Source of the DNA: Vicinamibacterales bacterium
GTDB lineage: Bacteria; Acidobacteriota; Vicinamibacteria; Vicinamibacterales; SCN-69-37
Length of the DNA stretch: 64,000 nucleotides
Assembly (NCBI GenBank): GCA_030827135.1
Contig: JAURFE010000001.1
Span: forward strand, 1,124,368 to 1,188,367
Direction of reading: 5' to 3'
Below the pieces are notes generated by a model. That model was given only the letters and a program-made list of their open reading frames with translations. It made no database searches and was not told the origin of the DNA. This document shows positions 1 through 64,000 of this stretch, piece after piece. The position numbers and the translations under genes were made by a program. The first letter of the stretch is position 1; each line of letters starts with the position of its first letter.

Positions 1-2132
1 CTGGTGTGCGCCGAGGGCCGGTGCAGCGCCTCGGCATTCGCCGACCGGCGCACGAACGTGAACGACGTGCGGATGGCGCGTTCGGCCGTGGCGCTCAGGA
101 CCGAGTCAATCCTCGAACCGAACGCCCGCGGTGAACGATAGCTGCCGGTCACGCGATATTCGCTGAACTCGATGCCACGGCCGTCCCTGGCGGGGTCGCC
201 GGGATCCGTGCGCGACCCAAGGCTGACGCGCGTAAACACTGTGGCCGATCGATTCCCGCCAAACAGATTGCGGCGGCCCAATTCGAGGAATCCGCGCGGC
301 GCGAACCGGATGGCGTCTTCTTCACCGCCGCCCACCGCCGTGCGCAGCCGCCGGCCGAACTCCAGACCGCCGCCGTAGCCGATCGTGGTGGCCGGCGCTT
401 CCTCCACCTGGACGATGACATCCACGTGGCCGTCAGCCCGGCCCTCGTTCGCCGCCGTGATGCTGATGCGCCGGAAGATCGCCAGATCCGCCAGACGGCG
501 CTGACTCTCAAGACGCGCCGCCTGGCCGAACGGCGCCGCCGGCCGCAGCACCACCTCCGCGAGAATGGTCTCCGTGCTGACGCGCCGGTTCCCGACCACG
601 ATCAGATGGTCGACGATCGTCTGAGCGCCCTCGTGGATCTCGTAGACGATGGTGAACGGCGCTTCACCGGCCTGTCGCGCGTCGACCACGACCGACTGGA
701 ACCCGCGATCCAGATACAACTGCTGAATGGCCTGACGATCATCGCGCACCTGCGCGGCCTGCAGCGGCTGCCCGGCCACCGACCGGATGACACGCCGCAC
801 CTCGGCCTCCGGGATCTGCCCCGCGCCGACGATCGACACCCGCGACACCAGCCGCAGCGGTCCTTCGACAATCTCCACCCGCAGCGCCACCCGCCCCTCG
901 CCACCAGGCAGGGCGTCGGCCGTGTATTCCGCCGTCGCATCGAACCCCGCAAATGCATACGCGCCCAGCAGCGCGCCGAGGCGCGCCTCCACGTCGGTTT
1001 CCACGAACCACGCGCCCTCGCGCAACTGGAGGATCGTCCTGATGTCGGACTCGCTGAAGTGGCGGTGGCCGGTCACTACGAGCGACGCCAGTTGATACCG
1101 CAGACCGCGCCGAATCGTGAAGGTCACCACCATGCGCGCGCCGCCGGGGTCCTCCACCCGCTCATGCACCACGTCGGCGCGCCAGTAGCCGTCCCGCTGC
1201 AGCGCCTGCCGGATGCGGAATGCCGAGTCCTCCAGCAGGTCGTCGTCGGCCGAGTTCTCGCGACGAATCGGAATCCACTCGTCCTGGCCGCCAGCGGGCA
1301 GGGGATCGCCGACGACCACGATCTCGACGATGGGGCCCGTGTCAATCGTGACGGTGACATCCACGAAGTCGTTTTCGGCCGGCGTCGCAAAGTGGCTGGC
1401 GGACGCCTCGTAGTACCGCATACCGCGCAGCCGTTCGGCGACGCCGCGCAGGGCGACCTCGGTGGCGAGACGCCGGTAGGCCGCCCCTCGAATCAGCCCG
1501 AGGCTGGTCGTGACGTCGGCCGCCGGCAACGGGTGGGTGCCCGTCACGAGGACCCGCCCGATGCGCAGCCGCGGCCCGGCCTCCACCGTAAGCACCAGCG
1601 TCGAGCGATGCACCTCGTGCGTCTGTTCCAGGGACGGCACCACCGACGGGCGCGAGTACCCCTCGTCAACAAGCATCCGCGTCACTGTCTCGCGGGCCGC
1701 ATCGAGGCGCGCGGCCGACGGGCGGCCGCCAAACTGTTCGAGCACCCCGCGCTCAAGCGTGCGGCGATCCAGGCCGAGGCTGCCGCGGAATTCGATGCGG
1801 TCGATGGGGTGCAGGGGCGTCAACGCAAACACCAACCGGACACCGTCAGGTCCCGGCTGCGCCGTCACGGCCACATCCTCGAACTGCCCCAGGTTGAACA
1901 GATGCGCCACACTTTCCCGCACCAGTTCAAACTGCAGCAGATCGCCGACACGCACTTCAAGCAACCCGCGCAGGGTCTCGGTCGTGTCGGCCCGCCCCTC
2001 GATCTCGAGTGCGATCGCCCCGATGCGTTGCCCCGACAAGGCCGTCACGTCGGTAGCCGGCTGCGCGCGGGCCGACAGCGGGATGGCGAAGAGGGCCCAC
2101 CACGCCAGCAGACCGGCGGCGAGGCGGGGCAT
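1..2132 (-). CDS. Omp85-family outer-membrane assembly protein (BamA/TamA-like), 3' end cut by window edge
   Basis: An open frame reads from ATG at 2132 to the window edge (about 710 codons, no stop). It begins with a signal peptide (hydrophobic core LLAWWALFAIPL, then SARAQP). I can mark off about seven POTRA-like repeats of 70-80 residues, each opening with a hydrophobic strand such as IDRIEFRG, IGRVLVTG, LASLVVTG, VSRVSIVG or VDHLIVVG. From about residue 580 the glycine-rich start of the beta-barrel follows (TIGYGGGLEFGRRL), then NLFGGNRSATVF. Family role: inserts or translocates outer-membrane proteins. TamA usually has three POTRA domains and proteobacterial BamA five, so seven is high. 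Its ATG shares one base with the tamB stop codon, so a TamA-like partner role is the natural inference, but it could be the cell's BamA. The C-terminal barrel is outside the window. Confidence 0.9.
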   Translation of the reverse strand, partial: MPRLAAGLLAWWALFAIPLSARAQPATDVTALSGQRIGAIALEIEGRADTTETLRGLLEVRVGDLLQFELVRESVAHLFNLGQFEDVAVTAQPGPDGVRLVFALTPLHPIDRIEFRGSLGLDRRTLERGVLEQFGGRPSAARLDAARETVTRMLVDEGYSRPSVVPSLEQTHEVHRSTLVLTVEAGPRLRIGRVLVTGTHPLPAADVTTSLGLIRGAAYRRLATEVALRGVAERLRGMRYYEASASHFATPAENDFVDVTVTIDTGPIVEIVVVGDPLPAGGQDEWIPIRRENSADDDLLEDSAFRIRQALQRDGYWRADVVHERVEDPGGARMVVTFTIRRGLRYQLASLVVTGHRHFSESDIRTILQLREGAWFVETDVEARLGALLGAYAFAGFDATAEYTADALPGGEGRVALRVEIVEGPLRLVSRVSIVGAGQIPEAEVRRVIRSVAGQPLQAAQVRDDRQAIQQLYLDRGFQSVVVDARQAGEAPFTIVYEIHEGAQTIVDHLIVVGNRRVSTETILAEVVLRPAAPFGQAARLESQRRLADLAIFRRISITAANEGRADGHVDVIVQVEEAPATTIGYGGGLEFGRRLRTAVGGGEEDAIRFAPRGFLELGRRNLFGGNRSATVFTRVSLGSRTDPGDPARDGRGIEFSEYRVTGSYRSPRAFGSRIDSVLSATAERAIRTSFTFVRRSANAEALHRPSAHT

Positions 2133-5100
2133 CAGAAGCGATACCTCACGCGGAAGTCGAGCGCGAAGGTGCCATCCTGATTCCGCGAGAGCACCCAGGA
2201 CATCCGTTCATTCTGCGCATATTCCAGGAGCAGCAGGTCGTAATCGAGGCTGGTCGAATTGTCGAGCGACCGTGAGTATGTGAGAAACACGCGGTTGGAG
2301 ATCTTCTTGCCGACCGTGATGCGCGCCGTCGGCAGTTGCTGGAGGGCCGCATCCGCGGACAGCAGCGGCGTGACGGTGAACGTATCCACATTCAGTGTGC
2401 GCTCGACCACGCGCCCGACGGGCGTCGTGATCGGACTGGTCACCAGTTGCGCAAGCACCGTCGACATCAGCTGGTTCTGCATCTCCTGCGGCGACCCCAG
2501 CGCACGCAGTTCCGTGCGCTGCAGGTCCGGACTCTGTCCCAGGATCAGATTCAGGACGTCCACCTGCGTCAGCGGCGGATCCGAACTCAGGTCGTAGGAG
2601 AACCGCGCAAGCGTGCCGGTGAAGCGCAGGTCGATCCGGTATTCCTGGGCGGGCTGCCGAATCTGCGTCCGCGCCTCCAGATCGAAGTACGGCTCGATCG
2701 TGCTGGGATTGTTGAACTCGACATACCCACCCACCGTGTATCGATTGCCGAGGAACTCGGTGTCGCCGCGGTCGATGTCCACGCGCCCGGCGAGTTGCGG
2801 CCGGTCGAGCGTGCCGGTGAATCGCAGGTCGGGCGACACCACGACGGTTGCATCCGCGTCATCAATGAGCGCCAGGCGCTGGCCGACGAGGTCGATCGCG
2901 AACGACAGGGGTAGTGTCGCCCCCCCCCCGGCTGCCGGCATCGCGGTCTCGCCGCCTGCGGCGGCCAGGCCGAGCAGCCCGGCGTTCCCGGTCAGCCGCC
3001 GGGTGTACCGCGCCTGGCGCACGGTCAGGCGCCCTGACACAAGCGCGTTCTCGACCGAGCCTGTGACCGCAAGGTCCGCATCCACGATGGACCTGAACCC
3101 GTCCGGGAACCGGAGATCGAGACCGTCACCGCGCACGGTGACATTCACTTCCCCTGGCAGGAATCCCTCAAGTCCAATCGTGCCGCCAAAACGGACCTCG
3201 CCCGTGCCGCTCCGACCGCCCGTCCCCATCCGGGCGCGCAGACCATCGAGACGAAGACCCGACGGATCAAATGTCACACGCCCGTTGATGGCGTCGAGAC
3301 TGTGCGGAAAGGAGTAATACCGCAGCCGACCGTCGGTCACCGTGGCCTGGCCGCCGTAGGTCGGAGCCGACACCGTGCCGCCGATGGATGCGGCGATCGT
3401 GGCGTTGCCCGACGCGCGCACCTCGCGCATGACGCCCTGAAGAATGGCCAGATTCGACGTGCCATCGATCGTCACATCGAGGGCCTCGGTGGTGCGGCTG
3501 ACGGTGCCGCCCAGCGTCAGACTCGTGCCCTCGCCGGTCAGCCGGAACGCGCGAATGGACAGCACATCGTTCACGTACGACAGCCGCAGCGGTGTGCGTG
3601 TGCCGTCCGGGCCAATCGGGTTGGTCAGTTCGAAGTCGAGCAGACCCAGATCCGCCTTTTCGACCGAGACCTCGACGCCCAGGCGCGAGGGATCGGTCAG
3701 CTCACCGCTGATGCGGACGGCGCCGGTCACCACCGCGCGGGTATACGGCGACAGGCCCGGCGCGGCGAACCGCAGGAATGGGTCCACGGACGTCTCGTTG
3801 AATCGCAGCGTGGCCTCCGTGGTGTAGGTGTCGTTCATCTGCACCCGGCCGGAGCCGGAGATCGACAACCGATCGGACGCCACGTCCAGGCGATCAACGG
3901 TAATGACGTCCTCCTCAATCACCATATGGGCGGTCGCCTGGCCGATGCCTTCATCCCCCCAGAACAGATCCACGATCCGCCCGTCCCATTCGTAGCGGGG
4001 CCGTTCGTTGCTGCCGCTGCCGAACATGCGGAACGACAGGACGCCCGTCAGGTCGGCATCGGGCACGGTGAAGCTCACCAGCGACTCGACGGGAATCCGC
4101 TCGCCGTCGAACGTGAAGGAGTACGTGCCCCAGTTGTTGTTCTGCGGCGTCGCCCACCCGACATATGCCGCGCCGCGCACGACGCCGGTGCTCTTGGTCA
4201 CCTCCACACCGTCAAGCCGCATGCCGACGCGCTCAAACGACGCCCGGGCCGTGAACTGCTCAAACGTCTCGTCCCAGCCGCTGCCGGGCGAGACGCGGAT
4301 CAGTCCGAACCCTTCCGGGCCCTCGTAATCGCCGTACAACCGCAAATCGGCAAAGGCCGTCCCCAGCACGGGCCAGTCGTCGAGCAGAAATGCGTGCCGG
4401 AAGTCCACCAGCGGCCAGTGATCGATGCGAATGCGCGCGTCAAACTGCTCACCGCCGTCCGCGCGCGGATACCCGAGCGAATAGCGGCCGTTGGCCACCA
4501 GCCGCGGCGCGTTCTCCGCGTCACTCCCGACCAGACTGTTGGACACGGTCACATAACTGTTTTCGATCACCAGATCCGCGCGGCCCCGGCCCCACGTCAC
4601 GTCCCACGCGCGAATCCCGTCGGCCGCCAGGTGCCCTTCAATCCGCGGCCGGTTGAACCACTGCGTCAACACGCCCTCGAACACGCCGCGGCCGCCGACC
4701 TCGATCGCACGCGTGCGTGATCCGAAGGCCGTCAGCACCCCGGCCAGCAGCCGATCGCTGGCCTGCCAGTCCGTGCTCGCGATCCGGAACGGAATCTTCG
4801 CATTGTCGCGCCAACCGGTGGTGCCGGTGAAGCGCAGGTGCGTCTCAGGCGTGGCGGCCCAGGACTCCGCAAACTCGACCAGGGTCGGCGTCATGCGGTA
4901 GGTGATGTCGCCGCCGACCGCCTGGGGTTCAAGTGGCCGATCCTGGATGAAGGGAATCTCCGGACCTGCATCGATCGCCGGTGTCGGGAGTGTCGCCGAC
5001 GCCAGCACGCGATTCCCGACAGGGCGCGCGCGCAACACGCCATCACCGGTCATGTCGGCAAAACGTCCACTGGGCCACCGCATCGTGTGCCAGCCGTCGG

Positions 5101-6304
5101 CGTGACTGGCCAGTGCGATCCCCTCCCAGCCCCAGACGTCCCCGAATGCCAGCAGATCCACGCCGGTATACGTCGTGGAGAGATCAGCGGTGGCCGCCTG
5201 GCCGGGGCGCATGTCGAGGGCGTAGTCGAGCCGCATCGCACCGCCATAAAACGCGCTCTGGGTATTGACGACCTCCAGCCGATTCGGCACCCAGACCACG
5301 TGGCCCGACAGATTGGGAAACTCGAGATCGCTGACGGTGAGCACCGGGCTGGTGAATCCCCCACTCACCTCGAATCCGCCCTTCTGGTGCTTCCGGTATC
5401 GGCCGGAGAAACGGCCCTGCCCCTGCGCGGTGAAGTTCTGGCCGAAGAAAAAAATCTCCTTGAGGCGCGCCACCGCCAGCGTCGACTCCACGGCGAAATC
5501 CTGCTCCGGCCACCGTGCCGCATTGATCGTGCCGACCAGGCGCGTCCGCGATCCGTCGGCGATCACATCCATCTGATGGACGCGCAGGAGATCGCCATCC
5601 ACTGTGAGCCTGGCCGACATCGCCTCCACCGCCATCGGCTGATACTGCTGGATGTTGACGACACCGTCGGCAAAGCCGAGTGTGGCCACGTACGAGTCGA
5701 GGTTGCTCGACCGCACGAAGTTGATGCGCACATCGTTCGCCGTGATGTCCCACGGGATGTAGTGATCGATGTACCGGAACTGCCCGCCGCGCGCGAAGAC
5801 GAAGTTGACGGTGGTCGTGACCGGGCTGGGTGTGTCACTGGTCCTGCGCGGCATGATCCGCGGCACTGTGTGCACGTTGCCTTCCCAGCTCTCAATGAAG
5901 AGCGACCAGCGGTCGATCTCGACTTCCAGGATCAACGCCCGTCGGAACAGCGACCGCCAGGGAATGGAAACGAAGATCCGCTCGGCGCGCAGGAACGGCA
6001 CCGCCTCCGGGGTCTTGCTTTCGATGACCACGTCACGGAAGACAAAACGGCCCGACCACAACTCGGCCTCCACCGACCCGATGTGCATCGGCCGTTCGAG
6101 GTAGGCGGAGGCCGCGCGCTCCGCGCGCGCGCGCAGTTCGGGTCCGAGGTCGATGCTCAGCAGGGAGACGAGGGCCGCGGCGACGCCCGCGACGATCACA
6201 TACCAGACGCGCCGGCTCCAGTGGCGCAGCCCCCACCCGCCGCGCGACGCGGCAGCGTCCGGGGTGACCGGCGGGGTGTCCGGTACTGGGGGAACCTGGC
6301 TCAC
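2132..6304 (-). CDS. tamB: TamB-like translocation/assembly module protein
   Basis: A 1390-residue protein with a single N-terminal membrane anchor (about residues 33-51, VWYVIVAGVAAALVSLL). A long beta-rich repetitive body follows, of the kind that forms a periplasm-spanning hydrophobic groove. The C-terminal part matches the TamB/DUF490 style (ITTPVGRVVERTLNVD, TPLLS, YSRSLDNSTSLDYD) and ends in an aromatic RVRYRF, typical of outer-membrane engaging proteins. It starts at GTG, 9 bp after the biotin-carrier gene, and its TGA overlaps the ATG of the Omp85 gene, so the two are translationally coupled. Known family role: intermembrane lipid transport and outer-membrane protein assembly. A run of ten G on the coding strand (2920-2929) lies inside the gene and is a potential slippage site. 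Confidence 0.9.
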   Translation of the reverse strand: MSQVPPVPDTPPVTPDAAASRGGWGLRHWSRRVWYVIVAGVAAALVSLLSIDLGPELRARAERAASAYLERPMHIGSVEAELWSGRFVFRDVVIESKTPEAVPFLRAERIFVSIPWRSLFRRALILEVEIDRWSLFIESWEGNVHTVPRIMPRRTSDTPSPVTTTVNFVFARGGQFRYIDHYIPWDITANDVRINFVRSSNLDSYVATLGFADGVVNIQQYQPMAVEAMSARLTVDGDLLRVHQMDVIADGSRTRLVGTINAARWPEQDFAVESTLAVARLKEIFFFGQNFTAQGQGRFSGRYRKHQKGGFEVSGGFTSPVLTVSDLEFPNLSGHVVWVPNRLEVVNTQSAFYGGAMRLDYALDMRPGQAATADLSTTYTGVDLLAFGDVWGWEGIALASHADGWHTMRWPSGRFADMTGDGVLRARPVGNRVLASATLPTPAIDAGPEIPFIQDRPLEPQAVGGDITYRMTPTLVEFAESWAATPETHLRFTGTTGWRDNAKIPFRIASTDWQASDRLLAGVLTAFGSRTRAIEVGGRGVFEGVLTQWFNRPRIEGHLAADGIRAWDVTWGRGRADLVIENSYVTVSNSLVGSDAENAPRLVANGRYSLGYPRADGGEQFDARIRIDHWPLVDFRHAFLLDDWPVLGTAFADLRLYGDYEGPEGFGLIRVSPGSGWDETFEQFTARASFERVGMRLDGVEVTKSTGVVRGAAYVGWATPQNNNWGTYSFTFDGERIPVESLVSFTVPDADLTGVLSFRMFGSGSNERPRYEWDGRIVDLFWGDEGIGQATAHMVIEEDVITVDRLDVASDRLSISGSGRVQMNDTYTTEATLRFNETSVDPFLRFAAPGLSPYTRAVVTGAVRISGELTDPSRLGVEVSVEKADLGLLDFELTNPIGPDGTRTPLRLSYVNDVLSIRAFRLTGEGTSLTLGGTVSRTTEALDVTIDGTSNLAILQGVMREVRASGNATIAASIGGTVSAPTYGGQATVTDGRLRYYSFPHSLDAINGRVTFDPSGLRLDGLRARMGTGGRSGTGEVRFGGTIGLEGFLPGEVNVTVRGDGLDLRFPDGFRSIVDADLAVTGSVENALVSGRLTVRQARYTRRLTGNAGLLGLAAAGGETAMPAAGGGATLPLSFAIDLVGQRLALIDDADATVVVSPDLRFTGTLDRPQLAGRVDIDRGDTEFLGNRYTVGGYVEFNNPSTIEPYFDLEARTQIRQPAQEYRIDLRFTGTLARFSYDLSSDPPLTQVDVLNLILGQSPDLQRTELRALGSPQEMQNQLMSTVLAQLVTSPITTPVGRVVERTLNVDTFTVTPLLSADAALQQLPTARITVGKKISNRVFLTYSRSLDNSTSLDYDLLLLEYAQNERMSWVLSRNQDGTFALDFRVRYRF
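2920..2929. repeat. Poly-C/poly-G tract of 10 inside tamB
   Basis: Ten consecutive C on the plus strand read as ten G on the coding strand of tamB. They encode part of a Gly-Gly-Gly stretch followed by ATLPLSF. Tracts of eight or more G/C can slip in replication and shift the frame. The frame is open in this sequence. Confidence 0.85.
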
Positions 6305-6313
6305 ATCTTCACT

Positions 6314-6814
6314 TTACTCAATCACCATGAGCAGACGCCCGGCTTCCACCGAGACGCCTTCCACGACGGTGATGTCGATGACGCGCCCGGCCTTGGGTGC
6401 TCCGAGCTCGTTCTCCATTTTCATCGCCTCGACGACCACCACCCCCTGCCGGTGCGTGACCTCATCGCCGACCGCCACGAGCACCTTCACGACGCGTCCC
6501 GGCATCGGCGCGGTGACGCGCTGGGCTCCGGACGCCGACGGCCCACCCGTGCCGCGACGTCCGTGCCGCTGGCCATCCACGACCACCGCGACGTCCACGT
6601 GCGGCAACTGGACAAGCCACTCGCCGCCGGCCATCGGACTCGCGGCCGCTTCGAGCGACCGGCCGTCGGCAAAGACGAGCGACAAGCCGACGTCGGTCTG
6701 CTGCACATCGACCTCATGCACGAGATCGTCGATCGTGACGAGGAACCGGCCGTCGGGCCGGCGCTCAACCTGGAACGCGCGCGTGTGCCCGCCGACCTCA
6801 ACGTCCAGCCTCAT
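6314..6814 (-). CDS. Biotin carboxyl carrier subunit of acyl-CoA carboxylase
   Basis: A 166-residue protein whose last 70 residues form a biotinyl/lipoyl domain. The attachment motif EAMKMENE puts the biotinylated lysine at residue 132, preceded by the conserved TAPMPGRVVKVLV strand. The N-terminal half ([14 protein letters not shown]) resembles the linker region of propionyl- or methylcrotonyl-CoA carboxylase alpha subunits, split off here as a separate protein. I chose ATG 6814 because it overlaps the biotin carboxylase TGA by four bases (ATGA); longer in-frame starts lie wholly inside that gene. It would carry carboxybiotin between the biotin carboxylase and carboxyltransferase encoded directly upstream. 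Confidence 0.92.
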   Translation of the reverse strand: MRLDVEVGGHTRAFQVERRPDGRFLVTIDDLVHEVDVQQTDVGLSLVFADGRSLEAAASPMAGGEWLVQLPHVDVAVVVDGQRHGRRGTGGPSASGAQRVTAPMPGRVVKVLVAVGDEVTHRQGVVVVEAMKMENELGAPKAGRVIDITVVEGVSVEAGRLLMVIE

Positions 6815-8337
6815 CGCACCCCGTCCTTGCGCGCCGCGCGCCGCCACACGGACGCGTCGGCGGCCTGCGCCGGACCCGCGGCATTCTGATGCGCGCGGAA
6901 CCACGCCGCCACAGCCGCCACAATCGCCGCGTCATCACCATCCGAGCCGGAGGGCTCCACAAACGCCTGCCCCTTGCGCGACGCGAGCAACCCATCGAGA
7001 TACGTCGTGTCAAACGCGCCGGCTGAAAACTCCGGCTGGCCGACGAGCCAGCGGAAAAACGGCAGCGTGGTGCGCACGCCGGCCACGCGGTATTCGTCGA
7101 GCACGCGACGCAACCGCGCGACGGCCTGAGGACGGTCGGTGCCCCACACCACGAGCTTGGAAATCATGGAGTCGTAAAACAGCGGAATCTCGAACCCGGC
7201 CGACACGCCCCGATCATCGCGCACACCAGGCCCGCCCGGCACACTCAGCGCGCGCACGAGCCCGGGCGACGGCATGAATCCCAGATCGGGATCCTCGGCA
7301 TAAATACGGCACTCGATGGCATGCCCCCGCGGGGTCAACGCCTGGGCCGGATCGATGGTCAGGCGCTCACCCATCGCCACACGCAATTGCCAGTGGACGA
7401 GATCGATGCCGGTCACCAGTTCCGTGACGGGGTGTTCCACCTGCAGGCGCGTGTTCATCTCAAGGAAGTAGAAGCGGCCGTCGTCATCGAGCAGGAACTC
7501 GATCGTGCCGGCATTCGTGTAGCCGACCGTCTTCGCCACGGCCGCCGCACAGTCAGCCATCGCCACGCGCGTCGCCGGGTCGAGCGCCAGCGACGGCGAC
7601 TCCTCCACCACCTTCTGATGGCGCCGCTGAATCGAACACTCGCGTTCGACGAAGGGGATCACGGTACCGAAGGCGTCGCCCATCAGCTGAATTTCAATGT
7701 GGCGCGGCTTCAGAATCTTCCGCTCAAGATAAACGGCCGAGTCTCCGAACGCCGACCCGGCCTCGGACCGCGCCGTCCGCACGGCCGCCAGCAGATCGGC
7801 CGGCCCCGCCACCGTGCGCATACCCTTGCCGCCGCCGCCCGACACGGCCTTCACCACCAGCGGATACCCAATCGCCGCCGCGGTCTTCGTGATTTCGCCA
7901 TCCGAGGCGGAATCCGCAAACGGCTCCTCGGTGCCGGGCACGACGGGCACACCGGCCGCGATCGCCACCTGGCGCGCTCCGGTCTTGTTGCCCATCCGCC
8001 GAATGGCATCCGGCGACGGGCCGATGAAGGTCAGCCCGGCGTCAAGGCACGCCTGCGCGAAGTCCTCGTTCTCGGCGAGAAACCCGTAGCCGGGATGCAC
8101 ATAGGTCGCCCCGGAACGCCGTGCCACATCAATGATCCGATCGATGCAGAGGTAACTGTCGCTGGCCGGACCGGTACCGATCCGGAACGCTTCATCCGCC
8201 TGGCGCACATGCAGTGCCGTGCGATCGGGATCGGAATACACCGCCACCGTGCCGAGGCCCATTTCCCGGCAGGCACGCATGACGCGGACACTGATTTCAC
8301 CGCGGTTGGCGATGAGGACTTTGGCTGGAGTGCTCAC
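6811..8337 (-). CDS. Biotin carboxylase subunit of acyl-CoA carboxylase
   Basis: A 508-residue ATP-grasp enzyme that carboxylates biotin using ATP and bicarbonate. The N-terminus [20 protein letters not shown] is the classic biotin carboxylase start. The glycine-rich ATP loop GGGGKGMR, the [20 protein letters not shown] segment and the catalytic [16 protein letters not shown] block are all present. I chose GTG 8337 because it overlaps the TGA of the carboxyltransferase gene (GTGA); the upstream in-frame ATG lies inside that gene. The C-terminal biotin domain of fused forms is missing and is supplied by the next gene. The neighbours suggest a propionyl-CoA-type carboxylase rather than a dedicated acetyl-CoA carboxylase. 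Confidence 0.94.
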
Positions 8338-9878
8338 AACGGGATGTTGCCGTGTTTCTTCGGCGGGTTCTTGTCGCGTTTGTTTTCGCACATCGCGAGC
8401 GCCGCAATGAGTTTGGTCCGGGTCTTCCGCGGATGAATCACCTCGTCGATGAACCCCCGCGAGGCCGCGACAAAGGGGTTGGCCAGCTTCTCCCGGAACT
8501 CCGACACCAGCTCGGCCCGTCGCGCGACCGGGTCTTCGGCCGTCTGCAGCTCACGGCGATACAACACGTTGACGGCGCCCTCGGGCCCCATCACCGCGAT
8601 TTCCGCCGTCGGATACGCGAAGTTGAAATCCGTCCGGATGTGTTTGCTCGCCATCACGCAGTACGCGCCGCCGTACGCCTTGCGCGTAATCACCGTGATC
8701 TTCGGCACCGTCGCTTCGGCATACGCATAGAGCAGCTTTGCCCCCTCGCGGATGATGCCGGCATGTTCCTGCCGCACGCCGGGCAGGAATCCCGGCACGT
8801 CCTCGAACGTGATGATCGGAATGTTGAACGCATCACAGAAGCGCACAAACCGCGCGCCCTTCACTGACGCGTCGATATCAAGACACCCGGCCAGCACCTT
8901 CGGCTGATTTGCGACAATGCCCACCGACCGGCCGCCCAGCCGCGCAAACCCCGTGATGATGTTCTGCGCGAAGTGCTGATGCACCTCCAGAAACCCGCCA
9001 TCATCGACGACCAGTTGAATGAGGTCGTGCATGTCGTACGGCTGGTTCGGCAGCGCGGGCACCACCGCATCCAGGGCATCGTCTTCGCGATCGACCGGAT
9101 CACTCGTGCTGACCCGCGGTGCATCATCGAGATTGTTGGACGGCAGGTAGCCGAGCAGCTCACGAATCAGCAGAATGCACTCCCGATCCGACGGCACCGC
9201 AAAATGCGCGACGCCGCTGACCGAGTTGTGCGTCATCGCGCCGCCAAGCTCCTCCTTGGTGACATCCTCGTGCGTGACGGTCTTGATGACATCCGGCCCC
9301 GTCACGAACATGTAGCTCGTGCCTTCGACCATGATGTTGAAGTCGGTGATCGCCGGCGAATACACGGCGCCGCCTGCACAGGGTCCCATGATCGCGGAGA
9401 TCTGCGGAATCACGCCGGATGCCAGCGTATTGCGCAGGAAGATGTCGGCATACCCGGCCAGGGACAACACCCCTTCCTGAATACGGGCGCCCCCCGAGTC
9501 ATTCAGGCCGACGACCGGCGCACCCATCTTCATCGCCAGATCCATGACCTTGCAGATCTTCGCGGCGTTGGTCTCCGAGAGTGATCCGCCGAACACGGTG
9601 AAGTCCTGTGCGAAGGCAAACACCGACCGGCCATCCACCAGCCCCTGTCCCGCGACCACGCCGTCGCCGGGCACCAGGTCCTTCTCCATCCCGAAGTCGC
9701 GGCACCGGTGGGTCACCAGTTTGTCGAATTCGTCGAAGGAGCCGGCGTCAAACAGCAGATCGATCCGCTCCCGCGCCGTCAGCTTGCCGCTGTCGCGCTG
9801 GCGCCTCAGGCGATCCTCCCCGCCTCCAAGTTCGGCCCGCCGTTCAAGCGCGGCGAGGTGTTCCTGCGGCGTCGGCAT
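8334..9878 (-). CDS. Acyl-CoA (propionyl-CoA-type) carboxylase, carboxyltransferase subunit
   Basis: A 514-residue single-chain carboxyltransferase with both crotonase-like halves. The N-half has [15 protein letters not shown], the oxyanion region GGARIQEGV and [17 protein letters not shown]. The C-half has [16 protein letters not shown], the [10 protein letters not shown] loop and [12 protein letters not shown]. Length and motifs fit the PccB/MmdA family, which moves the carboxyl group from carboxybiotin to propionyl-CoA or a related acyl-CoA. With the next two genes it forms a complete three-subunit carboxylase, expected to be cytoplasmic. The ATG shares its A with the TAA of the transaldolase gene (TAATG). 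Substrate cannot be fixed from sequence alone. Confidence 0.94.
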
Positions 9879-10528
9879 TATTTGCCCGCCTGCGCCTTCG
9901 CCCAGTCCGCCAGGAACTTCTCAAGACCGATATCTGTCAGGGGATGTTTGAAGCAGGCCTCAATCACCGACGACGGGCACGTGCAGACATCGGCTCCCAT
10001 CCGCGCCGCCTCGACAATGTGCATCGGGCCGCGGACGCTGGCAACCAGAATCTCGGTCGTGAACGGATAGCCGTCGAAGATCTCGACAATCTCGCGGATC
10101 AGTCCCATGCCGTCAGACGCGATGTCATCGAGCCGGCCGACAAAGGGACTCACATACGCCGCACCGACCTTGGCCGCGATCAACGCCTGCGTGGCGCTGA
10201 AAATCAGCGTCACGTTCACGCGCGTGCCTTCGTCTGCCAGCACCTTCGTCGCGCGCACGCCATCACGGGTGAACGGCACCTTGACGACCACATGCGGATC
10301 GATGGCGGCCAACTCGCGGCCCTCCCTGACCATGCCCTCCCAGTCGGTGGCCACCACTTCGGCACTCACCGGCCCCTGCACCACGTCGCAGATCGCCTTG
10401 ATGATCGCGCGCGGATCGCCACCCTCCTTCGCCATGAGCGACGGATTGGTCGTCACACCGTCGACGATGCCGAGGGGCACCATGGCTTGGATTTCCTTGA
10501 GGTTGCCGGTATCGAGAAACAGTTTCAT
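9878..10528 (-). CDS. Small transaldolase / fructose-6-phosphate aldolase family protein
   Basis: A 216-residue TIM-barrel aldolase of the short MipB/TalC group. Visible marks are [26 protein letters not shown] and the Schiff-base lysine in HVVVKVPFT (Lys83). The C-terminus ([32 protein letters not shown]) is also typical of this group. Members act as transaldolase in the non-oxidative pentose phosphate pathway or as fructose-6-phosphate aldolase; the sequence does not let me choose. It is coupled on both sides: its ATG overlaps the FAH-family stop (ATGA), and its TAA overlaps the carboxyltransferase ATG. Confidence 0.92.
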
Positions 10529-11283
10529 TGAAGCACCACGGGATTGGTGAGGGCGCCGACGCCCTCGATGGACACGGTGACGGAATCGCCCGGCACGATC
10601 GGGCCGATGCCTGACGGCGTGCCGGTCGAGATGATGTCGCCCGGCAGCAGCGTCATGATCGACGTGATGAACGCGACCAGTTCAGGAATGGTGAAAATGA
10701 GTTCGCGCGTGCGTGAATCCTGACGCAGATGCCCATTCACGTAGCCGCGCACGGCGAGATCCCGTCCATCGAGACCGGTCGCGATGCACGGACCGATCGG
10801 GCCGAACGTGTCGAAGCCCTTGCACCGCGTGTACTGGCCGTCCTTGTTCTGCAAATCGCGCGCGGTCACGTCGTTCACCGCGATCAGCCCGAGAATGTAG
10901 TCGTTGGCCTTGTCGAGCGGCACACGATGCGCGCGTTTGCCGATCACGAGTCCGAGTTCCGCCTCATGATCGATGCGTCCCGCCCATCCCGGAGCCTGAA
11001 TCGCCTCACCGGGGCCGATGACCGTGGTCGACGGCTTGATGAACAGCAGCGGCTCGGCCGGCAGGGGCTTGTTCTGCTCGGCCGCGTGGTCCTTGTAGTT
11101 CAACCCGACACACACGATCTTCGACGGCTGCACGGGCGCCAGCACGCGGTGCCCCTCGGCGGCAATCTCCGCCCCCGGCGTCCACACGCCGAACACGTCG
11201 CCGTCCACCAATCGCCACCGGCCGTCGTGTTCCGCCGCATACCGCGCCACACCCTCGTACTCGATTCGATACAGTCGCGTCAT
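10525..11283 (-). CDS. Fumarylacetoacetate hydrolase (FAH) family protein
   Basis: A 252-residue protein. It has the short N-terminal domain of the family, then the catalytic fold with the metal-binding signature ([22 protein letters not shown]) and the substrate-loop region [21 protein letters not shown]. Members hydrolyse or decarboxylate acylpyruvates and oxaloacetate in the cytoplasm, using a divalent metal. The exact substrate cannot be read from the sequence. It lies 27 bp downstream of the FnIII lipoprotein gene and overlaps the transaldolase gene by four bases, so it belongs to the long hslV-to-tamA run. Confidence 0.93.
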
Positions 11284-11310
11284 AACTCGTCTCTGCTCCC
11301 TCTCGCCGCG

Positions 11311-12510
11311 TCAGCGCCCCGTCACGGTCAGCCGCGCCGAAGGGGCGCTCCGGTTCCCCGCTCGATCCACCGCGACGACGACGTAGATGTACTCCACACC
11401 CGGCTGTGCGGTCAGGTCCGCAAATCCGGCTCCCACCACTGGTGTCGTCGTGAGCGGCTGCAGTGTGGCATCGGGGCCGACACCGCGCAAGACATGGTAC
11501 CCGGCCAGGTCCGCCGCCGATACGGGATCCCACTGCAAGGTCACGCGCCCAGGTTCCGAGGCGCCGAGCAGCCCCACAGGAACGGTCGGCGCGAAGGTAT
11601 CCACCGGCGTGACACAGACCGGCCCCGCCGGTGCACTCTGAGTGGAGACCGGACCATCCACGCGGACATGCCGCACCGTGAAGCACCGGCGCTCACCAAA
11701 GACAACGGGGGTCGACCAGGTGCCGGTGGTGATGGCCGCCGGCTGCACGGGAGCTTCCACCTCGACCCCTTCAGGCGTCGATGCGTAGACCACGGCGGGT
11801 GTTCCGGGTGGCGACGTCCAGGCCAGCGTCAGGGCGGCTTCGGTGTAGGTCAGTTTCGGCCCTGTCGGCGCCGGCGGCGCGGCACCAAATCTGATCGGCA
11901 ACATCGCGGACTGCGCGCCATTGCGGCCCTGCGTGGACACGGCGACCGCCACGTAGTACCGCGTCGGAAGCACGAGGTGCGGGAACGGCACCACCAGCGC
12001 GGTGGGTGCCAACCGGAGCGGGAGCGGGCGGCGCGCAGCCCGCGCGGACTCCTGGGCGCGTGTGTACGACAGCGGACGGACCGCCGCCGTCGCCACCACT
12101 TCCGACCAGAACGCGACATCGCCCGGAGCCGGACGTGGATCGGCGGGCGCCGCCGGATCGGGCGGCGGCGCCTCAGGGTCTGCCGGTGGCCGAACGGCTA
12201 TCGATCCAACAAGGAAGTCGCGATGCACAATCTGCGACTCGATCGGCGGTTCGGATCCGAACCCGAGCGACCGCGCGTAGATATCAATGCGGGATACCGA
12301 CACGGGCGCCGACGGATCCTGATTGGCTGCCGGCACCCGGAAGCTCAGATACACCCGATCCGAGACACGGCGCGCCACCAGTTCGGTCGGCGCGACGGGA
12401 AGGGGGCGCAGCGGCGGCAGCGGCGGCCCTTTTTTGCCGCACCCCGCCGCCACGACGACGGCCAGCAGGGCCAGCGTGAGGAGCGTGCGCGCCGGCGCGG
12501 AAGGCTTCAC
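11311..12510 (-). CDS. Lipoprotein with fibronectin type III-like domains
   Basis: A 399-residue protein with an N-terminal hydrophobic segment and a lipobox (AAGC, Cys24), then a proline-rich stretch [14 protein letters not shown]. At least two FnIII-like sandwiches follow; the clearest is the C-terminal one ([45 protein letters not shown]). The start is GTG 12510, overlapping the hslU TGA (GTGA). It is probably anchored to a membrane facing the periplasm. No enzymatic motif is visible, so its function is unknown. The coupling to hslU is positional only. Confidence 0.85.
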
Positions 12511-13865
12511 AGAATGTACCTGGACAAATCGTCACTCTTGGCGATGTCGGCGAGCATGCGATCCACGTAGGCGGGGTCAATGGTAATCGACTGGCCGTCC
12601 AGATCCGGCGCATGGAACGAGACTTCATCGAGCAGGCGCTCCATCACCGTGTGCAGGCGCCGCGCGCCGATGTTCTCGGTGCGGTCGTTGACCAACGTCG
12701 CCAGTTCGGCAATTCGAGCAATGGCGTCCGCTGTGAACACCAGCTGCACACCTTCGGTGGCCATCAGCGCGACGTACTGGGTGATGAGGGCGCTGCGCGG
12801 TTCCGTGAGGATCCGCACGAACTCGTCGCGCCCGAGGGCTTCCAGTTCCACACGGATGGGGAACCGTCCCTGCAGTTCCGGGATCAGGTCCGACGGCTTC
12901 GACACATGGAACGCACCGGCCGCGATGAACAGCACGTGATCCGTCTTCACCATCCCGTGCTTGGTGTTCACCGTCGTGCCTTCGACGATGGGCAGGATAT
13001 CGCGCTGGACGCCTTCGCGGCTGACATCGGGACCGTGCCCGCCCTCCTTTCCGGCGATCTTGTCGATCTCGTCAAGGAAGATGATGCCGGAATTCTCGAC
13101 GCGATCGATCGCCGCTTTCGCGACCGTCTCCATGTCGATGAGCTTCTGCGCCTCTTCCTGCTCGAGCAGCTCGCGGGCGTCGGGCACGGGCATGGATCGA
13201 CGGCGCGTCCGGCCCTGGAACATCCCGGGCATCATGTCCCGCAGGTTCACACCGATCTCCTCGATGGATGACCCGGCAATGACCTCGAACGACGGCATCG
13301 ACCGCTGCGGCACGTCCAGTTCCACCACGCGGGCATCCAGCTTGCCGGCGCGCAGTTGCTCCCGGAGCTTTTCCCGGGTTGCCGTCGCGTGGTCGCGCGC
13401 CATCTGATCCTCGGCGGACCCTGCGCCGAATCCGGAGGTCGTCGCCGGCGCGGGGGGCAACAGCAGATCCAGCAACCGCTCTTCGGCGGCCGTCCCCGCG
13501 CGTTCGCGCACCTCGATCTCGCGCTCCTCGCGCACCATCTTGACCGCGATCTCCACCAGGTCGCGTACCATCGATTCCACGTCACGCCCGACGTAGCCCA
13601 CCTCGGTGAACTTCGACGCTTCGATCTTCAGAAACGGTGACTGGGCCAGACGCGCCAGGCGGCGCGCGATCTCGGTCTTGCCGACACCGGTCGGCCCAAT
13701 CATCAGGATGTTCTTCGGCGCGACATCCTCGGCCATCTCCTGCGGCAACCGCTGACGGCGATACCGGTTCCGCAAGGCAATGGCCACCGCGCGTTTCGCC
13801 TTCGCCTGGCCGACGACGTGTTTGTCGAGTTCGGCCACGATCTCCCGTGGCGTGAGGCTGTTCAT
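12507..13865 (-). CDS. hslU: HslU, ATPase subunit of the HslVU protease
   Basis: A 452-residue AAA+ unfoldase. It starts with the HslU signature ([20 protein letters not shown]). Walker A is GPTGVGKT (residues 57-64), then [19 protein letters not shown]. The intermediate I-domain follows, then Walker B ([13 protein letters not shown]), sensor GRFPIRVEL and the C-terminal [16 protein letters not shown]. The final SRYIL tail is the part that inserts into HslV in known complexes. The ATG overlaps the hslV stop (TGATG). It unfolds substrates and feeds them to the HslV chamber in the cytoplasm. Confidence 0.97.
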
Positions 13866-14398
13866 CAGAGTTCTTCCAGCGTCAGACGCGCGTTGGTATA
13901 CACGCAGATGTCCGCGGCAATCGTCATCGCCTGTTCAACGACCGCCCGCGGGGACAACGAGGAATGCGCGACCAGGGCCCGCGCGGCGGCCATCGCATAG
14001 GCCCCGCCCGATCCGATGCCCATGATGCCGTCATCCGGCTCTATCAAGTCACCGGTGCCCGACAGCAAATACATCGCGCCGGGATCAGCCACCAGCAACA
14101 TCGCTTCCAGGCGTCGCAGCGCCCGATCGGTGCGCCAGTCACGCGCCAACTCGACGGACGCCCGCTCAAGATTGCCGCGATGCGCCTCGAGCTTGGCTTC
14201 GAACCTCGCATACAGCGCGAACCCGTCGGCCGCCGAGCCGGCGAACCCCGCGAGCACGCGATCCTGATAGAGCCGGCGCACCTTGCGGGCTCCGTGTTTC
14301 ACGACCGTCTGCCCCAGCGTGACCTGGCCGTCGCTGGCCATCACAACTTTTCCCTGGTGCCGGACGGCCAGAACGGTGGTGGCGTGGGTCTCGATCAT
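13865..14398 (-). CDS. hslV: HslV, peptidase subunit of the HslVU protease
   Basis: A 177-residue N-terminal nucleophile peptidase. I place the start at ATG 14398, giving [12 protein letters not shown]. The conserved TT pair then follows a six-residue propeptide, with Thr7 as the expected catalytic nucleophile after processing, a layout also seen in Gram-positive HslV/CodW. Other family marks are [53 protein letters not shown] and [15 protein letters not shown]. The longer in-frame extension runs through the probable promoter region and does not look like protein. It is the first gene of the long minus-strand run. Confidence 0.96.
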
Positions 14399-14498
14399 GG
14401 GCAATTTGGCATCGTATACGAAAGAGGGCACGGGTCGGCCCCTTCCGGAGGACACCCGGACACCCGCCGGCCGCCAAACGGCGATGAACCTCCCGCAA

Positions 14499-14527
14499 TT
14501 GCGGAAATTCAGGGGTGGCAGTATTGT
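14499..14527 (+). promoter_or_regulatory. Candidate sigma-70 promoter for the PEGA-domain gene
   Basis: TTGCGG and TATTGT are separated by 17 bp and lie about 50 bp before the ATG at 14579, in the divergent gap between hslV and this gene. This is a match by eye only. A strong Shine-Dalgarno (AAGGAGA) lies just upstream of the ATG. Confidence 0.4.
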
Positions 14528-14578
14528 TGCAACAGTGAGCAGCGAGATGCCCCTGCCAAGGGTCTGAAGGAGACAGTC

Positions 14579-15553
14579 ATGGTCAGTTATTCCCGCTCGC
14601 TCGTGGTTCTGTCGGTCGCCGCGGCACTTGCCGTGCCCGCCACGCTCGCGGCTCAAACCGCGATTCCCCGCACCGGCGGATCCTCGTCATCAGGGTCGTC
14701 GGGCGGCAGTTCCGGCAGTGGCGGCAGCACGACCTCGTCCGGGGGCGGCAGCTCAAGTGAGTCGTCGCGTGTGAGCCTCCCGAGCATGCCGTCGTTTCCC
14801 ACCGATTCGCGACGGCCTTCAGGGTCTTCATCGTCGTCGCGCGAAGGGACGTCGCGTGGCGGGTCCGTGGACCGGGGCGACGGCCCGGTCGGCCCCGGCA
14901 CCAGCCGGGGGTCGGCCGTTGAGCGCGGCAGCAGCATGGTGCCCACGTCCGGCTCGGCGTTTTCGACGCTGGGCTCCCGTTCGCGCGGGGATCGTCCGGT
15001 GACAGGATCGGCGATCGATCGTCCGGCCGGTTCGCTCAACCCCAACTACAACCTCTATTTCCCGATCGACCCGTTCAGCCCGTGGGGCCGATGGTATCCG
15101 TGGTACTACGGCGGCTTCGGATACGGCTATCTGTCGTTTGACCCGTGGCGGTACGGCACGTCGAGGTATTCGATGTATCGATACGGCGCTTGGTACAACC
15201 CGTACGACCCCTGGTGTTACGGCGTGGGCTACTGGCTCTGCGACCCCTGGGGAGGCGCGGCCACCTCAAGTTATGGCGGCAGCGGCGGCGGCCGGTCCGC
15301 ACGTGACGAATCTGAGGAGGAACCGACGGCGTCCATCCGGTTGCGTGTTTCGCCGGCAACGGCCAAGGTCTATGTGGACGGCGCGTTGGTGGGCACCGTA
15401 TCCGACTTCTCGGGTCTGACGGGCCACTTGAAGGTGACGCTGGGTCAGCATCTGGTGGAGATCAAGGCCGACGGCTATGAGACGTTTGTGCCGAAAATCG
15501 AACTGGTGGCCGGACGCACGACCACGGTGCGTGGCGTGCTGAAGAAGCAGTGA
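14579..15553 (+). CDS. Secreted low-complexity protein with C-terminal PEGA domain
   Basis: A 324-residue protein. A signal peptide covers about residues 1-26 (cut near LAAQT). A Ser/Gly-rich stretch follows, then a central region extremely rich in Tyr, Trp, Gly and Pro (for example [16 protein letters not shown]). A C-terminal PEGA domain ([35 protein letters not shown]) ends the protein. PEGA domains are beta-sandwiches linked to surface or polysaccharide contexts; the aromatic region has no function I recognise. The ATG follows AAGGAGA. The last codons overlap the next gene by GTGA. Probably periplasmic or surface-located. Confidence 0.88.
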
Positions 15554-15927
15554 AATCGACCCGGCAGCTGTCGGTCGTCGCGGGCCTCTCATTCGCGTAT
15601 GACCTCGCCATCGGCCTTGGGCTGCTCCTGGCGACCGACCGCTTCGCCGCCCTCTTCGGGGTTCCGGTTCCTGAACCCCGTCTTTTTGTCACCATCTGCG
15701 GCCTGCTGCTTGTGTGTGTCGGCATCGGCTACCTGCAGCCAATGCGCGACCCTGAGCGGCATCGTGGGTATCTCTGGATCTTCGGTCCGGTGCTGAAGGG
15801 CCTCGGGGCGTACGTGTTCGTGTGCGAGCACTTCTGGAACGGGGGGCCGCAGTCCTACCTGCTGTTCGCCGCGACCGACGGCACGCTGGCGGTGGTGACG
15901 CTGGTGTTGTTGTTACGCCGCGTCTAA
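15550..15927 (+). CDS. Small four-TM membrane protein, unknown function
   Basis: A 125-residue protein with four hydrophobic helices: about residues 8-28, 44-62, 74-92 and 103-121 (TDGTLAVVTLVLLL). It starts at GTG overlapping the TGA of the PEGA gene, so it is translationally coupled. No catalytic motif is seen. Its TAA stop is the first three bases of a perfect palindrome (15925-15953) shared with the convergent permease gene. Confidence 0.8.
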   Translation: MKSTRQLSVVAGLSFAYDLAIGLGLLLATDRFAALFGVPVPEPRLFVTICGLLLVCVGIGYLQPMRDPERHRGYLWIFGPVLKGLGAYVFVCEHFWNGGPQSYLLFAATDGTLAVVTLVLLLRRV

Positions 15928-15953
15928 GACGTCGGGTGTCACCCGACGTCTTA
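15925..15953. terminator. Palindrome copy 1 (family AAGACGTCGGGTGTC) carrying both stop codons of a convergent pair
   Basis: A perfect 13-bp inverted repeat (TAAGACGTCGGGT / ACCCGACGTCTTA) with a three-base loop GTC. The first TAA is the stop of the upstream plus-strand gene. The closing TTA is the stop of the minus-strand permease gene. It could act as a bidirectional terminator, although there is no T-tract. It shares the 15-mer AAGACGTCGGGTGTC with hairpins at 27125-27163 and 47604-47632. Confidence 0.85.
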
Positions 15954-17333
15954 TGCCTTCCGCGCGAACAGGTAGTAGAGCGGAATCCCCAGACCGATGA
16001 TGATCAGGCCGTAGAGGGTCTGGCTGGGTTCGGTCCAGAGCCGATGGCCGATCATCGCGGCGGAGGCGGCCACAAACAGACCGGGGGCGAGCGGGTAGCC
16101 CCAGGCGTTGAAGGGGCGGACCCCGTCCGGTTCCCGGCGACGCAGCACAAATAATGCCGCGACCGCGATCCCTGAGAACAGCACGATGGCAAAGCCGGTG
16201 TAGTTGACCAACCCGGACAACGTGGACGACACGACGAGCACCGCGCTCCATCCGGCCTGTGCCCAGATCGCGCGAGCAGGGGTGCGGTACGTCGGATGCA
16301 CCTGCGCCACCGACGGCAGGAACGCGCCGTCTCGGGCCATCGCAAAATACACGCGGGGCCCCGCGAGCACCATGGCGCTGATGCTGGCGGCAACACTCAC
16401 AATCGTGAAAATTGCAATGACGTTGCCGGCGACAAAGCCAAACAACCGCTCCGCCACGGTGTCGGTGAGCCGACCATCCCCCACCACGGCCAGCTCCGCC
16501 AGCGGCATGGCATACAGATACAGCATGTTCAGTGCCACGTAGATGGCGACGACCGCGGCGGTGCCGAGGCCGAGCGCAATCGGCACGTTGCGCCCGGGAT
16601 CCTTGATTTCTTCTGCCACATACGCCGCCGCATTCCAGCCGGAGAAGCTGAACATCACGGGAATCAGGGCCAGCAGCCAACCGGTACCCGGGGCCACAAC
16701 TTCGTGACTGCTCCCGAGGTTCGACCATTCGCCCGAGCCGAGCGACAGCCCCAGCGCGAGAAAGATCAGGATGCCCGAGACCTTGAGGCCCGCGAGGATG
16801 TTGTGCACGATGCGGCCCGGCCCAAGCCCGCGCATGTGCACAAACGACAGGGCCACGATGGCCACCAGCGCGACGAGTGTCTGGTTGGTCAGCACCAGCG
16901 GCAGGAACGGAATGGGCACGGTCACGATCGGGGTCCGGTCCGCCGCCACCGGAAAAAACCGTCCGATGGCATCGGCAAGAAACAGCGCACTGGCCGCGAT
17001 TGCCCCGGAGAACCCCGCGACAAACGATGTCCACCCGGTGAGGAACGCGGCCAGCGGCCCGAACGCTTCCCGGAGATAGACGTATTCGCCGCCGGACTTT
17101 GGACGCAGCGCAGCCAACTCGGCGTAGGCCATGGCCCCCGCAAACGCGAGTACGCCGCCCAGCACCCAGACGCCGAGCATGCCGATTGCCACCGGCACCA
17201 GACCGGCAACCAGGATCGGGACAAAGAAGATCCCGCCGCCGATGACGTTGGAGAGGATGATCGCCGCCGCGTCGAACGGGCCGAGACGGCGTTCGAGCGA
17301 CGGCGTGGTCGAGGTCGAGGTCGTCGACGTCAC
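15951..17333 (-). CDS. APC-superfamily amino acid permease
   Basis: A 460-residue inner-membrane transporter with about twelve hydrophobic helices. The first helix carries the APC signature (ILSNVIGGGIFFVPILVAG), where the GGGIF turn binds the substrate amino group in known structures. The second carries LAFAGAMAYAELAALRPKSGGEYVYLREAFG. The C-terminal FNAWGYPLAPGLFV is also typical. The family imports or exchanges amino acids; the substrate is not predictable here. The start is GTG 17333, overlapping the TGA of the upstream lipoprotein-like gene (GTGA). The stop codon lies in a palindrome. Confidence 0.92.
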   Translation of the reverse strand: MTSTTSTSTTPSLERRLGPFDAAAIILSNVIGGGIFFVPILVAGLVPVAIGMLGVWVLGGVLAFAGAMAYAELAALRPKSGGEYVYLREAFGPLAAFLTGWTSFVAGFSGAIAASALFLADAIGRFFPVAADRTPIVTVPIPFLPLVLTNQTLVALVAIVALSFVHMRGLGPGRIVHNILAGLKVSGILIFLALGLSLGSGEWSNLGSSHEVVAPGTGWLLALIPVMFSFSGWNAAAYVAEEIKDPGRNVPIALGLGTAAVVAIYVALNMLYLYAMPLAELAVVGDGRLTDTVAERLFGFVAGNVIAIFTIVSVAASISAMVLAGPRVYFAMARDGAFLPSVAQVHPTYRTPARAIWAQAGWSAVLVVSSTLSGLVNYTGFAIVLFSGIAVAALFVLRRREPDGVRPFNAWGYPLAPGLFVAASAAMIGHRLWTEPSQTLYGLIIIGLGIPLYYLFARKA

Positions 17334-17842
17334 CGGGACGCCGATTCCGTGGGGGCGGCCAGCAGCACGCGCCGGTCAATCGTGTATTCACCGAACGCCA
17401 CGAGCTTGCCCGCACGCTTCAGGAACAACTTCGCGGTGGAGTCGCGGAACAGCCGGTGCTTGAACAACTCCGAGCGCGCCTGCTGCTGCAGGGCGAAACC
17501 CTGTTTGGAGCGCACGACAACCATGTCGGAGGTGGCCCCCGGCGCGAGGCCGTCGCTGTTGATGACGGTGATGATGACTTCGTCGAGTTCCTTGGGCTGT
17601 TCGAATTCGACGCTCCAGAAAAACACGACCATGTCCACGGACCGAATCGGTTCCGCAGAGACGTTCTTCATCCGGAAACTGATTGACGGCACCAGCTTGT
17701 TGTCGCCGGTGTCGGTCACGCCGGCATCGTGGTAGCCGGACGAGAGCTCGGTAATCTCAAAGGCTGTCTTGAGGTCGACCTGATTGCAGGCAGTCGCGAC
17801 ACAAGCCAGCAGCAGCGCGGCCGAAAGACGCATGAACCACAT
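17330..17842 (-). CDS. Putative exported protein or lipoprotein, unknown function
   Basis: A 170-residue protein with an N-terminal hydrophobic segment ending in a possible but imperfect lipobox (VATAC). The rest is a single predicted beta-rich domain with FRMKNVSAEPIRSVDMVVFFW, which resembles the FxxxLxN-type domains that contain relationships of the form 'N-glycan-like or FxLYD' only loosely; I do not assign a family. It overlaps the downstream permease gene by four bases, so the two are likely co-translated. Confidence 0.7.
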   Translation of the reverse strand: MWFMRLSAALLLACVATACNQVDLKTAFEITELSSGYHDAGVTDTGDNKLVPSISFRMKNVSAEPIRSVDMVVFFWSVEFEQPKELDEVIITVINSDGLAPGATSDMVVVRSKQGFALQQQARSELFKHRLFRDSTAKLFLKRAGKLVAFGEYTIDRRVLLAAPTESASR

Positions 17843-17858
17843 CCCGGCCGATTGTAGA

Positions 17859-18593
17859 TCAGAACTGCGACTCGACGACCCGCTTCTTCGCCTCGTCGCG
17901 CGTGATCCTGCCCGTGTGGAACGCCGCCAGGTCTTCGCCTCTGATGCGCAGAATCAGTGTCCGCGAATCATCCTGCAGGCTGTTCGGCCCCGGACTGTCT
18001 GCGCTGCGGGCGGCCACGGACAACCACTCCCCGGTCGGTACACCCAGTGACCGGGAGTGTTCGAGCATGACTTCCACAAGTTTGTCCCGCACGGCCAGGC
18101 GATAAAACGCATTGGGGTCCGCGAGAAACGGGTCGACGATTGGTGACCGCGCCATGGGATCGTCCGGCACGACACCCGCGGCGCGCGTGCTCGGTGGCGC
18201 GGCGGTGCCCCGGTTCGACACGGCGGTGGGCCCCTGGAACGGCGGCGTCGGCGGCACCATCTGGCTCAACAGTACCTGGCTCTCCAGAATGACCGGGATC
18301 TCGACGTGAAACACCAGGCCGAACCCGTCGAGGGGAAACCCCTTGGCTTTCGCCGGACCCATAAACAGCGCGCCGATCGGCAGCGTCATCTGCGCGCGCA
18401 TCGCAACTTCGGTCGCGCCCTGTCGCACCGCGTTCTCGAGCACACTCTCCATCAACTGGAACTGGAATCGCCGCTGCAGCACCTGCACATCGGCCGTCAG
18501 TCCGTCCGTGCGCCCCTGCTGCGCAGACGCGGTGGCGGTGGATCCCACCAGCACCGCGATGACCACTACGCGCGTGAATCCGATCGTGCTCAT
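17859..18593 (-). CDS. Exported protein of unknown function in an ECF sigma operon
   Basis: A 244-residue protein with a signal peptide (VVVIAVLVGSTATASAQQ). No family is recognised. It has a proline-rich middle (MVPPTPPFQGPTA, AAPPSTRAAGVVPDDP) and a charged C-terminus (HTGRITRDEAKKRVVESQF). The ATG at 18593 overlaps the anti-sigma gene stop (ATGA), so it is the third gene of the sigma / anti-sigma operon. That position suggests an envelope function that is either sensed by or controlled through the sigma factor, but this is inference. Confidence 0.8.
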   Translation of the reverse strand: MSTIGFTRVVVIAVLVGSTATASAQQGRTDGLTADVQVLQRRFQFQLMESVLENAVRQGATEVAMRAQMTLPIGALFMGPAKAKGFPLDGFGLVFHVEIPVILESQVLLSQMVPPTPPFQGPTAVSNRGTAAPPSTRAAGVVPDDPMARSPIVDPFLADPNAFYRLAVRDKLVEVMLEHSRSLGVPTGEWLSVAARSADSPGPNSLQDDSRTLILRIRGEDLAAFHTGRITRDEAKKRVVESQF

Positions 18594-19282
18594 TGCTGCC
18601 CCCGTCCCTGCTGCGCCACCAGGTTGGCGACCACAGCCTCCAGCGTCTGCACCTGCATGCGCAGACTGCCCAGCGTCTGTTCGGTCGTCTTGCGCTCGTA
18701 CGCCCGCTCGCGCTCGACGACCGTCAGGTATTCCTTCAAGCGATCCCACTGCTGGCCGGCCGCCGCGGCCACCAACTCTTCGGCCTGGCTGGCCTTGAGT
18801 GTGCTGCCCGCCGCGAGTCGTGCCGTTTCGCGACGCACCAGGCGCACGATTTCATCGTTGGTGAGTCCGGCCGGCATCGGTATCGATGCCGGCATGACCG
18901 CCGCCGGCTCAACGCGTGCGACCTGTTCGAGGGGCGCCACGACCCCCTGCGCGGTGGACGCCGCGGACGCCCCGGTGAACAGCGTGGCCGCTGCGAATCC
19001 ACCGGCGGACCCGAACATGATCATCACGCCGGCCGCAGCCGCCATGGCCCACGCCGGAATCTGCCGATGCCAGGGCATGACGGGCTGTGGAGCAAAGGGC
19101 GTCCACACAGACTCGGCATTCGGCACCTCCCAGGCGAGCAGGTCCTCGCGCACACGCCGAAACGCCCGGATCTCCTCGCGGCAGTCGCCGCAGGCCTCCA
19201 GATGCGCCTCCACGACGCGCCGATCGGCCGGCGTCGCTTCCTCGTAGAGGTAATCCATCAATCGTTCACGCTGGTCGCACAT
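18590..19282 (-). CDS. Anti-sigma factor with zinc-binding (ZAS-type) domain
   Basis: A 230-residue protein. The N-terminal domain has the ZAS metal motif HLEACGDC (His-x3-Cys-x2-Cys, near residues 27-34), which binds zinc and grips the partner sigma factor. A single membrane helix follows at about residues 77-100 (AWAMAAAAGVMIMFGSAGGF). The C-terminal part is periplasmic, with a likely coiled coil (VERERAYERKTTEQTLGSLRMQVQ, interrupted). It lies 51 bp downstream of the ECF sigma gene and overlaps the following gene. It should hold the sigma factor inactive until an envelope signal arrives. Confidence 0.9.
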   Translation of the reverse strand: MCDQRERLMDYLYEEATPADRRVVEAHLEACGDCREEIRAFRRVREDLLAWEVPNAESVWTPFAPQPVMPWHRQIPAWAMAAAAGVMIMFGSAGGFAAATLFTGASAASTAQGVVAPLEQVARVEPAAVMPASIPMPAGLTNDEIVRLVRRETARLAAGSTLKASQAEELVAAAAGQQWDRLKEYLTVVERERAYERKTTEQTLGSLRMQVQTLEAVVANLVAQQGRGQQ

Positions 19283-19333
19283 ATCATTTCTTCCCTTACC
19301 CGCGCGTGGGCACGCGAGTCTTCATCGCTTCCG

Positions 19334-19948
19334 CTACCTTGAACCGCCGCCGGCCGAGTAGGTCGCCCGGCGGAGACTCGCAATCTCCGCCTGCTGCCGC
19401 TCGAGCCGTCGCCGCAACACCGAGAGGCCCTGGTAGAGCCGGGTCTTGACGGTGCTCAACGGACAATCGAGCATCTCGGCAATTTCCTGAAACGTCAGCC
19501 CGTGGTATTCCTTCAGCATGATCGCCGTCCGCTGCTCTTCGGGCAGGTCCGCCATCGCCAATTGCACGGCCGCTGACATCTCGCGGCGCGCCACCAAATC
19601 CTCCACCGACTCGGTCGGGGCCGCCTGCTGGTCCGCCAGATCGATTGGATCAACCCCTTCGGGGGTCTGCGCCACCGGCGCCCGACGCTCCTTGCGCATC
19701 CAGTCGCGGCACAGATTCAGGGTGATTCGGTAGAGCCAGGACGAAAACTTCGCTTCCCCCTTGAAGCCCTTGAGTCCCCGGTAGGCCCGAAGAAACGCAT
19801 CCTGCACGACATCGCGGGCCTCCTCTTCCCGTCCGAGCGTCCGATACGCCAGGGCATAGATCGGCCGCTCCCAGCGCTTCACGAGCTGGTGAAAGGCGTC
19901 CTGATCGCCGGCGGTCGCTAAGGCGACCAGTTCTTCGTCTGACGTCAT
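19334..19948 (-). CDS. ECF-family RNA polymerase sigma factor (RpoE/SigW type)
   Basis: A 204-residue sigma factor. Region 2 (RPIYALAYRTLGREEEARDVV, then QDAFLRAYRGLKGFKGEAKF, SSWLYRITLNLCRDW) binds the -10 element and core enzyme. Region 4 (LPEEQRTAIMLKEYHGLTFQ, then EIAEMLDCPLSTVKTRLYQG) is the -35-binding helix-turn-helix. It is followed by its likely cognate zinc anti-sigma factor. The start ATG 19948 lies about 100 bp from the divergent response-regulator gene, and the shared gap may hold an autoregulatory promoter. I could not identify one confidently. Confidence 0.95.
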   Translation of the reverse strand: MTSDEELVALATAGDQDAFHQLVKRWERPIYALAYRTLGREEEARDVVQDAFLRAYRGLKGFKGEAKFSSWLYRITLNLCRDWMRKERRAPVAQTPEGVDPIDLADQQAAPTESVEDLVARREMSAAVQLAMADLPEEQRTAIMLKEYHGLTFQEIAEMLDCPLSTVKTRLYQGLSVLRRRLERQQAEIASLRRATYSAGGGSR

Positions 19949-20045
19949 CGGTGCAGGGGGCCCACCCTCCGGGGTGCTCTCCGTCCATTGAGACGGCCAT
20001 ACGGTGGGAACAGTCTGGATGGGATGTTACACTTCACAGGACCTC

Positions 20046-20633
20046 ATGGCTGACGACCATTTCTTGACCACCGAAGAAGTGTTGGACTATCTGCAGGTCA
20101 ACCTGCGAACGGTCTACCGCCTCATCAAGGCGGGGACAATCCCTGCCGTGCGGGTGGGACGTCAGTGGCGGTTCCGCAAGCGGGACATCGACGCCTGGCT
20201 CAATACCAGCCGGCAGACCGGCCGTGTCGGCGACCAGGGCCGACCCGGGGACAGGCCGCGCATTCTGGTCGTGGACGACGAACAGGCCGTGCGCGACCTG
20301 CTGGCCAAGGTCTTGACCATGGCCAACTACGACGTGGATTCGGCGCCTGACGGAGCGACGGCCATCGATCGCATGCGCGCGGTGGAGTACGACCTCCTGA
20401 TTACGGATTTGAAGATGCCCGGCATGGACGGCCTGTCCGTGATCCGCGAGGCGCGGCGCGCCACGCCCGATCTGCCGGTGCTCATCATCACGGGATATTC
20501 GACTGAAGCCAGCGCGATCGAGGCGATCAACCTCGGTGTCGCGGGTTATCTCACCAAGCCCTTCCGGCTTCCGCGCATTCTCGCGGCAGCCGCCCGTGCG
20601 CTCGGTGAACCTGTGCCGGCGGCCGAAGTCTGA
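20046..20633 (+). CDS. Excisionase-type HTH domain fused to a response-regulator receiver
   Basis: A 195-residue protein with an unusual order. An N-terminal helix-turn-helix of the excisionase/MerR-like HTH_17 type comes first (FLTTEEVLDYLQVNLRTVYR, VGRQWRFRKRDIDAWL). A CheY-like receiver follows, with the acidic pair in ILVVDDE, the phospho-accepting Asp in LLITDLKMPGMDGL, and the switch Lys in YLTKPF. Most response regulators carry the DNA-binding domain after the receiver. I chose ATG 20046 because the HTH begins just after it; an earlier in-frame GTG adds 14 residues. No histidine kinase is adjacent. It probably acts as a DNA-binding regulator. Confidence 0.88.
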   Translation: MADDHFLTTEEVLDYLQVNLRTVYRLIKAGTIPAVRVGRQWRFRKRDIDAWLNTSRQTGRVGDQGRPGDRPRILVVDDEQAVRDLLAKVLTMANYDVDSAPDGATAIDRMRAVEYDLLITDLKMPGMDGLSVIREARRATPDLPVLIITGYSTEASAIEAINLGVAGYLTKPFRLPRILAAAARALGEPVPAAEV

Positions 20634-20682
20634 CGCCGCCGCACGGTCGTTCGCGCCGCTCGCCGGCGCCTGTGACTGCCCC

Positions 20683-22680
20683 ATGATCCAGCTGTCCGGC
20701 CTGACCAAACGATTCGGCGAACGCGTGCTGCTCGATCGCGTGAGCTGGCAGGTCTCCGATGGTGAACGTGTGGGCCTGTGCGGCCCGAACGGCGCAGGCA
20801 AAACCACGCTGCTGCGCATGCTGGCGGGCCTCGACGAGCCCGACGCGGGTGTCATCATCCGCCCGACGGGACTCACCGTCGGCTATCTTCCCCAGGACGG
20901 TCTCGAACATTCGGGACGCACACTCGTGGATGAGGTTTCGCAGGCCTTCAGGCCGCTGCTCGACGCCCGCGACGAAATTTCCCGCATCGAACATGCTCTC
21001 GCAGACCCGGCGCTGCCGGATGGCGAACACGAACGCCTGCTGGTGCAGTATCACGACCTGTCTGACTTTTTTCAACGCGGAGAAGGTCACAGCATCGACC
21101 TGAAGGTCACGCAGGTGCTCGACGGGCTCGGCTTTGCGCGCACGGATTTCCAGAAGCCGGCTGAGGCGTTCTCCGGGGGCTGGCAAATGCGCATCGCACT
21201 CGCCAAGCTGCTGCTGGGCCGGCCCGGGCTACTGCTGCTCGACGAACCCACCAACCACCTCGACCTCGATGCCCGCAACTGGCTCGAAGACTATCTGGTG
21301 GCGTACCCCCATCCCGTGATCCTGGTCTCGCACGACCGCTACTTTCTCGACGCAGTCGTGACGAAGATCGCGGACCTCTCGTTACGCACGATCACCGATT
21401 ACGTCGGCACCTACTCGAAATACCTCGTTGAATACGACGCGCGCATGGAGCGGCTCCGCAAGTCGAAGCAGGAACAGGACGAGGAGGTCGCCCGGATGCG
21501 GGCGTTCATCGATCGCTTCCGATACCAGGCCACCAAGGCCGCGCAGGTGCAGAGCCGCATCAAGATGCTCGACAAGGTCGAGATCATCGAAGTGCCGCCA
21601 GAACGCAAGCGCGTGCACTTCACATTCCCCTCCTGCCCGAAGTCCGGTCGCATGGTGCTGGAGCTGACGAACGTGCGGAAGGCGTACGGCGATCTGGTGG
21701 TCTTCACGGACCTGTCGCTGCATATCGAACGCGGCGACCGCATCGCCCTGGTCGCGCCCAACGGCGCGGGCAAGTCCACGCTGATGCGGATGTTGTCGGG
21801 CGCGGAAGCACCCGACTCGGGCTCGCGTCGCGAGGGGCACCAGGTGGTCATGCAGTACTTCGCGCAGGACGAGGCCAACAAGCTCGAACCCACGCGGACG
21901 GTCTACCAGACGCTTGAATCCGACTCACCAATCGGCATGGTGCCGATGATCCGCAACATCCTCGGCGGATTCCTGTTCGCCGGCGACGACATCTACAAGA
22001 AGGCCGGCGTGCTCTCTGGTGGTGAACGCACCCGACTGGCCGTGGCGCGCATGTTGTTGCGGCCGGCCAACACCTTGCTCCTCGACGAACCGACCAACCA
22101 CCTCGACCTTGACTCCAAGGACGTCCTCCTCGAAGCACTCGCCGACTTCGGCGGCACGCTCGTCTTTGTGTCACACGATCGATATTTCGTGGACCGGCTC
22201 GCCACGAAGATTATCGAAGTTGGCCACGGCGGCGCCACGGTCTATCCCGGCACCTACGCGGAGTTTCTGTGGAGTAAAGAGCAGAAACAGGCGACGCCAG
22301 AGGCGCCGCGGGCACCGGGCACGAAGCCCAAGGCCCCGAGCACTCAGCACCCGGCACCCAGCACCAGGCGCCCCGCACCGCACGCAGCACCGGGCACCCA
22401 ACACCCGGCACCATCGTATGAAGCGAAAAAGCGTGCCGACGCCGAGGCGCGGAAGAAGAAGCGCGCCGAGGAAGAGCGCCAGGCCCGCATCGCCGACCTC
22501 GAAGCGCGAATCGCCGCCCACGAAACCGAAGTAAAGGCCCTCGAGGCCAGGATGGCCGAACCCGGCTTCTATGAGGATCGGGCCGCAGCCGATGCCGCCG
22601 TCTCCAGGCACCAGACACTCATGTGGGAAGTGGGCGACCTGATGCACAGCTGGGAAACACTTACTAATTTTGTAAGTTGA
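20683..22680 (+). CDS. ABC-F family ATPase (Uup/YheS-like)
   Basis: A 665-residue soluble protein with two ABC ATPase domains and no membrane segments. Domain 1 has Walker A GPNGAGKTT, signature EAFSGGWQMR and LLLLDEPTNHLDLDA. The inter-domain linker is charged (RLRKSKQEQDEEVARMRAFI). Domain 2 has APNGAGKST, LSGGERTRL and LLLDEPTNHLDLDS. The C-terminal extension is a low-complexity Pro/Ala/His/Thr stretch and then a long coiled coil (EAKKRADAEARKKKRAEEER). ABC-F proteins act on ribosomes, in translation control or antibiotic protection. ATG 20683 begins the first ABC domain (MIQLSGLTKRFG). Confidence 0.93.
   Translation: MIQLSGLTKRFGERVLLDRVSWQVSDGERVGLCGPNGAGKTTLLRMLAGLDEPDAGVIIRPTGLTVGYLPQDGLEHSGRTLVDEVSQAFRPLLDARDEISRIEHALADPALPDGEHERLLVQYHDLSDFFQRGEGHSIDLKVTQVLDGLGFARTDFQKPAEAFSGGWQMRIALAKLLLGRPGLLLLDEPTNHLDLDARNWLEDYLVAYPHPVILVSHDRYFLDAVVTKIADLSLRTITDYVGTYSKYLVEYDARMERLRKSKQEQDEEVARMRAFIDRFRYQATKAAQVQSRIKMLDKVEIIEVPPERKRVHFTFPSCPKSGRMVLELTNVRKAYGDLVVFTDLSLHIERGDRIALVAPNGAGKSTLMRMLSGAEAPDSGSRREGHQVVMQYFAQDEANKLEPTRTVYQTLESDSPIGMVPMIRNILGGFLFAGDDIYKKAGVLSGGERTRLAVARMLLRPANTLLLDEPTNHLDLDSKDVLLEALADFGGTLVFVSHDRYFVDRLATKIIEVGHGGATVYPGTYAEFLWSKEQKQATPEAPRAPGTKPKAPSTQHPAPSTRRPAPHAAPGTQHPAPSYEAKKRADAEARKKKRAEEERQARIADLEARIAAHETEVKALEARMAEPGFYEDRAAADAAVSRHQTLMWEVGDLMHSWETLTNFVS
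22310..22412 (+). repeat. In-frame minisatellite-like tract in the ABC-F gene
   Basis: Degenerate GCACCCAGCAC / GGCACC / CAGCACCC units repeat across about 100 bp. They encode short motifs such as APGTQHPAPS and APSTQHPAPST between the second ATPase domain and the coiled coil. It looks like an intergenic-type repeat captured in a disordered linker. Confidence 0.75.
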
Positions 22681-22814
22681 GGCCATTTCTGTAATCATCT
22701 CCGTCTAGCTCACTAGTCAAGACATGGCGCAACCTGACAGTTTTATCTGTCTTTGGCTCTGCGAAACCGGGCATGGGCCTTGCGAGAGACCTGAGGCTGA
22801 TGCGGGGAGTACGA

Positions 22815-24029
22815 ATGTCGCGATCGTCGTCAACAAAACCAGCACCGGTGGCCACGCGCACAGCCGCCCGGCCGCGGCCGCAACCGGCCGCGCCTGCGCT
22901 CGGCGGCAACATCAGCGATCGGTTCTTCCGACAGATGGTGTTCAACCTGCGGAACGGTGTCCTCGCAATCACACGCGACGGCCGGATCGCGGCGATGAAC
23001 GACATCGCGTACCGGGTGCTGGGTCTTCCGCCGAGCGACACGGACCTCGGTCAGCCTTTCTCAGAAGTGCTGCAGGACTGCCCCGAAGTGGTGCGCGTCA
23101 TCCAGTCGGTATTTGATACCTCGGACCTGCCGAACCGCGCGGAACTGCGGCTCCGCAAGACGGGCCGCGCCGTCGGCTACACCATTTCCCACATTCATGA
23201 TGATGATGGGCAGCAGGTCGGCCTGACCCTGTTCCTCAAGGACCTGACACGCGTCGAACAGATTGAAGAACGTGAACGTCTGCGTGATCGCCTCGCGACG
23301 CTCGGTGAGATGGCCGCGGCCATCGCCCACGAAGTCAAGAATCCCCTCGCGAGCATCGAAGTGATGGCCGGCGTGTTGCGCCGCCAGTTGACCGATCGTC
23401 CGGATGCGCAGGAGGCCCTGGGAGACATCATCAAGGAATCGAGGATGGCCAACGCCATCGTCGTTGAAGTCCTCGAATTTGTCCGGCCGATCCGGCTGCA
23501 GGTGGAACACGTGGCGCTCGCGGAAGTCATCGCGGATGCGGTGAATTCGCTCGACGCGGGCGCCGATCGCGTGCGGGTGCAGGTGGCTCCGGAGGTGCCC
23601 AGACTGACGGCCGATCCCCACCAGTTGCGACAGCTGTTCACGAACCTGATCACCAACGCGCTTGAGGCGATGGAAGGCATGACCGACGAGCGGCAGGTCG
23701 ACATTGTGGCGGCGCTGGTCCCGGAAGACGCCGAGCCTGGCAGCGCCGGCCACCCCCTGCCGGCGCAGGTGCGCATCGAAGTGAAGGACAACGGTCCCGG
23801 CATTTCGGAAGACGATATTGAACGCATCTTCAGTCCGTTCTTCACGACCAAGCCGCAGGGCACCGGGCTTGGTCTGTCGATCGTGCGCAAACTGGTGGAC
23901 GCGCACGACGGCATCATTGACGCCATGTCCTCACCAGGACGAGGCACCACATTCCGGGTGACCCTGCCGGTCGTGCCGGCCCCCGACTACCTCACGGAGC
24001 AGACCAATGGGACGCATTCTCGTCGTTGA
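22815..24029 (+). CDS. Sensor histidine kinase, NtrB/AtoS-like (PAS-HisKA-HATPase)
   Basis: A 404-residue kinase with no clear membrane segment, so probably cytoplasmic. A PAS domain covers about residues 38-150 (FNLRNGVLAITRDGRIAAMN). The dimerisation/phosphoacceptor helix has His172 in AIAHEVKNPLAS. The ATPase domain has the N box NLITNALEAM, G1 box DNGPGIS and G2 box GTGLGLSIVRKL. I chose ATG 22815, preceded by GGGGAG. The 3' end overlaps the response-regulator gene by 23 bp, so the two form a cognate pair. Confidence 0.94.
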   Translation: MSRSSSTKPAPVATRTAARPRPQPAAPALGGNISDRFFRQMVFNLRNGVLAITRDGRIAAMNDIAYRVLGLPPSDTDLGQPFSEVLQDCPEVVRVIQSVFDTSDLPNRAELRLRKTGRAVGYTISHIHDDDGQQVGLTLFLKDLTRVEQIEERERLRDRLATLGEMAAAIAHEVKNPLASIEVMAGVLRRQLTDRPDAQEALGDIIKESRMANAIVVEVLEFVRPIRLQVEHVALAEVIADAVNSLDAGADRVRVQVAPEVPRLTADPHQLRQLFTNLITNALEAMEGMTDERQVDIVAALVPEDAEPGSAGHPLPAQVRIEVKDNGPGISEDDIERIFSPFFTTKPQGTGLGLSIVRKLVDAHDGIIDAMSSPGRGTTFRVTLPVVPAPDYLTEQTNGTHSRR

Positions 24030-25407
24030 CGATCACGATTCACTGCGCAAGGGCCTCGTCAAGGCGCTCACCAATGACGGACACGACGTCGAGGAGGCCG
24101 CCAACGGCACCGTCGCGATCGAGCGGTTGCAGGACAGCCAGTTCGACGTGGTCCTGACCGACCTTCGCATGGGCGGCGCCGACGGCATGGACGTGCTGCG
24201 CACGGCGAGCAAGGTGCAACCTCACGCGGCCGTCATCCTCATGACCGCCTTCGGGTCCATCCATACGGCCGTCGAGGCGATGAAGATCGGCGCCGTCGAT
24301 TTTGTCCAGAAGCCGTTCGAAATCGAGGAAATGGAACTCAAAATCGAGAAGGCGATCGAGTTGCGCCACCTCAAGCACCAGGTCGAATACCTCCGCGACT
24401 CACAGCAGGGCCAGCACGACTTCGACCGCATCGTCGGCGCCAGCGGCGCGCTGCAGCACGTGCTGGGGATCGTGTCGAAGGTGGCGCGCAGCAATTCGAC
24501 GGTCATGATCAAGGGCGAGACCGGCACCGGCAAGGAGTTGATCGCGGGGGCGATTCATCACAATTCGCTGCGCGCGAGCAAAGCGTTCGTCAAGGTGAAC
24601 TGTGCGGCCCTGCAGGAAAACCTGCTGGAATCGGAACTGTTCGGCCACGAAAAGGGCGCGTTCACAAGCGCCGACAAGCAACGGATCGGGCGCTTCGAGC
24701 AGGCCGACGGCGGCACACTGTTCCTCGATGAAGTCGGCGACATGAGCCAGAGCACGCAGGCGAAAATCCTGCGCGTCCTGCAGGAGCACGAATTTGAACG
24801 GCTCGGCGGCACCCGCACGCTGCGTGTGGATGTCCGCATCATCACGGCCACCAACCGGAACCTCGCCACGATGGTGAAGGAGGGCCGCTTCCGCGAGGAC
24901 CTCTATTACCGCCTGAACGTGGTGTCAGTCGAAATGCCGCCGCTGCGCGACCGCAAGGACGATATCGCCGCCCTGGCCGAGTTCTTCGTGAAACGGTACG
25001 CGAACGAGTTGAAGAAGCGCGTGGAACACATCCAGCCGGACGCCCTGAAGGTGATGATGCGCCACCACTGGCCCGGCAACATCCGCGAACTGGAAAACGT
25101 CATTGAACGCGCCGTGCTGCTCACGGACGGCACGTCGGTCTCGCTCGCGGATCTGCAGATTGGCGAACAGACGTCCACCCATTCCGGGGAACGGACCACC
25201 GTCGTGAAGATCCCGCCCACCGGCATCCCCCTGGAAGAAATCGAGCGGCAGGCCGTCGTCGAGGCGCTGAAGATGTCGAACTGGATCCAGAAGGACGCGG
25301 CGGATCTGCTGGGCATCAGCCCGCGCGTCATGAACTACAAGATCAAGATTCTCAACATCGAAATCCCGCGTTCCCGCCGGCTTGCGTCGGAAGCGGCGGC
25401 GGTCTGA
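24007..25407 (+). CDS. Sigma-54-dependent response regulator (NtrC/AtoC family) with GAFTSA loop
   Basis: A 466-residue regulator in three parts. The receiver has the acidic pair VVDDH, phosphoacceptor Asp52 in LTDLRMGG and Lys102. The AAA+ domain has Walker A GETGTGKE at 170-177 and Walker B TLFLDEVGDM. A Fis-type HTH is at the C-terminus (KDAADLLGISPRVMNYKIK). The loop that contacts sigma-54 is usually GAFTGA but here reads GAFTSA (217-222). The rest of the ATPase looks intact, so it is probably still an ATPase, though sigma-54 engagement may be altered. It is encoded directly after its kinase. Confidence 0.94.
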   Translation: MGRILVVDDHDSLRKGLVKALTNDGHDVEEAANGTVAIERLQDSQFDVVLTDLRMGGADGMDVLRTASKVQPHAAVILMTAFGSIHTAVEAMKIGAVDFVQKPFEIEEMELKIEKAIELRHLKHQVEYLRDSQQGQHDFDRIVGASGALQHVLGIVSKVARSNSTVMIKGETGTGKELIAGAIHHNSLRASKAFVKVNCAALQENLLESELFGHEKGAFTSADKQRIGRFEQADGGTLFLDEVGDMSQSTQAKILRVLQEHEFERLGGTRTLRVDVRIITATNRNLATMVKEGRFREDLYYRLNVVSVEMPPLRDRKDDIAALAEFFVKRYANELKKRVEHIQPDALKVMMRHHWPGNIRELENVIERAVLLTDGTSVSLADLQIGEQTSTHSGERTTVVKIPPTGIPLEEIERQAVVEALKMSNWIQKDAADLLGISPRVMNYKIKILNIEIPRSRRLASEAAAV

Positions 25408-25408
25408 C

Positions 25409-25435
25409 GGGCGGCAGGCCTGAAGGCTGCCCTAC
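25409..25435 (-). repeat. GTAG-palindrome copy A at the xerC stop codon
   Basis: Read on the minus strand, GTAGGGC leads into the near-perfect hairpin GGCAGCCTTCAGGCCTGCC. The TAG is the stop codon of xerC. It lies between the convergent ends of the NtrC-type gene and xerC. Related copies lie at 35146, 36390 and 36423. Confidence 0.75.
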
Positions 25436-26382
25436 AACTTCGCCCTGGGGTGGGAGGCGCGGTACACCTCCATCAACCGCCCGATGTCCAGGTGGGTGTA
25501 GCGCTGCGTCGTGCTGAGCTTGGCGTGGCCCAGTAGCTCCTGAATCGCGCGCAGATCAGCACCAGCCTGTAACAGGTGCGTCGCAAAGGTGTGCCGCAGG
25601 GCGTGCGGACTGATCGTCCCCGGTACGCCGGCGCGGCGCGCCGCGTCCCGCACGATCCGATCGACGGATCGGGTGGTGAGCCGGCTGCCACGCAGGCTCA
25701 GAAACAGTGGATGTCGCACACGGGCGTGCGCAGTCGCGTGGCGACCGGCGCGACGAGATGCAGGCGCCGTCGGGAGCTGCCGCACGTCGTCAAGCATCAC
25801 GCGGAGCGCCTCACCCGTGGTCTTGTTGAACGGCACCAGCCGCTCCTTGCCGCCCTTGCCCAGGACGCGGACCATGCGACCAGCGAGATTCACGTCCTCC
25901 AGGTCGAGGCCGACCAGTTCGCTCAGCCGCAGACCTGACGCGTAGAACAATTCGAGGATGGCGCGATCGCGCCGGCCGGCGGGCGTCGACGCGTCCGGCA
26001 CAGCCAGAACCCGATCCATCTGATCGAGTTCGAGGTGAGCCGGGAGTGTCTGCTCCCTGCGCGGCGAGCCCACCAGTTGGGTGGGATCCTCTGAGAGCAG
26101 CGACTCACGCACCAGGTACTTTGAGAAGGTGCGGAGCGCGGCGAGGCGCCTGGCCGCGCTGGCGCGACTGTTCCCCCGCGCGTGCAACTCGTCGAGAAAG
26201 CTGCGGAGCGCGTCCGCATCGAGCGCCCGCACCGGCACCTGGCTGGGCTTCACTCCGAGGATGCCGGCCGCGTGCTCGAGGAACTGCGTCAGGTCGGTGT
26301 CATAGGCACGCACGGTGTGCGGCGACGCATTCCTGTTCAGTTTGAGGAACTGGAGGAACTCCCGAATGGTGTCCTTCAGCAT
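25432..26382 (-). CDS. xerC: Tyrosine recombinase XerC
   Basis: A 316-residue integrase-family recombinase. The N-terminal SAM-like core-binding domain (LKDTIREFLQFLKLNRNASP, AYDTDLTQFLEH) is followed by the catalytic domain with all expected residues: Arg152 (ASGLRLSEL), Lys176 (GKGGKERLVP), His260-x2-Arg263 (HALRHTFATHLL), His286 (LLGHAKLSTTQ) and nucleophile Tyr295 (RYTHLDI). It resolves chromosome dimers at dif together with XerD. I chose ATG 26382, which shares one base with the trmFO stop (TGATG). An insert of about 15 residues (TAPASRRAGRHATAHARVRH) precedes the final strands and is not usual. The gene order topA-trmFO-xerC matches that of Firmicutes. Confidence 0.93.
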   Translation of the reverse strand: MLKDTIREFLQFLKLNRNASPHTVRAYDTDLTQFLEHAAGILGVKPSQVPVRALDADALRSFLDELHARGNSRASAARRLAALRTFSKYLVRESLLSEDPTQLVGSPRREQTLPAHLELDQMDRVLAVPDASTPAGRRDRAILELFYASGLRLSELVGLDLEDVNLAGRMVRVLGKGGKERLVPFNKTTGEALRVMLDDVRQLPTAPASRRAGRHATAHARVRHPLFLSLRGSRLTTRSVDRIVRDAARRAGVPGTISPHALRHTFATHLLQAGADLRAIQELLGHAKLSTTQRYTHLDIGRLMEVYRASHPRAKL

Positions 26383-27737
26383 CAGGCACCGGCCCACGAC
26401 GCCAGCGTGTCGAGCGCACGGGCACTCGTCGCGAGTTGGCGGTCGCTCTTGCTCCTGGGCGGAGCATCGAGTGGCGGCATGATACCGAACGTGATGTTCG
26501 TCGGGTTATAGTGCGCCGGGTCGGCGTGCGACACGTAGTACGCCAGGGCGCCAATGGCTGTGGTGCGCGGGGCCGGGCGGGGATCACGCCCCAGCGACAC
26601 CAGCGCGGCGTTCCGCCCGGCAATCAGGCCCGATGCGGCGGACTCCACGTACCCCTCGACGCCCGAGACCTGCCCCGCGAAGAACAGATCGGGCCGCGAA
26701 CGCGCCTGCCACGTGTCGGTCAACACGGTTGGACCATTGATATAGGTGTTGCGATGAATCATGCCGAAGCGCACAAACTCCGCGCGTTCGAGGCCGGGGA
26801 TCATCCTCAATACGCGCGCCTGTTCCCCCCACTTCATCTGCGTCTGAAAACCCACAAGACTGTAGTGATCACCAGCGAGCGTATCCTGCCGCAGCTGAAC
26901 CACGGCATATGCCCAACGCCCCGTCGCCGGCACATCAAGACCGGCAGGCTTCATCGGACCAAATCGCAGCGTGTCCACCCCCCGATGCGCCATCACCTCA
27001 ATCGGCAGACAGCCCTCGAAGAACTTCGTGTTGTCGATGTCGTGGCCTTCGGTCTTCTCCGCCGTGACGATCGCCTGATGAAAGGCGATGTACTCGTCTT
27101 TGGTGAAGGGACAGTTCAGGTAATCGCCGTCGGACAAGACGTCGGGTGTCTTGTCCGACGGCGTCTGTCCCCGCAGCGAGCGATTCCACCTCGACGCGCG
27201 GAACACCTTCGACATGTCGATGGATTCGGCGAGCACGATCGGGCTGATGGCGTCGAAAAACGCCAGGTGATCACGCCCGACAAACGCGGCGATGTCAGCC
27301 GACAGCGCATCCGACGTCAGCGGACCTGTGGCGACGATGACGGGGCTGTCGGGAGACGATGGCGGAATGGATGTCAGCTCACCGCGCTCCACGCGGATGC
27401 GCGGATGCGCCTCGATCGCCGCCGTCACACGATCGGCGAACTGATGACGATCGACCGCCAGCGCCGCACCGGCGGGCACACGCACTTCGTCGGCCACGCG
27501 CATAACGAGCGAGCCGAGCCGACGCATTTCCTCCTTGAGCAATCCGACCGCGTTGTCGAGTTTGTCCCCGCGGAACGAGTTGCTGCAGACCAGCTCGGCG
27601 AGCCGGTCCGTCTGGTGCACGGCCGTCGGCCGCACCGGACGCATTTCGTGAATGGTGACGTCCGCCCCCAACGACGCGGCCTGCCACGCGGCCTCGCACC
27701 CCGCCAAGCCACCGCCAATAATTCGTACGTTACCCAC
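26382..27737 (-). CDS. trmFO: TrmFO, folate/FAD-dependent tRNA (uracil-54-C5)-methyltransferase, with inserted hairpin sequence
   Basis: A 451-residue flavoprotein that makes m5U54 in tRNA using methylenetetrahydrofolate. The N-terminal FAD motif is GGGLAGCEAAWQAA, the catalytic-cysteine segment is LVCSNSFRGDKLDNAVGLLK, and the C-terminus holds GQVSGVEGYVESAASGLIAG. I chose GTG 27737, which overlaps the end of topA by eight bases; a longer in-frame start gives an Arg-rich extension read from the topA tail. Between RASRWNRSLR and GDYLNCPF there are about 14 extra residues (GQTPSDKTPDVLSD). They are encoded by a perfect 16-bp-stem hairpin at 27125-27163, where the family normally has only a short loop. 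Confidence 0.94.
   Translation of the reverse strand: MGNVRIIGGGLAGCEAAWQAASLGADVTIHEMRPVRPTAVHQTDRLAELVCSNSFRGDKLDNAVGLLKEEMRRLGSLVMRVADEVRVPAGAALAVDRHQFADRVTAAIEAHPRIRVERGELTSIPPSSPDSPVIVATGPLTSDALSADIAAFVGRDHLAFFDAISPIVLAESIDMSKVFRASRWNRSLRGQTPSDKTPDVLSDGDYLNCPFTKDEYIAFHQAIVTAEKTEGHDIDNTKFFEGCLPIEVMAHRGVDTLRFGPMKPAGLDVPATGRWAYAVVQLRQDTLAGDHYSLVGFQTQMKWGEQARVLRMIPGLERAEFVRFGMIHRNTYINGPTVLTDTWQARSRPDLFFAGQVSGVEGYVESAASGLIAGRNAALVSLGRDPRPAPRTTAIGALAYYVSHADPAHYNPTNITFGIMPPLDAPPRSKSDRQLATSARALDTLASWAGA
27125..27163. repeat. Palindrome copy 2 (family AAGACGTCGGGTGTC) in frame within trmFO
   Basis: A perfect 16-bp inverted repeat: arms CGCCGTCGGACAAGAC and GTCTTGTCCGACGGCG around the loop GTCGGGT. 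It shares AAGACGTCGGGTGTC with the copies at 15925 and 47604, but the outer arms are different and still perfectly paired. It lies inside an open reading frame and keeps the frame. Confidence 0.9.
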
Positions 27738-30435
27738 GTTTCTTCGCTGCGGCCTTCTTGGCAACAGCCTTCTTGGCAACAACCTTCTTGGCAACGATCT
27801 TCTTCGCCACGGTCTTCCTGGCGGGTCCACCCCGCTTCGGCTTCTTTTTTGCCGGGGTCACACCGCGCCGCTCGTCGAGCAGCCTCGCGGCCTGCTCGAG
27901 CGTCACGTCTTCAATGGCCGTACCTTTGGGCAACGACGCGTTGGTCGTCCCGTCCGAGCAGTAGGGGCCATACCGCCCGTCCTTGATCACGATCGGCGCA
28001 CTGGAGACCGGGTCGGGACCAAGCGTCCGGATTGGGGCCTGTGAGGCGCCCCCGCCACCTCGACGGTAACTCTTGGGTTGCGCGTAAATCGCGCGCGCTT
28101 CGTCAATTGTGATGGCGAACAACTGGTCCTCGGTCTTCAGGTTGCGATAGTCCGGCTTGGGCGCATCCGGAATCTGCTTCGCGAGATACGGACCAAAGCG
28201 GCCCAGCGCCGCCGTAATCGGATTGCCGTCCACGTCGTTGCCCAGTTGCCGGGGCAGCGACAGCAGCTTGAGTGCCTGCTCAAGCGTGACTGACTTTGGA
28301 CTCATCGACTTGAGCAGGGATGCCCGCTTGGGTTTGGGCCCCTCCTTGCCAGGGTCAATGCCCAGCTGCACATAGGGCCCGAAACGACCCGTTCGCAGAA
28401 ACACCGGTTCACCGTTGTTGTCGTGCCCGAGCGGTTCCTCGGCCTGGCTCGCCGTGGCGATCAACTCGGCAGCCTTCTCCATGGTGATTTCGTCCGGCGC
28501 CAGCCCCTCAGGCACACTCGCGCGCGACTCGCCAAACTCGATATAGGGTCCAAATCGGCCGACGCGCAAATTGAGAGGAATGCCGTTCTTCATCCCCAGC
28601 GGGATGGTGCCAATCACCTTGGGATCAATGTCGGTTGCCCGCTTGTTGACGATGGCGTGCAGGCCTGGATTGGAGCCGCGGTAGAAGCGCTCGAGGAAGG
28701 TATTGCGCTTGAGTTCGCCCCGCGCAATCGCGTCAAGGTCATCTTCCATTCCGGCCGTGAAGGAATAGTCCACCAGCGCCGGTTCAAGCGCAGTCATCAG
28801 GTGGACCACGGCGAAGGCCAGCGGGGTCGGCACCAGCGCCGCGCCGCGCTTGCCCACATACTCACGATCAATGATCGTGGCGATGATGCTCGCGTAGGTC
28901 GACGGCCGGCCGATCCCGAGTTCTTCGAGTCGCTGCACCAACCCGGCTTCCGTGTAGCGCGCCGGTGGTTTGGTGCTGTGCCCGGCGGGCGACGCTTCGG
29001 CCACACGCGCGGCGTCACCAGGCACAAGCGCCGGAAGCACATCCTCCTGATCCTCGGTGCGATCGACGACTTCCGCTTCGTCACGACCTTCCACGTACGC
29101 CCGAAGAAATCCGTCAAACAACACGGTGCGCCCCCGCGCCACCAGTTCGGCGCTGCCACCTGCGTTCAATGTGGCATCGAAGGTGGCCGTGACACTCTTC
29201 ATGCGGGCGTCCGCCATCTGCGATGCGACCGTGCGCTTCCAGATCAGATCATAGACGCGCGCTTCATCGGTGCCCATTTCGCGTTCGACCGCATCGGGAT
29301 CCAGAAACGTCTCGCCGGCGGGACGAATCGCCTCGTGGGCTTCCTGCGCATTGCGCGACTTGCCCTCCCAGGTACGAGGCGTCTTGGGCAGATACTCGGC
29401 GCCGTACCGGCTGGTCACCAGGCTTCGCGCGGCCTGCACCGCCTGCCCGGACAGCGACGTGCTGTCGGTTCGCATGTAGGTGATGAAGCCGTTTTCGTAC
29501 AGCCGCTGGGCGGCCTGCATGGCGCGCCTGGCGGTCATGCCCAGCTTGCGGCCGGCTTCCTGCTGAAAGGTTGACGTCGTGAACGGCGCCTTGGGCGATG
29601 ACCCGTACTCCTTCTCCTCGACCGACCGCACGCGCGCGGATTGTCCTCGAAGGCCCTCGGCCAGAGTGGTGGCGCGTGCCTGGTCGAGCACCACGACCTT
29701 CTTGCCGGCCGTCAGTGTTCCGTCGGACCCGAAGTCACGCCCCTGTGCCAGCACCTGGCCATCAAGCGAAATCACCTGCGCCTTGAAGCGCATGGCTTTG
29801 TGTTCGAGTGTGATGTTGGCGTCCCACCACGCCGCAGGGGTGAACGCCATGCGTTCTTTTTCGCGTTCAACGATCAGGCGCGTGGCAACGCTCTGCACGC
29901 GTCCGGCCGATAGACGCGGCGCAATCTTGCGCCACAACACCGGACTTACTTCGTAGCCATACAGACGGTCGAGGATTCTTCTGGCCTCTTGCGCATCCAC
30001 CAGCCGAGTGTCCACATCCCGGCAATCGTCGAGCGCCGCCTGGATGGCCGCTTTGGTGATTTCATGGAAGACCATGCGCTTCACGGGCACCTTCGGCTGC
30101 AGCAGCTCCGCCAAATGCCACGAGATCGCTTCACCTTCGCGGTCTTCGTCCGTGGCCAGGTACAAGGCACTGGCGTCCTTGAGTTTGGCCTTCAGTTCCC
30201 GAATCTTCGCCTTCTTTTCCTGCGGCACCACATAGAGCGGCGCATAGCCATCGTCGACGTTGACACCCAGCCGAGCCCAAGCCTCTCCCTTCAACGCAGC
30301 GGGAATCTCCGCGGCAGAGCCCGGCAGGTCGCGCACATGACCAATCGAGGCTTCAACAACCCAGTCTTTTCCGAGGAATTTTGAGATGGTCTTCGCTTTG
30401 GCGGGCGATTCCACGATCACGAGCGGCTTTGACAT
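27730..30435 (-). CDS. topA: DNA topoisomerase I with Lys/Ala-rich C-terminal tail
   Basis: A 901-residue type IA topoisomerase that relaxes negative supercoils. The Toprim domain opens with PLVIVESPAKAKTISKFLG and carries LATDEDREGEAISWHL. The active-site tyrosine lies in GFITYMRTDSTSLS. The C-terminal domain has at least four GRFGPY-type repeats (GRFGPYIEFG, GRFGPYVQLG, GRFGPYLAKQ, GRYGPYCSDG) rather than cysteine zinc ribbons. It ends with a basic tail of VAKK-type repeats, like histone H1 or HU tails. I chose ATG 30435 rather than GTG 30441. It lies between dprA and trmFO in a conserved order. Confidence 0.95.
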   Translation of the reverse strand: MSKPLVIVESPAKAKTISKFLGKDWVVEASIGHVRDLPGSAAEIPAALKGEAWARLGVNVDDGYAPLYVVPQEKKAKIRELKAKLKDASALYLATDEDREGEAISWHLAELLQPKVPVKRMVFHEITKAAIQAALDDCRDVDTRLVDAQEARRILDRLYGYEVSPVLWRKIAPRLSAGRVQSVATRLIVEREKERMAFTPAAWWDANITLEHKAMRFKAQVISLDGQVLAQGRDFGSDGTLTAGKKVVVLDQARATTLAEGLRGQSARVRSVEEKEYGSSPKAPFTTSTFQQEAGRKLGMTARRAMQAAQRLYENGFITYMRTDSTSLSGQAVQAARSLVTSRYGAEYLPKTPRTWEGKSRNAQEAHEAIRPAGETFLDPDAVEREMGTDEARVYDLIWKRTVASQMADARMKSVTATFDATLNAGGSAELVARGRTVLFDGFLRAYVEGRDEAEVVDRTEDQEDVLPALVPGDAARVAEASPAGHSTKPPARYTEAGLVQRLEELGIGRPSTYASIIATIIDREYVGKRGAALVPTPLAFAVVHLMTALEPALVDYSFTAGMEDDLDAIARGELKRNTFLERFYRGSNPGLHAIVNKRATDIDPKVIGTIPLGMKNGIPLNLRVGRFGPYIEFGESRASVPEGLAPDEITMEKAAELIATASQAEEPLGHDNNGEPVFLRTGRFGPYVQLGIDPGKEGPKPKRASLLKSMSPKSVTLEQALKLLSLPRQLGNDVDGNPITAALGRFGPYLAKQIPDAPKPDYRNLKTEDQLFAITIDEARAIYAQPKSYRRGGGGASQAPIRTLGPDPVSSAPIVIKDGRYGPYCSDGTTNASLPKGTAIEDVTLEQAARLLDERRGVTPAKKKPKRGGPARKTVAKKIVAKKVVAKKAVAKKAAAKKRG

Positions 30436-30482
30436 TGCCACTCACCGTGGCCTAATCAAGGGCATTGCGTCAAGCAGCCGCG

Positions 30483-31388
30483 TCACGACCTGACAAACCG
30501 GCCCGCCGAAGTACGGGCGATCCGACCCTCGATTTCCAGATGCCCGAGCTCGGTCAGAAGCTCCGAGACCGGTCGCCCGGTTCGTTCGGCCAGATCGTCG
30601 ATGGTGTAGAGCTCTGCCCGAGCCATGACTGGTTCCAAGTAACTGACAAACAAAGGGTTAGGTGGTCTTGCCTGCGGAAGGCTCGCGGTCGAAATTCCCT
30701 CCAGTTCCTCCACCACGTCATTAACGGTCTCAACCAGACGCGCGCCATCCCTGATCAAGGCGTGGCATCCCCGATACCGGCCGGATGCCACACTACCGGG
30801 CACGGCCAGAACGTCACGCCCCTGCTCCAGGGCAAGGCGGGCCGTAATCAACGACCCGCTCCGTTCGGACGCTTCCACCACGATGACCGCCCGGGATAAA
30901 CCGCTGATGATGCGGTTCCTTAAGGGAAAGTGCCAGGACCGCGGCGGCGTCCCCGGTGGGAATTCGCTGACCAGTGCACCGGCCTCGGCGATGGCCTCAG
31001 CCAGGGCTCGATGTCGAGACGGGTACGCAACGTCCACGCCGCAGCCGAGTACCGCCAGCGTTGATCCGCCTGCATCCAACGCCGCCTGGTGGGCAGCCCC
31101 GTCAATGCCTGCCGCCAGGCCGGACACGATGGTGTAGCCCCGTTCCGCAAGGTCACGACTCAGCTGCCGGGCGACAACCAGACCCGCCGGTGTGGCCGCC
31201 CGGGAACCCACAATCGCCACAGTCTGGCCGTCGAGACCGAGGCCCCCTCGCCGCCACAAGGCGCCGGGAGGGTCGTGTATTTCCCCGAGACGCTGCGGAT
31301 ACCGGGAGTCACGGGGGGTAATAAGGTCAAAACCTCGCCGGGCGGCCTCCGTCGTCCACTGCGCGAGTACGTCATTTTCGGGTGCCAT
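30483..31388 (-). CDS. dprA: DprA/Smf DNA-processing protein
   Basis: A 301-residue protein with the Rossmann-like DprA core: IVGSRAATPAG, SGLAAGIDGAAHQAALDAGG, VLGCGVDVAYPSRH, and SWHFPLRNRIISGLS with VIVVEASERSGSLITARLAL. A C-terminal winged-helix domain follows (ELYTIDDLAERTGRPVSELL). In transformation DprA loads RecA onto incoming single-stranded DNA. The N-terminus is short: the usual helical domain is reduced to a few residues before LITPRDSRYPQRLGEIHDPP. Start choice is uncertain; ATG 31424 is an alternative, and neither has a good Shine-Dalgarno. With comF at 35761 it makes natural competence possible but not proven. Confidence 0.88.
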   Translation of the reverse strand: MAPENDVLAQWTTEAARRGFDLITPRDSRYPQRLGEIHDPPGALWRRGGLGLDGQTVAIVGSRAATPAGLVVARQLSRDLAERGYTIVSGLAAGIDGAAHQAALDAGGSTLAVLGCGVDVAYPSRHRALAEAIAEAGALVSEFPPGTPPRSWHFPLRNRIISGLSRAVIVVEASERSGSLITARLALEQGRDVLAVPGSVASGRYRGCHALIRDGARLVETVNDVVEELEGISTASLPQARPPNPLFVSYLEPVMARAELYTIDDLAERTGRPVSELLTELGHLEIEGRIARTSAGRFVRS

Positions 31389-31479
31389 GGGGGACCACAA
31401 TGCAGGGCGGATGCCAGGGTGCATGCCTGTGACAGCAGGCGTGGCTGGCAGATTCTGCGCTGACCGGACGGCAAAGAGA

Positions 31480-31507
31480 TTGCACTCCGTGCGTACGGGG
31501 GTATAGT
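31480..31507 (+). promoter_or_regulatory. Candidate sigma-70 promoter for the TPR gene
   Basis: TTGCAC and TATAGT are separated by 16 bp in the gap between dprA and the divergent TPR gene. The expected transcription start (about 31513-31515) lies only about 10 nt before the ATG at 31524, and there is no Shine-Dalgarno. The mRNA would be nearly leaderless. Confidence 0.5.
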
Positions 31508-31523
31508 GGGGTTCATCAAGCTT

Positions 31524-31910
31524 ATGAAGAAACGTCCCTCGTCTCTCTGGCAACAGTGGGCGGGTGCTGCCGCATTGGGGGCGGTGCTTGTCCTGACGTA
31601 CACCGCACCGCTGCTGGCCGACCGGCGCTCCGATTCCAAGGCGCAGGTGCAGTTCGGGATCGAGCTGGCACAGAAGAATCTGTGGAAGGAAGCTGAGTTC
31701 CGATGGGAGAAGGCGGTCGAACTTGACCCCACCTATCCATCGGCCTGGAACAACCTCGCCATCGCGTATGAACAGGCCGGCAAGTTTGACGAAGCCTTGA
31801 AGGCGTACGAAAAGGCCCGTCAGCTCGACCCGAAAAATGCCTACATCGTGCAGAACTTCGATCTGTTCATGGAGATTTATGAGCGCCAGAACCGTCGCCG
31901 CGATCGCTAG
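31524..31910 (+). CDS. Exported TPR-repeat protein
   Basis: A 128-residue protein. An N-terminal signal or anchor helix (AAALGAVLVLTYTAPLLAD) is followed by two to three tetratricopeptide repeats (AQVQFGIELAQKNLWKEAEF, WNNLAIAYEQAGKFDEALKA with YEKARQLDPKNAYI). TPRs mediate protein binding; the partner is unknown. The next lipoprotein gene starts inside its 3' end, so the two are likely coupled and may work together at the envelope. Confidence 0.88.
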   Translation: MKKRPSSLWQQWAGAAALGAVLVLTYTAPLLADRRSDSKAQVQFGIELAQKNLWKEAEFRWEKAVELDPTYPSAWNNLAIAYEQAGKFDEALKAYEKARQLDPKNAYIVQNFDLFMEIYERQNRRRDR

Positions 31911-32664
31911 CCTTGCGCTGACGCTTGGTGCGTCAGGTTGCCTCAAGTTTTACGATGTCGGCATCGAAACGCCGATCCAGGCAAAGCTCGACGTCTCGTC
32001 GTTCCAGCGTGTCCTGATTCTCGGGTTTCTTTCGGGCGGGTCCAAGGATGTCGACGCCAACAGCGAAACGGTGCGCCTGCTGCGTAGTCAGCTTCGGAAC
32101 CGCTCGGACCTTCGCGTCGTGGACTCCGACGTCATGAACCTTGTCGACGAGGTGGACCGCCGCCGCAAAGCGGCCGGCCAGGCCCCGGAAGGATCTCCCT
32201 TCGCTGTGGTTCCGCAGAACAACGAACCAAAGATCATGACCGAGCGTGATCTCCAGCCCTACGAGGAGATCTTCGCCGACGTGGACTACTGGAAGCGGCT
32301 CGGTGAGGAGTACCAGGCGCCCCTGATCATCACCGGGTCCATCCTCTTCACCGACGTGGAACGCAGCGGCATGGTCCGGCGGTCCCAGGAGGTGCTGGAC
32401 GCCTATGGCCGCCGCTCGGTGCAGGACGTCCAGCGGTTTGAGGACCGAAAGGGCTACGCCCTTGTGCCGAAGTTCATCTTTATTGACGGCCGGACCGGGA
32501 TACAGCTCTACAGCGAGTCCTTCCGCGAGGAAACGCTCTACTCGGCCATGAACAACACGCCGCCCCTGTCCTCGTACTTCGAACTGATGGACCGGCTGCT
32601 GCCGGGGTTCCTCAGCACGCTCAGCACGCAGAAAATCAAGGGGACGAGAACGCTCCTGAAATGA
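31879..32664 (+). CDS. Putative lipoprotein of unknown function coupled to the TPR gene
   Basis: A 261-residue protein with a signal peptide and lipobox (LGASGC, Cys21). The body has RVLILGFLSGGSKDVDANSE followed by a mixed alpha/beta region containing ITGSILFTDVERSGMV and FIFIDGRTGIQLYSESF. This loosely resembles envelope lipoproteins of the CsgG/LpoB-like type, but I do not assign it. The ATG overlaps the TPR gene by 32 bp and follows GGAG. The gene ends next to an AT-rich inverted-repeat tract. Confidence 0.8.
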   Translation: MSARTVAAIASLALTLGASGCLKFYDVGIETPIQAKLDVSSFQRVLILGFLSGGSKDVDANSETVRLLRSQLRNRSDLRVVDSDVMNLVDEVDRRRKAAGQAPEGSPFAVVPQNNEPKIMTERDLQPYEEIFADVDYWKRLGEEYQAPLIITGSILFTDVERSGMVRRSQEVLDAYGRRSVQDVQRFEDRKGYALVPKFIFIDGRTGIQLYSESFREETLYSAMNNTPPLSSYFELMDRLLPGFLSTLSTQKIKGTRTLLK

Positions 32665-32785
32665 GGCAATGGGGCAATGGAATGGGCGCAATTATCCCGT
32701 AAATAGTTGATTCCATTAACCAATTCTTGAATTTCTCGAATTCCATTGCCTCATTGCCCCATTGCCTAATTGCCTCATTACCCTT
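32662..32785. repeat. Inverted, tandem GCAATGAGG / TTGCCTCAT minisatellite tract
   Basis: Just after the lipoprotein stop, ATGAGGCAATGGGGCAATGG is mirrored about 70 bp later by CCATTGCCTCATTGCCCCAT, followed by further TTGCCTAATTGCCTCATT units. The two arms can form a long hairpin around an AT-rich centre. It is intergenic, sits before rplU, and contrasts with the GC-rich surroundings. It could be a terminator for the upstream pair. Confidence 0.8.
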
Positions 32786-32790
32786 ACACT
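32762..32790 (+). promoter_or_regulatory. Candidate promoter of the rplU operon, within the repeat tract
   Basis: TTGCCT and TACACT are separated by 17 bp. The -35-like hexamer comes from a repeat unit of the minisatellite. It lies about 70 bp before the rplU start. The match is by eye only. Confidence 0.4.
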
Positions 32791-32791
32791 T

Positions 32792-32822
32792 GGAGGTTCC
32801 TGCGGCAGCCGCTGAGGCCTCC
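32792..32822 (+). promoter_or_regulatory. Hairpin in the rplU leader
   Basis: GGAGG (32792-32796) pairs with CCTCC (32818-32822), and GCGG pairs with CCGC inside it (loop CAG). It lies in the 5' leader of rplU, 36 bp before the ATG. It could be an attenuator or ribosomal-protein binding site; I see no match to a known leader class. Confidence 0.4.
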
Positions 32823-32857
32823 GTCAGGGAATAGCTTCGTTACCGGGAGAGTCTGAA

Positions 32858-33172
32858 ATGTTCGCCATTGTCGAAGCCGGCGGCCGGCAGGAAAAAGTCA
32901 CGCCAGGCGCGGTTGTTGTTGTTGATCATCTGGACCTCGAGCCGGGCGCCGAATTTACGTTCGACCGCGTGCTCCTCGTGGGCAAAGAGGGCGGCGACAT
33001 TCTGACCGGCGCTCCGTACATCGCGGGGGCCACGGTGACCGGTGTCATCGAAGAACAGACCCAGGGCAAGAAGATCCGGGTGTTCAAGATGAAGCGCCGC
33101 AAGCAGGAACGCAAGACCATTGGCCACCGCTCGCAGTTGACCCGCGTCAAGGTCACCGCGATCAACGCGTAA
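32858..33172 (+). CDS. rplU: 50S ribosomal protein L21 (bL21)
   Basis: A 104-residue ribosomal protein, full length. Marks are MFAIVEAGGRQEKV at the N-terminus, a basic central region (GKKIRVFKMKRRKQERKTIG) and the ending HRSQLTRVKVTAINA. It binds 23S rRNA in the large subunit. It heads the rplU-rpmA-obg-nadD-rsfS cluster, with rpmA 9 bp downstream. Confidence 0.98.
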   Translation: MFAIVEAGGRQEKVTPGAVVVVDHLDLEPGAEFTFDRVLLVGKEGGDILTGAPYIAGATVTGVIEEQTQGKKIRVFKMKRRKQERKTIGHRSQLTRVKVTAINA

Positions 33173-33181
33173 GAGAGAACC

Positions 33182-33454
33182 ATGGCTACTAAAAAAGGAC
33201 AGGGCAGTTCACGGAACGGCCGCGACTCACAGTCGCAGCGCCTCGGTGTGAAGAGCCACGACGGCAATCTTGTGAGCGGCGGCACGATCCTCGTGCGGCA
33301 GCGCGGACGTAAGTTCAAGCCCGGCCTGCACGTCGGCCTGGGCAAAGACGACACCCTCTTCGCCAAAGTCACCGGCACGGTGAAGTTCAGCGATCAGGGT
33401 CAGCGGGGACGCTTCATCAGCATTGTTCCCGTTGCCATCGCTGACAAGGCGTAA
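33182..33454 (+). CDS. rpmA: 50S ribosomal protein L27 (bL27)
   Basis: A 90-residue protein. The N-terminus is [20 protein letters not shown], the flexible arm that reaches the peptidyl-transferase centre. [15 protein letters not shown] and [17 protein letters not shown] complete the family signature. It shows no cleavable N-terminal extension of the Firmicutes type. The obg GTG begins immediately after its TAA. Confidence 0.98.
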
Positions 33455-34498
33455 GTGTTTGTCGACGAAGTCGACGTCAGCGTAAAAGCCGGCGACGGCG
33501 GCAATGGCTGTATGGCCTTCCGCCGTGAAAAGTTTGTCCCGCGCGGAGGTCCCTCCGGCGGTGACGGGGGCAAGGGCGGCTCGGTATTCCTGGTCGCCAC
33601 GCTCCACCAGAACACCCTCGTCAACTATCGCTTCCACCCCGAATTCAACGCGCAGCGCGGCGTGCACGGCATGGGCTCGAACTGCACCGGTGCCGACGGC
33701 TCGGACCTCACCCTCGAGGTGCCGCCAGGCACGGTCGTATACGAGGCGGGCGCCGACGGCGAAATGATCCTGCTGGCCGATCTGGCCAAAGCCGGTGACC
33801 TCGTGCTCGTGGCCAAGGGCGGCCGTGGAGGACGCGGAAACGCCGCCTTCGCGACGCCCACAAACCGCGCACCGCGCAAGGTCGAGCCTGGCGAAGAGGG
33901 CGAGGCACGGGTCCTGCGGCTGCGGCTGAAGCTGCTCGCCGACGTCGGTCTTGTCGGCTATCCGAATGCCGGCAAATCCACGCTCATCTCCCGCGTCTCC
34001 GCCGCCAAGCCGAAGATTGCCGACTACCCCTTCACCACCCTCACCCCCAACCTCGGCGTCGTCAGCCTGAGCGACGAACGGAGCTTTGTCGTCGCCGACG
34101 TCCCCGGCTTAATCGAAGGCGCGCACGAAGGACACGGCCTCGGCATGAAGTTCCTCGCGCACCTCGAGCGCACCAAAGTGCTCGTGCACGTGATTGACGT
34201 GTCGTCGTTCTCGGGCCGTGACCCGGTGCAGGACTTCGAAGTCATCCGCAACGAGCTGAAGCAGTTTGTGGGCACCGGCGAGGACGTGGCGGAGGCTCTG
34301 GCGTCGAAGCCGCAGATCGCCGCCGCCAACAAGATCGACGCACTGGACGACCCCGCCCGCCTCGAGGCCCTCAAGAAGCACCTCAAGAAGAAGAAGATTC
34401 CGCTGTATCCGATTTCTGCGGTCACGGGCGAAGGTCTGCCGGCGCTGCTCGAAGCGATGTGGACCATCGTGAAGACGCGGACCAACGACGAGGCCTGA
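33455..34498 (+). CDS. obg: GTPase Obg/CgtA
   Basis: A 347-residue ribosome-assembly GTPase. The glycine-rich Obg fold (VKAGDGGNGCMAFRREKFVP, GGDGGKGGSVFLV) covers about residues 1-158. The G domain follows with G1 GYPNAGKST, G2 DYPFTTLTPNLGVV, G3 DVPGLIEGAHEG, a G4 equivalent (AANKIDALD) and G5 PISAVTGEG. There is no long C-terminal extension. It starts at GTG directly adjacent to the rpmA stop. It acts in late 50S assembly and stress or growth control. Confidence 0.97.
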   Translation: MFVDEVDVSVKAGDGGNGCMAFRREKFVPRGGPSGGDGGKGGSVFLVATLHQNTLVNYRFHPEFNAQRGVHGMGSNCTGADGSDLTLEVPPGTVVYEAGADGEMILLADLAKAGDLVLVAKGGRGGRGNAAFATPTNRAPRKVEPGEEGEARVLRLRLKLLADVGLVGYPNAGKSTLISRVSAAKPKIADYPFTTLTPNLGVVSLSDERSFVVADVPGLIEGAHEGHGLGMKFLAHLERTKVLVHVIDVSSFSGRDPVQDFEVIRNELKQFVGTGEDVAEALASKPQIAAANKIDALDDPARLEALKKHLKKKKIPLYPISAVTGEGLPALLEAMWTIVKTRTNDEA

Positions 34499-34504
34499 CC
34501 AGCA

Positions 34505-35149
34505 ATGACGACCTCCGCACGGCGCGGGTGGCTGGGAGGCACATTCGATCCGATTCACTGCGGCCACCTCGATGTCGCCCGCGCGGCACATGCGGCGCTC
34601 GGCCTGAACCGCGTGACGCTGGTGCCGTCGAGCATTCCGCCGCATCGCCCGCAACCCGTGGCCTCGGCGGCCGACCGCGCGGCGATGGCCCAACTGGCTG
34701 CCTCCGAGCCCTGGCTCGAGGTGTCGACCATCGAGTTGGACGGCCGCGGTCCGTCCTACACGGCCACGACGATGGACCGTCTCGCCGCGCTGGGCGTTGA
34801 TCTGCGCTCGCTGGTGGTGATTACCGGAGCCGACGCGTTTGTCGGGATCCTGTCGTGGCACCGGGTGGACGAGTTGCTCGACCGCGTGAGTTTTGCGGTG
34901 GTGTCGCGGCCGGGTCACCCGGCTCCGGCCCTGCGGACCGCCCTGTCGGCCCTGGCCCCCCGCATGGTGTCGCCCGAGTCATGGCAGCCGTCGTCGCATC
35001 CGAGTATCGTGCTGGTAGACGCGCCGACGGCACCGGTATCATCGACTATGGTCCGCGCAGCGATCGCTGCCGGCCAGTCGCTCACAGGTCTTGTACCGGA
35101 GGCGGTCGAGGCGTACATTGCGGCCCACGGGCTGTACACGGGCACGTAG
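34505..35149 (+). CDS. nadD: Nicotinate-nucleotide adenylyltransferase
   Basis: A 214-residue nucleotidyltransferase of NAD synthesis that joins nicotinate mononucleotide to AMP. The motif LGGTFDPIHCGHLDVA holds the ATP-binding (H/T)xGH residues, and APVSSTMVRAAI near the end is the second signature (SSTxVR). Full length for the family. It follows obg by 6 bp and precedes rsfS, the usual order. Its TAG stop is the start of a GTAGGGC palindrome. Confidence 0.95.
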   Translation: MTTSARRGWLGGTFDPIHCGHLDVARAAHAALGLNRVTLVPSSIPPHRPQPVASAADRAAMAQLAASEPWLEVSTIELDGRGPSYTATTMDRLAALGVDLRSLVVITGADAFVGILSWHRVDELLDRVSFAVVSRPGHPAPALRTALSALAPRMVSPESWQPSSHPSIVLVDAPTAPVSSTMVRAAIAAGQSLTGLVPEAVEAYIAAHGLYTGT

Positions 35150-35170
35150 GGCGTGGGCTTCAGCCCCGCC
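35146..35170 (+). repeat. GTAG-palindrome copy B at the nadD stop codon
   Basis: GTAGGGC runs into a hairpin GGCGTGGGCT / AGCCCCGCC with a two-base loop TC and one mismatch. The TAG at 35147-35149 is the nadD stop. It may weaken or end transcription between nadD and rsfS. Confidence 0.75.
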
Positions 35171-35184
35171 GGACAGGGAGTTGC

Positions 35185-35676
35185 ATGAGTAAATCGCCAG
35201 CGAAGAAAGCCGTCAAGAAGGCCGTCAAGAAGGTCGCGAAAAAGGTTGTCGCGAAGAAGGTTGTCGCGAAAAAGACCGTCGCCAGGAAGGTCGTCGCGAA
35301 GAAAGCCGCGCCGAAGAAGCCCGCGACACCCCGATTGCCGGCGGATCTCAAGCTCGCGATTGCGTGCGCACAGGACAAGCAGGCCATCGACCTCACCGTG
35401 CTCGACTTGCGCAACGCGTCGGCCTTCACCGACTTCTTCGTCGTCTGCACAGGCGCCAACACCAAACAGGTGCAGGCCATTGCGGACGCCGTGCAGGCCG
35501 GCCTCAAAGCGGCGGGTCAACCGGCCGCACTGGTCGAGGGCTACAGCCGTGGCGAGTGGATCCTGCTCGATTACTTCACGTTCATCGTGCACGTCTTCCT
35601 GCCGGCGCAGCGCACGTTCTACGCGCTGGAACGGCTGTGGGGTGGGGCTGAATCGATCGAAGTTTCTGAAGACTGA
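35185..35676 (+). CDS. rsfS: Ribosomal silencing factor RsfS with a histone-H1-like lysine-rich N-terminal tail
   Basis: A 163-residue protein. The C-terminal 110 residues are a normal RsfS/Iojap domain (LKLAIACAQDKQAIDLTVLD, FTDFFVVCTGANTKQVQAIA, YSRGEWILLDYFTFIVHVF). RsfS binds uL14 and blocks subunit joining in starved cells. It is preceded by about 45 residues made almost only of Lys, Ala and Val (KKAVKKAVKK, VAKKVVAKK). This tail is absent from ordinary RsfS and closely resembles the tail on TopA in this window. The ATG at 35185 follows GGGAG, so the tail is translated. Confidence 0.92.
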   Translation: MSKSPAKKAVKKAVKKVAKKVVAKKVVAKKTVARKVVAKKAAPKKPATPRLPADLKLAIACAQDKQAIDLTVLDLRNASAFTDFFVVCTGANTKQVQAIADAVQAGLKAAGQPAALVEGYSRGEWILLDYFTFIVHVFLPAQRTFYALERLWGGAESIEVSED

Positions 35677-35760
35677 TCCTGTCGTCGGCGCGCAGTTTCT
35701 GCGTACCGGCGACTGCCGGCCACGCGACCGGGTTGGCACGCCCCGTGAAGGGTCACGGGC

Positions 35761-36393
35761 ATGGCCATGCACCGATGGGCGGACCGTGCCCTGCTGTTTC
35801 TTTTCGATCCCGCATGCGTCGCGTGTCAGGCACCCCTGACTGACCGCCGGATCGGCCCGGTCTGTGGTCGGTGCTGGTCGTCCATCCACCCCTCACCTTC
35901 CACGGACCTGGTGAGAGCCGTCGGCATCTACGAAGGCGCTCTCCGCAACATCGTCCACGCGCTCAAATACGGCGGTCACGCGTCACTGGCGAAGCCTCTG
36001 GGGGCCCGCATGCGCGATGCGGCAGGCGATTGGCTCGACGATGCGACGGTGGTGCCGGTGCCGCTCCATCCCTGGCGGTCGATCCGGCGAGGCTTCAATC
36101 AGGCTGATTTGCTCGCGAGCGCATTGGGTCGCCCGGTGTGGCGGGCACTCAGGCGAACACGTCTGGGCCAACCACAGGCGGGCTTGAGCGCGGCTGAGCG
36201 GTTTCGCAACATCCCGGCCGGTACCTACGTCCTGCGGCGCCTCTGGGGAAAGCGTGTGCCTCCCTCGGTGGTGCTGGTGGATGACGTCATCACTACGGGA
36301 GCGACCGCAGAGGCCTGCACCCAGGTGTTGCTGGAAGCGGGCGTTGAGCGCGTGAGGGTGTTGACGGTAGCCAGGGCTTTGCGTCGTACGTAG
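35761..36393 (+). CDS. comFC: ComF-family phosphoribosyltransferase-like protein
   Basis: A 210-residue protein. An N-terminal four-cysteine zinc finger (CVACQ, later CGRCW) is followed by the ComFC body (LKYGGHASLAKPLGARM, VPVPLHPWRSIRRGFNQADL) and a PRPP-binding motif VVLVDDVITTGATAEAC. In transformable bacteria ComFC helps import single-stranded DNA. No other uptake gene is visible apart from dprA. Its TAG stop starts a perfect palindrome. Confidence 0.9.
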   Translation: MAMHRWADRALLFLFDPACVACQAPLTDRRIGPVCGRCWSSIHPSPSTDLVRAVGIYEGALRNIVHALKYGGHASLAKPLGARMRDAAGDWLDDATVVPVPLHPWRSIRRGFNQADLLASALGRPVWRALRRTRLGQPQAGLSAAERFRNIPAGTYVLRRLWGKRVPPSVVLVDDVITTGATAEACTQVLLEAGVERVRVLTVARALRRT

Positions 36394-36445
36394 GGCCCGC
36401 TGAACTGCAGCGGGCCGGATCGGCGCGCTCAAGCTCAGCGCGCTA
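36390..36445. repeat. GTAG-palindrome copies C and D between convergent comF and tmk
   Basis: Copy C: GTAG then GGCCCGCTG / CAGCGGGCC, nine perfect pairs with loop AACTG (36394-36416); the TAG (36391-36393) is the comF stop. Copy D, read on the minus strand: GTAG followed by GCGCGCT / AGCGCGC with loop GAGCTTG (36423-36443); its TAG (36443-36445) is the tmk stop. The two hairpins likely serve as back-to-back terminators. Confidence 0.85.
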
Positions 36446-37027
36446 CGCGACCTTGATGCGTTCCAACACGGCCGCTTCGATGGCGGCGCGCACTTCGTCC
36501 TTGCCCATTTCGCCGTCGATGAGCACCCAGTCCTGAGCCTCGGCCTGCCGGCGATAGGATGCGCGGACGCGGGCCAGGAGCTGGAGGTCGCGTTCGTATT
36601 TGTCGCGGCCGCTGGCTTTCCGCTGCACAGCCGTCTCAGGAGCGATATCGAGCAGGACGGTCACGGTCGGCCGGGGGAGGTAGCGCTGGATGTCCTCAAG
36701 CCAGGCCGGGTCGAGCCCCTGCGCCTCCCCGTACGCGATGCTCGACGCGCGGTAGCGATCACACACGATGATGCCGCCGGCTGTGAGCCACATCTCGATC
36801 TTCTGGCGGAATTCGCAGCGGTTGGCAACGTAGAGCAGCTGCATGACGTCGGGACCAAATTCGCGTTCGCCGGACAGCGCCCTGGCGATCTCGCGGCCGA
36901 TGGGCGTCTCGTAGTCGGGAAACGACAGGGAGTGGACCTTGCGTCCGTCCTGCTCGATGCGGGCGCGCAGATGCCGCGCCTGCGTTTCCTTCCCGCTTTG
37001 ATCGAGTCCCTCAAACGCAACAATCAT
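36443..37027 (-). CDS. tmk: Thymidylate kinase (dTMP kinase)
   Basis: A 194-residue kinase that phosphorylates dTMP to dTDP. The P-loop reads FEGLDQSGKETQ, where the usual Thr/Ser after Lys is Glu. Nearby YVANRCEFRQKI and the DRYRASSIAYGEAQGLD segment match the family's DRY motif and substrate loop. LLDIAPETAVQRK is the lid-adjacent strand. The start is ATG 37027, sharing one base with the lysA stop (TGATG). Confidence 0.9.
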   Translation of the reverse strand: MIVAFEGLDQSGKETQARHLRARIEQDGRKVHSLSFPDYETPIGREIARALSGEREFGPDVMQLLYVANRCEFRQKIEMWLTAGGIIVCDRYRASSIAYGEAQGLDPAWLEDIQRYLPRPTVTVLLDIAPETAVQRKASGRDKYERDLQLLARVRASYRRQAEAQDWVLIDGEMGKDEVRAAIEAAVLERIKVA

Positions 37028-38283
37028 CACGCCTCCCACTGCAGCATGTCGTCCACCGTCTGCCGGCGACGTACCACACGCCACGACCGCCCATCCACCA
37101 TCACTTCAGCCGCGAATGGACGCCGATTGTAATTGGACGCCATCACCGATCCATAAGCCCCGGTGTCACGAACGACGACCAGGTCGCCAACCGCCACCGG
37201 CGGCAGGCTCCGCTGTTTCCCAATGGTGTCGCTGGTTTCACAGACGGGTCCCACGATGTCGCAGTCCACAGCGGCGCCGTCTCTCGGTATCACCGCTTCG
37301 ATTTCGTGCCACGCGCCGTACAGCGCCGGGCGAATCAGGTCCGTCATGCCGGCATCGACGATCACAAACAGGCGTCCGTCCGCCTGCGTTTTGAGATCAA
37401 CCACACGTGCCAGCAGCACACCCGCGGGGCCGGTGATCCAGCGACCAGGTTCCAGCACCAGTCGCAGTCCGGTGGGACGCACAACCGGCAGCACGGCAGC
37501 GGCGTACTCCTCTGGACTCAAGACCCGCTGGCCAGGCTCGTACGCGATGCCCAGTCCACCGCCGATGTCGAGGTGTTCAAGCGTGATCCCCTGCGCCGCC
37601 AGCGTCGTCGCCATCGTGGCGATCGTGGCGGCGGCCTGCGTGAGCGGGAGGGAGTCGGTGATCTGTGATCCGATGTGCACGTGCAGACCCACGACGCGGA
37701 GATTCGGCCGCTGCGCCATCTCGGTGACCATGGCGTAGGCCTGGACCACCGACATGCCGAACTTCGTGGTCTTGTGCCCGGTGGAGATATTGGGGTGGCT
37801 GCCCGCGTCCACATCCGGGTTCACGCGCACAGCCACACGCGCGACGGTATTGTGGGTCGCGGCGATGGCCTGAATGCGCTCCATCTCGCCAGGTGACTCC
37901 GCGTTGATGGCTTTTACGCCGAGCGTCACGGCACGCACCAGTTCGTCGTGGGTCTTTCCCACGCCGGTGAACACGATTTGGTCTGGCGAAAACCCTGCGC
38001 GCAGGGCCAGTTCGATCTCCCCCCCGGAGTTGGCATCGGCATGGCCACCGGCAGCCCGCATCTCGCGCACGACCGCGAGCGTCGCGTTCGCCTTGATGGC
38101 GTAATGCAGGTCGTGCGGATAACCGGCGAAAGCCGTATCGAGGGCGGAGTAGCGCTCCCTCAGCAGCGCGCGGCTGTAGACGTGTGTGGGCGTGCCCACG
38201 GCGTCGGCCACCGGCGACAGCGCAACATCGTCGCAGCCAAACTCTCCATGAATGCGTATGAAACCAGGCACGGGACCTGGCAT
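37027..38283 (-). CDS. lysA: Diaminopimelate decarboxylase
   Basis: A 418-residue PLP enzyme, the last step of lysine synthesis. The PLP lysine lies in LHYAIKANATLAVV. The barrel carries HVHIGSQITD, LDIGGGLGIAYEPG and LEPGRWITGPAG. The C-terminal beta domain carries the substrate-binding Cys motif GPVCETSDTIG and DTGAYGSVMASNYN. I chose ATG 38283 because it begins the protein proper; upstream in-frame sequence overlaps the divergent sigma gene. Only 39 bp separate it from that gene's start. Confidence 0.95.
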   Translation of the reverse strand: MPGPVPGFIRIHGEFGCDDVALSPVADAVGTPTHVYSRALLRERYSALDTAFAGYPHDLHYAIKANATLAVVREMRAAGGHADANSGGEIELALRAGFSPDQIVFTGVGKTHDELVRAVTLGVKAINAESPGEMERIQAIAATHNTVARVAVRVNPDVDAGSHPNISTGHKTTKFGMSVVQAYAMVTEMAQRPNLRVVGLHVHIGSQITDSLPLTQAAATIATMATTLAAQGITLEHLDIGGGLGIAYEPGQRVLSPEEYAAAVLPVVRPTGLRLVLEPGRWITGPAGVLLARVVDLKTQADGRLFVIVDAGMTDLIRPALYGAWHEIEAVIPRDGAAVDCDIVGPVCETSDTIGKQRSLPPVAVGDLVVVRDTGAYGSVMASNYNRRPFAAEVMVDGRSWRVVRRRQTVDDMLQWEA

Positions 38284-38288
38284 TTTAG

Positions 38289-38294
38289 TATGAT
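38289..38294 (+). promoter_or_regulatory. Possible -10 element (TATGAT) for the ECF sigma gene
   Basis: TATGAT lies about 29 bp before the chosen ATG (38323), in the very short divergent gap with lysA. I see no good -35. If real, transcription starts near 38301, which supports the downstream ATG over the one at 38290. Confidence 0.3.
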
Positions 38295-38322
38295 TCCGGA
38301 CGCGGTTCCGGCCGGCCGTAGC

Positions 38323-38946
38323 ATGTCCGAAAACCCTACGCCCTTTCCGAACGAGGCCTCGGATGCCTTGATAGCGCGGTGTCTGGCCGGTGACCAGTCC
38401 GCGTGGGAAGAGATCGTCCGTACATATCGCCGCAAGGTGTTCAACGTCGCGTACAAGTTTGTCGGCCGGCACGATGAGGCCGAGGACCTGACGCAGGACG
38501 TCTTCATCAAGATTTTCAAGGCGCTGCACACGTTCGACCGCCGCGCCAACTTCCAGACCTGGCTCATCAGCATCAGCCGCAATCTCTGTATTGACCACTA
38601 TCGGTCGGTCCGCAAGGAACGGGCGACCATGGCGCGTGATGTGGACGCCTCCGAGTTATCGCCGGTCTCGCGGGAGCGAACCCCGCTCGGCGAACTGGAG
38701 CAGGTCGATTTGAAGTCGATCATCCGGCAGGCACTGGCCGAATTGCCGGCCACCCTGCGGCAGGCCGTCACGCTGCGGGACCTGCAGGAGTTCTCATACC
38801 AGGAGATTGCCGATCAACTGGGATTGCCCGAAGGCACCGTCAAGTCGCGTATCAACCGGGGACGACTCGAACTGGCCCGCCAGATCCGTCGTCTCCAACA
38901 ACACAGGCCGCCGGGCTCCATGGCTTCGCGCGGAGGAACAGAATGA
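38323..38946 (+). CDS. ECF-family RNA polymerase sigma factor
   Basis: A 207-residue sigma factor. Region 2 is VFNVAYKFVGRHDEAEDLTQ, then DVFIKIFKALHTFDRRANFQ with TWLISISRNLCIDHYRSVRK. Region 4 is LPATLRQAVTLRDLQEFSYQ, EIADQLGLPEGTVKSRINRG. No anti-sigma gene of the zinc type follows. Instead the next gene is a STAS-domain protein starting four bases before its stop (ATGA), so control may run through partner switching, which is inference. ATG 38290 is an alternative start. Confidence 0.93.
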   Translation: MSENPTPFPNEASDALIARCLAGDQSAWEEIVRTYRRKVFNVAYKFVGRHDEAEDLTQDVFIKIFKALHTFDRRANFQTWLISISRNLCIDHYRSVRKERATMARDVDASELSPVSRERTPLGELEQVDLKSIIRQALAELPATLRQAVTLRDLQEFSYQEIADQLGLPEGTVKSRINRGRLELARQIRRLQQHRPPGSMASRGGTE

Positions 38947-39284
38947 ATGTCACGACCTCAACCCACGGCACCATCGTCGTGGTGCACGTTACGGAATCCA
39001 AGCTGACGTATCCGATTCTCTCTGACTTTGCGACGACGGTCGCCGGGCTGGTGGCGAGCGGCCAGAAGCAGATCCTGGTAGACCTCTCGACGGTCGGCTA
39101 CGTGGACAGTGCCACGATTGGCTGCCTGATGGACCTGTATCGGCAGTCCCACACCGCCGGCGGCCAGCTCAAGCTCTCGGGCGTGCAGAAGCGCGTGGAG
39201 ACGATGCTGACGATGACGGGCGCGCATAACTTTCTGGAGGTCCACGCCGATCAGGCATCGGCGCTGGCCAGTTTCGGAGGCTGA
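38943..39284 (+). CDS. STAS-domain protein (anti-anti-sigma factor-like)
   Basis: A 113-residue single-domain STAS protein. The typical strand-loop VDLSTVGYVDSATIGCLMDL holds the Ser that is phosphorylated in SpoIIAA/RsbV-type antagonists. The C-terminal half has GGQLKLSGVQKRVETMLTMT and ends in a short helix. Such proteins bind an anti-sigma kinase when dephosphorylated. No HATPase kinase is encoded nearby, so its partner is unknown. It is coupled by ATGA overlap to the sigma factor gene. Confidence 0.9.
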   Translation: MNVTTSTHGTIVVVHVTESKLTYPILSDFATTVAGLVASGQKQILVDLSTVGYVDSATIGCLMDLYRQSHTAGGQLKLSGVQKRVETMLTMTGAHNFLEVHADQASALASFGG

Positions 39285-39285
39285 G

Positions 39286-39564
39286 ATGCGGAAGATCACC
39301 ACGACCGCCGGCACCCCTGTGGAGACCGATGGTGACGTGCTCGCCATCATCGAGACGGTGTCCCGTGATCTGGCCCGCCGGGCCGATCTCGACTACAGCT
39401 TTGAGGAGATCGACCACGAGTTCCAGCATCTGATCAGCCAGCTCACCGAAGAGGAGCTCCGCACGTATCTGAAGGAGAGCCTGTTCATGAGTTTCAACCG
39501 GTTCGAGAATGACCGGCTCGCGCAGCTTGTGAAGAAGGCGAGCAGCGCGACGGAGATGGACTGA
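39286..39564 (+). CDS. Small acidic/helical protein of unknown function
   Basis: A 92-residue protein that I do not recognise. It is mainly helical and charged (FEEIDHEFQHLISQLTEEEL, then RTYLKESLFMSFNRFENDRL). There is no signal peptide or membrane segment. It begins one base after the STAS gene stop, preceded by GGAGGCTGAG, so it is the third gene of the sigma/STAS operon. The position suggests a regulator or partner of the STAS protein. Confidence 0.8.
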   Translation: MRKITTTAGTPVETDGDVLAIIETVSRDLARRADLDYSFEEIDHEFQHLISQLTEEELRTYLKESLFMSFNRFENDRLAQLVKKASSATEMD

Positions 39565-39592
39565 GCTTTTGGGCCGCCTGGCCCTCAGTGCT

Positions 39593-39790
39593 CACCTGGG
39601 TGACGGCTCGTCTGTGTCAGCTCTCCGGCTCGACGACGCGGAAAAAGCACCGCTCCACGGTGTTCGTCTGCCTGTGTTGTGTGGGGACCCCCAGCCCCAC
39701 ACATGTCACCCCGCTCCGCAGTGCTTTTTGAGCTATCGAGTGTCGCGTCGCTCGCAGTCGAGCTGACACAGACGAGCCGTCACCCAGGTG
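39593..39790. repeat. Element bounded by a perfect 31-bp inverted repeat
   Basis: Bases 39593-39623 (starting CACCTGGGTGACGGC) are the exact reverse complement of 39760-39790 (ending CGTCACCCAGGTG). The arms enclose about 136 bp that hold no convincing gene. Inside them a second, looser pairing is seen (AAAAAGCAC near 39642 against GTGCTTTTT near 39721). It could be a MITE-like remnant or a large RNA hairpin. The flanks show only a weak AGTG direct repeat. Confidence 0.85.
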
Positions 39791-40065
39791 AAGTGTCCTC
39801 AGGGTCACCACTCCTTGGTCCACGCCAGCCGTCAGCCGCGCCGGCGCCAATCAATCCCACCCGTTGTCGGCCACAACTACCGGCGGTTGACCTCAACACC
39901 AACGCCTTGTTCCGTTACGGTCGTGCGGCAAGGCACGGATGGACAATCGGCCGACACCTCAGTCCACTTCGTCCCAGTTACGGCTACGGCTGGCCACCCG
40001 TTCCCACGCGGCGTCAGCGTGAAGCCGAATCTCACGTCGCTTTTCCGCGTCGTCGAGCCGGAGAG
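39621..40065. repeat. Second, overlapping 25-bp inverted repeat
   Basis: Bases 39621-39645 (CTCTCCGGCTCGACG and on) are the exact reverse complement of 40041-40065. On opposite strands both copies can encode FRVVEPES. The repeats nest with the 31-bp pair, suggesting a rearranged or duplicated piece. Between 39565 and 40136 I see no credible gene; the short open frames there lack family matches. Confidence 0.8.
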
Positions 40066-40136
40066 TCGGCACTCCGAGCCGGACCGCGAGTGCTCACAGC
40101 GCGACACACAGCATGTGCGGATAAACTCCGCCGAGC

Positions 40137-40226
40137 ATGGCGCCGATCATTCCCGACCCGAGGAGGATCCGCGACTTCCGTTCTGAGGCGGCATTCGAGA
40201 AGTGGCTCGCGACGAACCACGAGCCC
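40137..40226 (+). pseudogene. Truncated N-terminus of a YdeI/OmpD-associated family protein
   Basis: ATG 40137 opens MAPIIPDPRRIRDFRSEAAF followed by EKWLATNHE, which closely matches the conserved start of YdeI-family proteins (PDPxxIRxFRSxAAFExWLAxNH). After about 29 codons the similarity stops and the frame runs on into the leader of the next gene. I read this as a remnant cut off by a deletion or recombination near 40225. Confidence 0.65.
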
Positions 40227-40312
40227 TTGTGCTCCTTCAGGCGCGTGTCCTTGACAACCGGGCGCGCAAGGCGCCTAATACATTCCTCCCCATTTCAATC
40301 TCTGGAGGTCCG

Positions 40313-41020
40313 ATGCGTTCCATCGATACGAATCGGCGTCGTTTTCTGGCGGGTGGGGTCGCGGCTGCTGCCGCGGCGGCCGTGTCGTTCACGCGGCTTG
40401 AAGCCGCTCAGGCGCAGGTGGGGCCGCCCGACTGGCTGAAGGAAGTGCGCGGCCAGCACCGCTGCTTCTTCGACTTCAACGCCCACAAGAACGGCCTGCC
40501 GCTGCTGCACATGCTCAACTATTTCAACGCGTACACAGGGCCACACGGCGCACAGCCGAATCAGGTCGGCGCAGTCGGCAGCTTTTACGGCATCGGACCG
40601 GCGGCGAGCATTCCGCTGGGATTCGACGATTCGATCTGGGCGAAGTACGGCGTCGGCGACCTGCTCAATCTGAAAGACGCCAACGGTCGGGCCTACACAC
40701 GCAACGTGTTCAACAGCCCGACCGAAGCTGACGGCCATCTGCTGTCCCAGGGCATGGGCGTACCGCCACTGGCGCCGTTTGGCGGCGCGGTCGTGGCGTG
40801 CTCGATCGCCAGTCTCCAGAAGATGGGCACCAAGTTCCTGATGTGCAACAACGCACTCGGCGCATGGACGCTGGAACTGGCCGCGCGCGGCAAAGGTGAT
40901 GCGGCCGCGATCGGCACAGAGCTGCGGGCGCACCTGCTGCCGGGGGTGACGGTGGTGCCGGCGATGGTTGTGGCGATCACGCAGGCGCAGGCTGCGGGGA
41001 TTTCGTACAACAGACAGTGA
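40313..41020 (+). CDS. Tat-exported protein of unknown function
   Basis: A 235-residue protein with a clear twin-arginine signal (DTNRRRFLAGGVAAAAAAAV), so it should be exported folded. The rest is a single domain (HRCFFDFNAHKNGLPLLHML, MCNNALGAWTLELAARGKGD, VTVVPAMVVAITQAQAAGI). The last part has the look of DsrE-like folds, with a Cys in a FLMCNNAL strand, but this is only a suggestion. ATG 40313 follows TGGAGG. It sits alone between the repeat-rich patch and lpxC. Confidence 0.85.
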   Translation: MRSIDTNRRRFLAGGVAAAAAAAVSFTRLEAAQAQVGPPDWLKEVRGQHRCFFDFNAHKNGLPLLHMLNYFNAYTGPHGAQPNQVGAVGSFYGIGPAASIPLGFDDSIWAKYGVGDLLNLKDANGRAYTRNVFNSPTEADGHLLSQGMGVPPLAPFGGAVVACSIASLQKMGTKFLMCNNALGAWTLELAARGKGDAAAIGTELRAHLLPGVTVVPAMVVAITQAQAAGISYNRQ

Positions 41021-41030
41021 AACGTCTGTC

Positions 41031-41050
41031 ACAAGGGCTGAAGCCCGTGT
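41031..41050. repeat. GGGCTGAAGCCC palindrome after the Tat-protein gene
   Basis: ACAAGGGCT / AGCCCGTGT around a GA loop, with one mismatch, lies ten bases after the stop codon. It resembles the GTAG-palindrome family in its core (GGGCT-tc/ga-AGCCC) but lacks the GTAG. A separate small hairpin (ACAGAC / GTCTGT, 41010-41029) spans the stop codon. Possible terminator between convergent genes. Confidence 0.6.
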
Positions 41051-41069
41051 GCTCCGAGGGACTGGGAAA

Positions 41070-41972
41070 TCAGCGAACGGAGGAACGGGCCGGGACGCGG
41101 GCGGCGACGGGTGCAGCCGTCGGCTCGCTCGCGTCCACAAGACGCCACGCATCGCGCTGACGGAGGAGCTCAGTCGCGAACTTGGTATGCAGAGCGTGAC
41201 CGCCCCGCTGCACCACGACGTGGCCGCAAATCGGATGCCCCACCAGGGCCAGGTCGCCGATGACGTCCAACATCTTGTGACGCACAAACTCATCGTCGAA
41301 CCGGAGCTGATTGAGGACGCCCGTTTCGCCGATCACAATCGCATTGTCCAGTGAACCGCCGAGCGCGAGGCCGCGCTGGCGCATCAATTCCACGTCCTTG
41401 AGGAAGCCGAACGTGCGAGCGGGCGCAATCTCGTCGACGTAGGTCTCTTCCGTGACGTCGATCGTCTTTTCCTGATGCCGCAGCAGCGGATGGTCAAAGG
41501 CGATGCTGTAGGTGAGCTTGAACCGTTCGGCCGGATACACGGCGATGCGCTTGTCGCCGTCCTGCACTTCCACGGGCGTCAACACTTCGAGCATCTGACG
41601 CGGTGCGTTCTGTTCCTTGGTGCCGGTGCTCTGGATCAGATAAACCCAGGGCGACGCGCTGCCGTCCATGATCGGCACTTCCGGCTGGTTGAGTTCGATG
41701 ATGGCGTTGTCCACGCCGAGACTGCGAAGCGCCGACAGGAGATGTTCGACGGTTTCAACCGACGCCTCGTCGCGCCGGAGGCCCGTCTGCAGGTGCTGCG
41801 CTCCCACCAGACATGCCGTGGTTGCCGGAATTTCCACCCCGAGGTCCGTCCGCTGGAACCGGATGCCGTGATTGACGGGCGCCGGTTTGAGCACGATGGA
41901 GACTTTCTGGCCGGAGTGAAGGCCAATTCCTGTGCAGGGCGTCGCGTGGCGGAGAGTACGTTGAGCGGGCAT
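41070..41972 (-). CDS. lpxC: UDP-3-O-acyl-N-acetylglucosamine deacetylase (lipid A synthesis)
   Basis: A 300-residue zinc amidase, the committed step of lipid A synthesis in the cytoplasm. The N-terminus aligns with family starts (QRTLRHATPCTGIGLHSGQK). Zinc/active-site residues lie in ETVEHLLSALRSLGVDNA (His77) and in HKMLDVIGDLALVGHPICGH. EVPIMDGSASPWVYLI and APARTFGFLKDVE are also present. It proves an LPS-type outer membrane. I chose ATG 41972. A GTG at 42041 would add a Trp/Cys-rich extension unlike the family. Confidence 0.95.
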   Translation of the reverse strand: MPAQRTLRHATPCTGIGLHSGQKVSIVLKPAPVNHGIRFQRTDLGVEIPATTACLVGAQHLQTGLRRDEASVETVEHLLSALRSLGVDNAIIELNQPEVPIMDGSASPWVYLIQSTGTKEQNAPRQMLEVLTPVEVQDGDKRIAVYPAERFKLTYSIAFDHPLLRHQEKTIDVTEETYVDEIAPARTFGFLKDVELMRQRGLALGGSLDNAIVIGETGVLNQLRFDDEFVRHKMLDVIGDLALVGHPICGHVVVQRGGHALHTKFATELLRQRDAWRLVDASEPTAAPVAARVPARSSVR

Positions 41973-41991
41973 GTGTGGTCGCGTTCGCAGC

Positions 41992-42033
41992 CTATACAAG
42001 CAATCCGGCTGCCAACAATCGACGAGCCGCCAT
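41992..42033 (-). other. Possible 13-residue leader peptide upstream of lpxC
   Basis: A short frame MAARRLLAAGLLV starts at ATG 42033, five bases after AGGTG, and stops (TAG) 20 bp before the lpxC ATG. It lies inside the leader expected from the promoter at 42071-42099. It could be a translated upstream ORF or chance. Confidence 0.3.
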
Positions 42034-42070
42034 GTGGACACCTAAATCATTGAAATAATTGGGCTTATGG

Positions 42071-42099
42071 ATGATAAACCGAGCCGGATACCACAGCAA
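42071..42099 (-). promoter_or_regulatory. Candidate sigma-70 promoter of lpxC
   Basis: On the minus strand, TTGCTG (42099-42094) and TATCAT (42076-42071) are separated by 17 bp. Transcription would start near 42064, about 90 nt before the lpxC ATG. It is the best -10/-35 pair I found in the 195-bp gap between uvrA and lpxC. Confidence 0.55.
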
Positions 42100-42167
42100 G
42101 TCTGACCATGTGTGGTAATTCAACCACGCCAAAAGGGGTTGCGTCTGTGGGTATATTGACACAGGCG

Positions 42168-44987
<2,820 letters not shown>

Positions 44988-45018
44988 CTCAACCGACTAT
45001 GTTACCCGTTCGCCAGGC

Positions 45019-46116
45019 TCACGGCCGACCCAGAATGGCCCCGTTATCGGCTCCGACAGCCGGTGCCGGAGAGAGGTCCAGCGGCGGAAATCCGAACGGG
45101 GCGCGCACGGCCTTCAGGCCCAGCCCCTGGACCAGGCCGCCGCGGGCCCTGATGTGGGGATCCTCGAATGCCTCGGCCGGAGTGTTGACCGGAGACAGGC
45201 AGACATCCCGTCCCTCGAAGAACTGCAGCCATTCGTCGCGCGTCCTGGTGCGGAACACGGCACGAATCTCACGCACCAGCGCGGTCTGATCGGCACCCGA
45301 GGTCAGCTGGCGCGCGGTCAGGTCCGGCCGCCCAACGGCGTCGCAGAACGCGGACCAGAACTTCGCCTCCAGCGCACCAAGGGCCATCTGCAGGCCGTCG
45401 GCGGTTTCATAGACGTTGTAGCAGGCGTGTTCGCCAAATGTCGGCAGCTCCCCCACCGCCGACGAGGGGGTCTCCATCAGGTCCTTGGCACCCGGCAGCA
45501 TCACCCAATACAGCGCGGACTCGTGCATGGAGATGTCGAGCGTGGCCCCGGTGCCCGTGCGCCCACGCTCAAGCAGCGCCGCCAGCACCGCGACCACCGC
45601 GCTCATGGCCCCGCCACCGACATCGGCCACAAACATCTTCGGCAACGCGGAGGGCGAGGGTCTGTCAGTCGCCAGGATGCCGGACACGGCCACGTAGTTG
45701 AGGTCGTGCCCAGGCCGCTCCGCGTACGGACCCGATTGGCCATAGCCCGTGATGGACGCGTGAATGAGTGACGGGTGGGCACTGCGCAGCTCCGCGGCCG
45801 CGACGCCCAGACGCTGCGCCGTTGCGGGCCTGAAGCTCTCGATCACGACATCGGCCGTCGCGATCAGTCGCCGCAGCGCCGCGCGCGCCTCGGGATCCTT
45901 CAGGTCGAGCGCCACACTCTTCTTGCCGCGACCCAGCAGCAGGTCGTACACCCCGCGCCCGTCGATCAGCGGGGGCAGGTGGCGCATGGGATCCCCGCCG
46001 CGCGGATCCTCCACCTTGATGACTTCGGCCCCCAGTTCGGCCAACATCAGGGTCGCAAACGCGCCAGGCAGCAGGCGCGTCAGATCAATCACGCGAACTC
46101 CGGAGAGAGCGGGCAT
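45019..46116 (-). CDS. CaiB/BaiF CoA-transferase family III protein, alpha-methylacyl-CoA racemase-like
   Basis: A 365-residue protein. The N-terminus (LSGVRVIDLTRLLPGAFATL) and LGAEVIKVEDPRGGD are family III marks. The segment ITGYGQSGPYAERPGHDLNY carries the His-Asp pair and surroundings typical of alpha-methylacyl-CoA racemase (AMACR) more than of formyl- or carnitine-CoA transferases. AMACR switches the configuration of 2-methyl-branched acyl-CoAs. I chose ATG 46116; ATG 46131 is also possible. It starts 24 bp from the divergent nhaC gene. Confidence 0.88.
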   Translation of the reverse strand: MPALSGVRVIDLTRLLPGAFATLMLAELGAEVIKVEDPRGGDPMRHLPPLIDGRGVYDLLLGRGKKSVALDLKDPEARAALRRLIATADVVIESFRPATAQRLGVAAAELRSAHPSLIHASITGYGQSGPYAERPGHDLNYVAVSGILATDRPSPSALPKMFVADVGGGAMSAVVAVLAALLERGRTGTGATLDISMHESALYWVMLPGAKDLMETPSSAVGELPTFGEHACYNVYETADGLQMALGALEAKFWSAFCDAVGRPDLTARQLTSGADQTALVREIRAVFRTRTRDEWLQFFEGRDVCLSPVNTPAEAFEDPHIRARGGLVQGLGLKAVRAPFGFPPLDLSPAPAVGADNGAILGRP

Positions 46117-46140
46117 GCGGGATGTTATCATCGCGGCGCT

Positions 46141-47592
46141 ATGACGACGACCGCGGCGAAACCCTCTCTGGCGCTCTCGTTGTTTCCGATCGCCGCGCTC
46201 GTCGCGCTGCTGGCCGGGTCGGTCGCGCTCTTCGGCGACGGCAACTCCGGCGGCCCGAATCAGATCGCGCTCATCCTGGCGGCGGTCGTCGCGGCCGCCG
46301 TCGGCATCCGGCTCGGCCACACCTGGAAGGATCTCGAAGCCGCCATCGTCCACGGCATTTCACTGGCGATGGGCGCCATCCTGATCCTCCTGATTGTCGG
46401 CGCGCTGATCGGTTCCTGGATCCTCGCCGGGGTGGTGCCGACGATGATCTATTACGGCCTGCAGTTGCTGACGCCGGCCATCTTCTTCCCGAGCGCGTGC
46501 CTCTTGTGCTGCCTTGTCTCTGTGGCGACCGGCAGCTCATGGACCACGGCCGGCACCGTCGGCGTCGCGCTGGTGGGCATTGCCACCGCGCAGGATCTCA
46601 ACCTCGGTCTGGCGGCCGGCGCGATCGTGTCGGGGGCCTATTTCGGCGACAAGATGTCGCCGCTCTCCGACACGACAAACCTCGCGCCCGCGATGGCCGG
46701 CACCGATCTCTTTACACACATCCGCCACATGATGTGGACCACGATCCCAAGTCTGGTGATCGCGCTCGTACTCTTCACGGTGCTGGGGCTGAGCGCCGCG
46801 GCGCCACAGGACACGACCGCGGTCAATGCGATTCTGGCGTCGCTGCGGTCGAGCTTCGTGATTGGTCCCCACCTCCTGCTGCCGGCAGTGCTGGTCATTG
46901 GTCTCGTGGTCCGAAAAGTGCCTGCGACACCCGCGCTCATCATCGGCGCGCTGACGGGATGTGTGTTCGCGGTGATCTTTCAGCCTGGCGCGGTGACCAC
47001 GCTGGCGGCCTCGCCGGACCTTCCCACCTGGGCGGCGCTTGTCAAAGGCAGCTGGCAGGCACTCGCATCCGGCTTCTCGCTGGAATCGGGCAACGCCGCC
47101 CTCGATGAACTGCTGTCACGCGGCGGCATGGGCGGCATGCTCAACACCGTGTGGCTGATTCTGTCTGCGATGACGTTTGGCGCCGTCATGGAGAAGACGG
47201 GTATGCTCGGACGGATTGCCGAATCGATTCTGTCGGCGGTTCGCGGCACGGGCAGTCTGATTTTTGCGACCCTCAGCACGTCCATCGGCATGAACGTGCT
47301 GGCCTCGGATCAATACATCGCCATCGTCCTGCCGGGACGGATGTTCCGTGCTGAATTCGCGCGGCGAGGCCTGGCCCCGCAGAACCTGTCGCGCTGCCTG
47401 GAAGATTCGGGCACGATGACGTCGGCTCTTGTCCCGTGGAACACGTGTGGCGCCTTTATGGCGCAAACGCTCGGTGTTGCCACCATGGCGTACGCGCCCT
47501 ACGCATTCCTCAACATCATGAACCCAATCATCTCTGCGATTTACGGGTTCACCGGATTCTCAATCACGAAGCTCGACAAGGACGAACAGTGA
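46141..47592 (+). CDS. nhaC: Na+/H+ antiporter, NhaC family
   Basis: A 483-residue inner-membrane protein with about 11-12 hydrophobic helices. NhaC-type segments are seen: ILLIVGALIGSWILAGVVPT, VATGSSWTTAGTVGVALVGI, IVSGAYFGDKMSPLSDTTNL, ASDQYIAIVLPGRMF, and EDSGTMTSALVPWNTCGAFM near the end. Exchanges sodium for protons. ATG 46141 lies only 24 bp from the divergent CoA-transferase start. A TATCAT at 46126-46131 would give a nearly leaderless mRNA, which is weak evidence. Confidence 0.93.
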   Translation: MTTTAAKPSLALSLFPIAALVALLAGSVALFGDGNSGGPNQIALILAAVVAAAVGIRLGHTWKDLEAAIVHGISLAMGAILILLIVGALIGSWILAGVVPTMIYYGLQLLTPAIFFPSACLLCCLVSVATGSSWTTAGTVGVALVGIATAQDLNLGLAAGAIVSGAYFGDKMSPLSDTTNLAPAMAGTDLFTHIRHMMWTTIPSLVIALVLFTVLGLSAAAPQDTTAVNAILASLRSSFVIGPHLLLPAVLVIGLVVRKVPATPALIIGALTGCVFAVIFQPGAVTTLAASPDLPTWAALVKGSWQALASGFSLESGNAALDELLSRGGMGGMLNTVWLILSAMTFGAVMEKTGMLGRIAESILSAVRGTGSLIFATLSTSIGMNVLASDQYIAIVLPGRMFRAEFARRGLAPQNLSRCLEDSGTMTSALVPWNTCGAFMAQTLGVATMAYAPYAFLNIMNPIISAIYGFTGFSITKLDKDEQ

Positions 47593-47603
47593 GGGGCAGC
47601 CCT

Positions 47604-47640
47604 GTGAAAAAGACGTCGGGTGTCTTTTTCACTTTTTCAC
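47604..47640. terminator. Palindrome copy 3 (family AAGACGTCGGGTGTC), probable bidirectional terminator
   Basis: GTGAAAAAGAC / GTCTTTTTCAC, an 11-bp perfect stem around the loop GTCGGGT (47604-47632), followed by a second TTTTTCAC. The duplication lets the left arm pair in two registers. It lies between convergent nhaC and the propeller gene, and the latter's stop codon (TCA at 47637-47639) falls in the second TTTTTCAC. The T-tract makes a terminator role plausible. Confidence 0.8.
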
Positions 47641-48641
47641 AGGCGCCACAACGTGTCGTTGGAGGCGAGCACGAGCCCGCCGTCGGGATGGCTCGCAACG
47701 CCGACCAGCTGCGGAGCGGCCACGATCAACTCCGGCTCGGGCGCGCGCGTGGTCATATCAATGCGATACAGCCCGGCCGACCCGGCCAGCGCATCCACGA
47801 CAAACATCGTGCCGGTCGAGTCGAAGGTCAGCCCTTGCGGTCGTCCCAACCCGGTGTACCAGGCGTCGACCTGGCGTGTCGGCGTGATTCGATAAATCGT
47901 GTCCCGTGACGCAAGCGTCGGCGCGGTGACATACAGACAGTCATCGGGCCCCATCGCCAGATGAAAGGCCGCCACACTCGGCGGCAGCAGCGCAAACGTG
48001 TCCACCTGCCGGCTGGCCTCCGGCGTGGCACCCGGGGACACCCGGAAGATGGACCCGGCGCGATCCCCGACATACAACGCCCCGTCCCGCCCGAAGGCCA
48101 GCCCCGTTGCCACTCCGAGTTCCGACGCATAGACCTCTGACTCGCCGCGCGGATTCACGCGATACACCACCCCTTCGAATCGGCTCGAAACGTAGACGGC
48201 GTCATCGGGTCCAAGCGCCAGAGACGTGGGATTCGCAATCTCAACAGCGAGGGCCTCGCGCGCGCCGTCGGGCGCGATGCGATACAGCGGCGTCGCGGAC
48301 TTGTTGTCACGGGTGCCGCTCTGCGTCGCGTAGATGGTGCCGTTCGGCACACACACCGGGCTGTCGACCTGATGAATGTCGGTGGCCAGCGTCCGCGCCA
48401 CGTCCACGACGAGCGTGTCGCCGGTCACGCCGTCCACCCGCACGGGCGTCGGACCGCCCTCACACGCTGCAGGCACGATCACCGAGATCGCGCGCGCCGC
48501 CGCGGCCACGACGCGTGCCTCCACCGCACCGAACCACACACGGGGTGGACCATCGGCCGGCACGGGCAGGCGAAAGCCGGTGAGCTCAAGGCGGGCCCCC
48601 GGGGTGGCCCCGCGGGGATAACAGGCGGACAGGGCTGACAC
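47637..48641 (-). CDS. IPT/TIG-like plus NHL/SMP-30-type beta-propeller protein
   Basis: A 334-residue protein. The first 80 residues look like an IPT/TIG immunoglobulin-like domain (GATPGARLELTGFRLP, VIVPAACEGGPTPVRV). The rest is a beta-propeller with repeating blades (LALGPDDAVYVSSRFEGVVY, LAFGRDGALYVGDRAGSIFR, LTFDSTGTMFVVDALAG). No signal peptide is visible at the GTG start, which lies four bases after the HNH gene stop. Such propellers can bind ligands or act as lactonases; no catalytic residues can be assigned. Confidence 0.82.
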   Translation of the reverse strand: MSALSACYPRGATPGARLELTGFRLPVPADGPPRVWFGAVEARVVAAAARAISVIVPAACEGGPTPVRVDGVTGDTLVVDVARTLATDIHQVDSPVCVPNGTIYATQSGTRDNKSATPLYRIAPDGAREALAVEIANPTSLALGPDDAVYVSSRFEGVVYRVNPRGESEVYASELGVATGLAFGRDGALYVGDRAGSIFRVSPGATPEASRQVDTFALLPPSVAAFHLAMGPDDCLYVTAPTLASRDTIYRITPTRQVDAWYTGLGRPQGLTFDSTGTMFVVDALAGSAGLYRIDMTTRAPEPELIVAAPQLVGVASHPDGGLVLASNDTLWRL

Positions 48642-48645
48642 AGAT

Positions 48646-49179
48646 TCAGGCGTCGTCGAGTTCGACGTTCCAGTAGACGTAGTCGCGCCAGCTTTCGGGT
48701 GCGTTGCGCAACCCGAACGTGATGCGAATGGCCGGGGCCTTGTCAGGCCGCTTCGGCGGGCGAATCAGGTGCATGTGCGCCTGCGCCGGCGTACGCCCGC
48801 CCTTGCGCCGATTGCACCCGACGCAACAGGTGACGATGTTCTCCCAGTTTTTGCGACCACCCTGCGCCACCGGCACCACGTGGTCGAAGGTCAATTCAGC
48901 GGACGGAAAAATGTCGCCGCAGTACTGGCAGCGGTGATTGTCGCGTGCGTAGATGTTCACGCGCGAAAACGGCACGTAGTCCAGCCGGCGTCGCACACGG
49001 ATGCGGCGCAGCAGCCGAATCACGGACGGCAACTTCATGCTGAACGTCACCGCGCGGATCTCGCGGTCGTACACGGACACGATTTCGACCTTGCCCTGGC
49101 ACCAGAGCATGATCGCTTTCTGCCAATGCACGACCTTGAGCGGCTCGTACGTCGCGTTGAGCAGCAGGGTCTGTTCCAT
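48646..49179 (-). CDS. HNH endonuclease family protein
   Basis: A 177-residue protein. The C-terminal part is an HNH domain with zinc cysteines (RCQYCG and CVGCNRRKGGRTP) and the core FDHVVPVAQGGRKNWENIVT. The N-terminal half (MEQTLLLNATYEPLKVVHWQ, AIMLWCQGKVEIV) matches the common stand-alone bacterial HNH family found in many genomes with unknown role. I chose ATG 49179, where the family usually begins, rather than 49209. No restriction or phage genes are nearby. Confidence 0.9.
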   Translation of the reverse strand: MEQTLLLNATYEPLKVVHWQKAIMLWCQGKVEIVSVYDREIRAVTFSMKLPSVIRLLRRIRVRRRLDYVPFSRVNIYARDNHRCQYCGDIFPSAELTFDHVVPVAQGGRKNWENIVTCCVGCNRRKGGRTPAQAHMHLIRPPKRPDKAPAIRITFGLRNAPESWRDYVYWNVELDDA

Positions 49180-49330
49180 AGTCCCGACCGGCTCATTGTC
49201 GGGCAGCACCTGCGGCCTGTCAAGGAGCGGTCAGCTGTAACGTCCCTGTACACAAAGGGTTACATCGAAGGTCACAGACGTACTTCCCCGGGGGTGGCGG
49301 CGTGCCTCTCAGCGACCGATAAGGCCCCTC

Positions 49331-49882
49331 GTGAGGGGTGCCCGTCGCCTCGTGGTTCGTGTGGTTGTCGCCGGGGCTATGGCGGCATCGTCGGCGGCGT
49401 GTGCGGCGCACGCCCGCCCCACGACTCCCGGTCTGCTGCCGTTTCCGATGCCGGCGTCGCCCGCGGCGTTTCGGCCGGCATCGGCGGTTGTCACCACACG
49501 GCCGGTACTGCGAGACGACGTATTGCAAACCGCCCTGGCGTACCGTGGCGCGCCCTACCGATTTGGCGGTGACGACCCGGGGTCGGGATTTGATTGCAGC
49601 GGGTTCATCCAGTTTGTGTTTGGGACCCATGCGGTGAGTGTGCCGCGCACGACGGCCGGGCAGTTTCAGATCGGACGGCGGGTCGGAGCGGGCGACATCC
49701 AGGCCGGCGACCTCGTGTTTTTTTCCACCGTCGCGCCCGGTGCTTCGCATGTGGGCCTGGCGTTAAGCGCCGACGAATTTGTGCATGCGCCGGCCGCGTC
49801 CGGTGTCGTGCGCGTCGAACGGTTGCAGGCGTCCTACTGGCGGGCGCGATTTGTCGGCGCCCGTCGGCTCTTCAGCGAATGA
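49331..49882 (+). CDS. NlpC/P60-family cell-wall hydrolase, probable lipoprotein
   Basis: A 183-residue protein. The N-terminal hydrophobic segment ends in a possible lipobox (SSAAC). The catalytic domain has Cys in DCSGFIQFVFG, His in SHVGLALSADEFVHA, and YRGAPYRFGGDDPGSGFDCS. The family cuts peptide stems of peptidoglycan. It starts at GTG 49331. Its 3' end overlaps the convergent mtgA gene by 11 bp, which leaves no room for a terminator between these two wall genes. Confidence 0.9.
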   Translation: MRGARRLVVRVVVAGAMAASSAACAAHARPTTPGLLPFPMPASPAAFRPASAVVTTRPVLRDDVLQTALAYRGAPYRFGGDDPGSGFDCSGFIQFVFGTHAVSVPRTTAGQFQIGRRVGAGDIQAGDLVFFSTVAPGASHVGLALSADEFVHAPAASGVVRVERLQASYWRARFVGARRLFSE

Positions 49883-50630
49883 TGATCGGGGCGGTTGGCA
49901 GCGCCGGTGGAGCGGGCGTGGCCGGCTGGACCGGCGTATCGGGCGGCGTGGCGGTTCCCATACGCCGGAGAATCAGCGCCTGCCGGCGCAGGAGCCGCGC
50001 ATTGGGCCGCGACGGACTGTAGACGCGCGGGTTGATGATCGCGCCGGCGAGCATCGCCGCCTGGGCGGGCGACAGGGCGGCCGCTGAGACGCCAAAGTGC
50101 GCGCGTGCCGCCGCCTCCGCGCCCCAGATGCCGTCACCCCACTCGATGAGATTCAGATACAGCTCAAAGATGCGGCGTTTCGAGAGCTCCGCCTCCAGCC
50201 GACGCGTGATGAAAAGTTCGCGCACCTTGCGGTACGGGTTGCGCGAAGGCGAGAGATACAGGTTCTTCGCCAGTTGCTGCGTGATGGTGGAGGCTCCGCG
50301 CGCAAACTCGCCGCGCGTCCAGTTGACTTCAAGCGAGGCGCGGATCTCGTCGAAGTCCAGGCCCTCGTGGTCCCAGAACGCGGAATCTTCCGCCACGGTG
50401 ACGGCGCGCTTCAGATGGGGCGAGATGCGATCGTAACTGACCCACCGGTGCTGCATCTTCAACGCGCGGCCTGCATCGGCGGCCTGCGCAGCCCGCAGTT
50501 CCCTGAAGGCTGTGGTCGCCGGGGGCTGGCGTCGTAAGGCGCGGACGTCCGGCAGCGTGATCCACGTGTAGCTGACGGTGGCGAACGCGACAGCCATCGC
50601 GGCCACGGTCCACCGAAGCGCGCGACGCAT
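49872..50630 (-). CDS. mtgA: Monofunctional peptidoglycan glycosyltransferase
   Basis: A 252-residue protein. A single N-terminal membrane helix (WTVAAMAVAFATVSYTWITL) is followed by a GT51 domain: catalytic Glu in VAEDSAFWDHEGLDFDEI, RGASTITQQLAKNLYLSPSR, KVRELFITRRLEAELSKRRI and LYLNLIEWGDGIWGAEAAAR. It polymerises lipid II into glycan strands. There is no transpeptidase domain. The C-terminus ends with a proline-rich tail (TPPDTPVQPATPAPPALP). The ATG shares a base with the M48 protease stop (TGATG). Confidence 0.94.
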   Translation of the reverse strand: MRRALRWTVAAMAVAFATVSYTWITLPDVRALRRQPPATTAFRELRAAQAADAGRALKMQHRWVSYDRISPHLKRAVTVAEDSAFWDHEGLDFDEIRASLEVNWTRGEFARGASTITQQLAKNLYLSPSRNPYRKVRELFITRRLEAELSKRRIFELYLNLIEWGDGIWGAEAAARAHFGVSAAALSPAQAAMLAGAIINPRVYSPSRPNARLLRRQALILRRMGTATPPDTPVQPATPAPPALPTAPIIIR

Positions 50631-52072
50631 CAGCCTCCGATCACCACACGCAGCCGCGCGCCGACCGCGGGTGTTGAGGCGGGATCCGCCCCGTTCATGA
50701 TCGCGAGCGCAGAAGCGCCGATGGCCCGTCCGGAGAGCGCCTGTGCGAGAGACGCCCAGGTGTCGCCGGCACGCGCCGTGTGGAAGTCGATGCGCGCGGG
50801 CTGTACGCGATCGGCCTCCGCCTGGGACAGCGCGCGGAAACTGCCGATGGCCTCGCGAAACAGGCCGTCCGCCCTGGAGAACGCGGTATCGGTCGCCAGC
50901 CCCGCGAGCTGATACAACCGTCCGCCGTGCGCGATGTACGCGACGCGCGCGGTAAACGCCTCGGTGCCGGCTCCCCCGCGGAACACGCCGACAAACGCGG
51001 GGAGTCCATTGATCGTGGTGGAGTCTCCGGAGACTTCGGTCATCTTGGCCGATGCCATCCGCGCGCGGCCGGCCTGCGACGGCCCCTGCCCTCCCGCATC
51101 GACCACCTCGAGCAACACCGCCATCGTGTCGTCGCCGGACGGCTGCGCGGTGACCTGCGCGGCGCCGTTGGACACCTGCCACTGATCCGGAAACCGCAGT
51201 GCAAACCGCATGATCGGATGCAGAAAATCACGCCCGCGCAGGATGCCCTGTTCACGGCTGTCGCCGAAGACGAGACCATCAAGGCGCCGCGCAAACTCGT
51301 CGGCGTTCACGCGGGTCGAGGATGCCGTGCGCGCGGCGGTGGCGATTTCGTCGACACGCTGCACCCGGTCGGCAGGCAGTGGATGGGTCGAGAGAAAGTT
51401 CGGTACACCGCGGCTCGATCCACCGGCCTCCGACAGGCGCCCCAGCGTCGTCAGCATCCCGGCCATTCCCGACGGATTCCAGCCGGTGCCGGCGGCATAA
51501 CCGACCCCGAGTTTGTCGGCTTCGAATTCGGCATCGCGCCCGTGCTTCAGAAACAGCAGCCCCAGCGAGAGTTCGGCGGCGTCAAACCAGGCGGCCTTGT
51601 CGGGCGGCGCCAGAATCCGGCCGGCGAACACACCGGCGCCCAGCACCTGTTGCCTCGAGTACGCCGTCGCGCCATGTTTGGCGGTGACGTGTGCAATCTC
51701 ATGGCCGAGCACATTGGCCATCTCGGCTTCGTTCCTGAGGAACGGCAGGATGCCGCGGGTCAGGTAGATGTACCCGCCGGGCAACGCGAAGGCGTTGATC
51801 GCCGATGCGTCCACCACAGCGAACGACCAGGGCAACTGTGGACGATGGGATCGCTTTGCGATCGCCTGCCCGACGCGATTGACGTACTCCTGCCACGCCG
51901 GATCCCCGTAGAGCCCCATCTCCTGGCGCACCTGACCGTCAGCCTCTTTGCCGAGGGCCACCTCGCTGCTCTCGGACAAAATGTTGAACTGGCGACGACC
52001 GGTGGCAGGATTGGTGGCACACGCGATGGCAGTCGACGCGACGAGCACCACAGCGGTCAGCGTGTATTTCAT
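50630..52072 (-). CDS. M48-family metalloprotease lipoprotein with LysM-like C-terminus
   Basis: A 480-residue protein. Signal peptide with possible lipobox (AIAC, Cys18). The peptidase domain has the zinc motif HEIAH (124-128) in NVLGHEIAHVTAKH, and the third ligand in EFEADKLGVGYA. The C-terminal 50 residues look like a LysM-type wall-binding domain (HTARAGDTWASLAQAL, ALAIMNGADP). The family (BepA/LoiP-like) degrades misassembled outer-membrane proteins. I chose ATG 52072, preceded by GGGAG. It lies 14 bp after the aminotransferase gene. Confidence 0.92.
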   Translation of the reverse strand: MKYTLTAVVLVASTAIACATNPATGRRQFNILSESSEVALGKEADGQVRQEMGLYGDPAWQEYVNRVGQAIAKRSHRPQLPWSFAVVDASAINAFALPGGYIYLTRGILPFLRNEAEMANVLGHEIAHVTAKHGATAYSRQQVLGAGVFAGRILAPPDKAAWFDAAELSLGLLFLKHGRDAEFEADKLGVGYAAGTGWNPSGMAGMLTTLGRLSEAGGSSRGVPNFLSTHPLPADRVQRVDEIATAARTASSTRVNADEFARRLDGLVFGDSREQGILRGRDFLHPIMRFALRFPDQWQVSNGAAQVTAQPSGDDTMAVLLEVVDAGGQGPSQAGRARMASAKMTEVSGDSTTINGLPAFVGVFRGGAGTEAFTARVAYIAHGGRLYQLAGLATDTAFSRADGLFREAIGSFRALSQAEADRVQPARIDFHTARAGDTWASLAQALSGRAIGASALAIMNGADPASTPAVGARLRVVIGG

Positions 52073-52086
52073 ACGGCTCCCGGGAT

Positions 52087-53193
52087 TCACTTCGGACGTT
52101 TACGACCGAGCGCCTCCGCGAGCGCGGACACGACGCGGTCAACATTGGCGAGCGTCGCGCCGGATCCCATCAGTCCGATCCGCCAGACCCGGCCGGCAAG
52201 CGGGCCCAGCCCGGCGCCGATTTCGATGCCGTGTGTCGTCAGCAACCGGGCCCGCACGGCTTTTTCGTCGATGCCCGGAGGGATGCGCACCGCGTTGAGG
52301 CTGATCAGACGATGCGGCGGGTCGGGGAACAACTCAAGGCCAATGACCGCCAACTGTGCAACCAGCGCATCGTGAGCCGCCTGATGACGAGCCCATCGCG
52401 CTTCCAACCCCTCCTCGAACAACTCGGTAAGCGCCGTGTGCAGCGCAAACACGAGCGGAGAGGAGATGGTGTGATGATACTGCCGCCGCACCCAAAAGGC
52501 CTCAAGTTGTGCAAAATCGCACGCGTAGCTGTGGCACGTCGGCGACGCGTGACGCGCGCGCGGCGACACGGTGATCGGCGAAAGTCCCGGTGGTGCGCCG
52601 AGTCCTTTTTGTCCGCACGAGTAAACGACATCGGCGTCCCAGGCCGACACATCCACAGGAATGGTGCCAAGCGACGTGACGGCATCCACCACAAAGAGGG
52701 CTTCACGGCGACGCACCAGTGGCGCGATCGCTTCAACGGGATTGCGGACGCCGGTGGATGTCTCGCCGTGCACCATCGCCACCACATCGAAGCGCGCATC
52801 CACCAGCGCACGCTCCACCAGCGCGGGATCCACGGATCGTCCCCACTCGACGTGCAGCCGTTCGACATAGGCGCCGCTGCGCGCGAAGACCTGCGCGAGC
52901 CGCTCGCCGAAGTACCCCGTCACGATCGCGAGCACCGTCATGCCGGGCTCGATCAGATTCATCGCGGCCGCATCCATGGCCGCAGTGCCGGTGCCGGAGA
53001 CGGCAATGCTCAGATTCGCGTCCGGCGCGTGAAAGACGCGCCCCAGCATGCCGCGCACGTCATCGAGCAGATCGAGCACGTCGGGATCGAGATGGGAGCG
53101 GGGCGGAGCCGAGAGCGCCTGCATCACACGCGCAGACACCGGCGAGGGCCCGGGTCCGAGGAGCAGTCGGTCAGAGGTCGGAAGCGTCGCCAT
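52087..53193 (-). CDS. Class V aminotransferase, alanine/serine-glyoxylate type
   Basis: A 368-residue PLP enzyme. The start LLLGPGPSPVSARVMQALSA is typical of the alanine-glyoxylate group. SGTGTAAMDAAAMNLIEPGM, VDAVTSLGTIPVDVSAWDAD and the PLP-lysine segment SCGQKGLGAPPGLS follow. It would convert glyoxylate to glycine, with alanine or serine as donor. It overlaps the HOGA-like aldolase gene (TAATG), which would make glyoxylate, so a linked pathway is likely. Substrate is inferred. Confidence 0.92.
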   Translation of the reverse strand: MATLPTSDRLLLGPGPSPVSARVMQALSAPPRSHLDPDVLDLLDDVRGMLGRVFHAPDANLSIAVSGTGTAAMDAAAMNLIEPGMTVLAIVTGYFGERLAQVFARSGAYVERLHVEWGRSVDPALVERALVDARFDVVAMVHGETSTGVRNPVEAIAPLVRRREALFVVDAVTSLGTIPVDVSAWDADVVYSCGQKGLGAPPGLSPITVSPRARHASPTCHSYACDFAQLEAFWVRRQYHHTISSPLVFALHTALTELFEEGLEARWARHQAAHDALVAQLAVIGLELFPDPPHRLISLNAVRIPPGIDEKAVRARLLTTHGIEIGAGLGPLAGRVWRIGLMGSGATLANVDRVVSALAEALGRKRPK

Positions 53194-54077
53194 TACCGCC
53201 ACTCCTCGAGCGCCGCACGAATTTCGTCGGCGGCTTTGGATCCGACCGGCAGAAGCGGAGGCCGGACCGGGCCACCGGGGAATCCGAGTTCGCCCAGCGC
53301 AAACTTCAATCCGGCAACGCTGTGCACGCTCGACACCAACTGCGCGATCGGCAGCAGGCGCTGTTGAAGCGTGCGGGCGTCCTCGTGGCGCCCCGCCTGC
53401 GCATGGTCCCACAACATCGCGCACACATCGGGCAGCAGGTTCGCTACCGCGATGATCGCGCCGCGGGCCCCCATCATCCACGCGGGATAGGCGACCGGGG
53501 CCCAGCCGGACAACACCGCAAACCGGTCGGGCCGGACCATGGCGAACTGCGCGTGCCGCTCAAGGTCGTTGCTGGTTTCCTTGATGCCGATGACGTTGGG
53601 GTGCTCGGCCAGAGCACGAACCGTGGCCGAGGTGAAGCTGAAGCCGGCCATGCCGGGCACGTTGTAGAGCATGGTCGGCACTGGTGACGCGTCGGCCACC
53701 GCGCGGTAGTGCGCCACGAGCGCATCGTGTGTCATCTGTGTTTTGAAGAACGAGGGCGCGCGCACCAGGACCACATCTGCGCCGCGGTCGCCGGCCCGGC
53801 GGCACGCCGCGATCGTCGCCCGGGTCGACTCGCGCCCGGTGCCGACGATCAGGACGCGGTCGCGGGGCACAACCGCCCGTGCGGTCTCCACAATCGCGTC
53901 GGCTTCCGGCTCCTCGAGCAGGCCGGCTTCGGCGTTGGACCCGAGCACCAGCGCGCCCGCCAGCGGCGCGGCGGACAGCCGGGTCAGCTGGGCGCGCAGG
54001 GCGCCAAGGTCAACATCACCCGTCGCCGGATCAAACGGTGTCGGCACCGGAGGAAATACACCACGAAGAGTCACCAC
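53193..54077 (-). CDS. DapA-superfamily aldolase, 4-hydroxy-2-oxoglutarate aldolase (HOGA)-like
   Basis: A 294-residue TIM-barrel lyase. The Schiff-base lysine lies in VIGIKETSNDLER and the catalytic tyrosine in MLYNVPG. Several stretches resemble mammalian HOGA1 more than DapA: GTGRESTRAT, AHYRAVADASPVPTMLYNVP and GGPVRPPLLPV. HOGA splits 4-hydroxy-2-oxoglutarate, from hydroxyproline breakdown, into pyruvate and glyoxylate. An ordinary DapA role cannot be excluded. It lies 9 bp after the ABC permease gene and is coupled to a glyoxylate aminotransferase. Confidence 0.88.
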   Translation of the reverse strand: MVTLRGVFPPVPTPFDPATGDVDLGALRAQLTRLSAAPLAGALVLGSNAEAGLLEEPEADAIVETARAVVPRDRVLIVGTGRESTRATIAACRRAGDRGADVVLVRAPSFFKTQMTHDALVAHYRAVADASPVPTMLYNVPGMAGFSFTSATVRALAEHPNVIGIKETSNDLERHAQFAMVRPDRFAVLSGWAPVAYPAWMMGARGAIIAVANLLPDVCAMLWDHAQAGRHEDARTLQQRLLPIAQLVSSVHSVAGLKFALGELGFPGGPVRPPLLPVGSKAADEIRAALEEWR

Positions 54078-54086
54078 GCCCGGAGG

Positions 54087-55058
54087 CTATCGAGGTGGCT
54101 CGGCGGTGTCAACGCTCTGGCCGCCCGCGAGCTGCTGGAGCGCGAGCACAAAGACAAACAGCAGGACCGCCGGACTCAGGGTCCACGGCGCCAGTTGCAT
54201 GGCCGACACGCTCGACGCCTCCTTCAGCATGAGCCCCCAGCTGGGCTGGGGCTCCGGGAACCCCAGCCCCAGGAAGGAGATCGTGGACTCGGCGATCAGG
54301 AGCGCCGGAACCAGCAGCACAAATTCCACGCGAAGAAACCCGTAGGCCGCCGGCACCAGGTGCCCCAGCAACCGCAGCCGGCCGGCGCCAATGGCCAGCG
54401 CCGCTTCCGCGTAGTCGCGACGCCGCTCGGTGGCCACGATGGCGCGCACACCCCGCGCCACATGGGGCCACCCGGCAGTCGCAAAGAGGACCGTCAGCAA
54501 CAGGAACACGACGGGAGCGTCGAGCACGACGGGCATCAGCGACCGGAGGACCAGCACGAGATACACCGCGGGCAGGACGATCACAAAGTCCGCGATGGAC
54601 GTCACGGCGATATCGATCCATCCGCGAATCGCGCCCGCCAGCGCCCCGAGCAGAACGCCCACCACGAGCGCGCCCAGCGCACCGGCCATCGCCACACCAA
54701 TCGACAGCCGGGCGCCGTGCCACACGCGCGACCAGATATCGCGCCCGAGGCTGTCAGCCCCCAGCCACAGCAGAGGCCCGGCGGCCGCGTCCACGGAGAC
54801 CAGCCGCCCGTCAGCCAACCACCGCAGCGGCACCCGCACCGAGACATCGTCGGCATACCGCCGGGACACGCGGTCCACAAGGACCTGCCTGTAGATGAAC
54901 GGCGCGTGCCAGCCGTCGGCGGCGAGCAGGCGCACCCGCGTGGGCGGCGCATACGATCGATCCGCAAACTGCACCCACGGGTCCTGGGGACTCACCCACG
55001 GGGCCGCAAGGGCGCCGAACGCCAGGACACCGACGACCCCCCACGCCGCGCGACGCAT
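54087..55058 (-). CDS. Peptide-type ABC transporter permease (DppC-like)
   Basis: A 323-residue inner-membrane protein with about six helices. It has the DppC/OppC layout: an N-terminal helix, a periplasmic segment (LLWLGADSLGRDIWSRVWHG), then the binding-protein-dependent permease core with the ATPase-contact loop (DYAEAALAIGAGRLRLLGHL). STISFLGLGFPEPQPSWGLM is typical. The ATG shares a base with the DppB-like stop (TGATG). No ATPase gene is in this operon, so it must use one encoded elsewhere. Confidence 0.92.
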   Translation of the reverse strand: MRRAAWGVVGVLAFGALAAPWVSPQDPWVQFADRSYAPPTRVRLLAADGWHAPFIYRQVLVDRVSRRYADDVSVRVPLRWLADGRLVSVDAAAGPLLWLGADSLGRDIWSRVWHGARLSIGVAMAGALGALVVGVLLGALAGAIRGWIDIAVTSIADFVIVLPAVYLVLVLRSLMPVVLDAPVVFLLLTVLFATAGWPHVARGVRAIVATERRRDYAEAALAIGAGRLRLLGHLVPAAYGFLRVEFVLLVPALLIAESTISFLGLGFPEPQPSWGLMLKEASSVSAMQLAPWTLSPAVLLFVFVLALQQLAGGQSVDTAEPPR

Positions 55059-55978
55059 CAGACCGGTTCCGCCGCCCGGGGATCGACGATGATTCGGAGC
55101 ACGTCGGCCACCACATTACCGACGGCGAGACAAACGGCTCCTGCGACCACGCAGCCGGCGACGAGACTCACGTCGCTCTGCAGGACGGCGTCATACAGCA
55201 GGCGGCCAAGTCCGGGCCACGATGTCACCAACTCCACGGCCAGGGAACCGCTGAAGAGACTGCCCAGCACGATGCCATACACACCGAGCACCGGCCGCAG
55301 CGATTGACGGGCGGCGTGCCGCCACACCAGCCGGGCGGGAGGAATGCCACGGGCAGCGGCCGCCACCAGATCAGGGGACGCCATCGTCTCTGCGGTGGCC
55401 TGCGATTGCAGGCGCTCAAGGACTGCGGCCACGGGCAGCCCGAGGGCGATGGCCGGCAGGACCAGTGCGCCCGGGGCGATCGACAGCAGGCCGGTCGAGA
55501 CCGCAATGAACATGAGCAGGAGCGCGGCGACCAGGGGCGGACACGCCACCAGCGCCAGTGAAAGCGGCGCAATCAGGCGTGACACCCAGTGCCGGGGCCA
55601 CGCCCCGGTCACGATGCCCAGCGGCACCCCGATGAGCGTCGCAAGCAGCACCGCCGTCGCCGCGAGGCGCGCCGTGTTGAGGCCGCGCTCAAACACCAGG
55701 GCGCTGACGGGCCGCTGGAACGACGAGGACTCACCGAGATCGAACCGCACCACCCCCGACACCCACCGGCCGAGTTGCACGACAAGGGGGTCGTCCAGTC
55801 CGAGTCGGTCCCGCTTGGCCGCAATGCTTCCGGCATCGATACCGGCGATGAAATCTGCGGTCGTCTCGTCCCCTGGCGCCAGACGCGCGATGACGTAGGC
55901 GGCGGTTGACGCCACGAAGACGAACACAAGCGCCGCGACCACTCGGCGCGCGAGAAAGACGACGAACGACCGGCTCAC
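55058..55978 (-). CDS. Peptide-type ABC transporter permease (DppB-like)
   Basis: A 306-residue protein. The start FVVFLARRVVAALVFVFVAS is typical of DppB/OppB. DPLVVQLGRWVSGVVRFDLG and SSFQRPVSALVFERGLNTAR lead into the permease core. The ATPase-contact segment is DLVAAAARGIPPARLVWRHA, and ELVTSWPGLGRLLYDAVLQS is the common C-terminal block. GTG 55978 overlaps the binding-protein gene stop (GTGA). It pairs with the DppC-like permease to form the membrane channel. Confidence 0.92.
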   Translation of the reverse strand: MSRSFVVFLARRVVAALVFVFVASTAAYVIARLAPGDETTADFIAGIDAGSIAAKRDRLGLDDPLVVQLGRWVSGVVRFDLGESSSFQRPVSALVFERGLNTARLAATAVLLATLIGVPLGIVTGAWPRHWVSRLIAPLSLALVACPPLVAALLLMFIAVSTGLLSIAPGALVLPAIALGLPVAAVLERLQSQATAETMASPDLVAAAARGIPPARLVWRHAARQSLRPVLGVYGIVLGSLFSGSLAVELVTSWPGLGRLLYDAVLQSDVSLVAGCVVAGAVCLAVGNVVADVLRIIVDPRAAEPV

Positions 55979-57708
55979 CGCCCTCCGTCCGCGAGGTGAA
56001 TCCGCTCTGCGTTCCAGAGCACGGGCGGGAAGAAGATGATGGGCGTCGCGCCGCGCACACGGCCACTGACGGCGACGATGGCGCGAGGGGCCACAAACCA
56101 GAGGGCCGGCATCTGATCGGCCAGGATGCGTTGCGCGGCATCGAACAACCGACGGCGCATTGCGGGATCGGTCGTCACCGACTGCTGCTGCATCAGTTCG
56201 TCGACCCGCGCCTCCCAGGGCGTCGCCGGCGTGACCTGCCCGGGGTGCCACCAGTGGAAGGCGCCGGAACTCATCCAGAACGACAGACTGCCGACGGGAT
56301 CTCGTGTGGTGGCGCGCCCGCCGAAGTAGATCGCATCAAAATCTCCCGCGGTGTAGCGCGTGATGATTTCATTGGCCGGCAGCGCCACCACATCCATCGT
56401 GATGCCGACCTGCCGGAGATGCTCCTGCACGACCGCCATGGTTTTTTCAAACGCCGGCTGGCCGCTTCGTGTGAGCACAGAGAATCGCACCGGTTGATTC
56501 CGGGCGTCGTCGAGCATCCCGTCACCATTGCGATCGGACAGCCCCATCGATGTCAACAGCGTGCGTGCGCGGCCAGCGTCAAATGCCGCCGCCGGCAGGT
56601 CGGGCACATACCAATCGCCGTGCCCGGGCGTGACCGGCCCGTACGCGACCATCGCTTCCCCAAGAAACACCGTGTCGACGATCGCCTGCCGGTTCACGGC
56701 ATGCGAGATCGCACGACGGAACTCGGGGGCCACGAGCCAGGGGCGGCCCGCGCCGGCCTTGGCGTCCGGGCGCAGATTGAACCAGAACGTGGTGACGTCG
56801 ATCGCCGGCCCGGCGTCGGTCAACCGGATGCGCCCGCTCGCTGCACTCTGCCGGAGCACGGCGAGATCATCGGCGCTGACGAAGTTCGTGATGACATCCG
56901 CGTCGCCCGACTGCAGCCGCAGCAGTTCGGTGTTCGCTTCGGGGACGATCGTCATGTCGATCTCATCCAGATACGGCAGCGGGATGCCGGCGTCGTCGCG
57001 TCCGAAGAAGTGGGGGTTGCGCGCGAACAGCAACCGCTGTCCCGGCACGTATTCCTTCAGAACGAAGGGGCCGGCGCCGACGATCTCAGCCGGCGCGACG
57101 GTCGCCGCCCACACCGTGGCTACCGTACCAGCCGTCACTGCGGCTTCCAATTTGTGCTGGGGGAGAATAGGCAGGTTCTCGAGCACATTGAGGCCGGGTC
57201 CGTAGGGAGCCGGGAACGTCAGCACCAGTGTGCGGTCGTCCAGCGCGCGGACGGTGACAGGTTGGCCGTCGACCTTCAGATCGGCGCCGGCGGGCGTCCC
57301 CAACGCCGCACGCACGGAAAACACGACGTCAGCAGAGGTGACCGGCCGCCCGTCCGAAAATTTCGCATCCGGTCGCAGTTCGATCGTCCACGCGAGGCCG
57401 TCGTCGGAAGAGGACCACTTGGCGGCGAGTCGGGCTTCAAAGCTCCCCGTGGCGTCGGTTCGCAACAGGGTGGCCTGGGTCAGGCTGCTGAACATCAGGT
57501 TCGCCGCCGTGGGCTGGGCAATTCTGAGGAAATTTGTGGGTTCGGTCGAATAGGTCGCCAAAAGGCGCCCTCCTGGCGTCGGTGCGGCAGAATCGGGAGT
57601 TGCGACCGGTTGTGGGGTACCACCCGACCAGGCGAACCAGCCAACGGCGGCCAGAACGACCAGGAGCCCCCCAAGGAGGGCTGGGCGGAGGGTTCGGGAT
57701 TCGGCCAT
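55975..57708 (-). CDS. Peptide-type ABC transporter substrate-binding protein (family 5)
   Basis: A 577-residue protein. An N-terminal hydrophobic anchor or signal (ALLGGLLVVLAAVGWFAWSG) lacks an obvious lipobox Cys. The family 5 body follows: LAAKWSSSDDGLAWTIELRP, DAKFSDGRPVTSADVVFSV and LPYLDEIDMTIVPEANTELL. EFRRAISHAVNRQAIVDTVF is strongly typical of DppA/OppA. A short DRNGDGMLDD stretch resembles a calcium-binding loop. It is the first gene of the apparent operon; ATG 57708 follows GAGGTGAC. Confidence 0.92.
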   Translation of the reverse strand: MAESRTLRPALLGGLLVVLAAVGWFAWSGGTPQPVATPDSAAPTPGGRLLATYSTEPTNFLRIAQPTAANLMFSSLTQATLLRTDATGSFEARLAAKWSSSDDGLAWTIELRPDAKFSDGRPVTSADVVFSVRAALGTPAGADLKVDGQPVTVRALDDRTLVLTFPAPYGPGLNVLENLPILPQHKLEAAVTAGTVATVWAATVAPAEIVGAGPFVLKEYVPGQRLLFARNPHFFGRDDAGIPLPYLDEIDMTIVPEANTELLRLQSGDADVITNFVSADDLAVLRQSAASGRIRLTDAGPAIDVTTFWFNLRPDAKAGAGRPWLVAPEFRRAISHAVNRQAIVDTVFLGEAMVAYGPVTPGHGDWYVPDLPAAAFDAGRARTLLTSMGLSDRNGDGMLDDARNQPVRFSVLTRSGQPAFEKTMAVVQEHLRQVGITMDVVALPANEIITRYTAGDFDAIYFGGRATTRDPVGSLSFWMSSGAFHWWHPGQVTPATPWEARVDELMQQQSVTTDPAMRRRLFDAAQRILADQMPALWFVAPRAIVAVSGRVRGATPIIFFPPVLWNAERIHLADGGR

Positions 57709-58018
57709 ACGTCACCTCATGAAGGGCCCCAAAACTTCAGCCGGCAGCTTGGCCCGTACGGGCGTATTATGGTTCAGTTCAAGGACTTACGGGGTGCGGC
57801 GGCTCGGACTGCGGGCGGGGTGGCACCAACAAGACCGTGAATGTTCGGACAGTTCCGTAATACTGTTGGACACGATTCTTCAGGCAACGGCGGTCGGAAA
57901 GGCCGTATGTTGATGGTTTTGGAGGGAATTACCGGATGGCCCGGTGGTACGGTACGTGCCTCGGTTCTGCAGGACCGTCGTCCGGTTGTCGTCGGTATCG
58001 TGGATTGAATGTGATTCT
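57709..58018. other. 310-bp divergent intergenic region
   Basis: It lies between the divergent binding-protein and S8 protease genes and should hold both promoters. I see no convincing -35/-10 pair, no tRNA and no credible gene. The only short frames lack a ribosome-binding site or family match. Confidence 0.6.
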
Positions 58019-59899
58019 ATGAGCGTCATCTTTTCAATGACCCGTCGCCATCTGCTTCTGCCCCGAATGGGAGCCGCCCTGCTGGGGCTGTTCCTGGTCG
58101 CCGTGGTGCTAGCTCCCGTGCAGGCGGAAGCCGGCGGCAATTACCGCGGCAAGATGTCGAAGGAATTTGCCGCCAAGATTGACCGTGCGCTCAACGGACC
58201 CTCCGTGAGTGCCGAGAGGTTCCAGTTCATCCTGATTGCCCCGCAGTCGGAAGTTGACCGCATCGGCCAGAAGTACGGTCTTCCGCTCATGAAGCGGATG
58301 ATCGCCGGCGGTGTGTTTTTGGGGACCGCGACGCAGATTGCGGCTGTGACCCTTGAACCGCAGGTCAAAAGCGTTTCTGAAAACGTGCGCGTGTATTCGA
58401 TGGCGGCGGTGACGGCACAGGCGATTGGTGCCGACCAGGTGTGGACGGGGACGCAGGGGGCGGCGTTTGGTGGCGTCACCGGGCGCGGCGTTGGTGTGGC
58501 GGTCCTTGATTCTGGGATCGCGAACCATCCTGACCTGGTCAACCGGGTTGGCGCTCGTCTGGACTTCACCGGGACTGGTGGGGTGCGGTGGGGCGGCGTG
58601 GATGACTACGGCCACGGCACGCACGTGGCGAGCATCATTGCAGGCAGTGGTGAGGGCAGCCGGACGTGGCAGCGGGGCCACCCGTCGGCGTCCACGACGG
58701 CTGCGTACATCGGCATGGCGCCGGGTGCGACGCTCATCAGTGCCAAGGTCCTGAGCGCTGACGGGTCCGGGTATGTGGCGGACGTCATTGACGCGATTTA
58801 TTTCTTCGCGCGCTACAAGGAATTTTTCGGGGTGCGGGTTGTCAACCTGTCCCTGGGGCATCCGGCGGCAGAGCCCTACCGTAACGACCCCCTCGCGATT
58901 GCCGTTGAGGACGCGGTCAGGGCGGGACTTGTGGTGGTGGCCTCGGCCGGTAATCTGGGCGTGACGCCGGCTCCAGAAAGCAAGCCTATCGTGGGCGCGA
59001 TTGTGTCCCCCGGCTTTACGCCAGGTGCCTTGACGGTTGGCGCGCTCAACACCAACGGCACGGTGTTCCGGAGCGACGACTCGGTGGCGTCATTCAGTTC
59101 GTCGGGTCCGGTCGTGGATCCCGGTACGCCTGCGCCGCAGACGCCCGACGCCTTGCCGGCGAATGCGTTGATGAAGCCGGACCTTGTGGCGCCAGGCAAC
59201 GGCATTGTGGCGGCTGTTTCGAGCGGCACGACGTTGTGGGAGGGCCATCCGACGCGTCAGGTGATCGGGGCCCGCGGCGGCACCTACATGAAGTTGTCGG
59301 GCACGAGCATGTCGACGGCGGTGGTCTCTGGTTCCGTGGCGTTGCTGTTGCAGGCGCGCCCTGACCTGACGCCCTACGAAGTCAAGACGGCGCTGCAGTT
59401 GACCGCGCAGCATATTCCTGGCGTTGGCCTCATCAAGCAGGGGGCCGGCAGCCTCAACGTGGCGCTCGCGGTGCGCTTCGCGAAGAGCCGCAACATCAGC
59501 AAGATCGACCTCACCAACACCATCGGCGGCGAATCCGCGTGGGCCAGTGGCATCACGTTCGGCCAAGCGTCCACGTGGGGCCAGACGTTGGTCTGGGACA
59601 ACACTTTGGTGTGGGACAACGCAAACGGTGGCATCCCAGGACACACGTTCCTCTGGGGCGAGACGTTGGTGTGGGATAACACCTTGGTCTGGGACAACAC
59701 TTTGGTGTGGGACAACACCCTAGTCTGGGATAACACCTTGGTCTGGGATAACGCTCACATTTGGGGCAAGACACTGGTGTGGGATAACACCTTGGTCTGG
59801 GACAACACCCTAGTCTGGGACAACAACGTGTTCTGGGGCCAGACTTTGGTGTGGGATAACACCCTCGTGTGGGATAACACCTTGGTCTGGGACAACTAG
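58019..59899 (+). CDS. S8 (subtilisin-like) serine protease with a C-terminal TLVWDN hexapeptide-repeat tail
   Basis: A 626-residue exported protease. Signal peptide (LLGLFLVAVVLAPVQAEAGG), then a propeptide-like domain (ERFQFILIAPQSEVDRIGQK). The catalytic domain has Asp in VAVLDSGIANHPDL, His in YGHGTHVASIIAG, the oxyanion Asn in VVVASAGNLG and Ser in LSGTSMSTAVVSGSVALLL. All catalytic residues are present. From about residue 523 the protein turns into repeats of TLVWDN (13 copies) interrupted by GHTFLWG, HIWG and VFWG, and ends exactly at WDN. Acidobacterial proteases with VWG-type tails come to mind from general knowledge, but I cannot verify a match. The tail may be a surface or secretion module. 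Confidence 0.92.
   Translation: MSVIFSMTRRHLLLPRMGAALLGLFLVAVVLAPVQAEAGGNYRGKMSKEFAAKIDRALNGPSVSAERFQFILIAPQSEVDRIGQKYGLPLMKRMIAGGVFLGTATQIAAVTLEPQVKSVSENVRVYSMAAVTAQAIGADQVWTGTQGAAFGGVTGRGVGVAVLDSGIANHPDLVNRVGARLDFTGTGGVRWGGVDDYGHGTHVASIIAGSGEGSRTWQRGHPSASTTAAYIGMAPGATLISAKVLSADGSGYVADVIDAIYFFARYKEFFGVRVVNLSLGHPAAEPYRNDPLAIAVEDAVRAGLVVVASAGNLGVTPAPESKPIVGAIVSPGFTPGALTVGALNTNGTVFRSDDSVASFSSSGPVVDPGTPAPQTPDALPANALMKPDLVAPGNGIVAAVSSGTTLWEGHPTRQVIGARGGTYMKLSGTSMSTAVVSGSVALLLQARPDLTPYEVKTALQLTAQHIPGVGLIKQGAGSLNVALAVRFAKSRNISKIDLTNTIGGESAWASGITFGQASTWGQTLVWDNTLVWDNANGGIPGHTFLWGETLVWDNTLVWDNTLVWDNTLVWDNTLVWDNAHIWGKTLVWDNTLVWDNTLVWDNNVFWGQTLVWDNTLVWDNTLVWDN
59585..59896 (+). repeat. 18-bp coding tandem repeat (TLVWDN) array
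   Basis: Thirteen 18-bp units, in blocks of 2, 5, 3 and 3, are separated by three longer spacers. Units differ mostly at synonymous positions (ACC/ACT, TTG/CTA/CTC, GTC/GTG, GAC/GAT), so the protein sequence is more uniform than the DNA. That points to selection on the protein. Confidence 0.9.
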
Positions 59900-60055
59900 A
59901 GTTTTCGCTGAGAGTTGCGACGCTATGACTACATATAACCGCCTCTGCTTGGACCTCAAAATGGCGAAGCGTTCGATTATCGTCTGGAGCTAGGACCTCT
60001 AACTGCCTCTTGTTGGGACGTTCGCTGGGCCTGACGGGGGTTCGAGGCAAAGTCT

Positions 60056-62005
60056 ATGGCGTCCCCGCCTCGCTCGGATCCCCCGTGGACATCCCGCCTT
60101 TATATCGGCGCCGTCGTAGTTGCCGGTCTCGCCGTTTCCGTTGGTAGCGTTCGTGCCCTAATCGTCTCTCCTCCTCCTGGAGATTGGTATTGGCTGACAC
60201 TGCTGACGCTGATCAGCGGCCTCCTCTCAGTCAAGTTCCAAGCAGTAGGTGCTAGGTACTCGGTCTCCGAGACATTTGTCATGTGGGGCACTCTGGTATA
60301 TGGCCCCGCGGTCGGCACCGTCTTGGTTCTGCTGGACGCGACCGTCCTCTCTGGCAAGATCTGGCATTCAAGACGAAAACTGGACTGGACCAGAACCCAG
60401 TTCAATTTGGCTGCACCACCCCTTTCCTTATGGCTGGCCGCCCTTGCGCTCTTCTCGATCGCTGGCCCGCCCCCACTCGACCTCGTTGCATCTCCGACTA
60501 GGTTCGTTCTGGGCTTGGCTGCCTTTGCGGTCCTTTACTTCCTGATCAACTCGACACTTGTTGCTGTGGCCATCGCGGTGACACAACCCCTGGGGCACTC
60601 GAACTTCCTGAGGGACTTCAAGACAACTTGGTGGGGTATTCGAGATGGCTTTCTGACCTATTTCGCTGGTGCCTCGATTGCGGCTTTGCTTGCCTCAGGA
60701 GGGAACCAGGGTGTCCTAAGCAAGATCCCCGTCATTGTCCCGTTGATGGCGATGCTCTTCTTGAATTATCGAAACTCTGCGCGGCGAGTAGACGAGATGC
60801 AGGGAAGACTCGATGCCATCGAGAAGGTTCACATGGCTACGATCACTGCGTTCGCCATGGCAATCGACGCCAAGGACCAGGTCACCCATGGTCATATCCG
60901 CCGCGTGCAGCAATATACGATGGAGGTCGCCAGGTCACTTGGCGTAACTGACGACAAACAACTCAAGGCACTTGAGGCTGCTGCTCTCCTTCACGACACG
61001 GGCAAGCTGGCGGTCCCAGAGTACATTCTGAACAAACCAGGCCCACTGACTCCGGCTGAATTCGAGAAGATGAAAGACCACGCGGCCGTCGGAGCAAACA
61101 TCCTCAAGAGTATTGATTTTCCATACCCGGTGGCGCCAATTGTTAGGCACCACCATGAGAGCTGGGATGGCCGAGGTTACCCTGATGGCTTGAAGGGACA
61201 GGAAATCCCCATCGGCGCGAGAATCCTCTCCGTAGTGGATTGCTACGATGCGCTCACATCTGATCGCCCCTACCGACCGAGAATGACCCGCCAACAAGCC
61301 GAACAAATCCTACAGGATCGCCGAGGCGCGATGTACGACCCTTGGGTGGTCGATGGATTCATTCGGATACTCGATAAGTTGGAGGCGATCGACGAGGCGG
61401 AAGGTCGCCATGCGCTGGCGCACTCAGGAGAGAGCGGCGCCTTTGCAAGCCCAGCCCTTGAGGTAATCAGCGCGGCAACGGCGGAAGAGCGAGAGTTTGC
61501 AGATCTCCGCCGAGAGTTGCCCAAAACACAAGGCATCGAGCTTGCGGCAGAGGTATTCTTTCGCCATGTTCGCCGGGTCATCCCGGCTGCAGCGGTCGTT
61601 CTTTATACTCCGCAGCCAGGTAACTCAGACCTGAAGGTGAGCTATTGTGCTGGGTCGGGTGCCAGTACTATTGAATCAACTACGATTCCGGTGGGGGAGC
61701 GAATCTCTGGATGGGCCTTCGCACACCGCCAGGTCGTATTCAATTCGGATGCATCGCTTGACCTCGGACCCGTGGCGAGAACTCTTCCCGTTCCGCTTCG
61801 CGCGGCACTGGTTGTCCCAATCTATGAAGGCAATACGTCCCTCGCTGTGCTCACGCTATATGGCAGCGAAGACTTTCAGCGGGACCACCGCCGAATGCTT
61901 GAATCCGCGGCCCAATTGTTCCTCAGCGCAGGTTCGTTAGGGAGTGTCTCGGCCACACAGAACCGGCCTCCCTCCGCGCAATTGGTCGAGCGCAAGATCC
62001 ATTAA
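60056..62005 (+). CDS. Membrane HD-GYP domain protein with C-terminal GAF-like domain
   Basis: A 649-residue protein. About six membrane helices fill residues 15-240. The HD-GYP domain follows, with HD in LLHDTGKLAVPEYILNKPGP and the GYP block HHHESWDGRGYPDGLKG, plus ILSVVDCYDALTSDRPYRP. A C-terminal GAF-like domain covers about residues 490-640 (VPVGERISGWAFAHRQVVFN after ESTT, ALVVPIYEGNTSLAVLTLYG). HD-GYP proteins usually cut cyclic di-GMP; all motif residues are present. Its GC content is visibly lower than most of the window, with more A/T-ending codons. Upstream, 59900-60055 holds nothing recognisable. Confidence 0.92.
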   Translation: MASPPRSDPPWTSRLYIGAVVVAGLAVSVGSVRALIVSPPPGDWYWLTLLTLISGLLSVKFQAVGARYSVSETFVMWGTLVYGPAVGTVLVLLDATVLSGKIWHSRRKLDWTRTQFNLAAPPLSLWLAALALFSIAGPPPLDLVASPTRFVLGLAAFAVLYFLINSTLVAVAIAVTQPLGHSNFLRDFKTTWWGIRDGFLTYFAGASIAALLASGGNQGVLSKIPVIVPLMAMLFLNYRNSARRVDEMQGRLDAIEKVHMATITAFAMAIDAKDQVTHGHIRRVQQYTMEVARSLGVTDDKQLKALEAAALLHDTGKLAVPEYILNKPGPLTPAEFEKMKDHAAVGANILKSIDFPYPVAPIVRHHHESWDGRGYPDGLKGQEIPIGARILSVVDCYDALTSDRPYRPRMTRQQAEQILQDRRGAMYDPWVVDGFIRILDKLEAIDEAEGRHALAHSGESGAFASPALEVISAATAEEREFADLRRELPKTQGIELAAEVFFRHVRRVIPAAAVVLYTPQPGNSDLKVSYCAGSGASTIESTTIPVGERISGWAFAHRQVVFNSDASLDLGPVARTLPVPLRAALVVPIYEGNTSLAVLTLYGSEDFQRDHRRMLESAAQLFLSAGSLGSVSATQNRPPSAQLVERKIH

Positions 62006-62081
62006 TTTTCTGGTACCTCCTTCGACGCTGTTTGTCTAGGTTCTGGGGGTTGTTCTGGTATGGTTCCCCAATAGCAGGCAC

Positions 62082-62089
62082 GGGGGGGG
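62082..62089 (+). repeat. Poly-G tract of 8 in the ribosome-binding region of the last gene
   Basis: Eight G followed by CAGG, five bases before ATG 62094. Slippage here would change ribosome-binding strength or spacing rather than frame. Confidence 0.7.
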
Positions 62090-62093
62090 CAGG

Positions 62094-64000
62094 ATGCTGA
62101 AAGCAACCTCGCAGGGCGCGTCCAGGATTGGGGATAGCGTTGCTTCTAAGGTGGACGTGGTTCGCCCTGCGGGCAACTGCGACGCGACAGAATTGGCTAT
62201 CCAGGCCGCAAACAGGGCATTTGATTCAGGAGACGTAGTTGATGCTGGGGCTGCGCTTCACAAGCTCTGCGGCACACTGAGCGCGTCTCCGCCTGAGATT
62301 AGACTGCAGCCTGAATTTGTCCGATTCGGAATGGAGGCCCCGTTCTTGGTGCCAAGTAAGGCCCTCGGCGACTTGGCGGAGCTTCGACAACTCGCGACCT
62401 CAGTGGGTAGTCCGAGATCCCTCGCTTGGCTTCACCTTGCGGTAGCGAGGATCGAGGCTCTACGCGGCGCGACAATCGACGCCCGAGGTCATCTGGAGAT
62501 TTCAAGCCAGCTCGCCGCACATGCCGGTGCAGCGGATATCCTTTGCTCAAACCTGTTGGTAGAGGCGTCGTTGGAGATGTACGAAGGCAATCTGAAGAGG
62601 GCCAGAACTGCTACAGCGAGAAGCCTGGAGACAGCACGCGGACTGCAGTCCGTCAGACACGAATCTGCCGCACTCGGAAACTTCGGCATGCTTGCACTCT
62701 GTGCTGGTCAATCCGAACGCAGCAAGCAGTTACTAAGTCAGGGCCTTGAAAAGTGCCAACCATTCACCTTTGTCCGGCTGGCGTTGACGGATTCAATGGC
62801 CAGCACGGCCCTTTTTGATGGCAATCTGGCGGCTGCTGGCCAACACATCGACGAGTGCCAGGCCCTGGTCGCCACGCACCACGTCCCTGCGCGCTCGTGG
62901 TACGACCTCACGCACCAACTCACCCGGTGTCTGTATTTCGGCATGCACGAGGAGTGGCAGGCCATCGTGGATTGCGTTAATGACGCCGACCCTGAACTGG
63001 CGCGCCGACAACTGCGCACATGGCGCGCGTCACTGCTCGCCGCGCGGGCGCGCGCCGAAGCGCGTCTCGGCCGCCACGACGCCGCAGACGCGTCCCTGCT
63101 CACCGCCATGCGCGTCTGCCCCAGAGGCGCCATCGACCCGCTCATCTCAGTCGAAACCGCCACCGGCACATGCCTCGCCCTCCGCGGTGACACCGCACAG
63201 GCCCATCGCCACTTTGACCGCGCCAGACGTGCCTGCGACGCCATCGACCACCGCTTCCAGCGCTGGCTCGTCGAACGCGAGCGGACCTCGCTGCCAACGC
63301 TCACCCGCCCAGCCCAGACACCGGTGCTCACTGAACGCTGGCGGCAGGTAGACACCAACGACACGGCCCTCCTGCTCGGCGAACTCTCCGCCCTGCTGAA
63401 CTCCGGCCACTCGCTGGAACTGCTCGCCCAACGCGTCATCTCGGTCCTCGAGGCCACACCGCTCCGCTCACGCCTGACCGTCTCACGATCGCCCTCCGGC
63501 AGCGACGCCTCCATGCCGGCAGTCTCCTGGAATTTCCGCGGCAGCCATGGCTGCCGGATCGATCTCACCAGCACCGAGACGACGATCTCCATCGACATTC
63601 GGCAACTGGCCTCCCTCGAAGAAATCGCCATCGTCAAGAACCTCACTGACATCCTCGCCGCCGCGGTCGACTTTGATGACGATGCGGAGAATCATTTGTG
63701 GCCGACGACCGAAGACTCGACGGTCGCCGATGCCGTGTTCTGGTCTCCCCGCATGCAGGAACTGCTGCGCGTGGCGCAACGCCTCTCGTCGACCGAACTG
63801 CCGATTCTCATTACGGGAGAAACCGGCACCGGCAAGGAGGTGTTCGCGCGCCTCATCCATGAGCACAGCCGCGTGAAACGCGGCCCGTTCATCCCCTTCA
63901 ACGCGTCCGCCATCCCTCGAGATCTGGTGGAGAGCCAGATGTTCGGCCACCGACGCGGCGCCTTCACCGGCGCCCACGAGGCCTCGTCGGGTGTCATTCG
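62094..64000 (+). CDS. Sigma-54-dependent transcriptional activator with N-terminal TPR-like region, 3' end cut by window edge
   Basis: The frame is open from ATG 62094 to the window edge (635 codons). Residues 1 to about 410 are helical and TPR-like (SLEMYEGNLKRARTATARSL, HRHFDRARRACDAIDHRFQR). A region of unclear fold spans about 440-540. From about 550 the AAA+ domain begins: SPRMQELLRVAQRLSS, Walker A GETGTGKE (575-582), FIPFNASAIPRDLVESQMFG and GAFTGAHEASSG. Unlike the NtrC-type regulator at 24 kb it has an intact GAFTGA. GC rises sharply near 62.8 kb: sampled 60-base lines go from about 53-58% to 77%. The Fis-type HTH expected at the end is outside the window. Confidence 0.88.
   Translation, partial: MLKATSQGASRIGDSVASKVDVVRPAGNCDATELAIQAANRAFDSGDVVDAGAALHKLCGTLSASPPEIRLQPEFVRFGMEAPFLVPSKALGDLAELRQLATSVGSPRSLAWLHLAVARIEALRGATIDARGHLEISSQLAAHAGAADILCSNLLVEASLEMYEGNLKRARTATARSLETARGLQSVRHESAALGNFGMLALCAGQSERSKQLLSQGLEKCQPFTFVRLALTDSMASTALFDGNLAAAGQHIDECQALVATHHVPARSWYDLTHQLTRCLYFGMHEEWQAIVDCVNDADPELARRQLRTWRASLLAARARAEARLGRHDAADASLLTAMRVCPRGAIDPLISVETATGTCLALRGDTAQAHRHFDRARRACDAIDHRFQRWLVERERTSLPTLTRPAQTPVLTERWRQVDTNDTALLLGELSALLNSGHSLELLAQRVISVLEATPLRSRLTVSRSPSGSDASMPAVSWNFRGSHGCRIDLTSTETTISIDIRQLASLEEIAIVKNLTDILAAAVDFDDDAENHLWPTTEDSTVADAVFWSPRMQELLRVAQRLSSTELPILITGETGTGKEVFARLIHEHSRVKRGPFIPFNASAIPRDLVESQMFGHRRGAFTGAHEASSGVI

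Follow-up and report, generated by a model that had tools for sequence, protein, structure and literature searches.

The protease gene and its neighbours

The window, that is, the whole stretch of 64,000 nucleotides analysed here, carries on its forward strand a gene for an S8 (subtilase) serine protease, the C-terminal ~110 residues of which form a tandem repeat tail (Table 1). PF00082 was the only Pfam domain recognised in this protein (residues 155–464, E=5e-48, 164.3 bits against a gathering score of 21.8), and the catalytic motifs DSG (D164), GHGTH (H199) and GTSMS (S430) were intact, so the uninterrupted open reading frame does encode the complete subtilisin that had been proposed for this locus. 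On the strength of the PF00082 score and the Asp/His/Ser triad, the protein can be assigned to the S8 family and is predicted to be active. It is also probably exported, and the signal peptide may be of the Tat type, to judge by the TRRHLLL string that it contains. The source genome (3.24 Mb, 80 contigs) encodes three S8 proteases, but only this one has the tail, the other two ending without it.

Table 1. Features of the protease locus (positions in the window)
Feature	Position	Strand	Description and evidence
Family 5 extracellular solute-binding protein (ABC transporter)	55975..57708	-	divergent, upstream; PF00496 2.6e-76; tblastn of flanks
S8 (subtilase) serine protease gene, 626 aa	58019..59899	+	signal peptide, prodomain-like region, catalytic domain, repeat tail
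N-terminal signal peptide	58019..58132	+	hydrophobic helix, residues 16-31 (sequence; secondary structure of AlphaFold2 model)
N-terminal prodomain-like region, residues ~48-128	58160..58402	+	mostly pLDDT 82-97; structural match to pro-subtilisins
Peptidase_S8 catalytic domain, D164/H199/S430	58481..59410	+	PF00082; motifs conserved in 35-row alignment
Repeat tail	59567..59896	+	ASTWGQ-(TLVWDN)2-[ANGGIPGH]-TFLWGE-(TLVWDN)5-AHIWGK-(TLVWDN)3-NVFWGQ-(TLVWDN)3, up to stop codon
ANGGIPGH insertion in tail	59621..59644	+	8 residues; sole non-hexad insertion
HD-GYP gene, predicted c-di-GMP phosphodiesterase	60056..62005	+	membrane N-terminus (MASE9-like) + HD-GYP + GAF; PF13487, PF13185; synteny

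The AlphaFold2 model of the full protease was confident across most of residues 45–510. The nearest solved structure was that of Tk-SP from Thermococcus kodakarensis (ProN-Tk-SP, PDB 3afg; structural match E 3.9e-30), a protein that also ranked in the top two by sequence (4.8e-39). Both proteins have an N-terminal propeptide or prodomain and a catalytic domain with the D/H/S motifs, but the match to Tk-SP stops ahead of the tail. The divergent gene for the family 5 solute-binding protein is kept beside the S8 gene in many relatives.

Architecture of the tail and selection on its unit

The tail comprises 17 hexads, 13 of them identical (TLVWDN) and four of them variants (ASTWGQ at 59567, TFLWGE at 59645, AHIWGK at 59753 and NVFWGQ at 59825) that remain in register, with the tryptophan at every sixth residue kept throughout. 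TRF placed an 18-bp array at exactly 59585–59896 (score 181, 17.0 copies); these coordinates and the count of 13 TLVWDN copies are identical to those of the original prediction, and the tandem pattern, which matched the tail of the protease, gave no match in 100 shuffles. The three spacers of the original prediction need to be redescribed, since they contain in-register variant hexads (TFLWGE, AHIWGK and NVFWGQ) and only one true insertion, ANGGIPGH. The fourth variant hexad, ASTWGQ, opens the array and moves its start to 59567. No model in Pfam or NCBIfam covered the tail, which therefore matched no characterised domain in these databases, and no description of it was found in the literature searched for the motif and for acidobacterial S8 tails, in agreement with the earlier statement that a functional description was lacking; a comparative paper on Acidobacteria mentions S8 peptidases only in relation to nitrogen acquisition.

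At the DNA level, the 13 TLVWDN units correspond to 10 distinct 18-mers without a single amino-acid difference. Second positions were invariant and third positions differed by 2.2 per pair, all changes being synonymous. As only 10 of the 54 possible single-base changes of this unit are synonymous, it is very unlikely that at least nine changes would all be synonymous by chance (~0.185^9, a rough figure, since gene conversion between units is possible). The existence of 10 DNA variants of one peptide thus supports purifying selection on the unit peptide, as had been suggested from the third-position differences. Other tails had similarly diverged at synonymous sites with almost no replacement (pS 0.75 and pN 0 in L264; 0.64 and 0 in L291; 0.57 and 0.003 in L277), and tails with units such as RIIWSD, TIVWSD, NFVWNN and AIIWGH, among others, had pS values of 0.5–0.75 at pN 0. 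The median pN/pS ratio over 92 tails was 0.24.

Distribution and diversity of the tails

A search of 60 relatives recovered homologues in 41 of them. When the phylum was scanned with a strict DNA pattern for tandem hexads, 15 of 396 genomes matched, every one of them from the same order; the pattern reversed, used as a control, matched none. Across 84,980 species genomes, the strict pattern identified 109 stretches; the 80 listed were mostly from Acidobacteriota, including Bryobacterales and Thermoanaerobaculia, with some from Gammaproteobacteria (Halieaceae, Pseudomonadales), and a few of them lay in bins of other phyla and may be due to contamination or chance. A sequence search of the genome-contig collection yielded no close relatives, although the strict DNA pattern did match there, and tblastn against plasmids returned only S8 matches, all of them below 60% identity and short of 80% query coverage. 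In viral contigs, a loose tandem pattern gave 120 stretches, all of which proved on translation to be repeats of microsatellite type, with no tails among them.

The tail was restricted to S8 proteases. PF00082 was present in 77 of 78 tail-bearing ORFs (at least 300 aa, without masked stretches) and no other domain recurred, indicating that the tail is an S8 accessory and answering the question, raised in the original prediction, of which partner domains such tails might have. In the members examined it lies at or near the C-terminus. Homologous tails share a core of two hydrophobic residues, a tryptophan and a small or acidic residue, hereafter referred to as a bead, with a variable linker. 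The unit differs between genes and its period ranges from 6 to 14 residues, including 6-mers (TLVWGN, TIIWGD, RIVWGN, GIAWSD), the 8-mer SDSIFWGQ, the 12-mer LFGDDSIVWSGS and the 14-mer AIIWGHRSTAVDPN. A tree of 98 S8 catalytic domains requires about 35 changes of the first bead residue. Close relatives within the genus have TLVWDN or TMVWDN units. Random copy number and frameshifts among close strains had been named in advance as evidence that would count against a functional tail; copy number does differ between these relatives, but the frame is kept except at the very end of one tail. The homologues come mostly from draft metagenome assemblies, in which tandem arrays break contigs, several of them inside the array.

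Some tails end in conserved sequences. An INxWVxQE-like C-terminus was conserved in L187, L198, L203, L205, L216, L220 and L241, and also in L246, L248, L261, L279, L286 and L292, all of the F/L-x-W-N/S-D bead subclass, which occurs in Acidobacteriota and Gammaproteobacteria. Another subclass (L214, L224 and L243) ends in N(S/T)DVWAxLTFP. These C-termini could be caps or sorting signals. The RIVW repeat of archaeal surface proteins has the R-I-V-W string in common with some beads, but it is 42 residues long (PMC2447325), as opposed to the tandem hexads found here.

A conserved gene pair with an HD-GYP protein

The main new result of this analysis is that the gene pair is conserved, and not the tail alone. 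The gene downstream from the protease starts 156 bases past its stop codon, and no terminator-like site was found in the intergenic stretch. Its product matched PF13487 (6e-43, 146.9 bits) and PF13185 (GAF_2, 2e-8) and contains both the HD motif (LLHDTGK) and the HHE...GYP motif (HHHESWDGRGYPDGLKG), consistent with a canonical HD-GYP c-di-GMP phosphodiesterase that is probably active. The N-terminal membrane region is described as MASE9-like, since PF20972 (MASE9, gathering score 24.3) did not match the HD-GYP protein of the window and its homologues scored 11.5–22.8 bits; one histidine kinase in a tail locus reached 24.8 bits.

A bead-tailed S8 gene lay directly upstream, on the same strand, in 17 of the 30 best-matching HD-GYP loci, our source genome included, and at least 20 S8–HD-GYP pairs were identified from coordinates. 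By eye from the sequence, lower-scoring HD-GYP paralogues are instead often found behind regulators of the NtrC/Fis type. In seven genomes, 19 of 21 bead-tailed S8 genes (at least four beads) had HD-GYP or GNAT in the flank, whereas three clearly tail-less S8 genes had neither; for minus-strand genes this count records presence in the 1.5-kb flank only, with the downstream position confirmed for several by the tree scan. HD-GYP neighbours occur in several S8 subclades, and the starred branches of the 98-domain tree force at least nine label changes. The automatic scan assigned neither partner to 35 of 76 labelled S8 rows, but it misses some cases, such as the EAL genes behind L189 and L225. 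Gene neighbourhood is partly a matter of shared descent, so these counts represent few independent events. In four close relatives (G003, G005, G011 and G012), no HD-GYP homologue was detected at E<=1e-60, but there the contig stops at the S8 gene or shortly past it and may hide a linked partner. At the thresholds used, neither the tailed S8 nor the HD-GYP homologue was found in two genomes of the same genus, G004 (100% complete) and G006, or in G009 of the same family, a double absence that would fit if both genes had been lost or gained together.

In other subclades, a GNAT acetyltransferase is encoded downstream from the S8 gene (a cluster of 18 loci), and 13 of 90 neighbours of tails matched Acetyltransf_3. 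The GNAT gene is sometimes followed by HD-GYP (L210, L247) or by a MASE9 histidine kinase (L188). The S8 genes with N/R-type beads at L188, L253, L280, L282, L234, L269 and L275 have a GNAT gene behind them within a few bases, and S8–GNAT–S8 runs were observed at L234, L269 and L275. In some members of the F-x-W-N-D class, the genes within a few bases downstream encode GGDEF-EAL proteins (L189, L248 and L286, the last assigned from its near identity to L248 in size and cluster); in others they encode two-component propeller proteins (L203, L272) or, at L225, an FHA-EAL protein.

Possible roles of the tail

From the observed anatomy of the protease, the selection on the unit, the occurrence of the tail on S8 proteases only and the conserved gene order, we infer that the tail may be a multivalent Trp-bead device by which the enzyme binds to a surface, a matrix or a partner as part of a c-di-GMP-linked module. 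This reading, with which the surface anchoring raised in the original prediction is compatible, is the one we favour, although we would place it somewhat short of an even chance. The protease would be made as a pro-form and exported as a subtilisin-like enzyme, with its tail as a string of Trp-centred beads, each with a core of two hydrophobic residues, a tryptophan, a small or Asp residue and a polar residue. Many weak, identical bead contacts, whether with the cell envelope, a glycan of the matrix, a partner protein or one another, would act by avidity and hold the enzyme in place outside the cytoplasm, such that proteolysis would take place at or near the cell. That the Trp bead is kept while linker and period vary is what separate beads on a string would lead one to expect, more than a single rigid fold would, and AlphaFold2 left the tail unfolded. 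However, the first bead position is stricter within a gene than a generic sticky tail would need. The protease would belong to one module with the membrane-bound HD-GYP phosphodiesterase and its MASE9-like sensor, which suggests that extracellular proteolysis is coupled to a lifestyle or biofilm decision. LapG and LapD offer a parallel, in that there too a protease outside the cytoplasm has a genetic link to a c-di-GMP protein. The protease of that system, LapG, is a cysteine protease of the transglutaminase-like type, and LapD is a c-di-GMP receptor with degenerate GGDEF and EAL domains, whereas the pair described here consists of an S8 protease and a canonical HD-GYP protein, the coupling of which is putative.

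Three alternatives retain some weight. In order of decreasing likelihood, the tail could form a beta-stack, serve as an export sequence that is cleaved, or be the source of a peptide signal. The original prediction had raised a beta-solenoid, and the beads might indeed fold into a left-handed beta-helix-like or cross-beta rod, each hexad forming a four-residue strand and a two-residue turn; such a rod could act as a rigid stalk or self-assemble into a fibre. The motif T-x-[VI]-W-D-N has the same form as the hexapeptide [STAV]-x-[LIV]-G-x-x, and residues that are identical throughout a gene would be well suited to stacking in ladders. In a phmmer search of the PDB with the tail, nearly all matches were left-handed beta-helix proteins with weak E values (0.004–2), as they were with TIIWGD, and the reversed tail gave few, mixed matches. 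There were also matches below cut-off to PF00132 (Hexapep, 0.015) and LbH_EIF2B (0.11) and weak NCBIfam matches to YdcK, LpxD and a beta-strand repeat. However, PF00132 scored only 15.4 bits on the tail, against a gathering score of 27, and a V/L-swapped control outscored the real tail; the Hexapep similarity is thus not specific, and we did not file the tail with the hexapeptide-repeat proteins. It shares with them a six-residue periodicity, a strand–turn pattern and weak sequence similarity, but Trp replaces Gly, the period is not fixed in homologues and no fold is predicted. AlphaFold2 left the tail unfolded in both settings, with a pLDDT of about 25 in the full-length model and, for the tail alone with 26 in-register tails as input, a pLDDT of 34 and a pTM of 0.20. 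A three-sided left-handed coil of 18 residues was thus not recovered as a solenoid (pLDDT 25–34), although such low confidence is not final. With perfect repeats, AlphaFold2 tends to predict beta-solenoids too readily (32 of 78 random repeats; PMC11795689), so its failure to do so here speaks mildly against a solenoid that folds autonomously. The occurrence of periods of 8, 12 and 14 residues, besides 6, would not fit a strict hexad solenoid. What stands of the solenoid proposal is that the weak matches are nearly all to left-handed beta-helices, and we consider a beta-stack unlikely overall.

Slightly less likely again is a C-terminal pro-sequence serving outer-membrane export or timely maturation and then cut off. 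The terminal position of the tail would fit, as would the INxWVxQE-like ending of one subclass, which resembles what a sorting or processing signal might look like, but copy number and linker vary widely among relatives, which would be unusual for an export signal, and some tails run on into Pro-rich linkers. We know of no Trp-bead repeats in the C-terminal extensions of secreted Gram-negative subtilases such as AprV5. AprV5 of Dichelobacter nodosus is likewise a secreted S8 protease of a diderm with a C-terminal region beyond the catalytic domain, and deletion of this extension delays processing (PMC3480457), whereas any role of the bead tail is putative. We regard it as improbable, with roughly half the weight of a beta-stack, that the tail is a tandem precursor from which the protease releases identical hexapeptides to be sensed by the membrane domain of its HD-GYP partner. 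Protease and precursor would then be on one chain with a membrane sensor in the adjoining gene, and a peptide signal might leave units that stay identical inside one gene, despite divergence of their synonymous sites, but turn over between genes. If so, the MASE9-like domain would read hexapeptides and convert extracellular proteolysis into a c-di-GMP signal, with enzyme, precursor and receptor in two adjacent genes. Against this, units are mixed within many tails (NIVWGD, NIVWGS and NIVWGN in L253), there is no recognisable constant cleavage site, and many family members adjoin GNAT or no sensor. The W-x-N/D of most beads resembles the three-residue cyclophane motif of triceptides and could make the tail a substrate for RiPP-like modification by a radical-SAM cyclophane-forming enzyme. 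However, radical SAM proteins did not recur among the neighbours of tails, and SPASM-domain proteins numbered zero in the source genome, whereas 8 of 14 control genomes encode one, which nearly excludes this reading; we rejected it. Just as implausible is a functionless array left by neutral repeat slippage. Close relatives differ in copy number and such tails interrupt contigs, which would fit slippage, and copy number itself may drift, but the synonymous-only differences between TLVWDN units and the similar pattern in many other tails led us to reject slippage for the unit sequence, and the tail is maintained throughout an order and further.

Multivalent binding thus remains our preferred reading. 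The tails appear to represent an unnamed C-terminal family specific to a large S8 clade in Acidobacteriota, an abundant but little understood soil phylum, and gene order ties them both to a GNAT acetyltransferase and to the turnover of c-di-GMP, through HD-GYP and, in some members, EAL proteins. Should the functional coupling of the S8 and HD-GYP proteins be real, it would link extracellular protein degradation to a biofilm or lifestyle decision.

Other repeat-bearing ORFs in the window

Short repeats were also observed at the ends of two other ORFs in the window. The ORF at 35180–35673 (+), which by eye looks like a ribosome-silencing factor, has a basic N-terminal extension of Lys/Ala/Val repeats (KKAVKKVAKKVVAKK...), with arrays at 35203–35319. 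The ORF at 27733–30441 (-), which by eye looks like a topoisomerase I, has a short repetitive C-terminal end with 15-bp units at 27750–27822.
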